64,000 bases of DNA from TM7 phylum sp. oral taxon 348 (GTDB lineage Bacteria; Patescibacteriota; Saccharimonadia; Saccharimonadales; Saccharimonadaceae), in the NCBI GenBank assembly GCA_007845485.1, contig SDRW01000001.1, positions 1 to 64,000 of the forward strand. Reading direction: 5' to 3'. The notes under the pieces are model-generated. The model was given only the letters and a program-made list of their open reading frames with translations, did no database searches and was not told the DNA's origin. Position numbers and translations under genes: made by a program. Shown one piece after another: positions 1 through 64,000 of this stretch. Position 1 is the first letter of the stretch. The number at the start of each line of letters is the position of its first letter.

Positions 1-95
1 GCTCCCGATAATTTCATACAATCCTTTCCAAATTAAATATAGTGGATATCGATTATCTACTATATCATACCTAATTAATCTTGACAATAAAATAA

Positions 96-116
96 CCCGC
101 CGATTATTGCGGCGGG
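96..116 (-). terminator. Intrinsic terminator of the 120-752 gene
   Basis: A perfect 7-bp GC stem (CCCGCCG, 96-102, pairing with CGGCGGG, 110-116) lies directly after the stop of the minus-strand gene. In the minus direction it is followed by a T-rich run. This supports the upstream reading frame being a real transcribed gene. Confidence 0.85.
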
Positions 117-119
117 AGA

Positions 120-752
120 TTACCTCCTAAACATAGGATTAAACACTTTAAATAGATTAGATGCATTACTATAGGTCTGTGAATAGCCAAGTAATTTGGC
201 AATAATCAAAAGAATGTCATCATGGCGTAAGCAAGTTTCCCGTAAGAACTCTGTCTCAGAAATATATCCACAATAGCATCGGTAATAAATAATTATCAAT
301 GAATACCAATAATCAGTAATTACTTCCGCCATCATCTTATTATCTGCAACGAAACGCCAAATGTCAGGATATTCGTCAGCGAGTTTATTTTTTAAAACCT
401 TATTCCTGAAAGATTTTTCCAAGGGCAGTAATTTTTTATCCTCACTAAAATATATATCATAGTCCGAAGAATCACCATCAACACCAGACCACTTGAGCTT
501 TATAAAAGGCTGTGTTTCAGCGGTAGATTTTGTTGTATCATCAGACTTAACGAATGTAGAATTGTTCCGAAGACTCAGATTATAGGCAATAATTTTTTCC
601 ATATCATTATACGAAAGCTCGCCTTCTGCAAAAGGAAAAAAGCCTGGCATAAGCCTACCGCTTTCAAACCGACTGAAAAAATCCTTACTTTCTTCATCGT
701 CAACATCAGGATACATATGCTTATCTATCGATGGCAAAAATACGTACGCCAT
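120..752 (-). CDS. Hypothetical protein, 210 aa, unknown family
   Basis: I do not recognise this protein. It is predicted soluble, acidic in its N-terminal half (an aspartate/glutamate-rich patch near residues 15-25), with no signal peptide and one hydrophobic aromatic stretch around residues 145-165 (rich in Tyr, Ile and Cys) that is too polar to call a membrane helix confidently. The start is supported by AGGAG about 6 bases upstream, and a strong terminator follows the stop at once. It is transcribed divergently from the CIRCE-controlled clpB gene, with a 253-base shared upstream region. No function can be assigned. The SD, the terminator and the intact length make a real gene likely. Confidence 0.7.
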   Translation of the reverse strand: MAYVFLPSIDKHMYPDVDDEESKDFFSRFESGRLMPGFFPFAEGELSYNDMEKIIAYNLSLRNNSTFVKSDDTTKSTAETQPFIKLKWSGVDGDSSDYDIYFSEDKKLLPLEKSFRNKVLKNKLADEYPDIWRFVADNKMMAEVITDYWYSLIIIYYRCYCGYISETEFLRETCLRHDDILLIIAKLLGYSQTYSNASNLFKVFNPMFRR

Positions 753-784
753 TTTTATCTCCTAGTTTTGAAAGGTACAAATAA

Positions 785-799
785 TACTCAGTTTGAGTA
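785..799. repeat. Short palindrome in leader of the 120-752 gene
   Basis: TACTCA-GTT-TGAGTA is a perfect 6-bp inverted repeat just downstream of a TATGAT -10-like hexamer (815-820, minus strand) that would serve the unknown gene. It has the size and position of an operator, but no regulator can be named. Confidence 0.35.
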
Positions 800-849
800 C
801 TTGCTAGCCAGCTTATCATATTTATTTAATTTTGGCAATTTATTATTAA

Positions 850-876
850 TTAGCACTCTTGCATATTGAGTGCTAA
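850..876. promoter_or_regulatory. CIRCE operator upstream of clpB
   Basis: TTAGCACTC-N9-GAGTGCTAA is an exact match to the CIRCE consensus, the binding site of the heat-shock repressor HrcA. The 9-base spacer begins with TTGCAT, which serves as the -35 element of the clpB promoter. HrcA binding would therefore cover the polymerase contact site. Confidence 0.95.
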
Positions 877-888
877 TTTTGATATAAT
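859..888 (+). promoter_or_regulatory. clpB promoter (-35 inside CIRCE)
   Basis: TTGCAT (859-864) and TATAAT (883-888) are separated by 18 bases; the -10 starts 6 bases after the CIRCE palindrome. Transcription should start near 895, leaving a leader of about 110 bases that ends in an AGGAGG ribosome site before the ATG at 1006. Confidence 0.75.
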
Positions 889-1005
889 TGTTATTGAACA
901 CACAGACCCCCTATTCGTCATTAATCCCGAGGCTAAAATATATCAATTTAAATTCAAACAAAAATGTTTACATCTACTTAAATTAAAAAATTAAAAGGAG
1001 GAAAT

Positions 1006-3141
1006 ATGCAACCAAATCAAGATGAACAATTTAAAAAACCACTAGAGCAATTCGGTACGGATCTCACCGCTTTAGCTCATGAAAGTAAATTAGATCCAGT
1101 AGTTGGACGAGATGAAGAAATTCGACGTACAATGCAAATATTATCTAGGCGCACAAAGAATAATCCTGTACTTATTGGCGAGCCAGGTGTTGGTAAAACC
1201 GCTATCGTTGAAGCATTAGCACAAAGAATAGTGAAGGGTGATGTACCAGATTCTCTCAAAAATAAGCGTTTAATTTCACTAGAGATATCTAGTTTAGTCG
1301 CGGGTGCAAGTTACCGAGGACAATTTGAGCAACGCTTGCAAAGTGTACTTAAAGAGGTAGATGACGCGGCTGGAGAGATAATTCTATTTGTCGATGAGAT
1401 TCATACAATGGTAAAAGCTGGCGGTGGCGAAGGTAGTATGGACGCTGGCAATATGTTAAAACCCGCTCTTGCACGCGGAAAATTGCATATGATTGGGGCA
1501 ACGACTTTAGCTGAATATCGTCAAAATATTGAAAAAGACGCAGCTTTGGAACGTAGATTCCAACCAGTATTTGTAGGAGAGCCAAACTTTGACGACACAA
1601 TTGCTATATTACGTGGTCTAAAAGAAAAATATGAAGTTCACCACGGAGTTAATATCTCTGATGATGCGATTGTATCGGCCGCTCGTCTATCTACACGCTA
1701 TTTACCAGATAGATTTCTTCCAGATAAGGCGGTTGATCTACTTGATGAAGCAACTAGTTCCCTAAAGATGCAGTTAGAAAGTGTACCAATAGCACTAGAT
1801 AAATTAAACAATCGACGTTTACAACTTGAGATTGAAGAAGATGCCTTAAAAAAGGATAAATCAGAAAATGCCAAAGAGCGAAAAGAAGAAATTAAGCGCC
1901 AAATTAAAGATATATCTGAAAAAGCTAATGATTTGAATAATAGATGGCTACACGAAAAAGACATACTAAAAACAGTGAACACAGCTGCCGAAAAAATGGA
2001 TGATTTACGCGGTCAACTTGAACGTGCTGAAAGAGAAGCAGATTTAGCGACAGCTAGTCGTATAAAATATGGTGAGATCCCAGAACTAGAAAAAAAGCTT
2101 AATATCGCAAAACAAGAACTTTCTGAAATACCAACCACAGAAAGATTATTGCGTGAAGAAGTTACACCAGATGACATTGCATCGGTAGTTGCACGTTGGA
2201 CTGGCATCCCAGTAGAAAGATTGATTGAAAGTGAAAGTAGCAAATTGGCTAAATTAGAAGAATCTCTTAGTAGACAGGTTATCGGTCAAGATAAGGCAAT
2301 CGCATCCGTAGCAAGCGCAATTCGACGTTCGCGAGCAGGTCTTGGAGATATAGGTAGACCTATTGGGTCATTCCTATTTCTAGGACCAACAGGAGTTGGA
2401 AAAACAGAGGTAGCACGCAGTCTCTGTCAACAATTATTTGATGACGAACATGCTATGGTAAGAATAGATATGAGTGAATACATGGAGCAACACGCAGTCT
2501 CGCGTTTGATTGGATCGCCTCCAGGATATGTTGGATATGATCAAGGTGGTCAATTAACTGAGGCAATTCGACGTCGCCCATATAGTGTAGTTCTATTTGA
2601 CGAGATTGAAAAAGCTCACCCAGATGTATTTAATATTCTATTACAAGTTCTAGATGACGGGCGATTAACAGATGGGCAAGGACGAACCGTAGATTTTAGT
2701 AATACAATAATTATAATGACAAGCAATGTAGGCTCCCAGCTAATTATGGATTATAGCGGTGAAGACCTAACGGAACTTGATGATAAAGTCTTAGACATTC
2801 TTAGGAAACATTTTAGACCTGAGTTCCTAAATAGGATAGACGATATTGTATTGTTTGATAGAATTCGACCAGAAGCTATGAATGCAATCGTCGATATCCA
2901 ATTAATAAAGGTTGCTAAACAAATAAAAGATAGTCGAGATATAGAACTTGAATTTGATAATAGCCTAAAGGAAATGCTAGCACACGATGGTTATAATCCT
3001 GCATTTGGTGCTCGCCCTCTTAAACGTCTAATCCAAAAACGTATCTTAGACTCACTCGCGATAGAACTCATAGAGGGAAAAATCAAAGATGGCGATAATG
3101 TAAAAATTTCCTGGAAAGATAGTAAAACAATATTTACATAG
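1006..3141 (+). CDS. clpB: ClpB-type disaggregase lacking the N-terminal domain
   Basis: A Hsp100 AAA+ chaperone that, with DnaK, should extract polypeptides from aggregates in the cytoplasm. Seen: first AAA module with Walker A GEPGVGKT (58-65), a long charged middle region (about 267-377) matching the ClpB coiled-coil M domain, then the second AAA module with Walker A GPTGVGKT and the GSPPGYVG pore region. The IGF/LGF ClpP-docking loop found in ClpC and ClpA is absent, so it should act without ClpP. At 711 aa it is about 150 residues shorter than usual because the Clp_N domain is missing; the start is firm (AGGAGG 5 bases upstream). It resembles the short internal-start ClpB isoform made by other bacteria. 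Regulated by CIRCE/HrcA and closed by a terminator. Confidence 0.93.
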
Positions 3142-3163
3142 GAAGTAAATAACAAAAATCACA

Positions 3164-3200
3164 GAGCGCTCTAAATATTGGAGCGCTTTTGATTTTTTCA
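3164..3200 (+). terminator. clpB intrinsic terminator
   Basis: AGCGCTC (3165-3171) pairs with GAGCGCT (3181-3187), followed by TTTTGATTTTTT. It argues against a TTG start for the next gene at 3189, which would begin inside the terminator tail. Confidence 0.88.
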
Positions 3201-3233
3201 ATACAAACTGTTGCTACCTCTAGGCTAGCATAT

Positions 3234-3239
3234 TATAAT
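3234..3239 (+). promoter_or_regulatory. -10 element for a near-leaderless transporter transcript
   Basis: TATAAT ends 9 bases before the ATG at 3249, and no Shine-Dalgarno sequence is present. A second TATAAT overlaps at 3240-3245. Confidence 0.5.
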
Positions 3240-3248
3240 TATAATGAT

Positions 3249-4703
3249 ATGCCGCATTTACCAACACACAAAGTTTTACTCAAATTAGCAAAGTCAGCCG
3301 CTAAGAAGATTGACCTAAATACACCATCTAATTTATCAAAAATTGATTTCGAAAAGATTGATGAGAATTTAACACCAAATATGCGTGCACTACGGCTAAC
3401 CATGAGTATCGCAGATCAACTTTTTTCCATGGGTGTAGCGGCCAGCGATGTAGTGCATAGTGCTCTTGCTATTACGAATACTTATTGTAAAAGACCTGTT
3501 CACATTGATATAAGCTATACACTCTTAACAATATCTCAAGATCGTGGCATTAATAAAGAACCATTAACTATGATTCGGACAATCACCACGCGCACGACTA
3601 ACTATCAGACTATTCAAAGCTTGCAAGAATTAGCAAAGATGATACGCTCCAGGCAGATCACTCTGTCTGATGCAGAAAAACAACTTAAGAAAATCTTAGA
3701 AAGTTCAAAATCGTATTCACGCTGGATGGTTTACTTATCCGACGGTGGAATTGGTGCGGGAATAAGTATACTTTATACTGGGTCAATACCTATTATAGTT
3801 TTAAGTTTTTTAATTGGATTTTTAACTAGTTGGATATTAGATAAATTAGATCGCATAGGTGTACCGAGCTTTTTTATACAAGTTATTGCAGCAGCTGGAG
3901 TTACCGTAATCGCCGCAGTGCTTACAAATTTTATTAATAATTATGAAGCCCTAGATATAATCTCTTACATAAATCCTACGCTGATAGCAATTAGCGGAAT
4001 AGTTCTATTAGTGGCTGGAATGATGATCGTTGGAGCGTTACAAGATGCAATCGACGAATATTATTTAACTGCAACTGCCCGTATTCTGAAAGTTATAATG
4101 AAAACAGGAGGAATCGTCTTAGGCGTAACAATAGGTCTCTATATTGCTAAAAAGATGAATACAAACTTTGCGACCACGCCAGACGGATTAGCCTTGACTA
4201 GTATAACATATCAGTATATAGGAGCGGCTATAACAGCAGCTTGTTTTGCATTGGGTAATCATTCACGACTTACAGGAATAATATTATCTGGTGTAGTAGG
4301 CGTAGCTGGATATTACTGCTCTATTGTATTTATAAATAATGGCATGGAAGCAATTCCAGCATCAGGTATAGCTGCTTGTGCGGTTGGATTAAGCTCAACT
4401 GTCATCTCTCGCATTTGGCGCATACCAAGCGTAGCAACAATTAGTGCTGGTATCATTCCACTAGTTCCTGGTATTACTCTCTATAACGGGTTAATGCAAG
4501 TTGTGCAAAATTCACCTGGAACAGCTTTGTTTGATCAAGGAATGGGCACTCTTTTACGAGCATTTATGATTGCTATAACAATAGCAGCAGGCGCTTCTTT
4601 TGGTAATATAATAGGAAGGCCAATGAGGCGAAAGTTGATTAAATTACATAATAAATTACCTTCTCTATCAAATTTATCAATTCATAAGCAAAATAAATCC
4701 TAG
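3249..4703 (+). CDS. ThrE-family threonine/serine exporter-like membrane protein
   Basis: An integral membrane protein with the two-part architecture of the ThrE/YjjP-YjjB family: an N-terminal soluble part with the GVAASDV-type region (about 75-90 here) followed by many hydrophobic helices grouped into two membrane blocks (about 150-290 and 300-470). Family members export threonine, serine or small organic anions such as succinate; the substrate here is unknown. I chose the ATG at 3249 because the region before it contains the preceding terminator and a TATAAT promoter element. It is convergent with fusA and shares a bidirectional terminator with it. Confidence 0.8.
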   Translation: MPHLPTHKVLLKLAKSAAKKIDLNTPSNLSKIDFEKIDENLTPNMRALRLTMSIADQLFSMGVAASDVVHSALAITNTYCKRPVHIDISYTLLTISQDRGINKEPLTMIRTITTRTTNYQTIQSLQELAKMIRSRQITLSDAEKQLKKILESSKSYSRWMVYLSDGGIGAGISILYTGSIPIIVLSFLIGFLTSWILDKLDRIGVPSFFIQVIAAAGVTVIAAVLTNFINNYEALDIISYINPTLIAISGIVLLVAGMMIVGALQDAIDEYYLTATARILKVIMKTGGIVLGVTIGLYIAKKMNTNFATTPDGLALTSITYQYIGAAITAACFALGNHSRLTGIILSGVVGVAGYYCSIVFINNGMEAIPASGIAACAVGLSSTVISRIWRIPSVATISAGIIPLVPGITLYNGLMQVVQNSPGTALFDQGMGTLLRAFMIAITIAAGASFGNIIGRPMRRKLIKLHNKLPSLSNLSIHKQNKS

Positions 4704-4718
4704 TATTTACATAAAACC

Positions 4719-4750
4719 AAAACCGCTACCTGTTATCAAGTAGCGGTTTT
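4719..4750. terminator. Bidirectional terminator between thrE-like gene and fusA
   Basis: AAAACCGCTAC (4719-4729) pairs perfectly with GTAGCGGTTTT (4740-4750). The A/T flanks give a U-tract on either strand, so it can end both convergent transcripts. Confidence 0.92.
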
Positions 4751-4776
4751 TAGTCTAAGTCTAATTATCAAATTAG

Positions 4777-6867
4777 CTATTTACTGCGCTTTTCGATAAT
4801 TTCCTGAGCAATATTTGGTGGCACTTCCTCGTACTGACCAATTTCCATAGTACTTGCTGCGCGGCCTTGGCTCATAGAACGAAGATCGTTAGTATAACCA
4901 AACATACTAGCAAGTGGCACAAATGCACGAATAAGTTTTGCACCGCCCTGAAGGTCTTCCATAGACTCAATTCGACCGCGTCGAGAGTTGAGGTCGCCTA
5001 TTACATCACCCATAAACTCTTCTGGAGTAGTTACTTCAACCTTCATAACAGGCTCAAGTAAAACAGGGTTAGCTTGCTTAATACCAGCTCGTGCAGCTAA
5101 GCTTCCAGCTAAGCTAAAGGCTAACTCACTCGAGTCAACATCGTGGTAACTACCATCATAAAGAGTAGCCTTGATATCAACTACTGGGTAACCAGCAATC
5201 ACACCGCCTTCAAGGGTTTCCTTAATACCCTTCTGAACAGCTGGTCGATATTCTTGAGGAACAACACCGCCTTTAATTTCATCAAAGAACTCAAACCCTT
5301 TACCTGGCTCGTTTGGCTCAAATCTAACCCAAACATCACCGTACTGACCGCGACCACCAGACTGTTTAGCGTGCTTACCTTGAACTTCTGATGTACCACG
5401 AATAGTCTCACGGAAAGCAACTTGAGGTTCACCAATATTTGCTTCAACCTTAAACTCTCGTTTCATACGATCAATCAAGATATCCAAGTGAAGCTCACCC
5501 ATACCACTCATAATTGTCTGACCAGTTTCTTCATCTGTGTGAACTCTAAATGTAGGATCTTCCTCTGCCAAGCGCTGCAAAGCTATACCCATTTTTTCTT
5601 GGTCTGCCTTTGTTTTAGGCTCGACTGCAATCGATACAGGAGGGTCAGGAAATTCAATTGACTCAAGTACAATTTGATGCTGCAGATCACAAAGTGTTGC
5701 GCCAGTAGTGGTATCTTTGAGACCTACAATCGCAGCAATATCACCAGCTTCAATTACATCAATATCCTCCCGCTTATCGGCATGCATACGAACAATACGT
5801 CCAACACGTTCTTTATTACCAGTCATACTGTTCATAATATAGCTACCACTGGTAATTTTACCGCTATAAACACGCACAAATACTAATTTACCAACAAATG
5901 GATCAGCGGCAATTTTAAATGCCAAACCAGCAGCTGGCTCGTCTAAGGCAGGTTTACGTTCAATCTCTTTACCAGTTTTAGGATCTGTTCCCCAAATTGC
6001 GTCAACATCAAGTGGACTTGGCAGATAATCAGCAACTAGGTCCAATACCTTCTCTACGATAACGCCACGGCCATCACCGCCAGTTACAAGATAAAAATCT
6101 CCGCCTAGAACACGCTTACGCAATGCTGCCTTAAGTTCATCTATTGTAATAGATTCTTCGCCACTCTCGAAGAATTTTTCCATCAGCTCATCATCAGCTT
6201 CAACTGCAGCTTCAACTAATAAAGCACGAGCATTCTTAGCTTTTTCTAACATGTCAGCTGGAATTTCGCCAACTTGAAGCTCATGATCAGAGAAATCTTT
6301 ATAGGTATAGGCTTTCATATCTATTAAGTCAACTACACCGTTAACATCCTTCTCAAATCCAATCGGTAAATGAATAGCCAAAGCATAACGAGAAAGGCGA
6401 TTATGGATTGATTCCAAAGATTTATAGAAATCACCACCAGTCTGATTAATTTTATTAATAAAACAAATACGAGGCACACCGTATTTATTAGCTTGGCGCC
6501 AAACAGTTTCAGTTTGAGCTTCTACGCCCATTTTACCATCAAACACAGTAACTGCACCGTCGAGAACGCGCAAACTGCGTTCAACTTCGGCTGTAAAATC
6601 AATATGTCCTGGTGTGTCAATAATATTTATCTTATGACCCTTCCAAAAACAAGTCACAGCCGCGCTAGTAATAGTAATACCACGTTCACGCTCCTGGTCC
6701 ATCCAGTCAGTTGTCGCACCACCATCATCACCACGTACAGTACCGATTTTATGATTAATACCAGTTCGGTACAATATACCTTCAGTAGTAGTCGTTTTAC
6801 CTGCATCAATATGCGCAATAATACCGATATTGCGATATTTATCCAGGTCATACTTTTTTTCTGCCAT
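4777..6867 (-). CDS. fusA: Elongation factor G
   Basis: The GTPase that drives tRNA-mRNA translocation on the ribosome and, with RRF, ribosome recycling. At 696 aa it has the normal length. The G domain begins at about residue 14 with [11 protein letters not shown], followed by the DTPGH G3 and NKIN G4 motifs, and domains II-V follow in order (including the AGYPVVD region of domain IV). It is the last gene of rpsL-rpsG-fusA. The usual fourth str-operon gene, tuf, does not follow; the operon ends at a strong terminator. The gap to rpsG is 50 bases, with a weak AAGGAA element upstream. Confidence 0.98.
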
Positions 6868-6917
6868 AAGGTTTTAAAATTCCTTTGTTTTAAATTATTA
6901 TTTATGACTTTGATAAA

Positions 6918-7397
6918 CTAGCCTCGGGCAAAATGTGCGAATGCACGGTTTGCCTCAGCCATCTTGTGTGTATCTTCTTTCTTCTTATAAGCAGCGCCAG
7001 CTTCGTTATATGCATCAACGATTTCTAAAGCTAAACGTTTTTCATATGGCATACCACTTCGAGCACGCGCAGCCTGTACAAGCCAGCTAAATGCATAGTG
7101 CATCTGGCGATGACCTTGAACAGGAAATGGAATTTGATAGTTAGCACCACCAACGCGTCGACTTTTAACTTCGAAGTTTGGTGAAATATTTTTTAAAGCC
7201 TTTTCAAATATTTCAAGCGGTTCTTCACTTTCAAGCTTTTTAGCAGCTTGCTCTAATGCACTGTACACAGCACGTTCAGCGGCCAACTTTTTTCCATCAA
7301 GCATAGATTTATTAATTAGTCTTTGTACTAAAATGCTTTGATATTTTCTATCTGGTTTAAGTTGACGTTGCAACTTCTTAGTAACTTTTCGAGGCAT
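6918..7397 (-). CDS. rpsG: Small subunit ribosomal protein S7
   Basis: Primary 16S rRNA-binding protein that nucleates assembly of the 30S head. At 159 aa it has the expected length. The basic N-terminus starts MPRKVTKK; the conserved RVGGANYQIP and RLALEIVDAY regions are present, and it ends HFARG. It lies 2 bases after rpsL and is therefore translationally linked. In E. coli S7 is the operon's translational repressor; nothing in this short gap shows that here. Confidence 0.98.
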   Translation of the reverse strand: MPRKVTKKLQRQLKPDRKYQSILVQRLINKSMLDGKKLAAERAVYSALEQAAKKLESEEPLEIFEKALKNISPNFEVKSRRVGGANYQIPFPVQGHRQMHYAFSWLVQAARARSGMPYEKRLALEIVDAYNEAGAAYKKKEDTHKMAEANRAFAHFARG

Positions 7398-7399
7398 TT

Positions 7400-7813
7400 C
7401 TACTTATCCCCTTTCTTTGTACCATACTTAGAACGACCTTGTTTACGACCATTTACACCTTGAAGATCTAGCGCACCGCGCACAATATGATATCGCACAC
7501 CCGGCAAATCTGGTACACGTCCACCACGCACAAGCACTACGGCATGCTCTTGTAGATTATGACCTTCCCCACCAATATAAGCCCATACTTCGTGATTATT
7601 AGTTAAGCGAACACGCGCAACTTTACGAAGAGCCGAGTTAGGCTTTTTAGGTGTTTTTGTTGTTACGCGAATACAAACACCGCGCTTCAAGGGCGCATCC
7701 TGATTGTAATAACGTACTTTCAGTGCGTTATGAATACGCCCCAAAGCTGGACTTTTCGATTTTTTGCCAGCAACTTTGCGAGGCTTGCGCACCAATTGGT
7801 TAATTGTAGGCAT
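7400..7813 (-). CDS. rpsL: Small subunit ribosomal protein S12
   Basis: Decoding-centre protein of the 30S subunit. At 137 aa it has the normal core length; the [11 protein letters not shown] loop, containing the lysine at which streptomycin-resistance changes usually occur, is wild-type in sequence. The start has GGGAG about 7 bases upstream. It is the first gene of rpsL-rpsG-fusA and is preceded by a leader of about 130 bases with its own promoter. Confidence 0.98.
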
Positions 7814-7955
7814 TTAATTCTCCCTAATTTAATTTATAAATACAGATTGGATTCAGCAACTCCGCCCTGTGTCTTTACCTTTTCGCCAAACTAGTGATGG
7901 TACACATTCAAATCAACCACTAACTCCGAAAAGAGGAAACTCTTGCTAGATTATA
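7814..7955 (-). promoter_or_regulatory. rpsL operon promoter and ~130-base leader
   Basis: A minus-strand TATAAT (7950-7955) would start transcription near 7943. The leader can fold: AAGAG-TTTC-CTCTT close to the 5' end and AGTGGT with ACCATCACT further on, ending at the GGGAG ribosome site. Length and position suggest a possible autoregulatory ribosomal-protein leader; I could not match a known class. No clear -35 hexamer is seen. Confidence 0.45.
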
Positions 7956-8005
7956 ACACAAACAAATACATTTTACTATAGAGGTAATACCATACTACCA
8001 ACAAC

Positions 8006-8034
8006 AAAACATCACCCGAATTAGGTGATGTTTT
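8006..8034. terminator. Terminator after rpoC
   Basis: AAAACATCACC pairs with GGTGATGTTTT around a 7-base loop. It separates rpoBC from the rpsL operon, which has its own promoter downstream. Confidence 0.9.
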
Positions 8035-8050
8035 GTATTTGAGCTATCTA

Positions 8051-11000
8051 TTAAGCATCAACATGGATATTATCAAAATTATCGATTAAATCCATATCTT
8101 CTTCAATTTGTTGATCAACTTTTTTAACAGCTCCAGTACCTACAGGAATCTTGCGCCCAATAATTACATTCTCCTTCAAACCATGTAGTTTATCAACACG
8201 ACCAGAAGTTGCAGCATTAATCAGAACGCGAGTAGTATCTTGGAAGGATGCTGCTGAGAGGAAGCTATCACTCCAAATAGAAACTTTAGTAATACCTAGC
8301 AGTAATTGTTTGTAGCTAATAAGTTCTTTGCCTTCATTTGCCAAGCGCTTATTCTCATCAACTACAGCAGCTTTACTTACAATATCGCCAGTTACAAAAC
8401 TACTATCGCCAGACTCTTCAATCTTAACTCTACTAAACATTTGACGCACAATAATCTCAAGGTGCTTATCAGCAACATCCTGACCTTGCGCAGCATAAAT
8501 GCGTAGAATCTCATTGATAATATATCGCTGAGTTGCTTGAGTACCTTTTAGTCGCATTAGGTCCTGTAAGTTCAACGATCCAGTGGTTAAACGATCACCA
8601 GCCTCTACTCTGTCACCAGGAGCAACAACTAATTTAGCAGTAGCTGGAATTTCGTATCGAACAGGTGAACTAGCGTTTGCAGCAATAATTAGCATATCGT
8701 TAGACGCTTCAACTACACCATCAAATGGAGCAACAATTGGTGCAATTCCGTCATCTCCAGCAGCGATCACGTCACCAACTTTTACATTACTACCTTCTCT
8801 TACTACTAGCTTTCTACCTTCAAGTTCAATCTTTTCAACTTTTCCAGATTCAGGGGTAACTTGCACAATGTATTTCTTGCCATCTTCCCAAGTGTCAACC
8901 AATCCAGTAATCTCAGTTATATAAGCTTGTCCCTTAGGTGTGCGAGCTTCAAACAACTCTTCTACACGAGGCAAACCTTGTGTAATATCACCACCTGCTA
9001 CGCCAGAGCTATGGAACGTGTTAAGAGTAAGCTGAGTACCAGGTTCACCAACAGACTGAGCTGCTATAACACCGACTGGCTGAGCATCATCAACCAACAC
9101 ACCAGTAGACATATCTATACCATAACTCTTACGTGGAATACCTCTTAGATTGTTTGTTGAAAGTACACTTTGAATTGTAACTTCACTTACATCGCTATCA
9201 TCATTGATTTCATCAGCAATTTCACGAGTAATTAATTGATCTGCAGCAATATGCCCTGGAACTTCTTTAGCGGTATAGCGACCAGCTAAGCGGTTACCAA
9301 AATCAATCATTGTTTCTTCAGTTTCACTGCGGTAAATTGTGTAGCCGTCATCATCACCAGCTTCATCTTCGACGGTGAAGACATCCTGGCTAACATCTAC
9401 TAAACGACGAGTCAAATAACCAGAGTCAGCAGTTTTGAGGGCTGTATCAATCAGCCCCTTGCGAGCACCACGTGTAGCCACGAAAGCCTCAAGACTAGAA
9501 AGTCCATGTTTAAAGCTTGAACGAATCGGTAGCTCAATTTCACGGTTAGACGCATCAACCTGAATACCAATCATAGCACTTGCAAGCTTAACATTAGAAA
9601 TATCACCGCGAGCGCCAGAGTTAACCATAACAGATATACTAGTATCCATGTGGTTTAGCTTGTCTTTCAAGAAACTCGTTACACGATTATCTACAGCACG
9701 CCAAGCACCAACGGTAAGGCTATAGCGTTCATCATCTGTTACTAAACCTTGATCAAATTGTTCAGAAATAAGTGCAGCTCTAGCATCACCTTCAGCTACA
9801 AATTCCCCTATCTCGTCAAAGCTTATATAATCATCTTTTCCTGTTGAGATAGCCGCTGCAGTAGCAAATCTAAATGCCTGACCCTTCATACGATCAGCAG
9901 TCTTTGCAGTTTCTTCGGCACCATATTTAGCAAAGATTTTAGCCAAGACTTTCTTAAGCTGTTTCTTTGTCTGAACATTATCATCGTATGGGAAATCAGC
10001 TGGTAGAATTTCATTAAAGAACACACGCCCTAACGTTGTATTGCGAATTTGACCCTTAGTAAATACTCGAATTGGTGTTTGTAATTCAATCTTGCCATTA
10101 TCGTAAGCCATTTCAGCTTCATATACACTGCTAAAGGCCTTACGATTTTCAGTCTGCGCGCTAGGCTTATCGTAAGTTAGATAGTAGTTTCCTAAAACAA
10201 TATCCTGGCTAATATTCAAAACTGGTGAACCATCGGCAGGCTTTAGTAGATTATTAGTTGCGCTCATTAAGTCACGTGCTTCAGCTTGCGCTTCTTTTGA
10301 AAGAGGTAAATGGACAGCCATCTGATCGCCGTCGAAGTCAGCGTTAAATCCTGCGCAAACTAACGGATGAAGCTGGATTGCCTTACCTTCAACAAGTTTA
10401 GGTTGAAAAGCTTGGATTGATAGACGATGTAATGATGGAGCACGGTTTAGAAGCACATATTTACCTTCAATTACAGCGTCCAATGCATCCCATACAGCAG
10501 CATCCCCAGATTCAATTAGACGAGTTGCACTTCGAATATTATGAGCATAATCTCGCTCAATCAACCAGCTAATCACAAAAGGTTTAAACAATTCAAGTGC
10601 CATCTGCTTTGGCAAACCACATTGATGGATTTTAAGTTTTGGACCAACAACAATCACAGAACGACCAGAATAGTCAACACGCTTACCGAGCAAATTCTGT
10701 CGGAAACGACCCTGTTTGCCCTTCAGCATATCACTTAAGCTCTTCAAACGACGGCGCCCACCAGTAGCACTAACAGCTCGACCGCTACGAGCAGCGTTGT
10801 TATCAATCAATGCATCAACCGCTTCTTGCAACATACGCATTTCATTTCGTCGAATCACCTCTGGAGCATTCAAGTCAAGTAACTTTTTCAATCTATTATT
10901 ACGATTAATTACGCGTCGGTAAAGATCATTTAAATCAGATGTTGCAAAACGACCTCCTGTAAGTTGAACCATAGGACGCAAATCTGGAGGGATAACAGGC

Positions 11001-11893
11001 AAAACAGTCAAAGTCAAAGCACCTGGCTCTATTCCAGCAGTATGCATACTTTCTAGAACTTTCAAGCGCTTCAGTAGTTTTTTCTCTCGCTGACCCTTAG
11101 CTCCTGCAACTTCTTCATTTAATTTATTGATCAACTCTGGCAAATTAATCTCATCAAGAAGAGTTTTTAAAGCTGATCCACCCATACCAACTTCTATAAT
11201 CTCTTCATATTCCTCTTCAAGATCTCTATATTCAGTTTCGCTCATCAAAGCGGCTTTTACTAAGCTTTCCAACTGAGATTTCTTGCGAATATAATTTTCA
11301 TTAAGATCTTCTATCTCACGTGATTGCTCAGCGGCTAATTGCTTAATATCTGCATTATCCTCCTCAGCAGCCTTTTCATAGCGGATTTTAATTGCTGCAC
11401 GAGCTGCATCAGTCTCAGCTTCAAGGTCGGCAAGAAGTTGATCACGCTTTTCTTCATCAACATGCAAAATAACATAGCTCGCAAAATACGCAATACGCTC
11501 AAGATTACGTACGGTTATACCAAGCAATAAACTCATTGCACTAGGTGTACCGCGCATAAACCAAATATGAGCTACTGGGGCAGCTAATTCAATATGCCCC
11601 ATTCGTTCACGGCGAACAATTGATTTTGTAACAAGTTCGCCGTTCTTATCAACAGCAGCTTCACGGCTACGTACACCTTTTAGTTTACTATCGTGTGGAT
11701 TTATATCTTTTACTGGACCAAAAATACGTTCGCAAAACAGACCATCGCGCTCTGGTTTTTGCGTACGATAGTTAATCGTTTCTGGCTTCGTTACCTCACC
11801 ATAACTCCACTTACGGATGTCGTCTGCGCTAGCCACAGCCAAACGTACAGCATCAAAATCCGCAATGCCAGTACTTGCAACTACTCGTGACAT
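8051..11893 (-). CDS. rpoC: RNA polymerase beta' subunit, both zinc sites lost
   Basis: Catalytic subunit of RNA polymerase. The [11 protein letters not shown] motif holding the three Mg-binding aspartates is intact, as are the [15 protein letters not shown] bridge-helix/trigger-loop region and the [11 protein letters not shown]-terminus. Remarkably, the zinc ribbon after FGPVKD (residues ~62-90), which normally carries four cysteines, has none, and the second site (the single Cys near ~843 and the C-x6-C-x2-C cluster near ~910-925) has also lost every cysteine while its flanks align well. The start is the ATG at 11893, preceded by GAGGAGG lying within the last codons of rpoB; the gap to the rpoB stop is one base, giving tight coupling. 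An 18-base longer reading is possible but has no SD. Confidence 0.97.
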
Positions 11894-11894
11894 T

Positions 11895-14800
11895 CTATGC
11901 TTCCTCCTCATTATATTCAGATTCTTCGTCTGTTAATTGCCTATTTTCATCATCACCTAGTTCTTCAAGCGAGATTCCGCCATCCTCTAGATCTCCTTCA
12001 ATTTCGATTTCATCTCCACGCAATTCTTCACTACTTATCACGTCTTCCGAAGGCTCAGCATCATCTGAAGTTCCAGATATTACATGATCTGCGTCTTTTA
12101 TACTATCAACTGCGCCATCACCATCAGTATCTTCCATTAAGTCAACCCTTAGACCTAATCCCTGTAATTCCTTAACTAAAACATTAAACGATTCTGGTAG
12201 TTTAGGACCTACAATCGGCTCATCTTTAATGATTGATTCATAAGCCTTAGCTCGTCCATAAACATCATCTGATTTAATAGTTAGCATCTCTTGCAGAGTA
12301 GTTGCAGCGCCGTAAGCTTCAAGTGCCCAAACTTCCATCTCACCAAAACGCTGACCACCATTTTGAGCTTTACCACCAAGTGGCTGCTGGGTAACCATAG
12401 TATAAGGACCTGTTGAACGGGCGTGGATTTTATCACTAACCATATGGTGAAGCTTAATCATATGCATAATTCCAACAGTAGTTCTTTCTTCAAATTTTTC
12501 GCCAGTTCTACCATCTATAAGTTGGACTTTTCCATCACGTGCAAAGCCAGCCTTTTCAAGCTCATCACTAATCACTTTATCGCTAACACCATTAAATGGA
12601 GGGGTTGCAACTTTATATCCCAATGCCTTCGCAGCCATACCTAAGTGCGTCTCAAACAACTGACCAATATTCATACGGCTAGGCACACCAAGTGGATTTA
12701 AAATTACATCAATCGGAGTACCATCTTCCATGAAAGGCATATCTTCTACTGGAAGAATTTGCGCAATGACACCCTTGTTTCCATGGCGACCAGCTATTTT
12801 ATCACCAACACTAATTTTACGTGACTGTGCTACAAAAATCTGGATCTGCTTCAAAACTCCAGCCTTAAGTTCATGACCACTTTCACGGCTAAATATACGT
12901 ACACCTACAACTTTACCGCCACCAGTGTTATTCATACGTTGTGATGTATCACGAACATCTTTAGCTTTTTCGCCAAAGATTGCGCGCAACAAACGCTCTT
13001 CGCTTGAGAGCTCCTGTTCACCCTTTGGTGTAATTTTTCCTACAAGTACATCTCCAGCTTTTACTTCGCTACCGATCTGCACAATACCGTTCTCATCAAG
13101 ATGACGTAAACTGTGTTCGCTTACATTTGGTATATCGCGGGTAATTTGTTCATCGCCAAGTTTTGTTTCGCGAACCTCCACCATATAGTCTTTAATATTT
13201 ACACTTGTAAGCTCATCATCTTGCACTAGTCGATTGCTAATAATAATAGCATCGTCCATATTATAGCCGCCCCATGGCATAAACGCTACACGGAGATCGC
13301 GGCCAAGCGCAATTTCACCATCAGCAATTGAGGCACCTTCTATTAAGATATCTCCCTTCTTAACTTTCTGACCACGAGATACTCGCACCTTTTGATTTAT
13401 AGATCGATCATCATTACTCTTTTCAAAATGTAATAACTCATAAGATTTCACGCCGTCTTCATATTTAACTTCGACAACATCACCATCAGCACGTATAACT
13501 TCGCCCTCGGCTTCAGCGGTAATTAATTGACTAGAGTTTTTAGCAATCACTCCTTCAATGCCAGTACCCACAGTCGGAGATTGAGGATTAATTAGAGGTA
13601 CAGCCTGGCGTTGCATATTTGAGCCTGTTAAAGATCGATCAATACGGTTTTTTTCGATAAATGGAACCAATGACGCCGTAGATCCAAGAATTTGCTTGTG
13701 AGCCGCATCCATCATCGTAACTTCGCTAGCATCAATCTGGCCTGGCTGCATTTCAATACGAGCACTCACGCGTTCGTCAGTAAATGTACCATCTTCGTTC
13801 AGTTTAGCGCCCGCATCTGCAATAATTTCGTTACGCTCACGGGAAGCATCTAGGTAAACTACTTCATTTGTTACTCTGCCATCCTTAACTTTTCGATAAG
13901 GTGTCTCTATAAATCCATACTCATTAACACGTGCGTATGTTGCCAAATTAAGCACCAAACCAATATTAGCACCTTCTGGAGTTTCAACAGAACAAAGGCG
14001 ACCGTAGTGTGTAGGGTGAGCATCGCGCACATCAAAACCTGCACGCTCACGACTTAGACCACCTGGACCCATAGAACTCAGTCGACGTTTATGGCTTAAT
14101 TCAGAAAGCGGATTAGTTTCATCCATAAGCTGTGAAAGCTGGCTACTAGCAAAGAACTCACGCACAGCCGCAACAACTGGGCGAGCATTTATCAACTGAC
14201 CAGGAGTTACATTCTCAATATCAGTCATACTCATTCTGTCCATAGCATTTCGTTGCATACGTAACATACCCACACGGAACTGACGAGCTACAAGTTCACC
14301 AACCAAATTAACGCGACGATTTGATAGGGAATCAATATCATCAGCAGGATCTTGTGTATTATTTAATCGAATTATTTCCTTAATAATAGAAATCAAGTCA
14401 CTTAATTGGAATACACGATTTTCAGTAGTATTTGGTAAATCAATACCCAATCGTTGATTGATTTTATAACGACCAACCCGACTATAATCAAAACGTTTAA
14501 AATCAAAGAACATGCGCTCAATCATACTGCGAGCATTTTCAACAGTAGCCAAATCACCCGGACGCAAGCGTCGGTAGACTTCAATTAAAGCTTCATTAGT
14601 GCCACGAGTAGCATCTTTATCTAAGGTCTCTTCTATATATTTGGTATCGCCAGTATCAACATCTGCAAATAAATCTTTGATCTCGCTAGTCTTGCTATAG
14701 CCGAATGCACGCAAAAGTGTTGTAACTGGCATTTTTCGGCGACGGTCAATCTTTACATAAATAACACCGCTAGTAGTGGTTTCAAATTCAAGCCAAGCAC

Positions 14801-15290
14801 CACGACCTGGTATAATTTTAGCCCCATAATTATTATGTCCAGCTACATTATCGGCAGTAAAGAACACTCCTGGACTTCTAATTAACTGACTAACAACAAC
14901 ACGCTCGGTGCCATTTATAATAAACGTACCACGCTCAGTCATCCAAGGATAATCACCTAGATAAATCTCCTGTTCCTTAACTTCTCCAGTTACTTTATTA
15001 ACCAATTCAACTCGCGCGTACAAGGGAGCATCATAAGTTATATTATTTTCCTTAGCAAAACGTTCCGAGTTCTTTGGATCTCGAAAAGCGTATTCTTTAA
15101 AACTAAGGGAAAGTTTTTGTCCAGTGTAATCGTCAATCGGATTAATTTCTGTAAATATCTCACCCAATCCAGTATCGACAAACTCCTTCCAAGAGTCTTT
15201 TTGATGGGCAATGAGGTCTGGGACCGATAGTACGGTATCGTCTTCCGTGAAAAACACACGTTTAGACGCGCTGGTTGACAAATTAGTCAT
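11895..15290 (-). CDS. rpoB: RNA polymerase beta subunit
   Basis: Beta subunit of RNA polymerase, 1131 aa, on the compact side because the large lineage-specific inserts are absent. The rifampicin-pocket region ([29 protein letters not shown]) carries the residues typical of sensitive enzymes. The C-terminus is an acidic tail rich in Glu and Asp (about 1075-1131), longer than usual and not conserved in model bacteria. The start has GAGGAG 6 bases upstream. It is not preceded by rplJL as in most bacteria; a VIT-like gene is divergent. Confidence 0.98.
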
Positions 15291-15325
15291 TTACACTCCT
15301 CGCATTTTTATAGTTATAATTTATT

Positions 15326-15345
15326 GAATCTGGCGCCGAAGATTC
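15326..15345 (-). promoter_or_regulatory. Small hairpin in the rpoB leader
   Basis: GAATCT (15326-15331) pairs with AGATTC (15340-15345) around a GC-rich loop containing the palindrome GGCGCC, about 40 bases before rpoB. It is not followed by a U-tract, so it is not a terminator. It could be a regulatory or mRNA-stabilising element. Confidence 0.3.
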
Positions 15346-15496
15346 ACTTTCTCCAATCTTATACATAGAACTGCCAATACTACACACAAATAACTGAAGA
15401 TACACTACTTCTTACTACCATTCTACTACTATGCGATCAATATTTCAATAAGTAATTTACTTTTCTAAGCTCTACCATTATAATAATAGATAGAAT

Positions 15497-16189
15497 ATGA
15501 AAAAGAACTCTAACTATTTAAGTTACAATTCTAGCCAGTTACAGGACTACACATCTATCGTAAGTGAGGGTATTATTTTAGTTGGGGCTATTTGCATTGG
15601 CGTAATTGGAGCCTCTGGAAATAAAGGCGCTGTTTTTACTTCTGGACTAGCAGCTATATTTGCAGGAGCATCTGTAGTAGCAATAAGTAAATACTTAAAG
15701 ATCCGCCACGAAAATCACATTAAGACTGAAATAATAAACACTCAGCGTAATTTAATCGAGCATAAATCTAAAGAGCAGTTAGTAGCGCTAGCAAAATATT
15801 ATATCCAGTCTGGCGCTAGCAAAAGTACAGCTATTCAATTAGCCAAGGAACTAAGTACTCAAGACCCCTTAAAAGTGCAGCTTAAAATATTTCATAATAT
15901 TTATGATGACGAGATGTCTAAACCTACAAAAACAGCGTCTATATCATTTGCATTGTTTATAATTGGCGGAATTGCACCTTTCTTGGCGGCAGTATTTTCG
16001 CCAGTAGCTTTTCGAGAGTTTGTAGTTTTTGGAATAATTACGATACTTTTGTCTGTTATTGGAATATTTAATGCAAAAAATAGCAATATACCAATAATAA
16101 GTTCAACTGTACAAAAAGTAGCGTGTGGAATAATTACAATAATATTCGTTTACGCAATAACAACATTATTTGGCACTGCAATTAGTTAA
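15497..16189 (+). CDS. VIT/CCC1-family transporter-like membrane protein
   Basis: A 230-aa membrane protein resembling vacuolar iron transporter (VIT1/CCC1) family members, which move Fe2+ or Mn2+. Seen: two N-terminal membrane segments (about 22-65) with a GxSGNKG-like turn, a central charged helix pair (about 70-140, KSKEQLVALAKYYIQSG then ELSTQDPLKVQ) matching the cytosolic metal-binding helices of VIT proteins, then three C-terminal membrane segments with IGGIAPFLAA. The central region is poorer in Glu and Met than classical VITs, so the substrate is uncertain. TATAAT at 15479-15484 lies 12 bases from the ATG. It is divergent from rpoB. Confidence 0.65.
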   Translation: MKKNSNYLSYNSSQLQDYTSIVSEGIILVGAICIGVIGASGNKGAVFTSGLAAIFAGASVVAISKYLKIRHENHIKTEIINTQRNLIEHKSKEQLVALAKYYIQSGASKSTAIQLAKELSTQDPLKVQLKIFHNIYDDEMSKPTKTASISFALFIIGGIAPFLAAVFSPVAFREFVVFGIITILLSVIGIFNAKNSNIPIISSTVQKVACGIITIIFVYAITTLFGTAIS

Positions 16190-16216
16190 TAATTTTGATC
16201 AAAATAAAAGCCTGAT

Positions 16217-16256
16217 GTACTAATTTGATATTACAGAATAATAGATAAATTAGTAC
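16217..16256. terminator. Hairpin between VIT-like gene and lipoprotein gene
   Basis: GTACTAATTT (16217-16226) and AAATTAGTAC (16247-16256) form a perfect 10-bp stem with a 20-base loop, followed on the plus strand by TTTTGCTT. It probably terminates the two convergent genes. The stem is AT-rich, so strength is uncertain. Confidence 0.6.
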
Positions 16257-16306
16257 TTTTGCTTACATAAAGCACGGCGATCAGGTTCGCCTTACTACTT
16301 ATAGCA

Positions 16307-16786
16307 CTAGTAGCAAATAGTCAGACTTCGCAAATTGTGGTATGCGCCATTGAGCCTGATATTCCCGTCAATGACATTGCGAGGCATTTCATAATAGGTA
16401 ACCTCTTCTTCCAAGCTTGACGGATTTGCCTTATCGGGGTTTTTGAGCACAATAGAACCGACAGGATTACCCTTGTAGCTTTTTTGTACAACATGGGTAT
16501 GGTGAGTATCTCCATGAATTTCCACTGATACATTGATACCTTCGGGATTATCATTAACCCCGTAGCTTGAGTGGTCAAGTGTAAGTACAACAGGCACAAG
16601 AAACTCCTTACAGGAATATGGATCACTATCAGATACCCAACTTGGTTTAGCTTGACCATTACCATAAGGATAGACCATCTGGTACATGTCATAATCTGGA
16701 GTACCAATACAAGCCACTAACCCAGAAGATACAGATACAACGAGCATAACTGTAGCCAAAGCAGTTTTCTTATAAATAGAGAGCAC
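16307..16786 (-). CDS. Predicted lipoprotein of unknown function
   Basis: I do not recognise the family. With the GTG at 16786 as start, preceded by AAGAAGGG with good spacing, the product is 160 aa and begins with two lysines, a hydrophobic core and the lipobox LVAC, a textbook type II signal peptide with Cys at about residue 26. The mature part is about 130 residues, has a second Cys pair and no recognised motif. A longer reading from an ATG at 16834 would put 16 charged residues before the signal and is less likely. It lies downstream of clpP on the same strand. Confidence 0.6.
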   Translation of the reverse strand: MLSIYKKTALATVMLVVSVSSGLVACIGTPDYDMYQMVYPYGNGQAKPSWVSDSDPYSCKEFLVPVVLTLDHSSYGVNDNPEGINVSVEIHGDTHHTHVVQKSYKGNPVGSIVLKNPDKANPSSLEEEVTYYEMPRNVIDGNIRLNGAYHNLRSLTICY

Positions 16787-16858
16787 GATATAGCCCTTCT
16801 TGACGCCTGCAACTCTTTTCGCGCAGGATAACATATATTATATCATAATAATCATATA

Positions 16859-17458
16859 TTAGCTAGATGGAAATATAACTTCATCAATCAAACCGTATTT
16901 CTTAGCTTCTTCAGCGCTCATCCAGTAGTCTCTGTCGGCGTCTTTCTCAATTTTACTTATATCTTGACCTGTATTTTTAGATAAAATCTCATTCAAGCGC
17001 TGTTTTAGGTATATACTTTCGCGTAAAGTTATTTCTTGGTCTGTAACTTTACCCTGTGTGCCGCTACTCGGTTGATGTATCATAATGCGACTGTTAGGTA
17101 ACGCTACCCTTTTACCTTTAGTTCCGCTACTAAGTAAAAAAGCACCCATACTTGCTTGTAGTCCTATACCTATAGTTTGTACATCTGGTTTTATATACTG
17201 GATCGTGTCATAAATAGCTAAGCCATCATATACACTGCCTCCGGGACTATTTATATAAAGTTTTATATCCTTATTTGGATCTTCATACGCCAAATGTAAT
17301 AATTGAGCAACGACCAAATTGGCAGTATGTTCATTAACATCTTCACCTAAAAATATCACTCGTTCATTTAGTAAACGACTATAAATATCAAAAGCTCGTT
17401 CCCCGTTGTGAGTTTTCTCAATAACAGTTGGTACAAGATAACTAGTAGGTTTTTGCAT
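16859..17458 (-). CDS. clpP: ATP-dependent Clp protease proteolytic subunit
   Basis: Serine peptidase that forms the tetradecameric degradation chamber fed by ClpC or ClpX. At 199 aa it has the normal length. The catalytic Ser is in GLQASMGA (about residue 98-104), the catalytic His in MIHQP, and the Asp in the [11 protein letters not shown] region. No SD precedes the ATG; a TATAAT ends exactly 6 bases upstream, so the mRNA is probably leaderless, and a CIRCE operator overlaps the promoter. Trigger factor lies upstream on the same strand but its transcript is separated by this promoter. Confidence 0.96.
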
Positions 17459-17464
17459 ATTGTA

Positions 17465-17493
17465 ATTATATACAAAAATAGCACTCTTTGCAA
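17465..17493 (-). promoter_or_regulatory. clpP promoter, leaderless, -35 inside CIRCE
   Basis: On the minus strand TTGCAA (17488-17493) and TATAAT (17465-17470) are 17 bases apart. The -10 ends 6 bases before the ATG, so transcription should begin at or next to the start codon. Confidence 0.75.
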
Positions 17494-17504
17494 TCGAGTG
17501 CTAT
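17478..17504. promoter_or_regulatory. CIRCE operator of clpP
   Basis: The 8-bp core TAGCACTC-N9-GAGTGCTA is perfect. The outermost base pair is swapped (A...T instead of T...A), so the palindrome is kept although the consensus base changed. It brackets the -35 hexamer of the clpP promoter. Confidence 0.9.
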
Positions 17505-17520
17505 TTATCTGATGCGCTCT

Positions 17521-18807
17521 CTACGCCTTAGAGTTTAAACTAACTAACCTATCTACAGTTTTTTCTGTTAGTATTCTATTTGCTACATCACGCTGTACTT
17601 CTGGAGTTTTTAAATGTTTGCGCATATCTTCGCTAGGATATTGCTTACCAAGTTGGTTTATTTTTTCAAGGAGTTCATTTTCGGTTGCTTCAATTTTTTC
17701 TACCTTGCTCAATTCCGCTAAAAGCAATCCCGCCTTAACACGCTTTTCGGCAATTGGACGAACTTCGTTTTCTAGCCAATCATTCTTATCTTTATACTTC
17801 AAGCTCTTAATGTAATCATCAATCGACATACCACGATACATTAAATTACGATTCGTATCTTGCTCGATTAATTTCATTTGATCTTTCAATAATACATCAG
17901 GTACTGGTACAGTAGATTTTTCTACTAACTCAGCTACAAGATCATCTTTTAATTTTTCAGTAGCTTCGGTTTCCTTTTGTTTAGTTATTTCCCGCTTAAT
18001 ATCATCTTCAAGCTCTTCTACGGTTTTAAATGGACCAGCTTTTGCAGCTAATTCATCGTTTAATTCTGGTTCAACTACTTCCTTAATTTCATTAATAGTT
18101 GTAGTAAATACTACTTCTGCACCCTTCAAATTATCAGCATGGTAATCTTCTGGGAAGGTAAGCTTAAGATCAAAAGTTTCACCTGTCTTTTTGCCAATAA
18201 TTCCATCTTCAAACCCAGGAATAAAACTATTACTACCTAAAACCAAATCATACTTTTCGCCTTTGCCACCATCAAAAGCGATTCCATCTTTTTTACCTTC
18301 AAAGTCTATATTAACCTCGTCAGTTAATTTAGCAGGTCTTTGGACTGTCTTTTTAGAAGAAAAACCTTTCTTAAGTCGATCTGTAATTTCAGCTATGTCT
18401 TTTTTTGTAACACTAACTTTTTTAGCAGTAGATTTAAGATTTTTATAATCGCCAATCTTGATTTTTGGCATAACCTCGCTCTCGGCTGTAAATTCAAGTT
18501 CGCTACCAGGCACAAACTTTTTTACTTCAACCTCAGGTCTATCGAGCGCCTGAAGTTTTTCGCTAATAAACGCATCAGCCACCGCCTTAGAAAGTGCACT
18601 CTCTAGAGTTTTCTGTGCTAACATGTTTGGATTTACATTTTTAGAAACTACACTTACAGGAACCTTGCCTTTACGGAATCCAGGAACCTTTATATCCTTG
18701 CCTAGTTCATTTAAAGCAGCTAGCTCTGCATCTTTCAGTTCTGATAATCCCAAAGTAACATTAACAGCTACTTTTGTATCCGATAAATACTTTACACTTG
18801 TCTTCAT
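17521..18807 (-). CDS. tig: Trigger factor, ribosome-bound chaperone
   Basis: Ribosome-associated chaperone and peptidyl-prolyl isomerase that meets nascent chains at the exit tunnel. At 428 aa it is near the usual length. The N-terminal ribosome-binding domain has the GFRKGKVP signature (about residue 44-51, usually GFRxGKxP); the FKBP-like domain follows (about 155-240), then the helical C-terminal chaperone arms. TATACT/TATACA elements lie 10 and 5 bases before the ATG without an SD, so the mRNA is probably near-leaderless. tig upstream of clpP is a common bacterial arrangement; clpX does not follow here. Confidence 0.95.
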   Translation of the reverse strand: MKTSVKYLSDTKVAVNVTLGLSELKDAELAALNELGKDIKVPGFRKGKVPVSVVSKNVNPNMLAQKTLESALSKAVADAFISEKLQALDRPEVEVKKFVPGSELEFTAESEVMPKIKIGDYKNLKSTAKKVSVTKKDIAEITDRLKKGFSSKKTVQRPAKLTDEVNIDFEGKKDGIAFDGGKGEKYDLVLGSNSFIPGFEDGIIGKKTGETFDLKLTFPEDYHADNLKGAEVVFTTTINEIKEVVEPELNDELAAKAGPFKTVEELEDDIKREITKQKETEATEKLKDDLVAELVEKSTVPVPDVLLKDQMKLIEQDTNRNLMYRGMSIDDYIKSLKYKDKNDWLENEVRPIAEKRVKAGLLLAELSKVEKIEATENELLEKINQLGKQYPSEDMRKHLKTPEVQRDVANRILTEKTVDRLVSLNSKA

Positions 18808-18850
18808 ACTAGTGTATAGTATAACATTTTTACCATATAATTAAAATCTT

Positions 18851-20041
18851 CTAAACTAGAATACTAAATAGAGAGTCATCTTCTTCATGATTAATACCAC
18901 GATAATCTAATATTTTACTCGTGGCACGCTCTATGCTTACATTATAATCTTTGCCAGTACTAGTTTCTAATAATCTATAAGTTCCAGATAGGTTTTCTCT
19001 CGAATCAATAAATAATACAAATTTAAGATGCTTTTTTATGTATGATATTTTCTGTTTCTCTAAAGAAAAATTAACAATATCAACGTCCACACGTACTCCC
19101 TCGCTACGCATTTTCTCAGCAATCTCTAATGCAGAAGGTATAGCCGATTCATGAAAAATTGCTATACCAACATCTGCGCTAGATATATTACTATTAATTT
19201 CTATAAACTTTTTAAATACAGATTCTTGTATTGTAAATTCAACAAACTGGTCCGAATTAGCGGGACCCACAGTAAGATATGGCTTTGTCCGTCCACCAGA
19301 ACACAATATATTACCATTTGTGTCTGTAATTTCAAACACAGTATCCATATATTTACCAGATCCGGCCATTGTTAAAAAGCTATACTTTACATTTCCACAT
19401 AGATTACCTAAATTTAAAATTTTTAGTAAATAGTCCATTTGTCCAAATTCTGAAATTGATCTTAGCTGAGCTGGTAAATCCTGTAATGTTTTTGCTGACC
19501 ACAATATATAAAACTTATCAAAAGCTCCTTCAGTCGAATCAATAATTTCATTAACTTGATTTAAAAATCTATCTGGAACATTATACTCTTTTTTATCAAT
19601 AAGGCGCATTATCATCTGTACTTGAACAGTGTCCAATCCTATATATTGACGTAATATTCTACCTACAGACATTCTATTATTAATAGATACATTCAGAGTT
19701 TCTTTAGCAGCACCAATTTTACATAAAATATCTATAGCTAAACTTATTAATTCATATTCAGCATAAATATTATTAACCAGCCCAATTTTAGCATTAAATT
19801 TCCAGTTGGTTATTCCGCCGTTACTATCAATATTTTGATTTGCACTGCAAATTCTAACGGGAGCAGGTGTATCTAAACTAATGTTTTTATATGAATTATA
19901 TATTTCATATCCACCATCACTATAGCCATATAAACCTGCCTCTGTTCGGCATATATTATTAATATTGCCTATTAAATAGGGTGCATTATTATTCCCCATT
20001 TGAGGAGAAATTTGACTGACTTTCGTATTAGGATTATCCAT
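18851..20041 (-). CDS. Degenerate histidyl-tRNA-synthetase-like protein
   Basis: A 396-aa protein whose order of segments follows class II HisRS. A motif-2-like region (about 55-90) continues into the helix corresponding to DAELIxLA. A KYMDTVFEI strand with CSGGR follows (about 230-255), corresponding to the RGLDYYxxTVFE and GGRYD regions. It ends in an HGTP anticodon-binding-like domain (about 285-390, with ALEIAEKMRSEGVRVDVD and a KKHLKFVLFI strand). The catalytic motif 2 arginine and glutamate are gone and the histidine-binding RGLDYY loop is replaced by GSGKYM, so it should not aminoacylate. Alternatives are a HisZ-like regulator or a moonlighting tRNA- or amino-acid-binding protein. The assignment rests on fold-level pattern only. 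Confidence 0.6.
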   Translation of the reverse strand: MDNPNTKVSQISPQMGNNNAPYLIGNINNICRTEAGLYGYSDGGYEIYNSYKNISLDTPAPVRICSANQNIDSNGGITNWKFNAKIGLVNNIYAEYELISLAIDILCKIGAAKETLNVSINNRMSVGRILRQYIGLDTVQVQMIMRLIDKKEYNVPDRFLNQVNEIIDSTEGAFDKFYILWSAKTLQDLPAQLRSISEFGQMDYLLKILNLGNLCGNVKYSFLTMAGSGKYMDTVFEITDTNGNILCSGGRTKPYLTVGPANSDQFVEFTIQESVFKKFIEINSNISSADVGIAIFHESAIPSALEIAEKMRSEGVRVDVDIVNFSLEKQKISYIKKHLKFVLFIDSRENLSGTYRLLETSTGKDYNVSIERATSKILDYRGINHEEDDSLFSILV

Positions 20042-20089
20042 TTACAAATTTACATAAACCATAAGCTTAAATATCAAAATTATACCAAA

Positions 20090-20117
20090 AAGTACTCCGC
20101 TATACAACGGAGTACTT
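20090..20117 (-). terminator. Terminator of the LPKTG surface protein gene
   Basis: AAGTACTCCG (20090-20099) pairs with CGGAGTACTT (20108-20117), followed on the minus strand by TTTTTGG. A minus-strand TATAAT just after it (about 20080) probably serves the HisRS-like gene. Confidence 0.88.
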
Positions 20118-20145
20118 ATCTTGGTTTGTAGTTACTATCTACAGA

Positions 20146-21423
20146 TTACGCACCTTTTCTACTATTTAGGTAGTAGTAAGCTGCTACAGTGATTGCTGTT
20201 ACGCCAATCAATGCACCTGCGATTGTCATACCACCAGTCTTAGGAAGTTCAGGTGTTTCTTCTTTACAATCTGGGCTATCCTTTGGAAGATGTTCTTTAC
20301 CTGGAACTTCACAATTTTCTTTCTTCTCTACAGGCTTCTCTTCACAATCAGACTGATTTTTTGAATATTTACGCTTTCCAACTTCTAATTTTTGGTCTTC
20401 TTCATATTCTTTCTTGGTAATAACCTTGTTTAGATTCTTTGTAGATATTTCACAAACAACTTCTTTGTCTTCTTCGGCTACTACAAACTCTTTTTTACAG
20501 TTATCAAACTTTTCAGTTGTTGGTTTTATTGAAGCACTTACCTTGTACTTACCTACTTGTTCTTGAGTATAAATGTATTTAACCTGATTTTTCTTTAGTG
20601 ATTCAGCATCTACATCTTTAGCATTAATTACTTTTTCTGTAGTCTTGCCATTTGAATCCTCTATAACAAGAGTAACGCTTTGTAATTTAGTATTCTCTAC
20701 TTTATAGCTTACGATGAACTCAAACTTAGTTCGATCAAGTATATTTACCTTTAGGCTTTCACAACGTGCAAACTCTTTAGGTGCAGGTGGAGTTGCTGGA
20801 GGTGTTGGTGGAGTAACCGGTGGTTTTGGTGGTGTTGGAGGTGTTGGTGGAGGAACAGGCACTGCATAAATTGGATTACCGCAAGATTTTATAATTGCGT
20901 ATTTAAAGTTACCTTGATCATCCAATACAACTAATACAGGAAGCTGAGTAGTGCCAGGCTTAAAAGCTACACCGCCAACATGAGTATTTTCGTAGTAAGT
21001 CCTACCAGCTATAGATATTCTCTTACCATAACCAAAATTTGTACGACCAATACTTGAAGAATTAGTAGCAACAACGCGACCATTCGCTATAACTTCACCC
21101 TTATTATTAGATATACCCTCGAATACATGGGTACCTGGAGCCAAAGTTCGCTTAATCCAATAGTGATCCATTATGGCACGAATATCACCAGTAGCATTTT
21201 GATCATATTTAGCAGTTAAATCGTTATAATTACTAATACCACACCTAATAATAGAGTTATCTGAACAGTCTCCACCTGCTGCTTCAGCATTGATTCGGTT
21301 TATATATGAACCCACACCCAGAACAGTTAGAAAAGCCACTGCTAGCATTGATACTGCTAGGATTCGCTTTTTTACCATCTGCTGCAGATTTGCTTTTTTT
21401 GCAATTCTTCGCTTTTTATACAT
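20146..21423 (-). CDS. LPXTG-type wall-anchored surface protein
   Basis: A secreted protein expected to be covalently anchored by sortase on the cell surface. Seen in order: a very basic N-terminus, a signal-peptide hydrophobic segment (about 22-38) with a likely cleavage after NAEAA, an N-terminal domain of about 130 residues with two cysteines, a proline-rich spacer of PPTPP-like repeats (about 189-215), a second domain of about 150 residues with six or more cysteines, and a terminal sorting signal: LPKTG, a hydrophobic segment and a KGA tail with Arg-Lys. For an epibiont this is a candidate host-contact protein. The ATG at 21423 is preferred; a GTG nine bases upstream is possible. Sortase is not in this window. 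Confidence 0.85.
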   Translation of the reverse strand: MYKKRRIAKKANLQQMVKKRILAVSMLAVAFLTVLGVGSYINRINAEAAGGDCSDNSIIRCGISNYNDLTAKYDQNATGDIRAIMDHYWIKRTLAPGTHVFEGISNNKGEVIANGRVVATNSSSIGRTNFGYGKRISIAGRTYYENTHVGGVAFKPGTTQLPVLVVLDDQGNFKYAIIKSCGNPIYAVPVPPPTPPTPPKPPVTPPTPPATPPAPKEFARCESLKVNILDRTKFEFIVSYKVENTKLQSVTLVIEDSNGKTTEKVINAKDVDAESLKKNQVKYIYTQEQVGKYKVSASIKPTTEKFDNCKKEFVVAEEDKEVVCEISTKNLNKVITKKEYEEDQKLEVGKRKYSKNQSDCEEKPVEKKENCEVPGKEHLPKDSPDCKEETPELPKTGGMTIAGALIGVTAITVAAYYYLNSRKGA

Positions 21424-21516
21424 TATATACACTTCTTTCTTAAGTTTTTATACTCTCATATTCTAGCATATATATTTTTTAATGTCAATACCATTATCCC
21501 ATTAAACTTAAGTTTT

Positions 21517-22131
21517 TTAATATTCTATATATCCATTAGCTTCAGACCATTTATATAAAACTATACCGCTCGCTACTCCCACATTAACCGAACGTGTACT
21601 GCCTCGCTGAGGTATAAATATAGTCTCTTTAGCAATTCTTATCATTTCATCACTTACACCAGGACCTTCAGCTCCAAATACTAATATAGAATTTTTAGGA
21701 ATATTATATTTATATATTGATTTAGCGCCAGGAATATTATCTACAGCTATAATTACCTTACCTTTAGTAAAAATACAGAAATCATCAATTGTCCTATGAT
21801 GATGAATAGTTAAATAAGCATCCGTAACCATAGCACCTCGCCGATTCCAATGCCGTCTGCCTATTATATGTACAGCTCTTACATTAAAAGCATTGGCATT
21901 GCGGACTATAGTGCCGATATTAAAATCGTGTTGCCAATTCTCTATTGCGATTTCAAGAGGGACAGCTCTTTTAGCTAAATCCGCTTTAATAGCTTCAACC
22001 TTCCAGTACCTATATTTATCTTCAACATTACGGCGATCACCATTTTCTAATAAATATTTGTCGTATTCGTCTCCAGTTGGCCAGGGTTTCGGGCAAGGAC
22101 CAACACCAACCCTATTGACTTCATTATTCAT
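21517..22131 (-). CDS. SPOUT (TrmH/SpoU) family RNA methyltransferase
   Basis: An S-adenosylmethionine-dependent RNA ribose methylase of the trefoil-knot SPOUT class. Motif 1 (NIGTIVRNANAF, about 71-82), motif 2 (FGAEGPGVS, about 148-156) and motif 3 (IPQRGSTRSVNVGVASG, about 168-184) are all present. The N-terminal 60 residues are an extension not typical of TrmH and could recognise the RNA. The target (tRNA or rRNA site) cannot be read from sequence. There is no SD; a TAGTCT hexamer ends 6 bases before the ATG, so it may be leaderless. Divergent from the next gene. Confidence 0.85.
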   Translation of the reverse strand: MNNEVNRVGVGPCPKPWPTGDEYDKYLLENGDRRNVEDKYRYWKVEAIKADLAKRAVPLEIAIENWQHDFNIGTIVRNANAFNVRAVHIIGRRHWNRRGAMVTDAYLTIHHHRTIDDFCIFTKGKVIIAVDNIPGAKSIYKYNIPKNSILVFGAEGPGVSDEMIRIAKETIFIPQRGSTRSVNVGVASGIVLYKWSEANGYIEY

Positions 22132-22153
22132 AGGTTTAGACTAGCAAATTTGA

Positions 22154-22159
22154 TATACT
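22154..22159 (+). promoter_or_regulatory. -10 element of the membrane-protein pair
   Basis: TATACT ends 8 bases before the ATG at 22168, with no SD, consistent with a leaderless transcript. It rules out the TTG at 22150 as start, because that codon lies upstream of the -10. Confidence 0.5.
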
Positions 22160-22167
22160 ATTTAAAG

Positions 22168-22785
22168 ATGCGCAGAAAAAAACAGGAAAAAATAAATTTC
22201 ATACAAGTTGTTTGGGATTTTTTGAAACTACAAGTAGCAGCCAATATATTATTTGTAAGTACGCTGATGGGGTTTTTAATTGGCGATAAAGTTCTACATA
22301 CACCGCAATTACCCACGCTAATAGTAGCCAGCATTATAGGTAATATTTTATTTTTTATAATAGATAGAGACTGGGTATTTACCAAAAAAGGTGCAAAATA
22401 CGGCAAGTGGGCAATTCAGAAATTTATAATTTTTATGAGCTTGAATTTTGTCTTAAATATTCTGCTAATAGAATTCTTTGGATGGGTACTGAGAACTACT
22501 CCTGATGCAAGCCACACTATCATATTGTTCACTATATGGGATTTTGCTACTGGATGGATAGGTCCTTTTATAGGAAGTAATCTGTCAAATAACTGGGAAA
22601 TGTATGTTGCTCAATTTTTATCGGGTTTTGTATTTGCTGGGTGGTCCTTTGTAGGATTAAGGTTTTGGGTATTTGCCCCAATTAGGCAACATGCTAAGGT
22701 TAGTCGTAATCATGCAATCACCACAAGAAGACCAAACAGGCAAAGAAATAATATTAGTAAGAATAGGACCAAAAAGTCAAAATGA
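22168..22785 (+). CDS. Small polytopic membrane protein, GtrA-like
   Basis: A membrane protein of 205 aa with about four hydrophobic segments (about 20-40, 50-66, 82-105, 120-165) and a strongly basic C-terminal tail (Arg, Lys and Asn rich). The NILFFIIDRDWVF segment resembles the helix-end signature of GtrA-like proteins (N-x4-R-x-WVF), which are linked to flipping of lipid-linked sugars; the similarity is weak. Its stop overlaps the next start by 4 bases (ATGA), so the two are coupled. Confidence 0.55.
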   Translation: MRRKKQEKINFIQVVWDFLKLQVAANILFVSTLMGFLIGDKVLHTPQLPTLIVASIIGNILFFIIDRDWVFTKKGAKYGKWAIQKFIIFMSLNFVLNILLIEFFGWVLRTTPDASHTIILFTIWDFATGWIGPFIGSNLSNNWEMYVAQFLSGFVFAGWSFVGLRFWVFAPIRQHAKVSRNHAITTRRPNRQRNNISKNRTKKSK

Positions 22786-23207
22786 TAGGTTTTAATCACG
22801 TTATATCAGGGGTAATTATTGGGTCAATAGCCCCCTTACCTGCAGTTCCCGTTATTGCACTAGCTAGCCACTTTGTAATGGATACACTACCTCATTTCGG
22901 CAAGAGTGAAGTATTTAAGCCCTACAATAAAAATTTTAAATTATTGCTAATATTTGACGCATTGATGTGTTTTATAATCTTAGGCTTTGGTCTTTGCCTA
23001 ATACCAGATAAAAAACTCGCTATTATAGCTGGCGCATTTTTTGCAGCATTACCAGATTTTCTCTGGTTATTAGAAGGTAGAATAAAGTGGATGGAAAAAT
23101 ATTTCTGGTTTGCAAAGAAAATTCAATGGGGTGAGATGCCAGATGGATGGACATACGAACTAATCTTTTTTGCTTTAATGATAGTAGTATTTGCTCTAAT
23201 AATTTAA
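22782..23207 (+). CDS. Small membrane protein of unknown function
   Basis: A polytopic membrane protein of 141 aa. It begins with an NHVISG segment, then ASHFVMDTLPHF (about 29-40), and an ALPDFLWLLEG segment near residue 88. The His and Asp residues next to membrane helices, spaced like the H...H...D...PH pattern of YdjM/DUF457-type membrane hydrolase-like proteins, suggest a distant link to that family; function unknown. Coupled by a 4-base overlap to the preceding membrane gene. Confidence 0.6.
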   Translation: MIGFNHVISGVIIGSIAPLPAVPVIALASHFVMDTLPHFGKSEVFKPYNKNFKLLLIFDALMCFIILGFGLCLIPDKKLAIIAGAFFAALPDFLWLLEGRIKWMEKYFWFAKKIQWGEMPDGWTYELIFFALMIVVFALII

Positions 23208-23230
23208 GTATTACATAAACTCTTCAAATT

Positions 23231-23261
23231 AAAAAAGACATTGTAACAATATCACAACGTC
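23231..23261 (-). terminator. Terminator of tRNA-Leu(CAG)
   Basis: Read on the minus strand, GACGTTGT pairs with ACAATGTC (one G-U pair) and is followed by TTTTTT. It sits 30 bases past the 3' end of the tRNA gene. Confidence 0.75.
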
Positions 23262-23290
23262 TATTACTGTTAGATTTTTAATTATATCAA

Positions 23291-23375
23291 TGGTACAGAT
23301 GAGAGGACTCGAACCTCCACGCCCGAAGGCACTAGCACCTGAAGCTAGCGTGTCTACCAATTCCACCACATCTGC
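23291..23375 (-). tRNA. tRNA-Leu (anticodon CAG)
   Basis: A full class II cloverleaf: acceptor GCAGATG with CATCTGT, D-arm GGTGGAATTGGTAGACAC, anticodon stem GCTAGC/GCTAGT around TTCAGGT giving anticodon CAG, a long variable arm, T-loop GGTTCGAGTCC, discriminator A and an encoded CCA. Decodes CUG. Confidence 0.95.
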
Positions 23376-23443
23376 GTATACCGAGTATTATTGTATATTT
23401 TTTATATATTTTAATCAATAATTACTTGTGATTTTGATTGCTA

Positions 23444-25060
23444 TCATCTTTCATTACTATAACTTTGCCTTAGCATAGCTATAATATCGCGCATCTCAGA
23501 TAGTTGTTTTACCCCAGAATTTAAAGTTTTATATGGATCAAAAATATCTCTAATTTTAGAATATAGTTTAACTAGCTCTGAATTCATGTCGCGCATAATA
23601 AAAGGAGATTGCAATCTACCTTCAGCAGCTATAGCCGTGATTGAACCGCCACAAGAATTTACCAAACCACAAAACATGTCATAAACCGCCAAAATGCGCC
23701 GCTTATCTTGCACTGTACGATATTTGAATTGTGGGTAAAAATTAAATATTCCCTGGATTGGATCGAAACAATATGGCATATTGATATCGTTTTGCATCTC
23801 TAATTTATGTAATGCCGCAAAAAAGTTATCCAATTGAGATTTATCTATATGTATTCCAGCAAACATAGGTGGGATAATGTACTCGGCATCACTAAAATGA
23901 GTTGCACTATAAACAAGATTTTCAATAGCGCTTACTTCTATATTAGAATTAAAATCATCTCCAATAGCAATAGTTGTTGCACCCATTTTATCTGCAAGCT
24001 TACTTATCTTTTTAATCTTACGCTTACGAGTACGGTCATTAAAATCCATAAATGTACAAAGTAAAATACCTGCAATTTGGCGGTTATTTTCTCTGGCTTG
24101 CTTTATTAGAGAATGTGAATACCTATGACTCGTAGCTACAGATATCATCTTACTATCTATTACTAATACCTTTTCAGGGGATAATTTATCAATATCATTC
24201 AACGTATCTTGCAGCGCTTTTCGAGAAGAAAAAGTCATAGCTATAGTAGATTTATTTTCGTTATAAAAATCAACCTGCATAATCATTTCAGATATAATAC
24301 CCAATGTACCTTGAGAACCAACGAATAAAGGAGTCAGATCTATACTGCCGTCTTTTTGACGAACTTTAGAAATGGAGTTATACCCACTATTATCATAAGC
24401 TTCTTTGTCTATTTGATTTATTAATCCTTCATTTTCCTCAATCAATGTTTCAATTTCGCGGTAAACTTTACCTTCAAAATCTGTCTGAGCAGCCTTCTTA
24501 GAAACTTCTCGCTTTGAATATCTACGAGTTTGAATAACGTCACCATTCGCTAAAACCACTTCAAGTTCTTTTACACTATCTGCTATTCGATTTGTGTCAC
24601 TACTTGTATTCCCAGATACACCAGAAGCAACTGCGCCGCCTATAGTTCCGTTCTGTGAATACGAAATAGATGGCATATAGTAACCCTGAACTTTCATAGA
24701 TTCATCAAGAGTCTTGCAAGATAGACCAGGCTGAATACGAATAAGGCGCTGCTTTGAATCAAACTCAAGAATATGATTCATGTGTATCGATGTGTCTAAG
24801 ATAATTCCCTGACCAATAGATGAGCCTGTACGATTATCACCCATGCCACGCACAACAACACCAATATTATGACCTTTTTCAGATAGCTGATATGTAAATT
24901 TAGCAACCTTACGAATATCACCTGTCACGTATGGACATATTACTATTTCTGGGCGCAAAGTTAAAATACTTTTATCAATTGAAAGTGTCTTCCGCAAATC
25001 TGGATTCACACTGACATCGCCAAAAGTGTGCTCGTTTAAGTATTGGGCAATTTTATTCAC
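23444..25060 (-). CDS. FAD-linked oxidase, GlcD/D-lactate dehydrogenase type
   Basis: A PCMH-type flavoprotein that would oxidise a 2-hydroxyacid such as D-lactate or glycolate. The FAD-binding half includes VVRGMGDNRTG (about 70-80), the IRIQPGLSCKTLDE strand-helix and SQNGTIGGAVASGVSG (about 130-145); GSQGTLGIISEM follows near 248-260. The C-terminal half is the less conserved cap region. At about 538 aa it is longer than bacterial GlcD and lacks an Fe-S domain, so the electron acceptor is unknown. GAGGAG is best spaced for the GTG at 25060; a GTG six bases upstream would overlap the SD. It lies between two inverted tRNA-Leu genes. Confidence 0.85.
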   Translation of the reverse strand: MNKIAQYLNEHTFGDVSVNPDLRKTLSIDKSILTLRPEIVICPYVTGDIRKVAKFTYQLSEKGHNIGVVVRGMGDNRTGSSIGQGIILDTSIHMNHILEFDSKQRLIRIQPGLSCKTLDESMKVQGYYMPSISYSQNGTIGGAVASGVSGNTSSDTNRIADSVKELEVVLANGDVIQTRRYSKREVSKKAAQTDFEGKVYREIETLIEENEGLINQIDKEAYDNSGYNSISKVRQKDGSIDLTPLFVGSQGTLGIISEMIMQVDFYNENKSTIAMTFSSRKALQDTLNDIDKLSPEKVLVIDSKMISVATSHRYSHSLIKQARENNRQIAGILLCTFMDFNDRTRKRKIKKISKLADKMGATTIAIGDDFNSNIEVSAIENLVYSATHFSDAEYIIPPMFAGIHIDKSQLDNFFAALHKLEMQNDINMPYCFDPIQGIFNFYPQFKYRTVQDKRRILAVYDMFCGLVNSCGGSITAIAAEGRLQSPFIMRDMNSELVKLYSKIRDIFDPYKTLNSGVKQLSEMRDIIAMLRQSYSNER

Positions 25061-25184
25061 AACCACTCCTCTATTTCTTACTTATAATATAATAGCATAT
25101 GCGTAATGATTAGTGCAGATATTGTTTTTATTATTAAGATATGATAAATTAGTAAATGTTACCAAAAAACAATATATCATTTTT

Positions 25185-25269
25185 GCACGAGTGGTGGAAT
25201 TGGTAGACACGCTAGCCTTAGGAGCTAGTGCCTTCGGGCGTGGAGGTTCGAGTCCTCTCTCGTGTACCA
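25185..25269 (+). tRNA. tRNA-Leu (anticodon TAG)
   Basis: A class II cloverleaf: acceptor GCACGAG with CTCGTGT, anticodon stem CTAGC/GCTAG around CTTAGGA giving anticodon UAG, a variable arm identical to that of the CAG tRNA at 23291, T-loop GGTTCGAGTCC, and encoded CCA. Decodes CUA and probably other CUN codons. Confidence 0.95.
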
Positions 25270-25314
25270 TTAAATTAATTCCAGTTTATCTGGATATTTT
25301 TTATTTAAATAGAT

Positions 25315-25367
25315 AAAAGCTATATTGCATATTGTACATAAATATTACAACACAACAATATAGCTTT
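25315..25367. terminator. Long-loop hairpin after tRNA-Leu(TAG)
   Basis: AAAGCTATATTG (25316-25327) and CAATATAGCTTT (25356-25367) form a perfect 12-bp AT-rich stem with a 28-base loop. It sits between the tRNA gene and the convergent 112-aa gene and may terminate both. Confidence 0.55.
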
Positions 25368-25392
25368 CATATAGTTTATATCCTTTATGATA

Positions 25393-25731
25393 TTAGTGCA
25401 TTAAAGGACCAAAAGCTGATGTTACTGCTATTTTAGAAATTTCAGCAACAGCAAACGCTCGTGTTTGGTCATTAAAGTCACGCTCTTCAATCCGCATATT
25501 ATTAGGTACTTCAGGTAGAACAAGCGAATTTATTTCATGAAATACAGCAGAATCTTGATCCATAGAATCCTGGTAAGATGTATCTACCCCATTCTCTCCT
25601 CGTTCGCGATTAATACTATCTATTCTAGCTTGTTCACCTTCAATCACATCCTGAGTTACGACAGGCATTTCTCCTGTTGGTGCCTCATAACTGTTTACAT
25701 TAGAATAATTTTCTCTTGACGCAATAGGCAT
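25393..25731 (-). CDS. Small hypothetical protein, 112 aa
   Basis: I do not recognise it. It is acidic and polar over residues 1-80 (rich in Glu, Asp, Asn and Ser), ending with a slightly hydrophobic helix (AFAVAEISKIAVTSAFG, about 91-107). No signal peptide and no cysteines are present. AAAGGAGG lies 5 bases before the ATG, one of the best ribosome sites in the window, which strongly supports expression. Divergent from tyrS. Confidence 0.6.
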   Translation of the reverse strand: MPIASRENYSNVNSYEAPTGEMPVVTQDVIEGEQARIDSINRERGENGVDTSYQDSMDQDSAVFHEINSLVLPEVPNNMRIEERDFNDQTRAFAVAEISKIAVTSAFGPLMH

Positions 25732-25831
25732 TAGCCCTCCTTTTCTTATTGTTAGATTTTATATCGCCATATACAATTATACATCATATTTGATATATTT
25801 ATCAAACTTATTATGAAATATAACTTTGTAG

Positions 25832-25837
25832 TATAAT
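25832..25837 (+). promoter_or_regulatory. tyrS -10 element
   Basis: TATAAT about 57 bases before the tyrS start leaves a leader of about 50 bases ending in AAAAGGAG. No T-box-like length or structure is present. Confidence 0.5.
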
Positions 25838-25894
25838 AGATAACTGATAATTATTATTTAATTTGCGTCCAGTTGGCGAAAAGGAGCATCAATA

Positions 25895-27103
25895 ATGACA
25901 TTAGCAGAAGAACTCCAGTGGCGTGGCTTTATCAACCAAACTACTTTTACGGATATAACCAGTATAAATGAGCCTCGCACTGCCTATTTTGGTGTAGATC
26001 CAAGCTCCGATAGTATAACGATTGGGAATTTAGCTCCCGCAATGATGTTAAATCACTTTATAAATCATGGGTACAAAATAATTCTCTTAGTAGGAGGCGC
26101 TACTGGAATGATTGGTGATCCAGACGGTAGGAAACAGGAGCGAGATTTGCGAAATTCTGAAACCGTAAATAATAATGTAGAGAGTTTAAAAAAGCAATTA
26201 TCAAAAATTTTTCAAGGTAAAAATTTTGAATTGGTTAATAATTACGATTGGTTTAAAGATATAAACTACATAGACTTCCTATATAAAATTGGTAAGCATG
26301 TAAGTATGACTCAAATGCTAGACAGGGATTTTGTGCAACAGCGTATTGGCGAAGGCGGTAGCGGAATTAGTTATGGAGAATTTAGTTATAGTCTAATACA
26401 AGGTTACGACTTTTTACACTTATACCGCACAAAAGGCGCAACCATACAGATATGTGGTGCTGATCAATGGGGTAATAGCGTAACAGGAGTTTCGCTCATT
26501 CGAAAGCTAGAAGGAGGCGAAGCTCATGTGTTTTCAACTCCGCTTATTATTAATAAACAAACAGGAGTAAAATTTGGTAAAAGCGAAGCTGGAGCCATCT
26601 GGGTTAGCCCGGAAAAGACAAGTCCTTATCAATTCTATCAGTTCTGGCTAAATACAGATGATGAGTCTGCTAAAGACCTAATTAAAATCTATACATTACT
26701 AGATAGAAATACTATAGAAGAAGCGATAGAGCAACATAATAATAATCCAGGATCACGAATACTTCAAAAACTCTTAGCATATGAGGTAACTAAGCTAATT
26801 CATGGAGAAGAGAGAGCCGAAGCTGTAAAAAACGCCAGCCTATTGCTATTCAGTAAAAATAATTTTAAACTGACAGATAATGTTACTAACATACTTGCAA
26901 ACGAGCTGCCAAATATTAGCATTGGTCAAAGCCTAGTTGACTCATTGGTAGATTCTCAAATAGCCAAAAGTAAAGGAGAAGCTAAGCGTTTGATAGCTAA
27001 CGGGTCAGTGTCTGTAAATGGAGTTAAAGTTACCGAAGATATAACAATCGATAATATATCAATTATCAAAAAAGGTAAAAACAGTTTTGCATTGGCAAAA
27101 TAG
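25895..27103 (+). CDS. tyrS: Tyrosyl-tRNA synthetase
   Basis: Class I synthetase charging tRNA-Tyr. At 402 aa it has the normal length. The Rossmann core has FGVDPSSDSITIGNL (about 32-46), GGATGMIGDPDGR, the QGYDFLHLY helix with Asp, GADQWGN, a KFGKS catalytic loop (about 229-233), and a C-terminal S4 RNA-binding domain (about 340-402). The HIGH signature reads TIGN: the second His to Asn change is common, but the first His, which contacts the ATP phosphates, is Thr here. AAGGAG lies 8 bases before the ATG. The 3' end overlaps the next gene by 17 bases. Confidence 0.96.
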   Translation: MTLAEELQWRGFINQTTFTDITSINEPRTAYFGVDPSSDSITIGNLAPAMMLNHFINHGYKIILLVGGATGMIGDPDGRKQERDLRNSETVNNNVESLKKQLSKIFQGKNFELVNNYDWFKDINYIDFLYKIGKHVSMTQMLDRDFVQQRIGEGGSGISYGEFSYSLIQGYDFLHLYRTKGATIQICGADQWGNSVTGVSLIRKLEGGEAHVFSTPLIINKQTGVKFGKSEAGAIWVSPEKTSPYQFYQFWLNTDDESAKDLIKIYTLLDRNTIEEAIEQHNNNPGSRILQKLLAYEVTKLIHGEERAEAVKNASLLLFSKNNFKLTDNVTNILANELPNISIGQSLVDSLVDSQIAKSKGEAKRLIANGSVSVNGVKVTEDITIDNISIIKKGKNSFALAK

Positions 27104-28256
27104 CGCAAAGAAGTTTCTAAGGCAACACAAAAGCCGTATCTTTAAGGTTTCAATTGTAGGTGCGGTTTTTGTTGCGATTTACGGAATAATATTTCAATTT
27201 TCTACACCTTTTCAAAACTATTTAGGAAAATCAGAATCAGCTTTCTATCAATCCGAGTCCAAACCAAAACCAGATATAGTAAGAGCCGTAGTTATAGAAA
27301 ATAAAGGTAAAAAAATAAAGGTAAGAGTATTAGATGGTCAAAAGCGTGGGTTAACTACCGAGTTAAACTATCTAAGCTCGGAACCAAAAGTCGGTGATCA
27401 GATAATAATCTCTACAGACTCACGAGGTAATTTATCAAAATATATGTATTCGTACTGGAGAATTCCAGGATTGGTTGCTATTTTACTGGCATTTATACTT
27501 ATCGTACTTTTAGTGATAGGAAGGCGTGGCGTACATAGTTTAGCGGGTTTATTTATTAGTGTTGGTATAATAGCTTTTGGTCTCATACCCGCTATAGTTA
27601 ATGGAGCTAATGCTTTTTGGGCTTGCATGATATCGTCAATGATAATTGCAGGATTATCAATAATAGTTGCACATGGGTGGCGGTGGCGTAGTTTAGTTTC
27701 GCTGGTAAGTATCTATGCAATTTTAATGATAGTTGTACTTTTGTCTATGATAGGTGGTGCACTAGGAAATCTTACTGGTATTTATGATGAAAGTTCGGCT
27801 TTGCTTCAAATTAGTAACTCGGTAATTGATCTACGTGGTGTTTTAATAGGTGGAATAGTGATTGCAACGCTTGGTGTACTTGATGATATAGTAACCGCAC
27901 AAACTGCAGTAATTGATGAGCTGCATAAAGCTCAGCCAAAACTCTCGATATCAAAATTAATAAAACATGGTTATTCAGTTGGGTCCGAACATGTAATTGC
28001 ATTAGTGAATACTCTAGCCCTAGCTTATATCGGAGCCTCTTTACCTATAGTTCTGTCTATAAGTTCAAATATAAACTCATATATATCACCCTTAATGATT
28101 TTTAACACAGAATTTATAGCACAAGAAATTGTACGAACATTGATATCAAGTATAGCATTAGTACTTGCAGTGCCAATCTCAACTACAGTTGCAGCTTATT
28201 TAATTAAAAATCAGAAAACCATGCTTAAGAAACTGAATTTTTTAAAAATTAAATAA
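27087..28256 (+). CDS. YibE/F-family multipass membrane protein
   Basis: A membrane protein with one N-terminal helix (about 20-37), an extracellular beta-rich domain (about 55-115) and about seven C-terminal helices. GVLDDIVTAQTAVIDEL (about 272-288) is the hallmark of the YibE/F-like family (PF07907). The family's function is not established; transport has been suggested. The reading frame opens with TTG inside the end of tyrS and has no SD; no ATG or GTG lies close by, so translation is probably coupled to tyrS and the exact start is uncertain. Confidence 0.82.
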   Translation: MHWQNSAKKFLRQHKSRIFKVSIVGAVFVAIYGIIFQFSTPFQNYLGKSESAFYQSESKPKPDIVRAVVIENKGKKIKVRVLDGQKRGLTTELNYLSSEPKVGDQIIISTDSRGNLSKYMYSYWRIPGLVAILLAFILIVLLVIGRRGVHSLAGLFISVGIIAFGLIPAIVNGANAFWACMISSMIIAGLSIIVAHGWRWRSLVSLVSIYAILMIVVLLSMIGGALGNLTGIYDESSALLQISNSVIDLRGVLIGGIVIATLGVLDDIVTAQTAVIDELHKAQPKLSISKLIKHGYSVGSEHVIALVNTLALAYIGASLPIVLSISSNINSYISPLMIFNTEFIAQEIVRTLISSIALVLAVPISTTVAAYLIKNQKTMLKKLNFLKIK

Positions 28257-28309
28257 GACAATCAATCAGCGATTATATTTCTTAAGTATGTTTATTTTAA
28301 AATAGACAC

Positions 28310-28339
28310 AAGGCGCAGTTTATTAAAAAACTACGCCTT
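28310..28339 (-). terminator. Hairpin overlapping the rsmD stop
   Basis: AAGGCGCAGTTT (28310-28321) and AAACTACGCCTT (28328-28339) form a 12-bp stem with one mismatch on the plus strand that becomes a G-U pair on the minus strand. The rsmD stop codon lies inside it. The U-tract is weak (GTGTCTATTTT). Confidence 0.55.
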
Positions 28340-28885
28340 ACGTCGGTAGTATGTTAAAGTTGCTTGAGAATAACTACGATCGTCCACCACAACAGATTCG
28401 TCGTTAATAATAACTTCCTCACACTTACCTGGTTTAGATAATACCATAAGTGCACCTGGTTTGAGAAGACTTAAAAGCTTTTCAATTGTGGAAAAGTGTT
28501 TTTCGAAGCTAAAGTATGGTGGATCTGCAAATATTATGTCAAATTTAAGATCTGAGTTATTAGATATCCAAGAACCAACCCGAGAGCGTATTAGCCTCGC
28601 CTCATCATTAGTTAAATCTAAATTATTAATATTATTAGCGATAACTTTTTGAGCTATTCTACCACTTTCTATAAAAGTAGCAGATTTTGCACCCCGACTA
28701 AGAGATTCAAGACCTAAAGCTCCAGTACCAGCAAACGCATCCAATACATCAGCTCCCGCTATTTCACCTTGAATTGAATTAAATAGTGCATTGCGGATTC
28801 TCTCCCCCATCGGATGCGTACCCCTGCCTGGCGGAACGTCTAACATTCGACCGCCAAACCTTCCTGATATTATCCTAACCCTCAT
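28331..28885 (-). CDS. rsmD: 16S rRNA m2G966 methyltransferase RsmD
   Basis: Methylates the exocyclic amine of G966 of 16S rRNA in assembled or late 30S particles. At 184 aa it has the normal length. It has the family N-terminus RIISGRFGGRMLDVP with RxTxDRVREALF-like GERIRNALFN, the SAM loop DAFAGTGALGLE (about 44-55) and the catalytic DPPY (about 118-121). It overlaps the preceding gene by 11 bases and has GAGG 6 bases before its ATG, as the last gene of pgm-recG-unknown-rsmD. Confidence 0.94.
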   Translation of the reverse strand: MRVRIISGRFGGRMLDVPPGRGTHPMGERIRNALFNSIQGEIAGADVLDAFAGTGALGLESLSRGAKSATFIESGRIAQKVIANNINNLDLTNDEARLIRSRVGSWISNNSDLKFDIIFADPPYFSFEKHFSTIEKLLSLLKPGALMVLSKPGKCEEVIINDESVVVDDRSYSQATLTYYRRKA

Positions 28886-29699
28886 TCAGATCCTCGTATT
28901 TTACGATAGCCGAATACCAACCAGCACAAACAGCTTTTATAATAAGTGGTACTAGCTTCTGCTTGGTTTCACGTGCCAAACGGCGAGTCCATCCTTTTTT
29001 TTGAAACTCATTATACATATCCATAGAATAGATACTTTGTAATATTTCCTTGAAAAACTCTCTATATTGAGTATTTTTTACTCTTTCAACATCCGAAAAA
29101 TTAAATCTATAAACAGTTTCTAAAGATGTCGCAGAAATTGTAGTAGCTACACCAAGCTCAAAATTAAGATGTGTAGTCATAACACCCTTTGCTCCCCAAA
29201 ATTCCCAATTATTTTTAATTTTTTGGCGTGCATTTTTACCAGGTATCAATATTTTTTCTTTAGTTGAATTCCTCGTTTCAATTCCCTGTCCACCGCGTAA
29301 CTTTTCTAGTTTTTCTTCAAGCGGATAATGATGCGCAGGTGTTAATCCATCAGTTATCGCGTGCGCCATCCATGCAGCCTCAAAGGCGGATCTTTGTATA
29401 TTTTTTTCCTTCAGAGCTTTAGCCATATTATTTATATGACTATCAATCATATCTAGCAACATTGTATCCTCTGGATCTTCTGGATTAATGAAATGCCATG
29501 GCTCATCACAAGCGGGGCTCTTGCGCTTAATTCCGTCGGGGCCGTTCAGCCCTTCAAAATGTAAAATCTGCCGCGATGACGGAAAATTAATATTATGAGG
29601 TAAAAATTCTTCTATGTGTCTCCGAGCTACGCGATCAATACGTTGATGAACACCCATCATTCTACCAGATTTAGTTCGTAAAGTAGTACCTGAATACAT
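28875..29699 (-). CDS. Conserved-looking hypothetical protein with possible PLC/nuclease-like metal motif
   Basis: I do not recognise it with certainty. It is a predicted soluble, mostly helical protein of 274 aa. Several His and Asp residues are placed as in zinc-dependent phospholipase C / S1-P1 nuclease folds: H18 near the N-terminus, an H-x3-D pair in the AHAITDG stretch with HH following (about 112-123), and HLNFE near 175. In that family such residues bind three zinc ions, but the match is short and could be chance. There is no signal peptide, whereas secreted PLC/S1 enzymes have one. It lies three bases after recG and overlaps rsmD, so it belongs to the operon. Confidence 0.5.
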   Translation of the reverse strand: MYSGTTLRTKSGRMMGVHQRIDRVARRHIEEFLPHNINFPSSRQILHFEGLNGPDGIKRKSPACDEPWHFINPEDPEDTMLLDMIDSHINNMAKALKEKNIQRSAFEAAWMAHAITDGLTPAHHYPLEEKLEKLRGGQGIETRNSTKEKILIPGKNARQKIKNNWEFWGAKGVMTTHLNFELGVATTISATSLETVYRFNFSDVERVKNTQYREFFKEILQSIYSMDMYNEFQKKGWTRRLARETKQKLVPLIIKAVCAGWYSAIVKYEDLNEG

Positions 29700-29702
29700 A
29701 AT

Positions 29703-31736
29703 CTAATTTAAATTTGTTAATCTTTGATATTTCTGAACCCGTTTACTTAGCTGTTTATATTGTAGCAAATCTTCGCCAGAATTAATAAAATCTCTAACAG
29801 CCAGCTGAACTCGTTCGACCATCTTCGTATCACTAATAGAGGCAATTCGCAGATCTAATGTACCATGTTGAGACTTTCCATATATTTCACCAGGACCGCG
29901 CAACTTTAAATCAACTTCAGCCAAATGAAAACCGTCATTAGATTTTTCGATCTCGCGTAACCGCTGAGAGGGTTTTGAATGGTCACTCATAATTAAATGG
30001 CAATAGCTTTGATATTCACCTCGCCCAACACGACCACGAAGCTGGTGAAGCTGACTTAATCCAAATTTATCGGCATTTTCAATAATCATAATAGTTGCAT
30101 TTGGTACATTAACACCTACTTCTACAACAGTAGTACTAATCAAAATATCAATTTTATGAGCAGAAAAATCATTCATTATTTTATCTTTTTCATCAGGCTT
30201 CATTTTACCATGTAACATAGCAACTCTGCGGTGGTTAAAAATTGTACTGCGTAATTTTCTATATTCAATTTCTACGCTTTTTGTATCATTCTCTGGATTA
30301 TCATCTATTAAGCTGCAAATTATATAGACCTGCCTACCCTTAGAAATCTCAATCTCGACCGAATCATATAAATTTGCAGTATTCGTAGGAGCCCAAATTT
30401 GCGTTTTAATAGGCTTTCGTCCTGACGGAAGCTCATCAATTGTGCTGATATCAAGCTCGCCAAAAACAGTTAATTGCAGTGAACGTGGAATTGGAGTAGC
30501 TGTCATAGCCAAAAGATGAGGCATGAGCGATGATTTTGCTAATAATTCTTGGCGTTGCTTCACTCCAAATCGATGCTGCTCATCAACCACGACAAAACCA
30601 AGATTTTTATAAACGACCGTTTTCTGTATAAGAGCATGTGTTCCAATAATTACATCAGCCTCTCCATTAGCTATATTCTCAAGAAGACATTTGCGTTTTA
30701 CTCCTTTAACACTACCCGTCAATAATACCATTTTTACACCAAAAGGAGATAAAAGTTTTTGTAATGTTTCGGCGTGCTGAAGAGCTAAGATTTCAGTAGG
30801 AACCATTATAGCACTTTGCAATCCAGCATGCGCACAAATATAAGCAGCACTACCAGCCACAACCGTCTTCCCAGATCCAACATCTCCCTGTAGCAAACGA
30901 TTCATTGGTGTTGAAGACTCAAAATCTTGAATTATTTGCCATAATACTCGCCGCTGGGCGTTAGTTAAGCTAAACGGTAGAGATTTTACAAAATTAGCAA
31001 CAGCCAACTGATCAAATTTAATAGACCGGCTCTTAAGACGAGTATTTGCTTGTTTATTGAGTTGACTAGCTAGTAATATTTCAAAAAGCTCATCAAAGGC
31101 TAGACGATTTTTAGCAAGTATAATTTCATCTCTACTTTTTGGAAAATGCATATACAAGTATGACTCAGATCGTGATATTAATCCATATTTTTTTAAAATA
31201 AACTGAGGCATAATTTCCTGCATCATCGTAATAGTTGGACGGACGCTTTCAATAAAACGCCGTAATTGGCGAGGATTAATTCCTTTAATACTGTGATAAA
31301 CAGGTTCTAAAAAATTATTAGGTTCATTGCTACCAAACTTTTTTGGCATTTCTACGGAAGGATTAGTAATTTGATAGCGATTATAATTAAACTCAAAACT
31401 GCCGCTAAACAAGAAGAGTTTATCGGTTAATAGTTGTGTAGAGCGATACGGCTGATTAAACCAGACAGCACGAACCTTGCTATCTCCGTCACTAAGAACT
31501 GCCGTGGTAATTTTTAAACCACGTCTCACTTGCTTAGTTTCGATTGATTCACATTTTGCTAAAATAGTTACTTTGCCAGGTTTTAAATTGCTAATTTTAG
31601 ATACAGAAGAAAAATCTTCATGTCTATACGGTAGCCAATTAATTAAATCAGCTACCGTATTAATACCAGCTTTTTTAAAAGCCTGACTTATTTTACAACC
31701 GACCCCCTTAAGATCACTGACAGGTGTAGAAAGCAT
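29703..31736 (-). CDS. recG: ATP-dependent DNA helicase RecG
   Basis: Superfamily 2 translocase that regresses stalled forks and branch-migrates recombination intermediates. At 677 aa it has the normal length. The N-terminal wedge/OB region occupies about 1-230; Walker A GDVGSGKT lies near 288-295, then DEQHRFG (a DExH box), TATPIPR, and the C-terminal QxxGRxGR motif in the GRVGRGEYQ region. It starts one base after the pgm stop. Confidence 0.97.
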   Translation of the reverse strand: MLSTPVSDLKGVGCKISQAFKKAGINTVADLINWLPYRHEDFSSVSKISNLKPGKVTILAKCESIETKQVRRGLKITTAVLSDGDSKVRAVWFNQPYRSTQLLTDKLFLFSGSFEFNYNRYQITNPSVEMPKKFGSNEPNNFLEPVYHSIKGINPRQLRRFIESVRPTITMMQEIMPQFILKKYGLISRSESYLYMHFPKSRDEIILAKNRLAFDELFEILLASQLNKQANTRLKSRSIKFDQLAVANFVKSLPFSLTNAQRRVLWQIIQDFESSTPMNRLLQGDVGSGKTVVAGSAAYICAHAGLQSAIMVPTEILALQHAETLQKLLSPFGVKMVLLTGSVKGVKRKCLLENIANGEADVIIGTHALIQKTVVYKNLGFVVVDEQHRFGVKQRQELLAKSSLMPHLLAMTATPIPRSLQLTVFGELDISTIDELPSGRKPIKTQIWAPTNTANLYDSVEIEISKGRQVYIICSLIDDNPENDTKSVEIEYRKLRSTIFNHRRVAMLHGKMKPDEKDKIMNDFSAHKIDILISTTVVEVGVNVPNATIMIIENADKFGLSQLHQLRGRVGRGEYQSYCHLIMSDHSKPSQRLREIEKSNDGFHLAEVDLKLRGPGEIYGKSQHGTLDLRIASISDTKMVERVQLAVRDFINSGEDLLQYKQLSKRVQKYQRLTNLN

Positions 31737-31737
31737 T

Positions 31738-33525
31738 TTAAGCTATGGCTGTAATTTGTTTTTCAAGCGCCGTAATCATGTCTGATAATTCTGAATCAAG
31801 TTTCCTGATTTGGTTCTCAATCTCTACAGAATCATTACTTCTTGCTTCTTCATACCATTGTAAGTAGAACTTTAGCTTTGGCTCAGTCCCACTAGGTCGA
31901 ACTGTAACTCGCCTACGATGATCACCCAATTCAAACACAACAACATTACCCTTTATGCAGTCAATTTGCTCTGTATCTCCATCTAATATATCAGTTTTAA
32001 TTAAAGTTTGATAATCACTAAACGCAGATACTTCATATCCTGCCAATACTTTAGGTGGATTGTTACGAATCTCACTCATTATAGACTGCATACGCGTAAA
32101 TCCATTTGCACCAGGCAAAGATACACTGGCAAGCTTCTCTTGGTAGACTCCATATTTAGAAAATAGTTCCAAAAGCTTATCATAAAGTGTTTTACCAGAT
32201 TGTTTCAATTCCGCTGCATATTCAGCAAGTAGTAGAGCGCCTACTGCGCCATCTTTGTCATGAGCATAGGTTCCTTTTAGTAAACCGTAGCTCTCTTCTC
32301 CACCAATTACAAAAGTTTCATCAGTAGATTCTTTTTGCGACAAAAGTTCGCCAATATATTTAAAACCTACCAACATATTAGTATACATTTTCGCACCATA
32401 GCCATCCGAAAGCGCAGTCAACATATCTGTTGTAACTATTGTTTTTGCTAAAAAATGATCAGAAGTTAGTTTACCACTTTTCTTTAGCTGCTTTAGAGAA
32501 AAATCTGCTGCTAAAACTGCTGATTGATTACCGTTTAGATAAACAGGTTTACCGTTCTGATTAACTATTACGCCTATCCTATCAGCATCTGGATCATTAG
32601 TTATAGCGATATCGGCGCCATTTTTAATCATTAAATCAACCGCCATATCGTTAGCAGCTCGTTCTTCTGGATTAGATTTACCGCCTGGAACAGTTGGAAA
32701 GTTCCCGTCTGGAACCATCTGTTCTGAAACTGTATCAATACGAGAAAAGCCAGCGTTACGCAAAATAGGCAAAACACTAGTTTGACCAGCACCATGCAAA
32801 GGTGAATATACAATATGTAAATCACGAGCATCACCCATTGACTCACCTAGAACAGCTTCATAGTAATGCCTATCAACCTCTTCGCCGATTATATTAATAA
32901 TGCCTTCATCAACTGCTGTATCAAAATCTATAGTTTTAATTTCATTGATATTATTTGCAGCATCTAGAACACCTTTATCATGAGGTGGAACAAGCTGACC
33001 GCCATCTTTCCAATAGGCCTTAAATCCGTTATCTGCTGGAGGATTATGGCTTGCGCTAATAACTATACCAGCAGCAGCCTTTAGATACCGAACTGCAAAG
33101 CTAAGTTCTGGTGTAGCCCGAAAACTATCAAAAAGATAAACTTTAAACCCATTTGCAGCACAAACACTTGCTGCATATTTACTCAATTCTTCAGATGTAA
33201 GACGGGTATCACAAGCTATTACAATACCATCTTGCGGAGCATTTGGATTAAATGAACGAGCATACTCACAAAGAGCCTGAGCACTCTCGCCGATTGTCAC
33301 ACGATTAATTCTATTAGAACCTATACCCGTAACACCACGGCGACCACCTGTGCCAAATTCTATAATTTTAAAAAATGCGTCTTCAAGATCGACCCATTTT
33401 TCTTGTTCAATCATCGTAGATAGTTCATCTCGATAATCGCTAAATTTATCCTCAGTTAACCACCGACGGATATTGTCTTTTGCGCTTTCTGATACGTTAC
33501 CATTTAGCTTTTCTATTAAATCCAT
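31738..33525 (-). CDS. Phosphoglucomutase/phosphomannomutase, PgcA type
   Basis: Alpha-D-phosphohexomutase interconverting hexose 1- and 6-phosphates, probably supplying glucose-1-phosphate for the GalU found in this window. Active-site serine loop SASHNP (about 161-166), metal loop DPDADR (about 309-314), sugar-binding GGEESYG and a C-terminal phosphate-binding RPSGTEPK are all present. The ATG at 33525 is chosen because GGAGGA lies 8 bases upstream; the frame is open from a TTG at 33597 but that reading lacks an SD. At 595 aa it has the size of B. subtilis PgcA. Confidence 0.93.
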   Translation of the reverse strand: MDLIEKLNGNVSESAKDNIRRWLTEDKFSDYRDELSTMIEQEKWVDLEDAFFKIIEFGTGGRRGVTGIGSNRINRVTIGESAQALCEYARSFNPNAPQDGIVIACDTRLTSEELSKYAASVCAANGFKVYLFDSFRATPELSFAVRYLKAAAGIVISASHNPPADNGFKAYWKDGGQLVPPHDKGVLDAANNINEIKTIDFDTAVDEGIINIIGEEVDRHYYEAVLGESMGDARDLHIVYSPLHGAGQTSVLPILRNAGFSRIDTVSEQMVPDGNFPTVPGGKSNPEERAANDMAVDLMIKNGADIAITNDPDADRIGVIVNQNGKPVYLNGNQSAVLAADFSLKQLKKSGKLTSDHFLAKTIVTTDMLTALSDGYGAKMYTNMLVGFKYIGELLSQKESTDETFVIGGEESYGLLKGTYAHDKDGAVGALLLAEYAAELKQSGKTLYDKLLELFSKYGVYQEKLASVSLPGANGFTRMQSIMSEIRNNPPKVLAGYEVSAFSDYQTLIKTDILDGDTEQIDCIKGNVVVFELGDHRRRVTVRPSGTEPKLKFYLQWYEEARSNDSVEIENQIRKLDSELSDMITALEKQITAIA

Positions 33526-33635
33526 AACATTGTCCTCCGATAAATTAGGAATACATTTGCAATATTCACTATACCATGTTAGACCAATATTGCTCAATTA
33601 GTTCAAAAGGCTAGCCTATTTTAAAGATTCTTTGT

Positions 33636-33641
33636 TATAAT
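33636..33641 (+). promoter_or_regulatory. -10 element of the PBP gene
   Basis: TATAAT about 36 bases before the likely start. The leader also contains a four-codon reading frame, ATG AAA GAG TGA (33660-33671), that ends just before the PBP start. It may be chance. Confidence 0.45.
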
Positions 33642-33676
33642 AAGTACAAAATAACGCTTATGAAAGAGTGATAAGG

Positions 33677-36433
33677 ATGGTTAAGAAAAAGAATACTAAT
33701 TCTCGCAATATGAGTCTTTATGCGAATTTATCGCAGAAGCATAAAACAAAGAAAGATCAGCGTAATCGAAAACATGCTGAATATTTAGCTACATTGCCAA
33801 AAAATCCATTTAAGCGTCTACTTTATCGTATGCATCCAAAACGAGTGATGGGCTATTGGTTTAGCCGCAAAGGTGCGATGATGCTATTGAAGATAGTAGG
33901 TGTGTTCGTATTGATTATAACCGTTTCTATTGCTGCATTATTTGCTTATTTCAGGAAAGATATAGACTCAATCCGTCCCGAAGAATTAGATAAGCGTGTT
34001 CAAACAACATTAACTCGTTATTATGATCGCAATAATGTTCTCCTATGGGAAGATAAAGGAGATGGCAATTACAGACACACAGTCAAAAGTACTGAAATCA
34101 GCGATCGAATGCGCCAGGCTACGATAGCAATTGAAGACCGCGATTTTTATAATCATAAAGGAGTTAGTCTTACTGGTTTATTGAGGGCGATTGTTAATAA
34201 TGCTAGAGGTGGTAGTACACAAGGTGGCTCGACATTAACACAGCAGCTAGTTAAACAAGTATTCTTCCCTGAAGAATCTAAAGAGCGCGGGATAAAAGGT
34301 ATTCCTCGTAAGATTAAAGAGTTAATCTTATCTATAGAGGTTGAGCGTATGTACAATAAAGAGCAGATTATTGCACTTTACCTCAATGAATCTCCCTATG
34401 GAGGACGTAGAAACGGCGTAGAAAGTGGTGCACGAACATATTTTGGAAAATCATCTAAAGATTTAAGTATCGCAGAAGCAGCGTTATTGGCTGGCATACC
34501 AAACCAACCAGGATTATATGATCCATACAATAAAGCTGGCCACAAAGCATTAATTAAACGCCAACACAAAGTAATTGATTCTATGCGAGAATTAAACTAC
34601 ATCACAGAAGCTGAAGCAAAAGAAGCTAAAGCCTACCCTATTTTAGCGCACATTAAACCACTTGTTGAGAACACAGAAGGAATAAAAGCTCCGCATTTTG
34701 TTCTTGAGGTACGCAAACAATTGGAAAGAGAGTTGGGTAAAACTGCAGTAGGTCGCGGAGGTCTTGCAATAAAAACAACCCTTGATTGGAGAGCTCAGCA
34801 AGCTGCTGAAGCGGCAGTCGCGGCAGGTGCTAGCATGTTACCTCGCTATGGTGGTGATAATCTATCTTTATCATCTGTAGATGTTCAAACTGGTCAAGTT
34901 ATAGCAATGGTAGGAAGTGTTGACTATAATAAACCAGGATATGGGCAGCAAAATAGTGCAACTTCATTACTAGAGCCAGGTTCAAGTATTAAGCCTATAG
35001 TAGACTTCGCGCCATTATTTAAACAACGAAAAGGTGTAAATTATGCGCCAGGTTCAATATTAAGAGATGAAAATATTGATAATATATATTGCGCTGGCTA
35101 TAGAGGAAGTTGTACTGTACAAAATTACACCCGTCAGACCTATGGAAATGTTACAATAAGGCAGTCTCTGGCAGGATCATTAAACCGACCATCCGTAAAA
35201 GCAATGTATATATCAGGTATAAAGGAGTCCATTAAAACCGCTCAGGATTTAGGAGATTTATCTTATTGCGAAAATAATAACGACGCAGGCCTTTCGGCAT
35301 CAATCGGAGGTGGATGCACAGTAAGACAAATTGAACATACCAATGCTTATGCAACTTTAGCTAGAGGTGGCAATTATAAACCTTTGGCATATATGCTTGA
35401 AGTTAAAAATTCAACGGGCGAAGTACTGAAGAAATGGGAAGATAATGAATCTAAGCAAGCAGTTGATCCACAGGTAGCTTACATGTTAACTAGCATACTT
35501 AGTGATGCAAATGCTCGATCAATTACTTTTGGCTCCCAAGGTAGATCATTTGGATTTGTTGTACCAAATGTCGTAACAGCGTCAAAAACTGGTACCACTG
35601 AAAATGGTAAAGGAGCCGCAAAAGATTCATGGTTTATGAATTATTCACCAGTTGTAGCAAGCGGCGTATGGATGGGTAATCATGATGGACGGCCACTGGC
35701 AACAAGCGATAACTCAGTAGTAAGACGTGTAGCCAATAACTATACAGAATCTGTACATAAAACAGTTTACCAGCCAGACGGTAAATGGAAAATTAATCAA
35801 CAGTTTGTTCGACCTCAAGGCATAAGGGACCTCAATATTGGCGGCAAGACAGATGTTTACCCTTCATGGTTTGATCAAAAAGCAGGAAATAGCGACGAAA
35901 AGTTAACTTTTGATAAAGTATCCAAAAAGAAAGCTACAGATTGTACGCCAGCAGATGCAAAAATTGAAATAGGAGTACAGAAATCAACTGATCCTATTAC
36001 TAAAAAACCTACCTATATTGCTCCAGACGGCTACGATGCCAGCAAAGACGATGATATACATAAATGTGACGACGTCAAACCATCAATTAATTACATGACT
36101 ATAGAAAAAAGTGGTAGCTCACATAAAATTATAGTGCAAACAACCCAAGGTACACATCCTCTAAGCAATATAAAGATAACAGTCGGTGGTAGTATAGTGA
36201 TGGACAGCGGGATATCGGGATCAGGCACTACATCAGTTACTACACAACTTTCTAATAATCAAGAGATAGTGGTCACAGTACAAGATAATGCATACTACAC
36301 AGGAACTCTTTCACGTAAATATACGGAAGATAAACCATCCTCAAATGACGACGATAAGGATGATGAGTCCCGGCCACCGACTGCAGCGGACACAAGGTCA
36401 AGAAGAATTAATAGTACAAGAAGTAACGGTTAG
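33677..36433 (+). CDS. Class A penicillin-binding protein (glycosyltransferase-transpeptidase)
   Basis: Bifunctional peptidoglycan synthase. Seen in order: a basic cytoplasmic N-terminus (about 1-65), one membrane helix (about 72-95), a GT51 domain with the catalytic Glu in IEDRDFYNH and GGSTLTQQLVKQ (about 155-200), then a transpeptidase domain with SSIK (SxxK), SLN and KTGTT motifs. The C-terminal 150 residues are a beta-rich domain followed by an Asp/Ser-rich tail with paired cysteines. Start codon choice is uncertain: a GTG at 33668 is also possible, and AAAGAG is spaced 8 bases from the ATG at 33677. Confidence 0.95.
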   Translation: MVKKKNTNSRNMSLYANLSQKHKTKKDQRNRKHAEYLATLPKNPFKRLLYRMHPKRVMGYWFSRKGAMMLLKIVGVFVLIITVSIAALFAYFRKDIDSIRPEELDKRVQTTLTRYYDRNNVLLWEDKGDGNYRHTVKSTEISDRMRQATIAIEDRDFYNHKGVSLTGLLRAIVNNARGGSTQGGSTLTQQLVKQVFFPEESKERGIKGIPRKIKELILSIEVERMYNKEQIIALYLNESPYGGRRNGVESGARTYFGKSSKDLSIAEAALLAGIPNQPGLYDPYNKAGHKALIKRQHKVIDSMRELNYITEAEAKEAKAYPILAHIKPLVENTEGIKAPHFVLEVRKQLERELGKTAVGRGGLAIKTTLDWRAQQAAEAAVAAGASMLPRYGGDNLSLSSVDVQTGQVIAMVGSVDYNKPGYGQQNSATSLLEPGSSIKPIVDFAPLFKQRKGVNYAPGSILRDENIDNIYCAGYRGSCTVQNYTRQTYGNVTIRQSLAGSLNRPSVKAMYISGIKESIKTAQDLGDLSYCENNNDAGLSASIGGGCTVRQIEHTNAYATLARGGNYKPLAYMLEVKNSTGEVLKKWEDNESKQAVDPQVAYMLTSILSDANARSITFGSQGRSFGFVVPNVVTASKTGTTENGKGAAKDSWFMNYSPVVASGVWMGNHDGRPLATSDNSVVRRVANNYTESVHKTVYQPDGKWKINQQFVRPQGIRDLNIGGKTDVYPSWFDQKAGNSDEKLTFDKVSKKKATDCTPADAKIEIGVQKSTDPITKKPTYIAPDGYDASKDDDIHKCDDVKPSINYMTIEKSGSSHKIIVQTTQGTHPLSNIKITVGGSIVMDSGISGSGTTSVTTQLSNNQEIVVTVQDNAYYTGTLSRKYTEDKPSSNDDDKDDESRPPTAADTRSRRINSTRSNG

Positions 36434-36497
36434 AGTTTAGTATTACATAATAAACAACTATCTCGTACTATTAACTTAGCTAACTCTTAGACTACTC

Positions 36498-36531
36498 ATT
36501 ATAACCCTACTCTAAATAGTAGGGTTATAAT
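36498..36531. terminator. Bidirectional terminator between PBP and PIN-TRAM genes
   Basis: ATTATAACCCTACT (36498-36511) and AGTAGGGTTATAAT (36518-36531) form a perfect 14-bp stem with a 6-base loop between two convergent genes. Confidence 0.85.
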
Positions 36532-36583
36532 ATTTAATATATATTTACATTTCTTAGTTATAAATTAAATATAGAAAAGTAAC

Positions 36584-37585
36584 TTATTTTTGGTTTTCTT
36601 CTAGCAGGCTGATCAATATATCTTCTTTAGTTTTTGTGTTAGTAGATTTTTTGGATATTGATTTCGGTTTTTGAGATTTTCCGCCTACTGCAGATAAAAT
36701 CTGTTTACTAGATTTAGCAGTTGCTTTCTTAGAAGCCACAATAGAGGACTTATTCTCTTCTCTAGCCCTATTAGAGTTATTAGAAATATTTCTATGGTTC
36801 ATTTTGCGCCCAGATGATTTTATCTTAGCTATAACCGTATCTGAGGTGTGCTTGCTGTTTTTTAGAATATTATTTTTTGATGAAGATGAAGTAGGCGTCA
36901 ATTTAGCAAACATCATCTTACCAGCATCAGTCTGAAGAGCCCGAACAAGTTCTACTTCCATAGATTTACCTATATATTTGCTAGCATTTTCTATTACCAC
37001 CATAGTTCCGTCGCTAGTGTATCCAACTCCTTGATTTGCCTCTTGACCTTTTTGCGTGATATCTAGCTTTATTATCTCGCCAGGTAGATGCAAGAACCTC
37101 ACATTTTTCGATAACTCATTAATATTTACAACACCTATGCCTTCTACCTGGGCAACTTTATTTAAATTGTAATCAATAGTGCAAATCACGCCACCATATT
37201 TTTTTACCAATGATAGTAGTCTATCATCAACATTTTCGTGAGGCATACCGCTATCTTGTAGTATTTTTACGCTAATATTATCACAATCTTTAAGTTTTTG
37301 CGCGATATCTAATCCATAGCGCGCTCTAGTCCTCTTGCTACTATCAGATCCATCGGCTAACAGCTGAAGTTCACCGATAACACTACGCGGGATAATCAAA
37401 TCAGCCGTTATAAATCCAGTTTTAGCAACTTCCAAAATTCTCCCATCCATTAAAACAGAAGTATCGACATACATAGCCGTATTTTTACTTCTAGCCCTAC
37501 TGCTATGCATTATATAAATTACATAGCTGACTTCTACAAGTATAACCAATAGCAAAAATATATATAATAAATCTTTTAGTTCCAT
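36584..37585 (-). CDS. Membrane-anchored PIN-TRAM domain protein (YacL type)
   Basis: One N-terminal membrane helix (about 7-28), then a PIN nuclease domain with acidic residues at DTSVLMDGR (about 41-49), GEL, DDRLLS and the CTIDYNLNK region (about 136-144), followed by a TRAM RNA-binding domain (about 170-225). Residues 230-333 are a disordered Lys/Ser/Asn-rich tail, which is unusual and could bind nucleic acid. Its Firmicutes counterpart YacL has four membrane helices; only one is retained here. It follows radA by 10 bases with an AAAAGGAG site, matching the clpC-radA-yacL order. Confidence 0.87.
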   Translation of the reverse strand: MELKDLLYIFLLLVILVEVSYVIYIMHSSRARSKNTAMYVDTSVLMDGRILEVAKTGFITADLIIPRSVIGELQLLADGSDSSKRTRARYGLDIAQKLKDCDNISVKILQDSGMPHENVDDRLLSLVKKYGGVICTIDYNLNKVAQVEGIGVVNINELSKNVRFLHLPGEIIKLDITQKGQEANQGVGYTSDGTMVVIENASKYIGKSMEVELVRALQTDAGKMMFAKLTPTSSSSKNNILKNSKHTSDTVIAKIKSSGRKMNHRNISNNSNRAREENKSSIVASKKATAKSSKQILSAVGGKSQKPKSISKKSTNTKTKEDILISLLEENQK

Positions 37586-37595
37586 ATTTCTCCTT

Positions 37596-38948
37596 TTATT
37601 TTTGTAAATATTCGATTAGGGTTGAGCGAACATTATCAACACCAATTATAAATTCATCCTTGCTAGTTCTTGGCGCAAGCGCTTTTGTGAAACCAAGTTT
37701 TTTAGCCTCAGCTATGCGTTTTTCAATACTAGTCACCGAACGAACCTCTCCACCAAGACCAACTTCGCCAAAAACAACCGTGTCATAATTTAGTCTTCGC
37801 CCAGCCGAAGCGCTAGCTATAGCCATACAAATTGCCAGATCAGCAGCTGGGTCGCTGATCTTTATACCACCAACCACATTTATATAGATATCTTTATCTG
37901 ATAATTTCAATTTTGTACGGCGCTCAAGGACCGCAATTAGTAAATTTAATCTATTAATATCAAACCCGCTTGCTGTACGTTTAGGATACCCGAAATTTGT
38001 TGAATTTACAAGTGCTTGTATTTCAACAAGCAGCGGCCTAGCGCCCTCAAGCGTCGCCAATACCACAGAACCGTCTTCATCACGACGTTCAGCTAAAAGA
38101 GCCGCAGAAGGATTTTCAACTATCCTTAGTCCTTTTTCGCCCATCTCAAATATAGCAGCTTCATTAGTAGATCCATATCTATTTTTTACAGCACGAACTA
38201 TCTTAAAACCACCATATCTATCACCCTCAAACTGCAGCACAACATCTACCAAATGTTCCAGAATTTTAGGTCCAGCAATTGACCCTTCTTTAGTAACATG
38301 ACCGACAAAAATAACAGATGTTCCAGTTTCCTTTGCAGCATTTATAATTGCATTACTACTGTTAGTAATCTGACTAACACTACCAGGAGACGATGTAATT
38401 TCATTTAAATGTAAGGTTTGTACTGAATCAACAACCACTAGCTGGTATTTTCCTGTCCTAATAGTTGCTGCGATATCATCTGCGCTAGTACTTGCCGCAA
38501 AATTTAAATTGCTGCTTTTATCAGCGCCAAGGCGCGCAGCCCTAAGTCGAACTTGACCAGCCGACTCCTCGCCACTAATATATAGAACATCATAGTTATG
38601 GGCAATATTAGAAACCGTTTGTAACAATAAGGTACTTTTACCTATTCCTGGCTGACCCGCCAATAGAGTAACACCTCCAGGTAAAATACCCCCTCCGAGG
38701 ATTATATCCAAATCTCCAATACCCGTTTTGAGGCGTTTCATACCTTCTTCAAAAGGTATAGAGTTTAGTGAATTAACCTGTAGAGGTTTCCCGTTATTTA
38801 TACTTCTCGCTACTGCTGATCTGCCCACCTCTGGTAAGGTCTGCTCAACCAGTGAATTCCACTCCCCGCAACTTTCGCAGCGACCAGCCCATTTATAAAA
38901 GACTGCTTCGCAATTTTGGCAAATAAATTTCTGCTTTGATTTCGCCAT
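37596..38948 (-). CDS. radA: DNA repair protein RadA
   Basis: RecA-like ATPase promoting branch migration during recombination. The zinc finger is intact (CxNC at about 9-12 and CESC near 25-28), then Walker A GQPGIGKS (about 97-104), the RadA-specific KNRYG motif (about 251-255) and a C-terminal Lon-protease-like domain (about 285-450). At 450 aa it has the usual length. GGAG lies 5 bases before the ATG. Confidence 0.97.
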   Translation of the reverse strand: MAKSKQKFICQNCEAVFYKWAGRCESCGEWNSLVEQTLPEVGRSAVARSINNGKPLQVNSLNSIPFEEGMKRLKTGIGDLDIILGGGILPGGVTLLAGQPGIGKSTLLLQTVSNIAHNYDVLYISGEESAGQVRLRAARLGADKSSNLNFAASTSADDIAATIRTGKYQLVVVDSVQTLHLNEITSSPGSVSQITNSSNAIINAAKETGTSVIFVGHVTKEGSIAGPKILEHLVDVVLQFEGDRYGGFKIVRAVKNRYGSTNEAAIFEMGEKGLRIVENPSAALLAERRDEDGSVVLATLEGARPLLVEIQALVNSTNFGYPKRTASGFDINRLNLLIAVLERRTKLKLSDKDIYINVVGGIKISDPAADLAICMAIASASAGRRLNYDTVVFGEVGLGGEVRSVTSIEKRIAEAKKLGFTKALAPRTSKDEFIIGVDNVRSTLIEYLQK

Positions 38949-38965
38949 GTTACTCCAATTTAACC

Positions 38966-39958
38966 TTATATACTAGGAGCTGGAGCCAACGTGCTATCCA
39001 TAGCCTTATACATACTATTTGACTCATCTACCAATTTATTATATTCAATTCGTTTTGATTCATATTGACTAATATATCTATTAATATTAGCTCTATCTTG
39101 CTCAAGCTTGCGCGTTGATTTAATTAGATATCTTCGCTCGTTCAAAAAATCCTCCTGAGAAGAAAAATCACCATTCTTAGCCCTAGAGTTAAAGGTATTT
39201 ATCTCGCTATTTAGATTAGATATATCTTTATTATATTTAAGTGATGCATTATTAATGCTAATAGAAAGATTTTCAAGTTCCTTACGCAAGCTAGCTGAAC
39301 CCCGTTTTAATTCTTTAAATTTATCATTGTATTTTGAATGTAGAGCAACAACTTGTGAGCGATTATTAAAATATCTTTTATAATAATCCTCAAGCTGAGG
39401 GGAAATATCAGCAAACTCTGTACCTATAATAGAATGAAGTTCATTATATTCCTCACCAGGTTGGTTGCGTTTATAATAATCCATACGCTTAGAGAATTCT
39501 GCATCACTATTTTTTCTATATTCTTTTTCGAGCAAGGTGTTTACTGCTTTTTTATCAGATTCAGGCAAACGTTCATAAGCTGCATGAAGCATTTCGTGAG
39601 CTGCTGTAACTTCTTTTAGACCGTTTAATCGCTCATCATTTACATTATATATATAGATTCTTTGGTTTTTATAGCATCCCAAAATTGCATTGCCTTGCTC
39701 TCTACTCCTGCACTCCCCATTGAATTCCTTTGCAAAATCTAACTCTGGACGTGATGCAAAATAATAAAATCTGCCATTTTCATTTAATTCTACATCGTTA
39801 GCAATTTGCGCAATCTCAGGACTAGGCTTAAACTCCCATGCATTATACTTATCAATAATATATTGACGATTGAGGATAGCTACAGCTACAACACAAGCAA
39901 TAATACATAAATTAATTACAGCCAATAATAATGATTTATGACTTCTCATCTGATTCAT
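38966..39958 (-). CDS. Membrane-anchored HExxH metalloprotease-like protein with coiled coil
   Basis: An N-terminal membrane helix (about 10-30), then a domain of about 150 residues containing AAHEMLHAAY, an HExxH zincin motif (His121, Glu122, His125), with a candidate third ligand Glu in the GTEFAD stretch about 50 residues later. Residues 185-315 are a long heptad-like coiled coil rich in Lys, Glu, Asn and Leu. The family is not one I can name. It is inserted between clpC and radA and overlaps clpC by 23 bases, using an SD-like AAGGGTGG inside clpC. It is probably membrane-bound with the catalytic part outside. Confidence 0.7.
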   Translation of the reverse strand: MNQMRSHKSLLLAVINLCIIACVVAVAILNRQYIIDKYNAWEFKPSPEIAQIANDVELNENGRFYYFASRPELDFAKEFNGECRSREQGNAILGCYKNQRIYIYNVNDERLNGLKEVTAAHEMLHAAYERLPESDKKAVNTLLEKEYRKNSDAEFSKRMDYYKRNQPGEEYNELHSIIGTEFADISPQLEDYYKRYFNNRSQVVALHSKYNDKFKELKRGSASLRKELENLSISINNASLKYNKDISNLNSEINTFNSRAKNGDFSSQEDFLNERRYLIKSTRKLEQDRANINRYISQYESKRIEYNKLVDESNSMYKAMDSTLAPAPSI

Positions 39959-42401
39959 AACCACCCTTCATACATATATTACCACGTTTTGAATAAACTG
40001 TAATTATAGTCCCCGCTACAAAGTCACCCTTAATAATACCTTCAGCAATTGGATGCTCAATTATATCTTCAATAGTTCTACGAAGTGGACGAACACCATA
40101 TTTTTTACTATACCCTTTGTTAATTAAAATTTTCTTTGCACTGGGACTCAGTACTAATGATATCCCTTTTCTAGATAATCTATCTTTAAGATCGTTTATA
40201 AATAGATCAACAATCTGATTAACTTGCTTCCTTTCGAGCGCCCTAAAAGTTATTATACTATCAAATCTATTAATTAACTCAGGTGGCATAAACTCATCTA
40301 GGGCGGCGCGAGCTGCTTCAGCGTTATGTTTATGTACATCATCAAACTGACGGCGATCCTTAGCGTTTGCTATCATAAATCCGAGTTCTGATTCCTTTTG
40401 CATAGCTTCAGCGCCAAGGTTACTTGTTAAAATTACTATTGTATTTGTAAAATCAACACTTCTACCTTGTCCATCGGTTATAGTCCCATCTTCTAAAAGT
40501 TGTAGTAATAAGTGAAAAATCGAAGGATGCGCTTTTTCAATTTCATCAAATAAAACTACACTGTATGGCTGGCGACGAATTTTGTCTGTAAGTTGCCCGC
40601 CATCATCGTAACCTATATAACCCGCGGGAGCACCAATGAGACGGCTAGCTGTGTGTTTTTCAGAGAATTCACTCATATCAATTTTGACCAGATTATCATT
40701 ACTACCAAATATTTCGCGTGCTAAGACCCTGGCAAGTTCAGTTTTACCAACGCCAGTAGGACCCATAAAAATAAAACTCCCCATTGGTCGACTACTATTA
40801 GCAATTCCACTACGACTAAGCCTAATAGAATTAGCAACTTTTACTACGGCATCATTTTGTCCAATTAAATATTTACCTAAATGTTTTTCTAGATTTACCA
40901 GCATTCTTTGCTCGCTTTTTTGTAATTTTTCCGATGGAATACCTGTAATATTTGAAGTAGCTTTAGCAATATCATCAATAGTTACGGGAAATGTTTTACG
41001 TTTTTTATTGGCTTTGTTATATTGTTTTTTCAATTGTAAAAGCTTCGTTTTTAAATCTGCGGCTTCTTTATATTCCTCATTCTGAGAAGCGTTGTTTATT
41101 CTAGACTCTAAGTTATCTATTTCGTCAGCCATATTAGCAATAGATATATTATTATTACCAACACGCACACGCACCAATGCAGATGCCTCATCCAGTACGT
41201 CTATAGCCTTATCTGGCATAAACCTATCTTTTATATATCGATCAGCTAGGTAAACAACATTTTCTAGTATTTCATCACTAATCAGAACATTATGATGTTT
41301 TTGATAATTTTCACGTAAACCTCGCAAAATAGCCATAACCTCACTCTTAGAAGGTTCTTTGGCTATAATTGACTGAAATCTACGTGTAAGTGCGCTATCT
41401 TTTTCTATATGTTTTTTATATTCATCTAAAGTGGTAGCTCCAATTAGTCTAATTTCACCTCGCGCCAAAGCTGGCTTTAATAAATTAGCACCGTCCATAG
41501 ATCCCTCGGCAGCTCCTGCGCCAACTAGAAGATGAATCTCATCTATAAATAAAATTACATCAGATGACTTCTTAACCGCCGCGATAATGCGTCTAACTCG
41601 CTCTTCAAATTCGCCACGATATTTAGTTCCAGATATTACAGATGCAAGATCAATTTGAATAATTGACATATTGCGAAGATGAACTGGAACCGACCCTTCA
41701 GCAATCTTTAAGGCCAGACCCTCTACAATTGCAGTTTTACCAACACCAGGTTCCCCAATTAGCAAAGGATTATTTTTGCGGCGACGACTTAGAATAGTAA
41801 TAATTCTAGTTATCTCCTTAGAGCGCCCTATAACAGAGTCTAATTCACCTTGACGAGCCTTTTGAGTTAAATCGACTCCAAATTGCTTTAGAATATTTTT
41901 AAATTTTTCCCTAGGAATTTGGTCAGTTTCTATATTTTGAGTACGATTTTGATTATTTATATGGTCTTCTATTAAAGTTACAATACTTCCCGTATGCACA
42001 CCTAATCTACCAAGAAGCTCTGAAGCTTTGCTCTTTTCCTGAACTAGCAAGCCATGCAATATATGTTCTGTTCCAAGGTAACTACTACCATATTCCTCAG
42101 CCAATTGCCAAGCCATCTTCAAAGATACTTGAGCGGGCTCAGTTAGAGTATTAATACCAATCTTTATTCGTCTAAGACCAGGTTTTAGATTTAAAGCTTG
42201 CTCAGCTTTATCTAACGTCACTCCCGATTCAATTAAAATTTTCGCACCAAGACTATCCCCTTGCGCCAAAATTCCAAGCAAAAGATATTCAGTTCCAATT
42301 AAGGTGCTACCGTATCCACGCGCAATAGAATCCGCATAATATAAACTTGTACGCGCCTCTTCATTAAGTCTTCCAATAAAATCAGGGAAATTATCTGGCA
42401 T
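39936..42401 (-). CDS. clpC: ClpC-type AAA+ unfoldase
   Basis: Hsp100 unfoldase that feeds ClpP. Two N-terminal Clp_N repeats (about 1-145), AAA-1 with GEPGVGKT (about 205-212), a short middle domain with a UVR-like [13 protein letters not shown] helix, and AAA-2 with GPTGVGKT. The ClpP-docking loop is present as ELGFM (near 672), distinguishing it from the clpB product in this window. The ATG at 42401 (MPDNF) is chosen: a GTG nine codons upstream lies inside the CIRCE operator and before the -10 element. A TATAAT ends 6 bases before the ATG, so the mRNA from this promoter is leaderless. Read-through from nusA is also possible. Confidence 0.95.
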
Positions 42402-42407
42402 ATTTAC

Positions 42408-42436
42408 ATTATAACAATAACTTAGCACTCACGCAA
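42408..42436 (-). promoter_or_regulatory. clpC promoter, leaderless, -35 inside CIRCE
   Basis: On the minus strand TTGCGT (42431-42436) and TATAAT (42408-42413) are 17 bases apart. The -10 ends 6 bases before the start codon and no SD is present. Confidence 0.75.
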
Positions 42437-42448
42437 TATGAGTGCTAA
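42422..42448. promoter_or_regulatory. CIRCE operator of clpC
   Basis: TTAGCACTC-N9-GAGTGCTAA is an exact CIRCE match in the 72-base gap between nusA and clpC. The palindrome brackets the -35 hexamer, so HrcA should block the clpC promoter and may also act as a roadblock to transcription arriving from nusA. Confidence 0.95.
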
Positions 42449-42473
42449 GTTAAATTATACTTTGTAAATCCTG

Positions 42474-43577
42474 TTATTGATCGTTTTCTTCTAATGCACT
42501 AAATAGGCTATCCTCAATATTTTTACGAGGCTTTTCAATTACTTCATTCGCTTGTTTAGTTTCAATATCAATTTCATATCCAGTTAATCTACTAGCCAGT
42601 CTTACATTCTGACCACCACGGCCAATAGCAACAGATTGCTGATCCTCGGTTACAAAAACCTTTGCGCGCTTATTTTCTTCATCAACCTCAACCGAAGAAA
42701 CTTCTGCAGGACTAAGTGCATTACGGATGTAATTCTCAATATCATCCTCAAAAGGAATTATATCAATCTTTTCATTCATTACAGCCTGCACACGTGTTCC
42801 ATGACCACCGACAAAAGTACCAACAGCATCAACACCTGGAACAGTGCTAGATACAGCAAGTTTAGTACGACGTCCAGCCTCGCGAGCAATTCCTTTAATC
42901 TCTACAGCACCAGCATCCATTTCAGGTACTTCCTGATTAAATAATCGCTCCATAAATAATTCGCTAGCACGAGTCAAAATAAGCTGAGGGCCACGATTTT
43001 CACGTTCAATATCTTTAATTAGAACTTTTATTCGCGAACCTACACTATATCTTTCACCCTGAATCTGCTCACTTTGTGGTAAAATACCAGATGCTTTACC
43101 AAGCTCAATACGTACAACACGAGGTTCAACTCGCTGAACAATACCAGTAACCATTGTGCCAATTTTATCTTCAAATTCAGACAACATAACATCACGCTCA
43201 GCTTCTCGTAGTCTCTGCAATACAACTTGTTTAGCAGTTTGAGCAGCAACTCGCCCAAAAGAAGTTACTTCATGTTCATCTTCAATTACATCGCCAAGTT
43301 CTATTTCTGGTTTAATCTTTTTTGCATCATCTAAGCTAATTTCTTTTACAGGATTTTCAACCTCTTCCACTACAGTTCGTATTACAAAAACTTTTGCAGT
43401 ACCTTCAACGGTATTTAACTCTGCGCGAACATTTTGTTCCCTCTCGCCATTATCTCGACGCCAAGCAGCTGCAATTGCTTGCTCGATAACACTTAAAACT
43501 GTTTCCTCGGGCAAGTTTTTTTCTTCAGCTATTGCACGAACCGCCAATGTCAATTGCTTTAAATTTATATCTTCCAT
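42474..43577 (-). CDS. nusA: Transcription termination/antitermination factor NusA
   Basis: Binds RNA polymerase and nascent RNA, promoting pausing and intrinsic termination. At 367 aa it matches the short form found in B. subtilis, without the C-terminal acidic repeats of E. coli. N-terminal polymerase-binding domain (about 1-125), S1 domain (about 135-200), then two KH domains ending in the AIGRGGQNVRLA motif (about 315-326). AAAGGAG lies 6 bases before the ATG. The usual neighbours rimP and infB are absent. Its own leader holds an intrinsic terminator. Confidence 0.97.
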   Translation of the reverse strand: MEDINLKQLTLAVRAIAEEKNLPEETVLSVIEQAIAAAWRRDNGEREQNVRAELNTVEGTAKVFVIRTVVEEVENPVKEISLDDAKKIKPEIELGDVIEDEHEVTSFGRVAAQTAKQVVLQRLREAERDVMLSEFEDKIGTMVTGIVQRVEPRVVRIELGKASGILPQSEQIQGERYSVGSRIKVLIKDIERENRGPQLILTRASELFMERLFNQEVPEMDAGAVEIKGIAREAGRRTKLAVSSTVPGVDAVGTFVGGHGTRVQAVMNEKIDIIPFEDDIENYIRNALSPAEVSSVEVDEENKRAKVFVTEDQQSVAIGRGGQNVRLASRLTGYEIDIETKQANEVIEKPRKNIEDSLFSALEENDQ

Positions 43578-43601
43578 TTTTCTCCTTTATATATATTTAT
43601 C

Positions 43602-43625
43602 AAAAAACCCGACCTTCTGGCCGGG
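43602..43625 (-). terminator. Intrinsic terminator inside the nusA leader (attenuator)
   Basis: On the minus strand CCCGGCC-AGAA-GGTCGGG, fully paired with one G-U, is followed by TTTTTT. It lies between the nusA promoter and the nusA ribosome site (43582-43588). No gene lies upstream on this strand that it could serve. Confidence 0.85.
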
Positions 43626-43644
43626 AATAAATAGGTACGTTTTT

Positions 43645-43673
43645 ATTGTATCAATAATATATAAAGCGGTCAA
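43645..43673 (-). promoter_or_regulatory. nusA promoter
   Basis: TTGACC (43668-43673), a 17-base spacer and TACAAT (43645-43650) form the best sigma-70-type promoter seen in the window. Transcription should start near 43638, giving a leader of about 60 bases that contains the attenuator. Confidence 0.8.
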
Positions 43674-43718
43674 GAATTAACTTTTAATATTTAACACCAA
43701 GATATACAATAATTATAG

Positions 43719-44726
43719 ATGAAAAAGATACCCGTAATTATATTAGCTGGATTCTTAGGATCGGGCAAAACAACCACCCTAAATCACATTTTGCGCAGTA
43801 GTAATGGCAAAAAGATTGGCGTAATCGTAAATGACTTTGGAGAGGTTAATATAGATTCTCTTTTAGTTAGTAGGCAGACAGATAATACCATGGAATTGTC
43901 AGGTGGCTGTATATGCTGCCAGATGAACGATGGTGGCCTTGATGAAATATTAGCAACATTTTCTTATCCTAACTCAAACATAGATGCCATAGTTATAGAA
44001 GCAAGCGGAATTGCCGAACCCATAGATCTGCGGAAATTAATATTATATAGCAGTAATAAATCAATTAGTATGAATGGTGTCGTTTATATAGTCGATGCTA
44101 AGAATATTATAGATAATCTTAAAAATTACCCTAAAATAAATAATCACATTGCAGCAGCAGATATTATAGTATTGAACAAAATAGATCTTGTAGATAAAAA
44201 TGATCTTGCATTAATTAAATCAACCATTAATAAAATAAATTCAAATAGTATTATAATACAAACTAAAGAGGGAAGATTAAATCCAGGATTACTTTTTGAT
44301 ATTGATGTAAATATTTCAAAACCCGAACAGCTCAGTTTAGCTGTCGGTACTGAACATAGTAAGCACGATCACCTACATGATAATTTCGACTCAATTAGTT
44401 TCTCTTCAAAAAAACCACTTAGCCCTAAAAAATTTAACCATTTTATAGAGACTTTACCGTCAAATATTTATCGACTCAAAGGTATAATCTACTACGGAAT
44501 GAAAGGATTTGAACAAAAAATTATTATACATAAGGTTGGGTCTCATATAAGTCAATCAGCAGAAGAGTGGCAAAACGACGAAACACCTATGAGTAACTTA
44601 GTGGCAATTGGAATTGACATTAATAAGCAAGATATATTAAATAAATTAAAAGTATGTATTGACAAAGAACCTGAAAATATTTCACCAGAAGATATGGTTG
44701 ATATTATGCGCCTAAGAGGACTATAG
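43719..44726 (+). CDS. COG0523/CobW-family metallochaperone GTPase
   Basis: G3E-family P-loop GTPase. Walker A GFLGSGKTT (about 12-20), the metal-binding GGCICC motif (CxCC, about 62-67), the Walker B-like IEASGIAEP (about 90-98), NKID base recognition (about 145-148), a His/Asp-rich stretch SKHDHLHDN (about 216-224) and a C-terminal CobW_C domain. Relatives insert or deliver zinc, cobalt or nickel; the subfamily here is not clear. A TACAAT ends 8 bases before the ATG, without SD. The -10 element of nusA faces the other way across a 141-base shared region. Confidence 0.88.
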   Translation: MKKIPVIILAGFLGSGKTTTLNHILRSSNGKKIGVIVNDFGEVNIDSLLVSRQTDNTMELSGGCICCQMNDGGLDEILATFSYPNSNIDAIVIEASGIAEPIDLRKLILYSSNKSISMNGVVYIVDAKNIIDNLKNYPKINNHIAAADIIVLNKIDLVDKNDLALIKSTINKINSNSIIIQTKEGRLNPGLLFDIDVNISKPEQLSLAVGTEHSKHDHLHDNFDSISFSSKKPLSPKKFNHFIETLPSNIYRLKGIIYYGMKGFEQKIIIHKVGSHISQSAEEWQNDETPMSNLVAIGIDINKQDILNKLKVCIDKEPENISPEDMVDIMRLRGL

Positions 44727-44729
44727 ATT

Positions 44730-45461
44730 CTATTGGTTTTCTATTATAAGTGTCTGATTCGGGCAAGAGTTTAAAATCCTCTCCATAGCAGTCTTTTCGG
44801 ATTGTGTAACCCAAAGATGATATACTTTTTTAACAGCAATCTGCCTAGCTATATAAGCACAGCGGTAAGATTTATTTGATGGTAACCAAGTTGCAGCATC
44901 AGCATCACCTTTTTGCTGATTAGCAGGACCATCAACAGCTAACAAATTTAATGGATCATTCGCCAGTCTAATTCTCTCTTCAGGGGGAAGTAGTTGTGCA
45001 CCCGTTTGCCATGAATTACTCAAAGCCACTACATGATCTATCTGAACTTTGTCGCTATTTTTACCTTTCGTAAAATTTATAGTTTTGCCAGTGTATGGAT
45101 CGTCAAGAACACCACTAATAACCTTACAATGTGTATCAAGTTTTATTTCTTTTAGATCTCTCTGTAAAATTTGATTTCTAGTGTCACAACCGCTAACGTC
45201 CTTTTGCCAGCCTTTACCAAACTGATCTCGACTATATCCCGTTTTTGGAGCACGCCCCTTAACTTCAAGTTCATTTAGCGCTTTTGCGGCACTATTTTTC
45301 TGAATATTAGAATTAGTTAGCTTATTTTCAATTTTAATAGTGTTTGAAGTTAAATCTTCTTGCGACTTAAAATATACAGCACCAGAAACAGAAATAATTG
45401 CCAGCAATATACTCGCAACTAGTCTACGGACCCTGTAATTAGTCTTGTATGGTTTTCCCAT
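44730..45461 (-). CDS. Exported HNH nuclease (DUF1524/GmrSD-C-like)
   Basis: An N-terminal hydrophobic segment (about 11-27) after basic residues forms a signal peptide or anchor, so the enzyme is probably exported. The nuclease part has DHVVALSNSW (about 144-153), with the catalytic His after Asp, then PLNLLAVDGPANQQKGDADAATWLP (split here only for naming; about 168-192), the Asn and the KGD-WLP signature of DUF1524-type HNH enzymes. Two cysteine pairs suggest disulfides. It could degrade external DNA for nucleotide supply or DNA uptake. TATACT ends 6 bases before the ATG, so it is probably leaderless. Confidence 0.85.
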   Translation of the reverse strand: MGKPYKTNYRVRRLVASILLAIISVSGAVYFKSQEDLTSNTIKIENKLTNSNIQKNSAAKALNELEVKGRAPKTGYSRDQFGKGWQKDVSGCDTRNQILQRDLKEIKLDTHCKVISGVLDDPYTGKTINFTKGKNSDKVQIDHVVALSNSWQTGAQLLPPEERIRLANDPLNLLAVDGPANQQKGDADAATWLPSNKSYRCAYIARQIAVKKVYHLWVTQSEKTAMERILNSCPNQTLIIENQ

Positions 45462-45467
45462 ACTTAC

Positions 45468-45473
45468 AGTATA
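45468..45473 (-). promoter_or_regulatory. -10 element of the HNH nuclease gene
   Basis: TATACT on the minus strand ends exactly 6 bases before the ATG at 45461, placing the expected transcription start on the start codon. Confidence 0.55.
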
Positions 45474-45502
45474 GCGTAAAATATGACATATGTTCTATGC
45501 GA

Positions 45503-46219
45503 TTATTCTATACCGTGTCTTAATAATCTCAAATACTTCGCAAGAAATTCATCTTTTCTTTTTGAGTTATATTGCATAATATATCTTGGATGTTCCAGTG
45601 GTTCTATCTTTTCAAAAAAATTATAATTTTCATTTACCTTTTTTAAAAAAGCATAATTTTCTCCGCTTCCTATACAATAACAGACCTTTTTATTAATTCC
45701 TAAATTAATTATTTCTTCTATATTAGTTATGATTAATGAATATAATTTTTCTTTTAGTTTCTTACTTTCATAATAATTACAATTGATTTCATTTCCTTTC
45801 ACACTGTTTTTTACTATTCCTATAGGACAAACAAAATTCATATAAAAATCAGAATAAAACGCATTCCTTCCTCCGTATTCTTCAATTACATTATATATAA
45901 ATTCTGATGACGACTTACTTATATAATATTCATCAATTAATATTCCAGTTTCTTTTTGCAAATTAATAGAATCTTCAAATGGTATTCCTGTCACCCCTGT
46001 TCCTCTTTTTGTAGGTGAACTCCCTATTATCAAACTACGATTATTGTTATCATCATAATAATTTGTATAAAATATTTTAGATATATCTTTTACTTTTGTT
46101 CTATTTTCTCCATTAAACGGATTAACTATTCTAAATCCTTTAGGTAATTCTATCGATATATTAGATATTTTATCATTGTACTCAATTACTTTTTGTGCAA
46201 ATGTTTTTTCTTTATTCAT
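45503..46219 (-). CDS. Uracil-DNA-glycosylase-superfamily protein (SMUG2/DUF4918-like)
   Basis: Residues 66-83 contain GSSPTKRGTGVTGIPFED, matching motif A of the UDG fold (G-x-NP/SP...TGxPF), and HPRYIMQY near 210 matches the motif B HP region. This resembles the DUF4918/SMUG2 group, which probably excises uracil or related bases. The gene is clearly more AT-rich than its neighbours: three of its 60-base lines that I counted are 25-28% G+C, and the protein is rich in Asn, Lys, Ile and Tyr. It follows the RNase HII-YraN gene by 5 bases without a visible SD. Possibly acquired by transfer. Confidence 0.68.
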   Translation of the reverse strand: MNKEKTFAQKVIEYNDKISNISIELPKGFRIVNPFNGENRTKVKDISKIFYTNYYDDNNNRSLIIGSSPTKRGTGVTGIPFEDSINLQKETGILIDEYYISKSSSEFIYNVIEEYGGRNAFYSDFYMNFVCPIGIVKNSVKGNEINCNYYESKKLKEKLYSLIITNIEEIINLGINKKVCYCIGSGENYAFLKKVNENYNFFEKIEPLEHPRYIMQYNSKRKDEFLAKYLRLLRHGIE

Positions 46220-46224
46220 TAATT

Positions 46225-47190
46225 CTAAATTTCTAAAATTGTAATATTATTTACATCATTAATTACGTTTGCAACTAGTAATTTTATATCTAGATCTTGA
46301 AAATACGACACTCTACTTAAAAATAACTCAGCCGCAAATCTAATCTGCTTTTCTTTTCTAGAATCTATAGCATCAAATCCATCGCCAAAATTATTATTTT
46401 TTCGATATTTTACTTCTGTAAAGTATAAAGTATTATCTTTTTTTGATATTATATCAATCTCACAATAACGCGTACGCCAATTACGAGCAATAATATCATG
46501 ACCATTATTCATGAGCTTTTCACTCACGGAGTTTTCGGCAGCGTCACCTATTTGCTTGGTAGTTTTAGTAGTCTTTTTACACGATATGTCGTAAGAATTT
46601 CTACAAAATATACTACGGTTTAAATCTTTTGCATATTTATTTAAAGGTTTAAAACTAACACGATGCTCAGGAGTAACGCCTAATTTTTCAATAGCTAGAC
46701 GATGTTTTTCAGTACCATAACCCGCATTTGAGCCAAACTTGTAGTCTTCATATAAGTTATCTAGTTCTTCCATATAGTTATCACGTTCAACTTTAGCAAT
46801 TATGCTAGCCGCGCTAACACTAGGTATTAGAAGATCAGCTTTTGGCATAGTCTTTACATAATTACCTTTTCCAGTCTCAGCTAAAAAATTCACCGTACCA
46901 TCTATAATAATTTCACTATAGGAGATTCTTATTCCCTTTACAGCACGAATAGATGCAAGTCTTAAGGCAGCACTCATACCAATTTCATCAAGTTCTTTCG
47001 CACTAACCCAGCCCGTATTATATGATTTTGCCATATTTACTATTTCGCGATATATTTGAGAGCGCTTATTTTTTGATAATTTTTTACTATCAGTTAGCCC
47101 ACTAATATAAGCTCCGCCCAAAACCACAGCACCAACTACTAATGGTCCAGCCCAAGGACCGCGCCCGGCCTCATCTATCCCTAAAATCAT
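46225..47190 (-). CDS. rnhB: RNase HII fused to a YraN/UPF0102 nuclease-like domain
   Basis: Residues 1-195 are ribonuclease HII, which removes RNA from RNA-DNA hybrids. Catalytic acids are visible as Asp6 and Glu7 (GIDEAGRG), Asp97 (IIDGT) and Asp119 (KADLLIPSVSAASIIAKV region). After a Cys/Lys/Thr-rich linker (about 196-212), residues 213-321 form a YraN domain: GDAAEN, a RYCEIDII strand and EVKYR, the E...D...EVK order of restriction-endonuclease-like folds. rnhB and yraN are usually adjacent separate genes; here they are one frame with no frameshift. TATAAT ends 7 bases before the ATG, so it is likely leaderless. Confidence 0.93.
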   Translation of the reverse strand: MILGIDEAGRGPWAGPLVVGAVVLGGAYISGLTDSKKLSKNKRSQIYREIVNMAKSYNTGWVSAKELDEIGMSAALRLASIRAVKGIRISYSEIIIDGTVNFLAETGKGNYVKTMPKADLLIPSVSAASIIAKVERDNYMEELDNLYEDYKFGSNAGYGTEKHRLAIEKLGVTPEHRVSFKPLNKYAKDLNRSIFCRNSYDISCKKTTKTTKQIGDAAENSVSEKLMNNGHDIIARNWRTRYCEIDIISKKDNTLYFTEVKYRKNNNFGDGFDAIDSRKEKQIRFAAELFLSRVSYFQDLDIKLLVANVINDVNNITILEI

Positions 47191-47197
47191 AATAAAT

Positions 47198-47203
47198 ATT
47201 ATA
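47198..47203 (-). promoter_or_regulatory. -10 element of the rnhB-yraN gene
   Basis: TATAAT on the minus strand ends 7 bases before the ATG at 47190, directly after the rplS terminator. No -35 match is seen at the usual distance. Confidence 0.5.
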
Positions 47204-47210
47204 CACTACA

Positions 47211-47235
47211 AAAAACTCCGCGGATCGCGGAGTTT
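47211..47235 (-). terminator. rplS terminator
   Basis: AAACTCCGCG (47213-47222) pairs with CGCGGAGTTT (47226-47235) around GAT, followed on the minus strand by TTTTT. A very stable hairpin. Confidence 0.92.
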
Positions 47236-47265
47236 ATCAATTTATAAACTATTTATATTTATAAA

Positions 47266-47712
47266 CTATTTATCTTCTTTGTTATTAGACTCATCAGACT
47301 CTTTAGTTTCTTCTATTTTTGATACTGACCTATCTGGTAAAGTATTAACTGCCTCACGATCAAATTTTACAGCCTTTAGACGAGCACTCTTACCACTACG
47401 TTCACGTAAGAAACTCAAGAACTTACGACGAACCTTAGCACGCCTCACAATCTCGATCTTTTCAACAAGAGGACTATGTACTAAAAAGCTTTTTTCTACA
47501 CCAACACCGCTAGCTATTTTACGTACGGTAATTCGGCTAGTGTGGCTATCTTTATTATCAGTACGAATAACTACACCTTCAAAAACCTGAACGCGCTCTT
47601 TATTACCTTCTTTAATACGCTGTGAAACACGCACAGTATCGCCGCTACGAACATCAACTATAGCATGTTTCTTTTGCTTTTCGTTTACTTTTTGAATCAA
47701 TGCAAAACTCAT
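47266..47712 (-). CDS. rplS: Large subunit ribosomal protein L19
   Basis: 50S protein at the 30S-50S interface. The conserved core (about 1-115) has SGDTVRVSQRI, the VQVFEGVVI strand, the TVRKIASGVGVEKSF region and KVRRKFLSFLRER. About 30 extra residues form an acidic Glu/Ser/Asp/Lys C-terminal tail. AAAGG lies 10 bases before the ATG. It is transcribed alone from a strong promoter with a structured leader and closed by its own terminator. Confidence 0.97.
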   Translation of the reverse strand: MSFALIQKVNEKQKKHAIVDVRSGDTVRVSQRIKEGNKERVQVFEGVVIRTDNKDSHTSRITVRKIASGVGVEKSFLVHSPLVEKIEIVRRAKVRRKFLSFLRERSGKSARLKAVKFDREAVNTLPDRSVSKIEETKESDESNNKEDK

Positions 47713-47835
47713 ATAAGTCTAACCTTTCACTCATCAGGTTCGCTACATCAACTAGCTGGCCACGCAGTTGTATCTCTGCGGCTCCACACAATGAATTCAC
47801 GACACTTTAACTTTAACATTAAAATAGATACAATT
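47713..47835 (-). ncRNA. Structured rplS 5' leader (possible ribosomal-protein leader)
   Basis: About 120 bases between the promoter and rplS can form several stems in order: CTGCG (47776-47780) with CGCAG (47763-47767) extended by an outer GG/CC pairing, then GCTA with TAGC around a GTTGATG loop, and AACCT with AGGTT next to the ribosome site. The last stem would cover the AAAGG element, a plausible translational switch. L19 leaders are known from other phyla; I cannot match this one to a named class. Confidence 0.45.
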
Positions 47836-47841
47836 GCAGTA

Positions 47842-47870
47842 ATTATAACATAGTTAAATTACATACACAA
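47842..47870 (-). promoter_or_regulatory. rplS promoter
   Basis: TTGTGT (47865-47870) and TATAAT (47842-47847) are exactly 17 bases apart on the minus strand. Transcription should start near 47835. Confidence 0.75.
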
Positions 47871-47920
47871 TATTTATCGTTTCGGCTAATCCGATATTTT
47901 AAACTAATAGTATATTCTAG

Positions 47921-47926
47921 TATAAT
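47921..47926 (+). promoter_or_regulatory. -10 element of the malic enzyme gene
   Basis: TATAAT ends 7 bases before the ATG at 47934; there is no SD. A leaderless transcript is expected. Confidence 0.6.
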
Positions 47927-47933
47927 AGATTGT

Positions 47934-49067
47934 ATGGATTACAATAAACTAGCTATAGAATTACATAAAAAATATAAAGGTAAAATTACCACACAAATAC
48001 GCGACCAAGAAGAATTAAATCGTGACAGGTTAAGCGCCTATTATACACCTGGTGTTGGAGAAATCAGTCGAATAATTGCAGCAAATCCAGAAAGTCTACC
48101 TGATTACACTTGGACTAACAATCTAGTAGCAATAATAAGCGACGGATCAGCTATTCTTGGTTTAGGTAACTTAGGACCTAAGGCAGCTATGCCAGTAATG
48201 GAAGGTAAAGCGCTTTTATTAAAACACTTTGCAAACGTGGATAGTGTACCTATAGTTTTAGATGTCCATGAGCCTGATGAGATTATCAAGACAGTCAAAG
48301 CTATTGCACCAAGTTTTGGAGCTATCAATCTAGAGGATATTGCTGCACCAAAATGTTTTGAAATTGAAGAAAGGTTAAAAAAAGAATTAGACATTCCTGT
48401 GTTCCACGATGATCAGCACGGCACAGCTATAGTTGTACTTGCTGGATTAATTAATGCAGCAAAATTAACTAATCGTAAGTTAACTGACTGTAAAATTACG
48501 GTGGTTGGCGCAGGTGCTGCTGGTACTGCAATTATTAAACTGTTAAACTTATATGGAATTAAAAATATTCTTGCTGTTGATAGCCGTGGCATTATTAATA
48601 AAAATAGAACTGATTTAAATACAGAAAAAACAATTCTTTTAGATTACATTAATTCTTCACAAAGCGGGTCGTTACAAGACGCGCTTAGCGGCTCAGATAT
48701 ATTTATAGGAGTTTCAAGAGCAGGATTGCTCACATCAGAATTGGTTAAAACTATGGCGAAAGACCCAATTATTTTTGCACTAGCAAATCCAACACCAGAG
48801 ATAATGCCAGACGAGGCAAAATCTGCTGGCGCAGCCATTATAGCTACAGGTAGAAGCGATTTTGCTAATCAAATAAATAACTCTTTAGCCTTTCCTGGTA
48901 TTTTCCGTGGTGCACTTGATAATGGTGTTAAGAAAATTACAGATCAACATAAACTTGCTGCAGCTGAAGCAATAGCCGAACTTGTTGAAAATCCAAGCGC
49001 ATCTGAGATAATTCCATCACCATTCGACAAGAGAGTAGTAAAAACTGTCGCAAATGTAATTAAATAA
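47934..49067 (+). CDS. Malic enzyme (oxaloacetate-decarboxylating malate dehydrogenase)
   Basis: Oxidatively decarboxylates malate to pyruvate, yielding NADH or NADPH. It is the short bacterial form of 377 aa. The catalytic Tyr lies in AYYTPGVGE (about 35-43), the catalytic Lys in GKALLLKHF (about 88-96), metal ligands in EDIAAPKCFEIEE and HDDQHGTA (about 155-162), and the Rossmann loop is GAGAAGTA (about 191-198). Cofactor preference is not obvious. One of few carbon-metabolism genes in the window; with the FAD oxidase it suggests pyruvate-centred redox metabolism. Confidence 0.94.
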   Translation: MDYNKLAIELHKKYKGKITTQIRDQEELNRDRLSAYYTPGVGEISRIIAANPESLPDYTWTNNLVAIISDGSAILGLGNLGPKAAMPVMEGKALLLKHFANVDSVPIVLDVHEPDEIIKTVKAIAPSFGAINLEDIAAPKCFEIEERLKKELDIPVFHDDQHGTAIVVLAGLINAAKLTNRKLTDCKITVVGAGAAGTAIIKLLNLYGIKNILAVDSRGIINKNRTDLNTEKTILLDYINSSQSGSLQDALSGSDIFIGVSRAGLLTSELVKTMAKDPIIFALANPTPEIMPDEAKSAGAAIIATGRSDFANQINNSLAFPGIFRGALDNGVKKITDQHKLAAAEAIAELVENPSASEIIPSPFDKRVVKTVANVIK

Positions 49068-49090
49068 ACTTAAATTTAATTACACACAAA

Positions 49091-49125
49091 ACTAGCCCTA
49101 TAAAGAAGGGCTAGTATTATTTTCT
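49091..49125 (+). terminator. Malic enzyme gene terminator
   Basis: ACTAGCCCT (49091-49099) pairs with AGGGCTAGT (49107-49115), followed by ATTATTTTC. It could also help end the convergent ATPase gene. Confidence 0.85.
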
Positions 49126-49173
49126 TATATAATGAAATTACAACTAATTTATATAAAGCAAAGTGCTTAATTA

Positions 49174-50796
49174 TTATATAACTCTATTCACTTCTTCAAG
49201 AGTAGTTTCACCCCTTAAAGCCGCCAGCACGCCCGCTTCAAGCAAAGTCACCATTCCGTTCTTTCTAGCAGCAGCCTCTATAGCTTCGGTATGAACCTCT
49301 GTAACATCACCACGCAAGAACTTCTGAATTTCCTCTGTAACAACCATCTGCTCCATCACAGGCATTCGCCCTTTATATCCAAAAGGAACTTCTGGTGTAG
49401 GTACAGGTCGATATAATTTAAATGTATCTAGATCTGGACATTCAATAGAGGGAGGTAAATCCTTTAAAACGTTTTTTACCCAACGGCGCACCGTATCATC
49501 TGGCTCATATGCCTCTTTGCTATCATCCCAAAGACGACGCACTAATCGCTGAGCAATTAGTAATCTAACAGATGAGCTAAAAATAGGATTTTGACCAATC
49601 ATATCAATAATTCGACTAAATGCAGCACTAGTAGAATTAGCATGGAAGGAAGATAGAACTAAATGCCCAGTAATAGATGCTTGGATAGCCGTACGAGCCG
49701 TTTCTTGGTCACGAATCTCACCAACCATAACAACATCTGGATCTAAGCGCAGCACACTACGTAAACCGTCAGCAAATTGCTGCCCGCCAGTAGTATCTAT
49801 AGGTATCTGTGTTATTCCAGGTATACTATTTTCAATTGGATCTTCCAATGTAATAATCTTACGATCATCCGTATTCAAGGCGTTTAATATGCTATAAAGG
49901 GTTGTAGATTTACCACTACCAGTTGGACCAACCATCATAACCATACCGCGCGGATGGCTAATTATTTCATCAATCTCGTGACGCTCCTTATCTGCAATAC
50001 CAAGAAAATCTAGATTTAGCTGTGAAGTATCAAAATTAAATAGACGCATTACTACATCTTGACCATATAAAGTTGGAACTGCTTCTACGCGTAAATTTAA
50101 TAGATGAGTAACTCCGTCTCTTGACACTTCCTTATTCATATGACCAGATTGCGGTTTAGTAGATGCGGTGGATATATTAGCCCTAGAACTTAATGCCGCC
50201 ATCAAAACACGGTAACGATCTTTTTCTAGGTTCGCCACTGGATGTAAAGCTCCATCTACACGCATTCTCACGCGTATATATGTACGCTGATTTTCAATAT
50301 GAATGTCACTTGCGCCCAATTTGTCAGCTTGATCAACCAGATAATCAAAAACTCTATCAGTACCAACAGAATTTAAAGTCTGGCTTACACTCGCAATAGT
50401 TTCACTATCACCATCCTTAGCAATTTCAATATCATCATACACAATCTCTTTAGGAGGGTCATATCTATTCATAAAAACGTTATAGGCAGATTGGCTAATC
50501 AAGAAAAATTGAATAGTACGACCATCATCTTCATACTCCCTAGTCATGTTTTTAAGTACACTCTGAGGCGTTGTACTAGTGACGGCAAATCTAAAAGTAT
50601 TAGCTTCTTCATTAACCATAAGAGGTATGATTCGATTGGTATGCATTTCTTGTATACTAATAAGATCGTGAATTAAAGGTAAGGTCTGCTCAATTTCACG
50701 AGCATCAAGATATTGCAGACCAAGAATAGAAGCTCGCTTTCTAGTCGCATCTTCATCATTCTGGCGGCGTACAATTTGAATTTTTTCTTCGTCCAT
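49174..50796 (-). CDS. PilB/GspE-type secretion ATPase without its zinc motif
   Basis: Hexameric assembly ATPase of type IV pili or a type II secretion-like system. N-terminal GspE-N-like domain (about 1-130), Walker A GPTGSGKST (about 283-291), Asp box ITLEDPIE, Walker B VMVGEIRD and the His box TGHLV are intact. The tetracysteine that follows RLVRRL in GspE/PilB proteins is lost: the first Cys pair is WDDS, and the second pair before GYKGR is replaced by PTPEVP. The start is the ATG at 50796 (MDEEK), because a TATAAT ends 7 bases upstream; longer readings are upstream of the promoter. No other pilus genes are nearby. Confidence 0.9.
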   Translation of the reverse strand: MDEEKIQIVRRQNDEDATRKRASILGLQYLDAREIEQTLPLIHDLISIQEMHTNRIIPLMVNEEANTFRFAVTSTTPQSVLKNMTREYEDDGRTIQFFLISQSAYNVFMNRYDPPKEIVYDDIEIAKDGDSETIASVSQTLNSVGTDRVFDYLVDQADKLGASDIHIENQRTYIRVRMRVDGALHPVANLEKDRYRVLMAALSSRANISTASTKPQSGHMNKEVSRDGVTHLLNLRVEAVPTLYGQDVVMRLFNFDTSQLNLDFLGIADKERHEIDEIISHPRGMVMMVGPTGSGKSTTLYSILNALNTDDRKIITLEDPIENSIPGITQIPIDTTGGQQFADGLRSVLRLDPDVVMVGEIRDQETARTAIQASITGHLVLSSFHANSTSAAFSRIIDMIGQNPIFSSSVRLLIAQRLVRRLWDDSKEAYEPDDTVRRWVKNVLKDLPPSIECPDLDTFKLYRPVPTPEVPFGYKGRMPVMEQMVVTEEIQKFLRGDVTEVHTEAIEAAARKNGMVTLLEAGVLAALRGETTLEEVNRVI

Positions 50797-50803
50797 TACA
50801 CTA

Positions 50804-50832
50804 ATTATAACAAAGCATAAAGACGATGTCAT
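50804..50832 (-). promoter_or_regulatory. Promoter of the PilB/GspE gene, leaderless
   Basis: ATGACA (50827-50832), 17 bases, and TATAAT (50804-50809) on the minus strand; the -10 ends 7 bases before the ATG. It lies back-to-back with the promoter of the divergent methylase gene. Confidence 0.65.
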
Positions 50833-50860
50833 ACTTGAGATTTGCTAATTAATATTATGA

Positions 50861-50866
50861 TATAAT
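50861..50866 (+). promoter_or_regulatory. -10 element of the second SPOUT methylase gene
   Basis: TATAAT ends 9 bases before the ATG at 50876; no SD. A TTGAGA at 50835-50840 is 20 bases away, longer than usual. Confidence 0.45.
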
Positions 50867-50875
50867 ACTATCAAT

Positions 50876-51367
50876 ATGACAGACCTAGTAGTAATAGCAC
50901 ACAATATACGTTCAATTCACAATATTGGATCTATTTTTAGAACAGCTGAAGGTTTTGGTATTAAAGAGATAATATGCAGTGGATATACACCTTACCCATC
51001 CCTTCCTCTACATGACAATCGTCTACCACATATTCATGAAAAAATTACTAATCAAATGCATAAAACTGCTTTAGGTGCAGAAAAACTAGTTAAATTCAGA
51101 CATTGCGAAACACCTCCAATAGAAACACTCAGAAACCAAGGCTATAAAATTATAGGATTAGAACAAAACGAATCGTCGATAAAGTTGCCAAACTATAGGC
51201 CTCACAACAAGATAGCCTTGATACTAGGTGAGGAGGTTGATGGAATTAGTCAAAATACATTAATGCAGTGTGATTATTTACTAGAAATTCCAATGTTTGG
51301 CAAAAAAGAATCTTTCAATGTCAGTGTTGCAGCTGGAATAGCCTTATATCATCTAACACTACTTTAG
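50876..51367 (+). CDS. SPOUT-family RNA methyltransferase, minimal form
   Basis: A minimal SPOUT catalytic domain of 163 aa, without an RNA-binding extension. Motif 1 NIGSIFRTAEGFG (about 16-28), motif 2 LGEEVDGIS (about 114-122) and motif 3 IPMFGKKESFNVSVAAG (about 134-150) are complete, predicting 2'-O-ribose methylation of tRNA or rRNA. It differs clearly from the other SPOUT gene at 21517. Its 3' end overlaps the convergent dnaE end by 9 bases, so no terminator separates them. Confidence 0.87.
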   Translation: MTDLVVIAHNIRSIHNIGSIFRTAEGFGIKEIICSGYTPYPSLPLHDNRLPHIHEKITNQMHKTALGAEKLVKFRHCETPPIETLRNQGYKIIGLEQNESSIKLPNYRPHNKIALILGEEVDGISQNTLMQCDYLLEIPMFGKKESFNVSVAAGIALYHLTLL

Positions 51368-54300
51368 GATAACCGATTCCTCGCCCAGTTGCGAAACAAG
51401 GATACTTAAAAACGCCTGGTCATCATCAACTTTAAACGGTAGACGAATTGCAGATTTTTTATCCTCTCCTAAAACTAAAATTATCTCAGTCGAGCCAGGG
51501 TGCTCTTGGCAGGCTTTTTTTAATACCATCAGCGATTCGCTATCATCTGGATTTTTTATTTGCACATAAAGTTTCTTTATAGTTAACGGTTTAACCACAT
51601 CTGGGGTGAATGATGTATAGGTATTTTTCTGTTGTTTTTTTGCGGTTTTTACTTTAAGAGTCGCCGAAGAATTATTTGACCTTTTGATATTATATTGGAC
51701 TTTACGCTCCCTTTTAACAGAGCTCGCAACTTTTGGACCTTCCATTTTACGACCAGTCGACTCATAACTATTAATTTCCTTGTCATCGATAACAACTATC
51801 TCATTAGCAATCATTTTACTTTCGCTACCTAAGTTGCCATCACGGTCGCGAGCTGAATTTTTACCAGTTACGCGAATTACGGCGTCTTGCACCAATTTAG
51901 CTCCAACCTGCTCAAACAAATTAGGAAAAATAACAACTTCGCCCTCACCAAACTTATCTTCCAACGACACAAAAGCCATTTTAGTACCACTTTTTGTAAT
52001 TATAGTACGCACATTAGTAATTATGCCGCCAATAGTCATCTCTCGCCCATCGAAATCTGGTTTCAATTGCGTTAATGGCTGAGTTTGTTCACTTAAATAA
52101 ACAGCGAAGCTATCTAATGGATGAGCGCTAATATAAAGACCCATAAGCTCACGTTCCCACATTAGACGTTCTTTATCAGAATGTTTTACAGGAGAAATTT
52201 GTAAGTTCATAGTAGGATTTACATTAGCAGAGTTATCACCCAAAAAGCCGAATAAATCAGTTTGCCCAGTAGCTGCTTCCTTTTGCAACTTGCTTGCAAA
52301 TGCTGTAATTGCATCAAGATTGTAAAGCAAATCAGAACGGTCGCCAAATTCATCAAATGCTCCGCTCTTAATTAATGATTCCCAAGCCTTGCGATTAAAT
52401 TTACTAGTCGATACTCGCTTAGCGAAGTCTTCTACACCCACAAACTTGCCTTGTTCACGAGCACGCAAAACCTCTTCTACGGCAGCTACTCCCACACCTT
52501 TAACAGCAGCCATACCAAAGCGTATTTTATTTTCATTAGGAACCACCGCAAACTCTACGAAAGATTCATTCACACTCGGACTAAGAACGTCTATTCCCAT
52601 ACGCTTACATTCCGCCATTTCAATAGCAAGACGTTCGGTATCATCCTGATCGCTAGTCATTAATGCCGCCATAAAAGCATCAGGATAATGTGCTTTAAGA
52701 TATGCAGTCCAATAAGCAATTAATCCATAACACGCAGCATGTGATTTATTAAAACAATAGTTAGCGAATTCTTCTAGCTGATCCCAAAAAGTTTCAGCTA
52801 TTTCTTTTGTGGCATGACCTATCTTTATTGCACCTTCAACAAACTCTGGTTTAACTTTTTGCATTAAAGCAATTTTCTTTTTACCAACAGCTTTACGTAA
52901 AGTATCTGCCTGACCACCCGTAAATCCACACCATTCCTTGCTAATCTGCATAAACTGCTCCTGATAAACCAGGATACCATAAGTATTTTTCAAGGAATTT
53001 TCCATACCAGGATGAAGATATATAATATCTTCCTCTCCATGTTTACGTTTAATAAAGCTATCTATAAACTGCATTGGTCCTGGTCTATATAGCGCCACCA
53101 TAGCAATAATATCTTCAAAAACTTCGGGCTTTAGCTCACGCAAATAACGCTTCATTCCAGCAGATTCAAGCTGAAATACTCCAGTCGTATCGCCGCGTTG
53201 GAATAGATCATAAGTCTCTTTATCATCCAAGGGTAAATCAGAAAGATTAATTTTAGTTTCGTAAACCTTACGAATAATACGAAGCGCATTCTTGATAATA
53301 GAAAGATTAGAAAGACCTAAAAAGTCCATCTTCAAAAGCCCCAACTCCTCAATTGGATCTTTAGGGTATTGAGTAGCTACAACACCTTTCTGAGCAATTT
53401 CAAGAGGGGCAAATTTAACAATATCATCAGGGGCTATCACTACCCCCGCAGCATGAACTCCATGCGAACGTATAGTGCCTTCAAGCTGACTAGCAAAATC
53501 ATACACTGTTTTAGCGGTTGGATTAGTCTCGTACTCATGCTTTAAATCAGCATCTTCTACTAGAGTTTTTTTGATCGGTACATGTCTTCCCTGAACTGGT
53601 GGAGGTATTAACTTGGCTAATCTATCAGATTCACCGTATGGAACTTGTAACACTCGAGCCACATCACGCACAGATGCACGAGCAGCCATTGTACCAAAAG
53701 TACAAATATTAGCAACTCGCTCATGACCGTATTTATTTGCGCAATATTCTATAACTTCATTACGACGCGTATCCTGGATGTCTATATCAATATCAGGCAT
53801 CGAAACTCGGTCTGGATTTAGAAATCGCTCAAAAAGTAAGTCATATTTCAATGGATCAAGATCAGTAATATTTAGAGCATAAGCAATAATTGATCCTGCA
53901 GCTGAGCCTCGTCCTGGCCCAAAAATGATACCCTGACTTTTTCCCCAATTTATAAAATCCTGCACTATTAGAAAATATCCGTTATAACCCATATTATCTA
54001 ACACGCTAAGTTCCATATCTAATCGATCAATTTGCTCTTTAGTAAGTTTGGCACGTAACTCTTTATTAGTAAGTTTTTTAGCTTCATCTAGATCCATATC
54101 AGCATAACGTGCCGCCATGCCACTATAAACAAGGTGATCTAAATACTCCTTTTCACTTTCACCATTAGGCGTAGGAAATTTTGGAATTAAAATCTTACCA
54201 AGCTCGATCTCTAGATTGCATCTATCAGCAATATTTTTAGTGTTAGCAACTGCGCGGGGATTTGTTTTATTCCATCGCTCAATTATATCTGCTGGGTCTG

Positions 54301-55105
54301 TAACATGAAGCTCAAAATCTTTTAAACTCATACGTTTTTCATCACTAAGATAAGAGCCGGTTCCAACACAAAGTAAAATCTCGTGCGCATCCTGGTCTGA
54401 ATGGCTCAAGTAATGACCATCGCTAGATATAACACATTCAATACCAAGTTCGTCGGCAAGCTTTTCTATGTGCTCGTTTATTCGCGTCTGAACGTCCCAT
54501 CTACTTGGACAATCAGGATGACCATGATCCTGAAGCTCAAGATAATATCTATCACCAAAAACACTCTTGTACCAAGAGGCAATCCTTTTAGCTTCTTCAT
54601 AGTTATCGTCCCGTAAATTCTCACCAATTTCGCCACTAGCGCAAGCAGAAAGAACTAGTAACCCTTCATTATATTCTTCTAATATCTCATGATCGATACG
54701 GGGTTTATAGTACATCCCCTCCAAGTTGGCTATTGTCGAAAGTCGCATAAGATTTTGGTAGCCCTTGTGGTTCATTGCTAAGAGAACTAAATGATATCTA
54801 GCCTTATCTTTTTGAGGATCGCGATCGGCTCTGCCTCGTGCAGCCACATAAGCCTCCATTCCAATAATTGGCTTTATCCCAGCTTTTTTAGCCTCCTTAT
54901 AGAACTCAATAGCACCGCTTAACGTTCCATGATCGGTTATAGCACAAGCCTCCATACCCATTTCTTTTACTCTATTTACAAGATCAGGTATCTTAGTCAA
55001 TCCATCAAGTAAACTATGGTGAGTATGATTATGTAAATGAACATAATCAGATGCTTTTAGCATACGCCCAATATCGTGTTTTTCTTTTACCTCCGCAGCA
55101 GCCAT
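51359..55105 (-). CDS. dnaE: DNA polymerase III alpha subunit
   Basis: Replicative polymerase, 1248 aa. The PHP domain (about 20-280) keeps its metal ligands (HNHTHHSLLDG, ITDHG), so it may be active as a proofreading or pyrophosphatase site. The polymerase active site aspartates are in PDIDIDIQD (about 430-440), followed by the fingers region, a helix-hairpin-helix (about 815-870) and an OB fold (about 1010-1090). TATAAT ends 10 bases before the ATG, directly after the terminator of the preceding transcript; no SD. Confidence 0.97.
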   Translation of the reverse strand: MAAAEVKEKHDIGRMLKASDYVHLHNHTHHSLLDGLTKIPDLVNRVKEMGMEACAITDHGTLSGAIEFYKEAKKAGIKPIIGMEAYVAARGRADRDPQKDKARYHLVLLAMNHKGYQNLMRLSTIANLEGMYYKPRIDHEILEEYNEGLLVLSACASGEIGENLRDDNYEEAKRIASWYKSVFGDRYYLELQDHGHPDCPSRWDVQTRINEHIEKLADELGIECVISSDGHYLSHSDQDAHEILLCVGTGSYLSDEKRMSLKDFELHVTDPADIIERWNKTNPRAVANTKNIADRCNLEIELGKILIPKFPTPNGESEKEYLDHLVYSGMAARYADMDLDEAKKLTNKELRAKLTKEQIDRLDMELSVLDNMGYNGYFLIVQDFINWGKSQGIIFGPGRGSAAGSIIAYALNITDLDPLKYDLLFERFLNPDRVSMPDIDIDIQDTRRNEVIEYCANKYGHERVANICTFGTMAARASVRDVARVLQVPYGESDRLAKLIPPPVQGRHVPIKKTLVEDADLKHEYETNPTAKTVYDFASQLEGTIRSHGVHAAGVVIAPDDIVKFAPLEIAQKGVVATQYPKDPIEELGLLKMDFLGLSNLSIIKNALRIIRKVYETKINLSDLPLDDKETYDLFQRGDTTGVFQLESAGMKRYLRELKPEVFEDIIAMVALYRPGPMQFIDSFIKRKHGEEDIIYLHPGMENSLKNTYGILVYQEQFMQISKEWCGFTGGQADTLRKAVGKKKIALMQKVKPEFVEGAIKIGHATKEIAETFWDQLEEFANYCFNKSHAACYGLIAYWTAYLKAHYPDAFMAALMTSDQDDTERLAIEMAECKRMGIDVLSPSVNESFVEFAVVPNENKIRFGMAAVKGVGVAAVEEVLRAREQGKFVGVEDFAKRVSTSKFNRKAWESLIKSGAFDEFGDRSDLLYNLDAITAFASKLQKEAATGQTDLFGFLGDNSANVNPTMNLQISPVKHSDKERLMWERELMGLYISAHPLDSFAVYLSEQTQPLTQLKPDFDGREMTIGGIITNVRTIITKSGTKMAFVSLEDKFGEGEVVIFPNLFEQVGAKLVQDAVIRVTGKNSARDRDGNLGSESKMIANEIVVIDDKEINSYESTGRKMEGPKVASSVKRERKVQYNIKRSNNSSATLKVKTAKKQQKNTYTSFTPDVVKPLTIKKLYVQIKNPDDSESLMVLKKACQEHPGSTEIILVLGEDKKSAIRLPFKVDDDQAFLSILVSQLGEESVILK

Positions 55106-55128
55106 AATTATAATAATTATACCATACT

Positions 55129-55166
55129 AAAATAGAGGACTACTTTAAAGATCAGTCCTCTATTTT
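55129..55166 (-). terminator. Terminator before dnaE
   Basis: AAAATAGAGGACT (55129-55141) pairs with AGTCCTCTATTTT (55154-55166). It ends the galU-small membrane protein transcript on the minus strand, just upstream of the dnaE promoter. Confidence 0.88.
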
Positions 55167-55180
55167 ATAAATTGATTGAT

Positions 55181-55447
55181 TTAACCTCTTCGACTTCTGG
55201 TCTTATTTTTACTAAATACATTTATAGCAGCAACGATAAGTTTAATTAGATTTATAGCATTAGTAACTTTACCGATATTAGCTACAGTTTCATTAGTATG
55301 ATTAGCGATCATATCTGCCCTATCAGCGATATTTTTTATTCGACGGCTAATCCTTATCAATATAATTGCCAAAATTATAGATAGGACCAAAAGAAAGACC
55401 AGCGCAGCAGAAACTACAATAACAAGAATTACCACTGCGCTATCCAT
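55181..55447 (-). CDS. Small single-TM membrane protein, 88 aa
   Basis: One long hydrophobic helix (about 5-32), then an amphipathic helical region with regular Ile/Ala/Asn/Thr spacing (about 33-75) and a basic tail of Lys/Arg. The layout resembles DUF948-type membrane proteins but the match is weak. Its ATG follows the galU stop with no gap and uses an AGAGAGG sequence inside galU, so it is co-translated with it. Confidence 0.6.
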   Translation of the reverse strand: MDSAVVILVIVVSAALVFLLVLSIILAIILIRISRRIKNIADRADMIANHTNETVANIGKVTNAINLIKLIVAAINVFSKNKTRSRRG

Positions 55448-56320
55448 TTAGATCCTCTCTTTTAGATATTGATTTAGTTGATCGCCATAAATATCGCTAG
55501 ACAATGCCACATCAATAACTGCTTTTATATATTTTAACTGATCGCCCGTATCATGCCAGACGCCATCAATAATTCTACCGTAAACTTCATCTTTTTGAGC
55601 GAGCTCATTAATGCTATCAGCTAACGTAATTTCACCGTTTTTATCAATTTTTTCTTCCGCGATAATAGGTAAAATATCTGGCGTTAATAAATATCCACCA
55701 ACGCTAGCAAGGTCACTCGGAGAATTTTCTTCGCCAGGTTTCTCGATTAATTGAGTTAGCTGATATGCGTTGTTGCTACCCTCGCTCTTAATTGCAGCCA
55801 TACCATATTTATCGGCATCTTTCTTATCAACCTTAATCAAAGAAATGACAGATTTACCCGTTGCTTTATGTGCTTCCAAAAGTTGAACAGCGCGAGGAAC
55901 GTCACTACGGAAAAAGTCATCTGCAAAAAATACAAAGAATGGCTCATCATCATCAATTAAATGACGCGCATTAAGCACTGGACGCGCATTACCTTTTGGC
56001 GAACCCTTTTGGCGAACATACACGAAATTAGCCATTTCAGCAATCTTTTTGATTTGATCAGCTTTATCATGTTTGCCTTTTTCTCTTAGCTCAGCCTCAA
56101 GCTCATCACTACGATCAAAATGATCTTCGATGGTACGCTTCGTACTTCCTGTTACAATTATTATTTCAGTTACTCCAGCTGCAACAGCTTCTTCAACAAT
56201 TAACTGAATAACAGGTCTATCAATAATAGGTAACATTTCTTTTGGCATTGCCTTTGTCTGTGGTAAAAACCTTGTACCCAGACCAGCAGCGCATATAATA
56301 GCTTTAGTTGGCTGTTTCAC
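55448..56320 (-). CDS. galU: UTP-glucose-1-phosphate uridylyltransferase
   Basis: Makes UDP-glucose from UTP and glucose-1-phosphate, feeding surface polysaccharide or lipid glycosylation. Nucleotide-binding signature AAGLGTRFLPQTKAMPKEMLP (given here in parts: AAGLGTRF near 11-18, KAMPKEMLP near 23-31), the DRPVIQ segment, FADDFF and the VGGYLLTPDI region are present. At 290 aa it has the normal length. The start is GTG with AAGGAG 6 bases upstream. The phosphoglucomutase at 31738-33525 would supply the substrate. Confidence 0.96.
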   Translation of the reverse strand: MKQPTKAIICAAGLGTRFLPQTKAMPKEMLPIIDRPVIQLIVEEAVAAGVTEIIIVTGSTKRTIEDHFDRSDELEAELREKGKHDKADQIKKIAEMANFVYVRQKGSPKGNARPVLNARHLIDDDEPFFVFFADDFFRSDVPRAVQLLEAHKATGKSVISLIKVDKKDADKYGMAAIKSEGSNNAYQLTQLIEKPGEENSPSDLASVGGYLLTPDILPIIAEEKIDKNGEITLADSINELAQKDEVYGRIIDGVWHDTGDQLKYIKAVIDVALSSDIYGDQLNQYLKERI

Positions 56321-56390
56321 ATTAACTCCTTAGTAATATAAGTATTCCGTATTTGATAATAAATTATCTTGTATCACTTATTTTATTATA

Positions 56391-56409
56391 TTTTGAATTA
56401 TTTTCAAAA
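56391..56409. repeat. Palindrome between gatB and galU
   Basis: TTTTGAA-TTATT-TTCAAAA is a perfect 7-bp inverted repeat lying about 11 bases after the gatB stop and overlapping the region where a minus-strand TATAAT would serve galU. It could be a weak terminator or an operator. Confidence 0.3.
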
Positions 56410-56419
56410 AATCAAAATA

Positions 56420-57850
56420 TTACAAGCGATTTCTTATTAATTTTTGAGCCAAAGCTGGATTTGCCTTACCTCTAGATCGCTTCATAACTTGTCCGACTAA
56501 ATACCCTATAGCTTTCTCTTTCCCAGCTTTTATATCAGCAATAGAGCTAGCAGAAGAAGGGTCATTCATAACTTCGTCAACAATTTTCGCTATTGCCGCT
56601 TCGTCAGATACTTGTAGTAAATTTCTTTCTTCAGCAAGTTTATGTGGATCAGTCGCACCCTTAAGTAAATCATGAAATAATTCTTTTGCACTTGTACTAC
56701 TAATTTCATTTTTCTCAGACATCTGAGCAAGGTCAATTAGGTCCTGTTTTTCTGGTAAGTCAATATTATCCTCTTCATTACCAGACACAGCACTAGCAAA
56801 CCAATGTGCAACCCGTTTAGCAATTGAATCACCTGCATTATCCTGAATTTCAGATATTTCAATAGCGTATTTTTGGTTATCTAGCAAAGAATTTATTACA
56901 GACTTATCAAGATTTAGTACCTGCCATTTTTTACGATAAAAATCTGGTAAATATGGCACAGTTGATTGAATTTTATCTATCTCCTCTTGAGTTAGCACGA
57001 TAGGTGGAATGTCAGGATCTGGCATATATCGATAATCTTGTTCATCTTCCTTACTGCGCTGGCTGATCGTTATTTGTTTATCATCGTTCCAGCCACGAGT
57101 CTCTTGCTTAACCGCGCCACCGTCTTCAATGATATCGACCTGACGCTTAAATTCATAAGCTGCCGCACGCTCAACACTACGGAATGAATTTAGATTTTTA
57201 ATCTCAGTACGTTTGCCAAGTTTATTAGAATCCTTAAGTGCCACGCTAATATTTACATCAAAACGCATATTACCATGATATAAATCACCGTGAGTTACAC
57301 CTGCATAAGTCATACGGCGATAAAGTTCAACCGCATAAGCTCGCGCCTCAGCTGCACTATGAATATCTGGCTCCGAGACTATCTCTATCAAAGGAGTACC
57401 TGCTCTATTTAAATCAACCAAGCTGTAATCGCCATAATGAGTAAGTTTTCCAGCGTCCTCTTCCATATGGGCATGGTGAATTCGCACTTTAACAGTACCA
57501 CCATCTTCAAGAGGAGCTTCAATCTCACCAGCTCCTATTATTGGATTATACATCTGAGTAGTTTGGTATCCTTTTGGTAGATCTGGATAAAAATAATGCT
57601 TTCGATCAAAATTACTTACTAAAGCAATTTTACTACCAAGAGCTTTACCGGCTTTTATTGCTAGATCAACAGCATGACGATTGAGTGCAGGAAGCATACC
57701 CGGTAGCCCATAATCAATAGCATTAACGTTTGAATTTGGCTCGGCAAAACGAGAATCGTTATCAGCTGAACTAAATAATTTTGTACTAGTTGCAAGTTGT
57801 ACGTGACATTCAATACCAATTGTCATTTCATATTTATCATATTTACTCAT
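56420..57850 (-). CDS. gatB: Asp-tRNA(Asn)/Glu-tRNA(Gln) amidotransferase subunit B
   Basis: Kinase/tRNA-binding subunit of GatCAB, which converts Glu-tRNA(Gln), and often Asp-tRNA(Asn), to the amide form. At 476 aa it has the normal length. GIECHVQL, AEPNSNVNAIDYGLPG (about 36-51), HYFYPDLPKGYQ and the NSFRSVERA segment are present, with a C-terminal YqeY/helical tail domain (about 330-476). The cysteines that some bacteria have around the AEPN motif are absent, as in Firmicutes. Its ATG overlaps the stop of the preceding gene by one base. Confidence 0.97.
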   Translation of the reverse strand: MSKYDKYEMTIGIECHVQLATSTKLFSSADNDSRFAEPNSNVNAIDYGLPGMLPALNRHAVDLAIKAGKALGSKIALVSNFDRKHYFYPDLPKGYQTTQMYNPIIGAGEIEAPLEDGGTVKVRIHHAHMEEDAGKLTHYGDYSLVDLNRAGTPLIEIVSEPDIHSAAEARAYAVELYRRMTYAGVTHGDLYHGNMRFDVNISVALKDSNKLGKRTEIKNLNSFRSVERAAAYEFKRQVDIIEDGGAVKQETRGWNDDKQITISQRSKEDEQDYRYMPDPDIPPIVLTQEEIDKIQSTVPYLPDFYRKKWQVLNLDKSVINSLLDNQKYAIEISEIQDNAGDSIAKRVAHWFASAVSGNEEDNIDLPEKQDLIDLAQMSEKNEISSTSAKELFHDLLKGATDPHKLAEERNLLQVSDEAAIAKIVDEVMNDPSSASSIADIKAGKEKAIGYLVGQVMKRSRGKANPALAQKLIRNRL

Positions 57851-58275
57851 TAAATTGCTCCTATGTCTTTTAGGGCTTTTTTAAAGCTAGCCAAGGCTCG
57901 GCGTGTGGTTACGTAATCAATCTTTACATCTGGTTCATGGGCGATACGATTACGCAATTTATGTGCCGCCCATACTGCATTAAGATTTGAAAAAACTCTA
58001 CTCGCTCTTTTCAGTCTTTCGCCCGCTGTAGTTCCCTTATAACCTAAATCTTTCATGGCGCTATCTAGTAATTTATCAGCATTTAAAATTGCCAAATGAT
58101 AACTCGCTTCTTGATCTCTTTGTAATGAATTTTCAATCTTCAACCAATAAGAACGGTATTTATCTTGATCAATTTTTTTACCGCCACGCATCACTATTGC
58201 AATTAATATTGCGCCACCAATAATCAATATTATTGCAAACATTAATATGATAGTAACCGCATTAGAAGATATCAT
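57850..58275 (-). CDS. Membrane-anchored HEPN-like protein inside the gat operon
   Basis: One N-terminal membrane helix (about 7-29), then a helical domain (about 36-141). The sequence KLRNRIAHEP holds R108-x4-H113, the R-x4-6-H motif of HEPN-fold proteins, followed by a typical polar-acidic helix and a terminal helix (ALASFKKALKDIG). HEPN proteins are often RNases or nucleotide-binding scaffolds. It overlaps gatA by 4 bases (ATGA) and gatB by 1 base, so it is made in step with the amidotransferase. No such subunit is part of known GatCAB. Function unknown. Confidence 0.65.
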   Translation of the reverse strand: MISSNAVTIILMFAIILIIGGAILIAIVMRGGKKIDQDKYRSYWLKIENSLQRDQEASYHLAILNADKLLDSAMKDLGYKGTTAGERLKRASRVFSNLNAVWAAHKLRNRIAHEPDVKIDYVTTRRALASFKKALKDIGAI

Positions 58276-59657
58276 TTTTCAGTCTCCTCTAGGATACGAG
58301 CTAAAGATAATATATTTGCATCATCTTTTTGTTTGCCAATTAATTGCAACCCTACCGGCATACCTTCAGAAAAACCAGCTGGAACACTAATTGATGGTAG
58401 ACCAGCCAAACTAGCTGGTACTGTCATAATATCCTCAAGATACATCGTCAAAGGATCAGAGCTTTTACTACCAATTTTGAAAGCTGGAGTTGGCGCAACA
58501 GGACCTATCAAAGCATCATAATTATCTAATGCTTTAGTAAATTCTTTTATTAGAAGTGTACGTGCTTTTTGGGCTTTTTGGTAATATGCGTCAAAATATC
58601 CACTCGAAAGTACATAGTTTCCGATCATAATTCTACGCTTATTTTCTGGCATAAATCCATTACTACGAGTTTTTGCATAAACTTCTTCTAGTCCCATCAG
58701 CCCTTCGGCTCGGTTACCGTAACGAATTCCATCGTAGCGTGATAAGTTGGAACTGATTTCAGCAGGAATTACTACATAATAAATAGCAAGCGCATATTTA
58801 ATCATAGGCAGGCTAATCTTTTCGATTACATAACCTGATTTTTCATATACCCTAATAGCATTTTCTACAACATTTCTTACACCAGGATCTACACCTTCAG
58901 TAATAAATTCTTCAATTACAGCAATCTTTTTCTTACCGTTTGGTATATTTTTTGGAGCAAAAAAATCTGGAAGCGTAGTCATATCTTTTTTGTCCTCTCC
59001 AGAGATAATAGACATTACACTTTCAGTATCTTTAATATTAGATGATAAAACGCCAATGGTATCAGTACTACTAGCCATAGCAATAACTCCATAACGGCTA
59101 ACAGTTCCATAAGTTGGCTTGAACCCAACCACTCCATTGAAGCTTGCGGGTTGACGAATTGATCCGCCAGTATCCGTACCAAGTGTAAATGGTACAATAT
59201 CCAGTGCAACAGCAACAGCAGAACCGCCACTACTACCGCCAGCAACCGTAGTAGAATCTATAGCATTTTTTGTAACACCAAATGCCGAATTTTCAGTACT
59301 TCCACCGTGAGCAAATGAATCTAAATTTACAGAGCCTACACATATTGCACCTTCGCTCTCAAGACGCTCAATAGCCTCTGATTGAAGTGGGGCAGTAAAA
59401 TTACTTAATAATCTACTAGCGGCAGTCGTAGCGCCATCAAAATGTAAAAAATTATCTTTAACAGCAAAAGGCACGCCAGCAAGGCTACCTTTTATTTCGC
59501 CACTATCAACCTTTTTCGCCCGTTCTATAGCCCTATCCCTAGATATATGTAAAAATACATTATAGCCAGAGCTTTCTTCAGCCTTTTTTATCGCAGTTTC
59601 AATTTCAGTAACCGCTCCATTTTCTGCAATTCTTGATTTCACATCGGCAATATTCAT
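58272..59657 (-). CDS. gatA: Asp-tRNA(Asn)/Glu-tRNA(Gln) amidotransferase subunit A
   Basis: Glutaminase subunit of GatCAB of the amidase-signature family. The catalytic Lys lies in PFAVKDNF (about 62-69), and the Ser-cisSer region is in AGGSSGGSAVAVA (about 138-150) with DTGGSIRQPA (about 161-170). At 461 aa it is slightly short compared with about 485 but complete. It overlaps gatC by 4 bases (ATGA). Confidence 0.97.
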   Translation of the reverse strand: MNIADVKSRIAENGAVTEIETAIKKAEESSGYNVFLHISRDRAIERAKKVDSGEIKGSLAGVPFAVKDNFLHFDGATTAASRLLSNFTAPLQSEAIERLESEGAICVGSVNLDSFAHGGSTENSAFGVTKNAIDSTTVAGGSSGGSAVAVALDIVPFTLGTDTGGSIRQPASFNGVVGFKPTYGTVSRYGVIAMASSTDTIGVLSSNIKDTESVMSIISGEDKKDMTTLPDFFAPKNIPNGKKKIAVIEEFITEGVDPGVRNVVENAIRVYEKSGYVIEKISLPMIKYALAIYYVVIPAEISSNLSRYDGIRYGNRAEGLMGLEEVYAKTRSNGFMPENKRRIMIGNYVLSSGYFDAYYQKAQKARTLLIKEFTKALDNYDALIGPVAPTPAFKIGSKSSDPLTMYLEDIMTVPASLAGLPSISVPAGFSEGMPVGLQLIGKQKDDANILSLARILEETEK

Positions 59658-59947
59658 AATACTTTAGGTACCTTTATCTGTGAATTTAAAATATTATTAC
59701 CAGCACATTGCAACAAATCATCACGCGATGGTGATGGTTTCTCTATAACGTCTTTGCGCCAAACATTTTTTAAACCCGTTACTTGATATGTTGGTTCTAT
59801 TGAATCCGTATCTAGCTCTTTTAGCTGATCAATATAAGCTAGAGTGCGCTCAATATCTAAAGCAAAACTATTAGCTTCATCTTCCGTAATCTCGATATTG
59901 CCAAGTTGAGCCATCTTCTTTACAGTATCTTTGGTAATTTTTGTCAT
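59654..59947 (-). CDS. gatC: Asp-tRNA(Asn)/Glu-tRNA(Gln) amidotransferase subunit C
   Basis: Small clamp subunit that holds GatA to GatB. At 97 aa it has the normal length; the KKMAQLGNIEITEDEA N-terminus, the ERTLAYIDQL helix and the TYQVTGLKNVWRKD C-terminal segment are typical. It is the first gene of gatC-gatA-HEPN-gatB. An extended -10 element (TGGTATAAT) ends 6 bases before the ATG and there is no SD, so the operon mRNA is probably leaderless. Confidence 0.95.
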   Translation of the reverse strand: MTKITKDTVKKMAQLGNIEITEDEANSFALDIERTLAYIDQLKELDTDSIEPTYQVTGLKNVWRKDVIEKPSPSRDDLLQCAGNNILNSQIKVPKVL

Positions 59948-59953
59948 ACATAT

Positions 59954-59962
59954 ATTATACCA
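59954..59962 (-). promoter_or_regulatory. Extended -10 promoter of the gat operon
   Basis: TGG-TATAAT on the minus strand, with the hexamer at 59954-59959, ends exactly 6 bases before the gatC ATG. No good -35 is seen, as expected for an extended -10 promoter. Confidence 0.6.
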
Positions 59963-59976
59963 TTACTGCACACATA

Positions 59977-62499
59977 CTAATATCTGTAGTTGTCATCTTG
60001 GGAGTATTGCGAATTTTGATTACCTGCGGGTGGTGGAGTTTGATTATTTTGGGGATTACTATAAGGATTAGGATTATATCCTGAGGGGTATTGTGATGGT
60101 GTAACTGGTGGCTGCTGATTATAACTCTGATTTGGATATACACCTGATGGATTTGAAGCCTGGGCTGGATATATAGTTTGCTGAGATTGTTGGAAAGCAT
60201 TACCCACCGCTCCGCCAGACCCGTTCATATATCCATATTGAGAAACCGCCTGGGGGCGTATAAATAAACGTATAAATAAACGTATAATAATAAGTAATAG
60301 TAGAAAAATTGCAGATACTATAGTAACTAGCCTAGAAATTGATACGCCTATATTCATAACAGAAGTATCAGTATCCTTTCCAATTTGAGATTTAGAAAAA
60401 TCAGCAAAACTCTTCGCTAAGTAATTTTGTGGATATTGCCGCGACACACTAATAAATTGGTCTGTAGCTTTTTTGTAGTTACCACGAATCAACTCATTTA
60501 ATGCATTGTTCCATAAATCAGATACCACACTTGAGTTATTTATAACTTTATTATTATCTTTGACAATCAGTTTAACTTCAGATATATCTCTAATAACTGA
60601 TCCAGATATACAATCACCATTAGGACATTGAGCGGTATTATATGAAGCCACACCTATGGCTCGCCCTTCGCTATTAATAGCAAGTGAACCTGCCATGCCT
60701 GAATGTAACGGTGAGTTTAAAACTAGTAAACGCTGAGCATCACCTCCAGCAAAAGTCTGTTTTGCTTCACCCTGTTTAAACATAGCTGTTGATCGCAATT
60801 GACCTGTCAAGATAGACCCAGATGAATACATGGGCATACCGATTATGCCAACTAAGCTATCTTTTGGAACAGTTGACGACCCAGCTAATAGAACCGCTGG
60901 ATAAGACCCAGTCTTCTTCAGTTTCAAGATGCTAACATCGTTCTTAAGGTTATCGCCTTTAAATATATCTGTTTGACTCTTTTCAGCATCATATTTTTTA
61001 CTTATCATTTCAGCTTCAAGCACATTATCTGAATAATTAAATTCGAGACTACCATTATTCTTTCTATTAATAGCTATCGGCTTGTCAGAAGTCTGAACTG
61101 CATAGGAATACTTTTCGCGCTCTAAGGATATTTTATCGTTATCTATCATATCAGCCAACATATAAATTTTTTCTATAATATCTTGATTACGCTCAGATAA
61201 TCCAGAATTAATTGCATCGACATCGGTTTGCATTAATAATTTAGATTCAAGCATATATTGCAAAATACGACCTAACCTCTCTGATGCTTGTTCTACATTA
61301 GAAGGGTTTGTTATATATGCTCTTATAGCTTCACGCGGAGTGACGTTAATATTACTTGCGGCAGTCGCAATCATACCATCACTAGATATAAAGAATCCAC
61401 TTCCAGCCTTTTCTACACAGGCGCCAGTGAGCTGCGTTCCAATCTTACCGTCTGGTAGGGTCAATTTTATATCTGCACAATATAACATTCCCGTTCGCAC
61501 TACCGACGGGACTACACTAGCAAAGTTACGAAAACTACTAGTTGAAGAAAGATATGATGAAATATTGTTACTAATAGTTTTATTATCTTTCTTATTTTTA
61601 TTGTCGCTTTTTACTGTATCTACATCAGACTTAGCAATAGATTCTTTTTTACTGTCAGTCATGGTATTATTATCTGAATCATCAGCTTTATCTACTATAC
61701 TATCTTCGCTTGGCTTACTATAACTAATATTCATTAATACTTGTTCTAATTGAGAAGCCACACTAAAATTCATAGCTCTGATATTATCAATACATGCAAT
61801 ATAAGGCCTATCGTTTTGGATAGTAAAATAACAATCTTCGCGTCGCAAGCTAGTTACTCCATAGCGTTCATCTTTATTGGTATAGCTAACTTTTTTGTAT
61901 TTAAAATCTTTAAAATTTATATCTTTACTGGAGCTAATTTCAATTGATCGATTATCAGATGATCGTTGCTCATTATTTGATTTTATCAAGGCATCAATCT
62001 TTGAAAGATTTTTATAACCTTCTTTCCCTAATAATTTTTCCCAGTATTTTTTATCACTAGTGGATGTAATCCTAAGCTCAGGGCTAACCAACGTAATTTC
62101 ATCCCGCGCAGCTTGATTTGTTTCAACGGGTCGAATTCGAATAACGCCGTAATCTCGTTTTTCGTCCAAATCATCGCCAGAAAAAGTAGAACCATCAGCA
62201 AACCCAAAAGCCATTAATTCTCGACTATTATATTTTACCGACACACCCAAATTAGACTTGACTTCCTGATTCAACGGGGCGCTATCTTTGGTATCGAGTA
62301 GCGCAGCCATTTCATTTGGAGTTTTTCCATTATCCGATGAGCTTTTTGACGCACAAAATATCCATACACCAACACTGATAAATAAACAAAATCCTGTGGT
62401 TATCATCAATATGAAAATAATCTTAGTTGCGGATGATTTTTTCGGCAAAGTTTGAGGCTGTGTATTATAAGGTTGGTTCGGATATTGATTTGGGTACAT
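59977..62499 (-). CDS. Two-TM trypsin-fold pseudoprotease with YPNQ-rich tails
   Basis: A large envelope protein of 840 aa. The N-terminal tail contains YPNQ twice, a membrane helix follows (about 26-49), then an external region with a Ser/Lys/Asp-rich linker (about 265-320), a trypsin-like domain (about 330-660), a short helical repeat-like stretch, a second membrane helix (about 723-745, ending in repeated IRLF) and a Pro/Gln/Asn/Tyr-rich tail with another YPNQ. In the protease-like part, the HtrA/trypsin TAAHC position reads TAASN and the GNSGGP position reads GMAGSL, so both His and Ser of the triad are lost, while NDVSILKL keeps the Asp strand. Likely a scaffold or binding protein. Upstream of gatC on the same strand. 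Confidence 0.75.
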   Translation of the reverse strand: MYPNQYPNQPYNTQPQTLPKKSSATKIIFILMITTGFCLFISVGVWIFCASKSSSDNGKTPNEMAALLDTKDSAPLNQEVKSNLGVSVKYNSRELMAFGFADGSTFSGDDLDEKRDYGVIRIRPVETNQAARDEITLVSPELRITSTSDKKYWEKLLGKEGYKNLSKIDALIKSNNEQRSSDNRSIEISSSKDINFKDFKYKKVSYTNKDERYGVTSLRREDCYFTIQNDRPYIACIDNIRAMNFSVASQLEQVLMNISYSKPSEDSIVDKADDSDNNTMTDSKKESIAKSDVDTVKSDNKNKKDNKTISNNISSYLSSTSSFRNFASVVPSVVRTGMLYCADIKLTLPDGKIGTQLTGACVEKAGSGFFISSDGMIATAASNINVTPREAIRAYITNPSNVEQASERLGRILQYMLESKLLMQTDVDAINSGLSERNQDIIEKIYMLADMIDNDKISLEREKYSYAVQTSDKPIAINRKNNGSLEFNYSDNVLEAEMISKKYDAEKSQTDIFKGDNLKNDVSILKLKKTGSYPAVLLAGSSTVPKDSLVGIIGMPMYSSGSILTGQLRSTAMFKQGEAKQTFAGGDAQRLLVLNSPLHSGMAGSLAINSEGRAIGVASYNTAQCPNGDCISGSVIRDISEVKLIVKDNNKVINNSSVVSDLWNNALNELIRGNYKKATDQFISVSRQYPQNYLAKSFADFSKSQIGKDTDTSVMNIGVSISRLVTIVSAIFLLLLIIIRLFIRLFIRPQAVSQYGYMNGSGGAVGNAFQQSQQTIYPAQASNPSGVYPNQSYNQQPPVTPSQYPSGYNPNPYSNPQNNQTPPPAGNQNSQYSQDDNYRY

Positions 62500-62525
62500 A
62501 ATTTATATATATTTTAGCATAATTA

Positions 62526-64000
62526 TTATTGTTTCTTGCGAATTTCAGCAATTAAATCACGTAATTCAGCAGCCTTTTCAAATTCCAAATTAGCACTAGC
62601 TAAATTCATCTGGTTAGTTAAATCTTTGACTAAAGCTCCATATTCTTCTTTTGGAATCTTTTTTAGATCAATTTTTGGTTTCTCATTATCCTTTTGTGGA
62701 ATTATCGCACGAAGACCCTCATCAATCGCCTTATTGACCCCACGAGGTGTAATATTATTCTCTAAGTTATATTGTTGTTGTAATTTTCGCCGAGAATTTG
62801 TTTTATCAATAGCTAGACGCATACTCCTAGTTATTACGTCACCATACATCAAAACTTTACCTTCAACATGACGGGCAGCTCTACCAATAGTCTGAATGAG
62901 AGCACTCTCACTACGTAAAAAACCCTCTTTATCTGCATCCATAATCGCAACTAAACTTACCTCGGGTAAATCTAACCCTTCTCGTAACAAATTAATACCA
63001 ACTAATACATCATAAACACCAGATCTTAGATCTCGCAGAATATCACCACGCTCAAGAGTATCAATTTCGCTATGAATATACGCTGTTTTTATACCAAGTT
63101 CTTGAAGATATGCACTCAAATCTTCAGCCATACGTTTAGTTAAAGTAGTAACAAGAACACGCTGTTTTTTATTAATGCGATCACGTATTTCTTTAATTAG
63201 ATCGTCAACCTGACCTTCAGTTGGTCTTATATCAATCTCTGGATCAAGTAGCCCAGTTGGACGAATAATCTGCCTTGCCAATGTTGAGCTGTGCTGAAGT
63301 TCATAATCACCAGGTGTAGCGGAAATATAAATAGCTTGATTAATATGATTATAAAATTCTTCAAATTTGAGAGGTCGATTATCTAACGCGCTAGGCAAGC
63401 GAAATCCATGTTCAACCAAAACCTCTTTACGTGCACGATCTCCATTATACATCCCCCTAACCTGAGGTAATGTCATATGAGATTCGTCAACTAAAAGCAA
63501 CCAATCATCAGGGAAATAATCAATTAAAGTTGCTGGCTGCTCGCCCTGCTCACGATTACTTAAATACCGACTATAATTTTCTATACCTTTGACAAATCCT
63601 GTTTGTTCAAGCATTTCTAAATCATACTTAGTGCGTTGCGATAACCGCTGAGCTTCTAAGAATTTATGATTTCTTTCAAACCAAGCTAATCTATCCTCAA
63701 ACTCCTTCTTTATGCCTTCAATGGCCTTCATGATCATTTCTTTTGGAGTAGCATAATGACTATTAGGAAAGATAGAAATTTGCCTTGGTTCACCTGTAAT
63801 TTCTCCAGTTAAAGGATTAAGTCTCGTTATTCTATCGACTTCATCACCAAAAAACTCTATCCTATAAGCTTGATCCATACCCGCGGGAAATATATCAACA
63901 ACGTCACCCTTAACCCTAAAGATTCCACGATCGAAATCAATATCATTACGCTGATATTGAATATCTGTTAATTGGCGGATAAATTTGTCCTGGCGGCGAT
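62526..64000 (-). CDS. uvrB: UvrABC system protein B (5' end beyond the window)
   Basis: DNA damage-verification helicase of nucleotide excision repair. The frame stays open to the window edge; the 40 codons before the internal ATG at 63878 read [10 protein letters not shown] and [11 protein letters not shown], a characteristic UvrB segment, so the true start and the Walker A motif lie outside. Seen here: the SATPGDYE motif, the [17 protein letters not shown] helicase motif, QTIGRAARH motif VI and a C-terminal UVR domain (last about 35 residues) that binds UvrC. Confidence 0.97.

Follow-up and report, generated by a model that had tools for sequence, protein, structure and literature searches.

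Saccharibacteria are very small bacteria that grow on the cells of other bacteria. The 64,000-nucleotide stretch analyzed here (the window), which makes up the first part of a 370-kb contig in an assembly of 890 kb, carries three matches to CIRCE, the operator of the heat shock repressor HrcA, in front of clpB, clpP, and clpC, where 0.01 matches would be expected from shuffling. The locus raises the question of whether these genes form a heat shock circuit of their own, as an earlier note on this DNA had claimed, or belong to a wider one, and of how such an operator could act when it encloses a promoter element. The descriptive part of that note held: the three operators deviate from the consensus at 0 (clpB), 2 (clpP), and 0 (clpC) positions, and each spacer contains a -35-like hexamer 17 to 18 bp from a TATAAT that starts 6 to 8 bases past the palindrome (Table 1). 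Both changes in the clpP operator fall at the outermost mirror positions, so that its palindrome is still perfect.

Table 1. Operators, predicted promoter elements, and genes at the three clp loci (window coordinates)
Feature	Position	Strand	Basis
CIRCE operator of clpB, TTAGCACTC-TTGCATATT-GAGTGCTAA	850..876	+	Exact consensus match
clpB -35 TTGCAT, within CIRCE spacer	859..864	+	Sequence; position class-wide
clpB -10 TATAAT, 18 bp from -35	883..888	+	Sequence
clpB Shine-Dalgarno AGGAGG	996..1001	+	Sequence
clpB, 711 aa, without the ClpB N-terminal domain	1006..3141	+	TIGR03346 match from position 148; no Clp_N
clpP, 199 aa	16859..17458	-	NF001368
clpP -10 TATAAT	17465..17470	-	Sequence
CIRCE operator of clpP, ATAGCACTC-GATTGCAAA-GAGTGCTAT (gene strand)	17478..17504	-	CIRCE scan; mirror-symmetric end changes
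clpP -35 TTGCAA, within CIRCE spacer, 17 bp from -10	17488..17493	-	Sequence
tig (trigger factor), upstream neighbor of clpP	17521..18807	-	TIGR00115
clpC, 821 aa, ATG 42401	39936..42401	-	Clp_N and AAA domains
clpC -10 TATAAT	42408..42413	-	Sequence
CIRCE operator of clpC, TTAGCACTC-ATATTGCGT-GAGTGCTAA (gene strand)	42422..42448	-	Exact consensus match
clpC -35 TTGCGT, within CIRCE spacer, 17 bp from -10	42431..42436	-	Sequence
nusA, upstream neighbor of clpC	42474..43577	-	TIGR01953

At clpP and clpC, operator and promoter together occupy 46 to 47 bp from the start of CIRCE to the start codon, and they are fitted into the tight gaps behind tig and nusA, respectively. Since the ATG of both genes stands 6 nt past the -10 (for clpC, this is the best placement of the start), their mRNAs are predicted to be leaderless. 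Unlike them, clpB has a predicted leader of ca. 110 nt with a Shine-Dalgarno sequence; an RNA thermometer in this leader was considered and rejected, as it folds worse than shuffled sequences (z 1.9). In the 30 related genomes that were read in detail (one per genus), predicted starts lie 5 to 10 nt after the -10 at 17 of 24 clpP genes, 21 of 30 hrcA genes, and 5 of 26 clpC genes. Within the window, about one-fourth of the genes have a -10-like hexamer 4 to 10 nt before the start codon (for example, those starting at 16834, 17458, 42401, 45461, 47190, 47934, and 50876), which suggests that leaderless mRNAs may be common in this genome. The short clpB, which lacks the N-terminal domain, is also found in three related genera (G046, G021, and G107), while the open frames of G061 and G012 are of full length; only 6 of the 30 relatives have the gene.

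Scanning the whole assembly for TTAGCACTC-N9-GAGTGCTAA gave ten CIRCE sites, three of them in the window. The other seven belong to dnaJ, dnaK (two sites), hrcA-grpE, groES, hsp20, and a second hsp20 on contig C6, and the predicted dnaK promoter (TTGACA-18-TATAAT) again has its -35 inside the CIRCE spacer. The repressor gene, whose presence the earlier note had left to be checked, was found at C5:228779-229492 (L150:1171-1881) and carries a CIRCE of its own at C5:229512. Because the ten sites include the chaperone genes and hrcA, the clp sites are part of one full, wide HrcA regulon and not a separate Clp circuit, and the notion of a three-gene regulon applies to the window only. We set aside the C6 hsp20 as a member of this regulon, given that the assembly is 7.67% contaminated and that C6, an 18-kb contig, has a GC content of ca. 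50% versus 37 to 39% elsewhere (37% for the assembly); this contig probably stems from contamination by a related organism. Two of the sites share the intergenic region between dnaK and a divergent gene for a 637-aa alpha/beta-hydrolase-like protein (C5:226262-228175; L012:7263-9176), which may be coregulated.

The arrangement extends far beyond this genome, to a group that named matches assign to Candidatus Saccharibacteria. CIRCE-like sites were present in all 147 genomes of the class, usually four to nine in each, while other Patescibacteria have fewer (0 to 5 per genome). Among the 30 relatives, CIRCE is found upstream of hrcA in all, of clpC in 26, and of clpP in 24, as well as in front of clpB in each of the six genomes that have it; on this point, the relatives bear out the earlier note. 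In two genomes, G046 and G014, neither clpP nor clpC has a CIRCE, and these are real absences. Some of the remaining absences at clpP may be operonic, since in G018, G045, and G006 the gene lies behind either a clpC that carries CIRCE or a gene of the size of tig (the clpC of G006 runs off its contig).

To what extent the hexamers in the spacers are promoter elements can be judged from their orientation. TTGAC or TTGCA stands in the sense of the gene at 59 of 86 sites and in antisense at 4, and shuffled spacers gave a mean of 1.8 and a maximum of 7. In 58 of the 59 cases, a TA...T follows 16 to 18 bp downstream, a number that ranged from 1 to 12 in windows of the same size elsewhere. Moreover, the hexamer is offset by 0, 1, 2, or 4 bases within the spacer, and the position of the -10 moves along with it. 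Roughly 30% of the sites, including that of hrcA in the present genome, have no clear TTGAC or TTGCA in the spacer. Judged by these patterns, spacer hexamers and -10s are promoters, strongly oriented and class-wide, because a symmetric operator motif would be neither oriented nor shift together with the -10. The same figures bear on a different explanation, namely, that HrcA recognizes the TTGAC of the spacer as part of its site and that the true promoter lies elsewhere. An enrichment of the hexamer in the operators of a single clade would fit this, and counted on either strand it does occur at 37 of 58 listed sites of Saccharimonadia versus 5 of 66 of other Patescibacteria (Fisher p ~1.5e-11, a value that is indicative only, since the direction of the gene does not enter the count and genomes that are related do not make independent samples). 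However, the site of a symmetric dimer needs no preference for the gene sense (59 versus 4), nor would a recognition element be expected to float over offsets 0 to 4 while the -10 keeps its distance of 17 to 18 bp from it, and we regard this explanation as very unlikely.

Even less credible is that the sites are relics devoid of regulation, preserved through their overlap with promoters. Some bases do belong to operator and promoter alike, through which selection acting on the promoter could maintain part of the operator, and HrcA has lost a domain (see below), yet most of each arm lies outside the -35 and -10, and the arms are nearly perfect across many genera. Where a site has two arm changes, these fall at mirror positions in 13 of 29 cases (6.4 expected), and all 13 pairs are still complementary, i.e., the palindrome is preserved. 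The retention of hrcA with its own CIRCE in 30 of 30 relatives also speaks against relics. We thus prefer to consider the three clp sites as HrcA operators of one wide heat shock regulon, typical of Saccharibacteria, that are laid over the promoters and would act by excluding polymerase, a reading to which we assign a probability of about 0.88.

The repressor itself is short. HrcA measures ca. 235 aa in this genome and 230 to 246 aa in the 30 relatives where complete. Its winged-helix (PF03444, 24.4 against a cutoff of 21) and C-terminal (PF01628, 62.9 against 22.2) domains both exceed the Pfam thresholds, and the match to the full-length model TIGR00331 stays below the curated cutoff (177.6 versus 197.2 bits), with profile positions ca. 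124 to 229 absent. None of the 30 relatives exceeds that cutoff either; their matches cover positions 1 to 124 and resume at ca. 180 to 230, with the middle missing. A shorter NCBIfam model of the family, PRK03911, has 264 positions. Full-length relatives of the protein have a clean additional block of ca. 100 residues, and when mapped on the Thermotoga HrcA structure 1STZ, parts 16-138 and 234-330 are matched and ca. 139-233 are absent. This missing block, which we take to be the inserted dimerizing domain of the solved structure, is lacking in essentially every HrcA found in Patescibacteria, where the gene was detected in 104 of 116 genomes with open frames nearly all of 230 to 280 aa (range, 219 to 326). 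An AlphaFold2 model of the saccharibacterial HrcA of a relative (L196; pLDDT 93.5) fits 1STZ over 228 of 237 residues (Z 23, 2.4 A), and the short protein thus retains the DNA-binding and C-terminal domains. Binding of DNA as a dimer is not self-evident for the short protein, since the block that was lost appears to be the dimerizing domain. Short HrcA-like genes (238 to 245 aa) with no CIRCE nearby were also seen in MAGs labeled Actinomycetota (L234, L236, L237, and L249); these are either contigs of CPR bacteria that were misbinned or a short HrcA in its own right.

The clp genes of low-GC Gram-positive bacteria are the classical domain of another repressor, CtsR, and in Streptococcus salivarius clpP has both CIRCE and CtsR sites. 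The earlier note had suggested that HrcA took over the whole Clp branch here. We found no match to CtsR (PF05848 and PF17727) in this genome or in the 147 of the class, a negative of limited weight, as these searches gave a match in only 1 of 14 control genomes (Lactococcus). The window contains no exact RGTCAAA-N3-RGTCAAA box. A replacement of CtsR is not demonstrable from this, as CtsR is seen nowhere in the class and may never have been present. Displacement of an ancestral CtsR by HrcA at the clp genes as the genome shrank would be a matter of history and compatible with our preferred explanation of the sites; the presence of CIRCE at clp genes and the failure to find CtsR are what such a history would leave behind. 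With no CtsR match in the class and no exact box in the window, nothing points to a former CtsR, and even allowing for a possibly insensitive search (1 of 14 controls), we deem the replacement unlikely. Nor does HrcA appear to control the entire branch: a second Clp-type ATPase gene (C5:190862-193324; L276:2363-4825) has no CIRCE, and G046 and G014 have none at clpP and clpC. This second large ATPase is a double-AAA protein without Clp_N, and similar matches occur in most of the 30 relatives.

Compared with the HrcA/CIRCE system of Firmicutes (Bacillus and others), the operator consensus, the repressor family, the hrcA-grpE, dnaK, and groE targets, and the autoregulatory site are alike. The two differ in other respects: in Firmicutes-type hrcA loci with full-length HrcA (ca. 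340 aa), CIRCE is placed behind a complete promoter in 22 of 23 cases and never contains the -35, whereas in Saccharibacteria CIRCE surrounds the -35, the repressor has ca. 235 aa, and the set of genes with sites takes in clp genes. Control of clpB by HrcA is already known from Mollicutes with reduced genomes (Mycoplasma gallisepticum and Spiroplasma melliferum), where, in addition to dnaK/dnaJ, both clpB and lon have CIRCE (PMC4245973, PMC5138195); the available portions of these papers list no CIRCE at clpP or clpC, in contrast to the clpP and clpC sites with a -35 in the spacer described here. In the CtsR regulon of low-GC Gram-positive bacteria, clpC, clpP, and other clp genes are controlled together (PMC3472708), but by a different repressor and operator, of which neither was found here (exact box in the window; CtsR search with a control matching in 1 of 14). 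Epsilonproteobacteria (Campylobacter and Helicobacter) resemble Saccharibacteria in that HrcA sits on core promoters, where repression in Campylobacter is thought to be steric (PMC7464140), and differ from them in that HrcA acts jointly with HspR and, in C. jejuni, covers the transcription start (PMC7464140). In our search, which mostly covered literature other than subscription papers and preprints, no paper turned up that deals with either HrcA or its operator in Saccharibacteria or in candidate phyla. Thus, HrcA control of clpB and lon and steric repression at core promoters are known, and the class-wide combination of clpP and clpC sites, a -35 within the operator, and a short HrcA appears to be new.

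How the circuit might operate can be pictured from the geometry of the sites. The -35 lies in the 9-base spacer, where CIRCE has no sequence requirement, and the stretch up to the -10 is taken up by the downstream arm, so HrcA and RNA polymerase could probably not occupy a clp promoter together. At normal temperature, a dimer of the short HrcA on the two arms would keep polymerase off the -35. Upon heat shock, HrcA would be inactivated and release its operators, and clpB, clpP, clpC, dnaK, dnaJ, groES, hsp20, and hrcA-grpE would be induced jointly. Binding, exclusion of polymerase, heat induction, and dimerization through the remaining domains are what we infer from these arrangements. A more far-reaching version, which we hold tentatively and at slightly less than even odds, is that one stripped-down HrcA without the inserted dimerizing domain runs Hsp70, Hsp60, Hsp20, and ClpB/ClpC/ClpP by competing with RNA polymerase for an operator-embedded -35, on promoter-operators of ca. 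46 bp that often give leaderless mRNAs. If true, HrcA must dimerize and sense heat via its two remaining domains, and the naturally shortened protein would provide a test of the purpose of the inserted one.

For Saccharibacteria, a group with little known regulation and with no paper found that links it to HrcA or CIRCE, these sites therefore outline a concrete and testable heat shock circuit. They would extend a well-known heat shock switch to the Clp disaggregase and protease genes, besides the usual chaperone genes, and they represent a shift, across a whole clade, in the place of a classic operator, which lies around the -35 and not behind the promoter.
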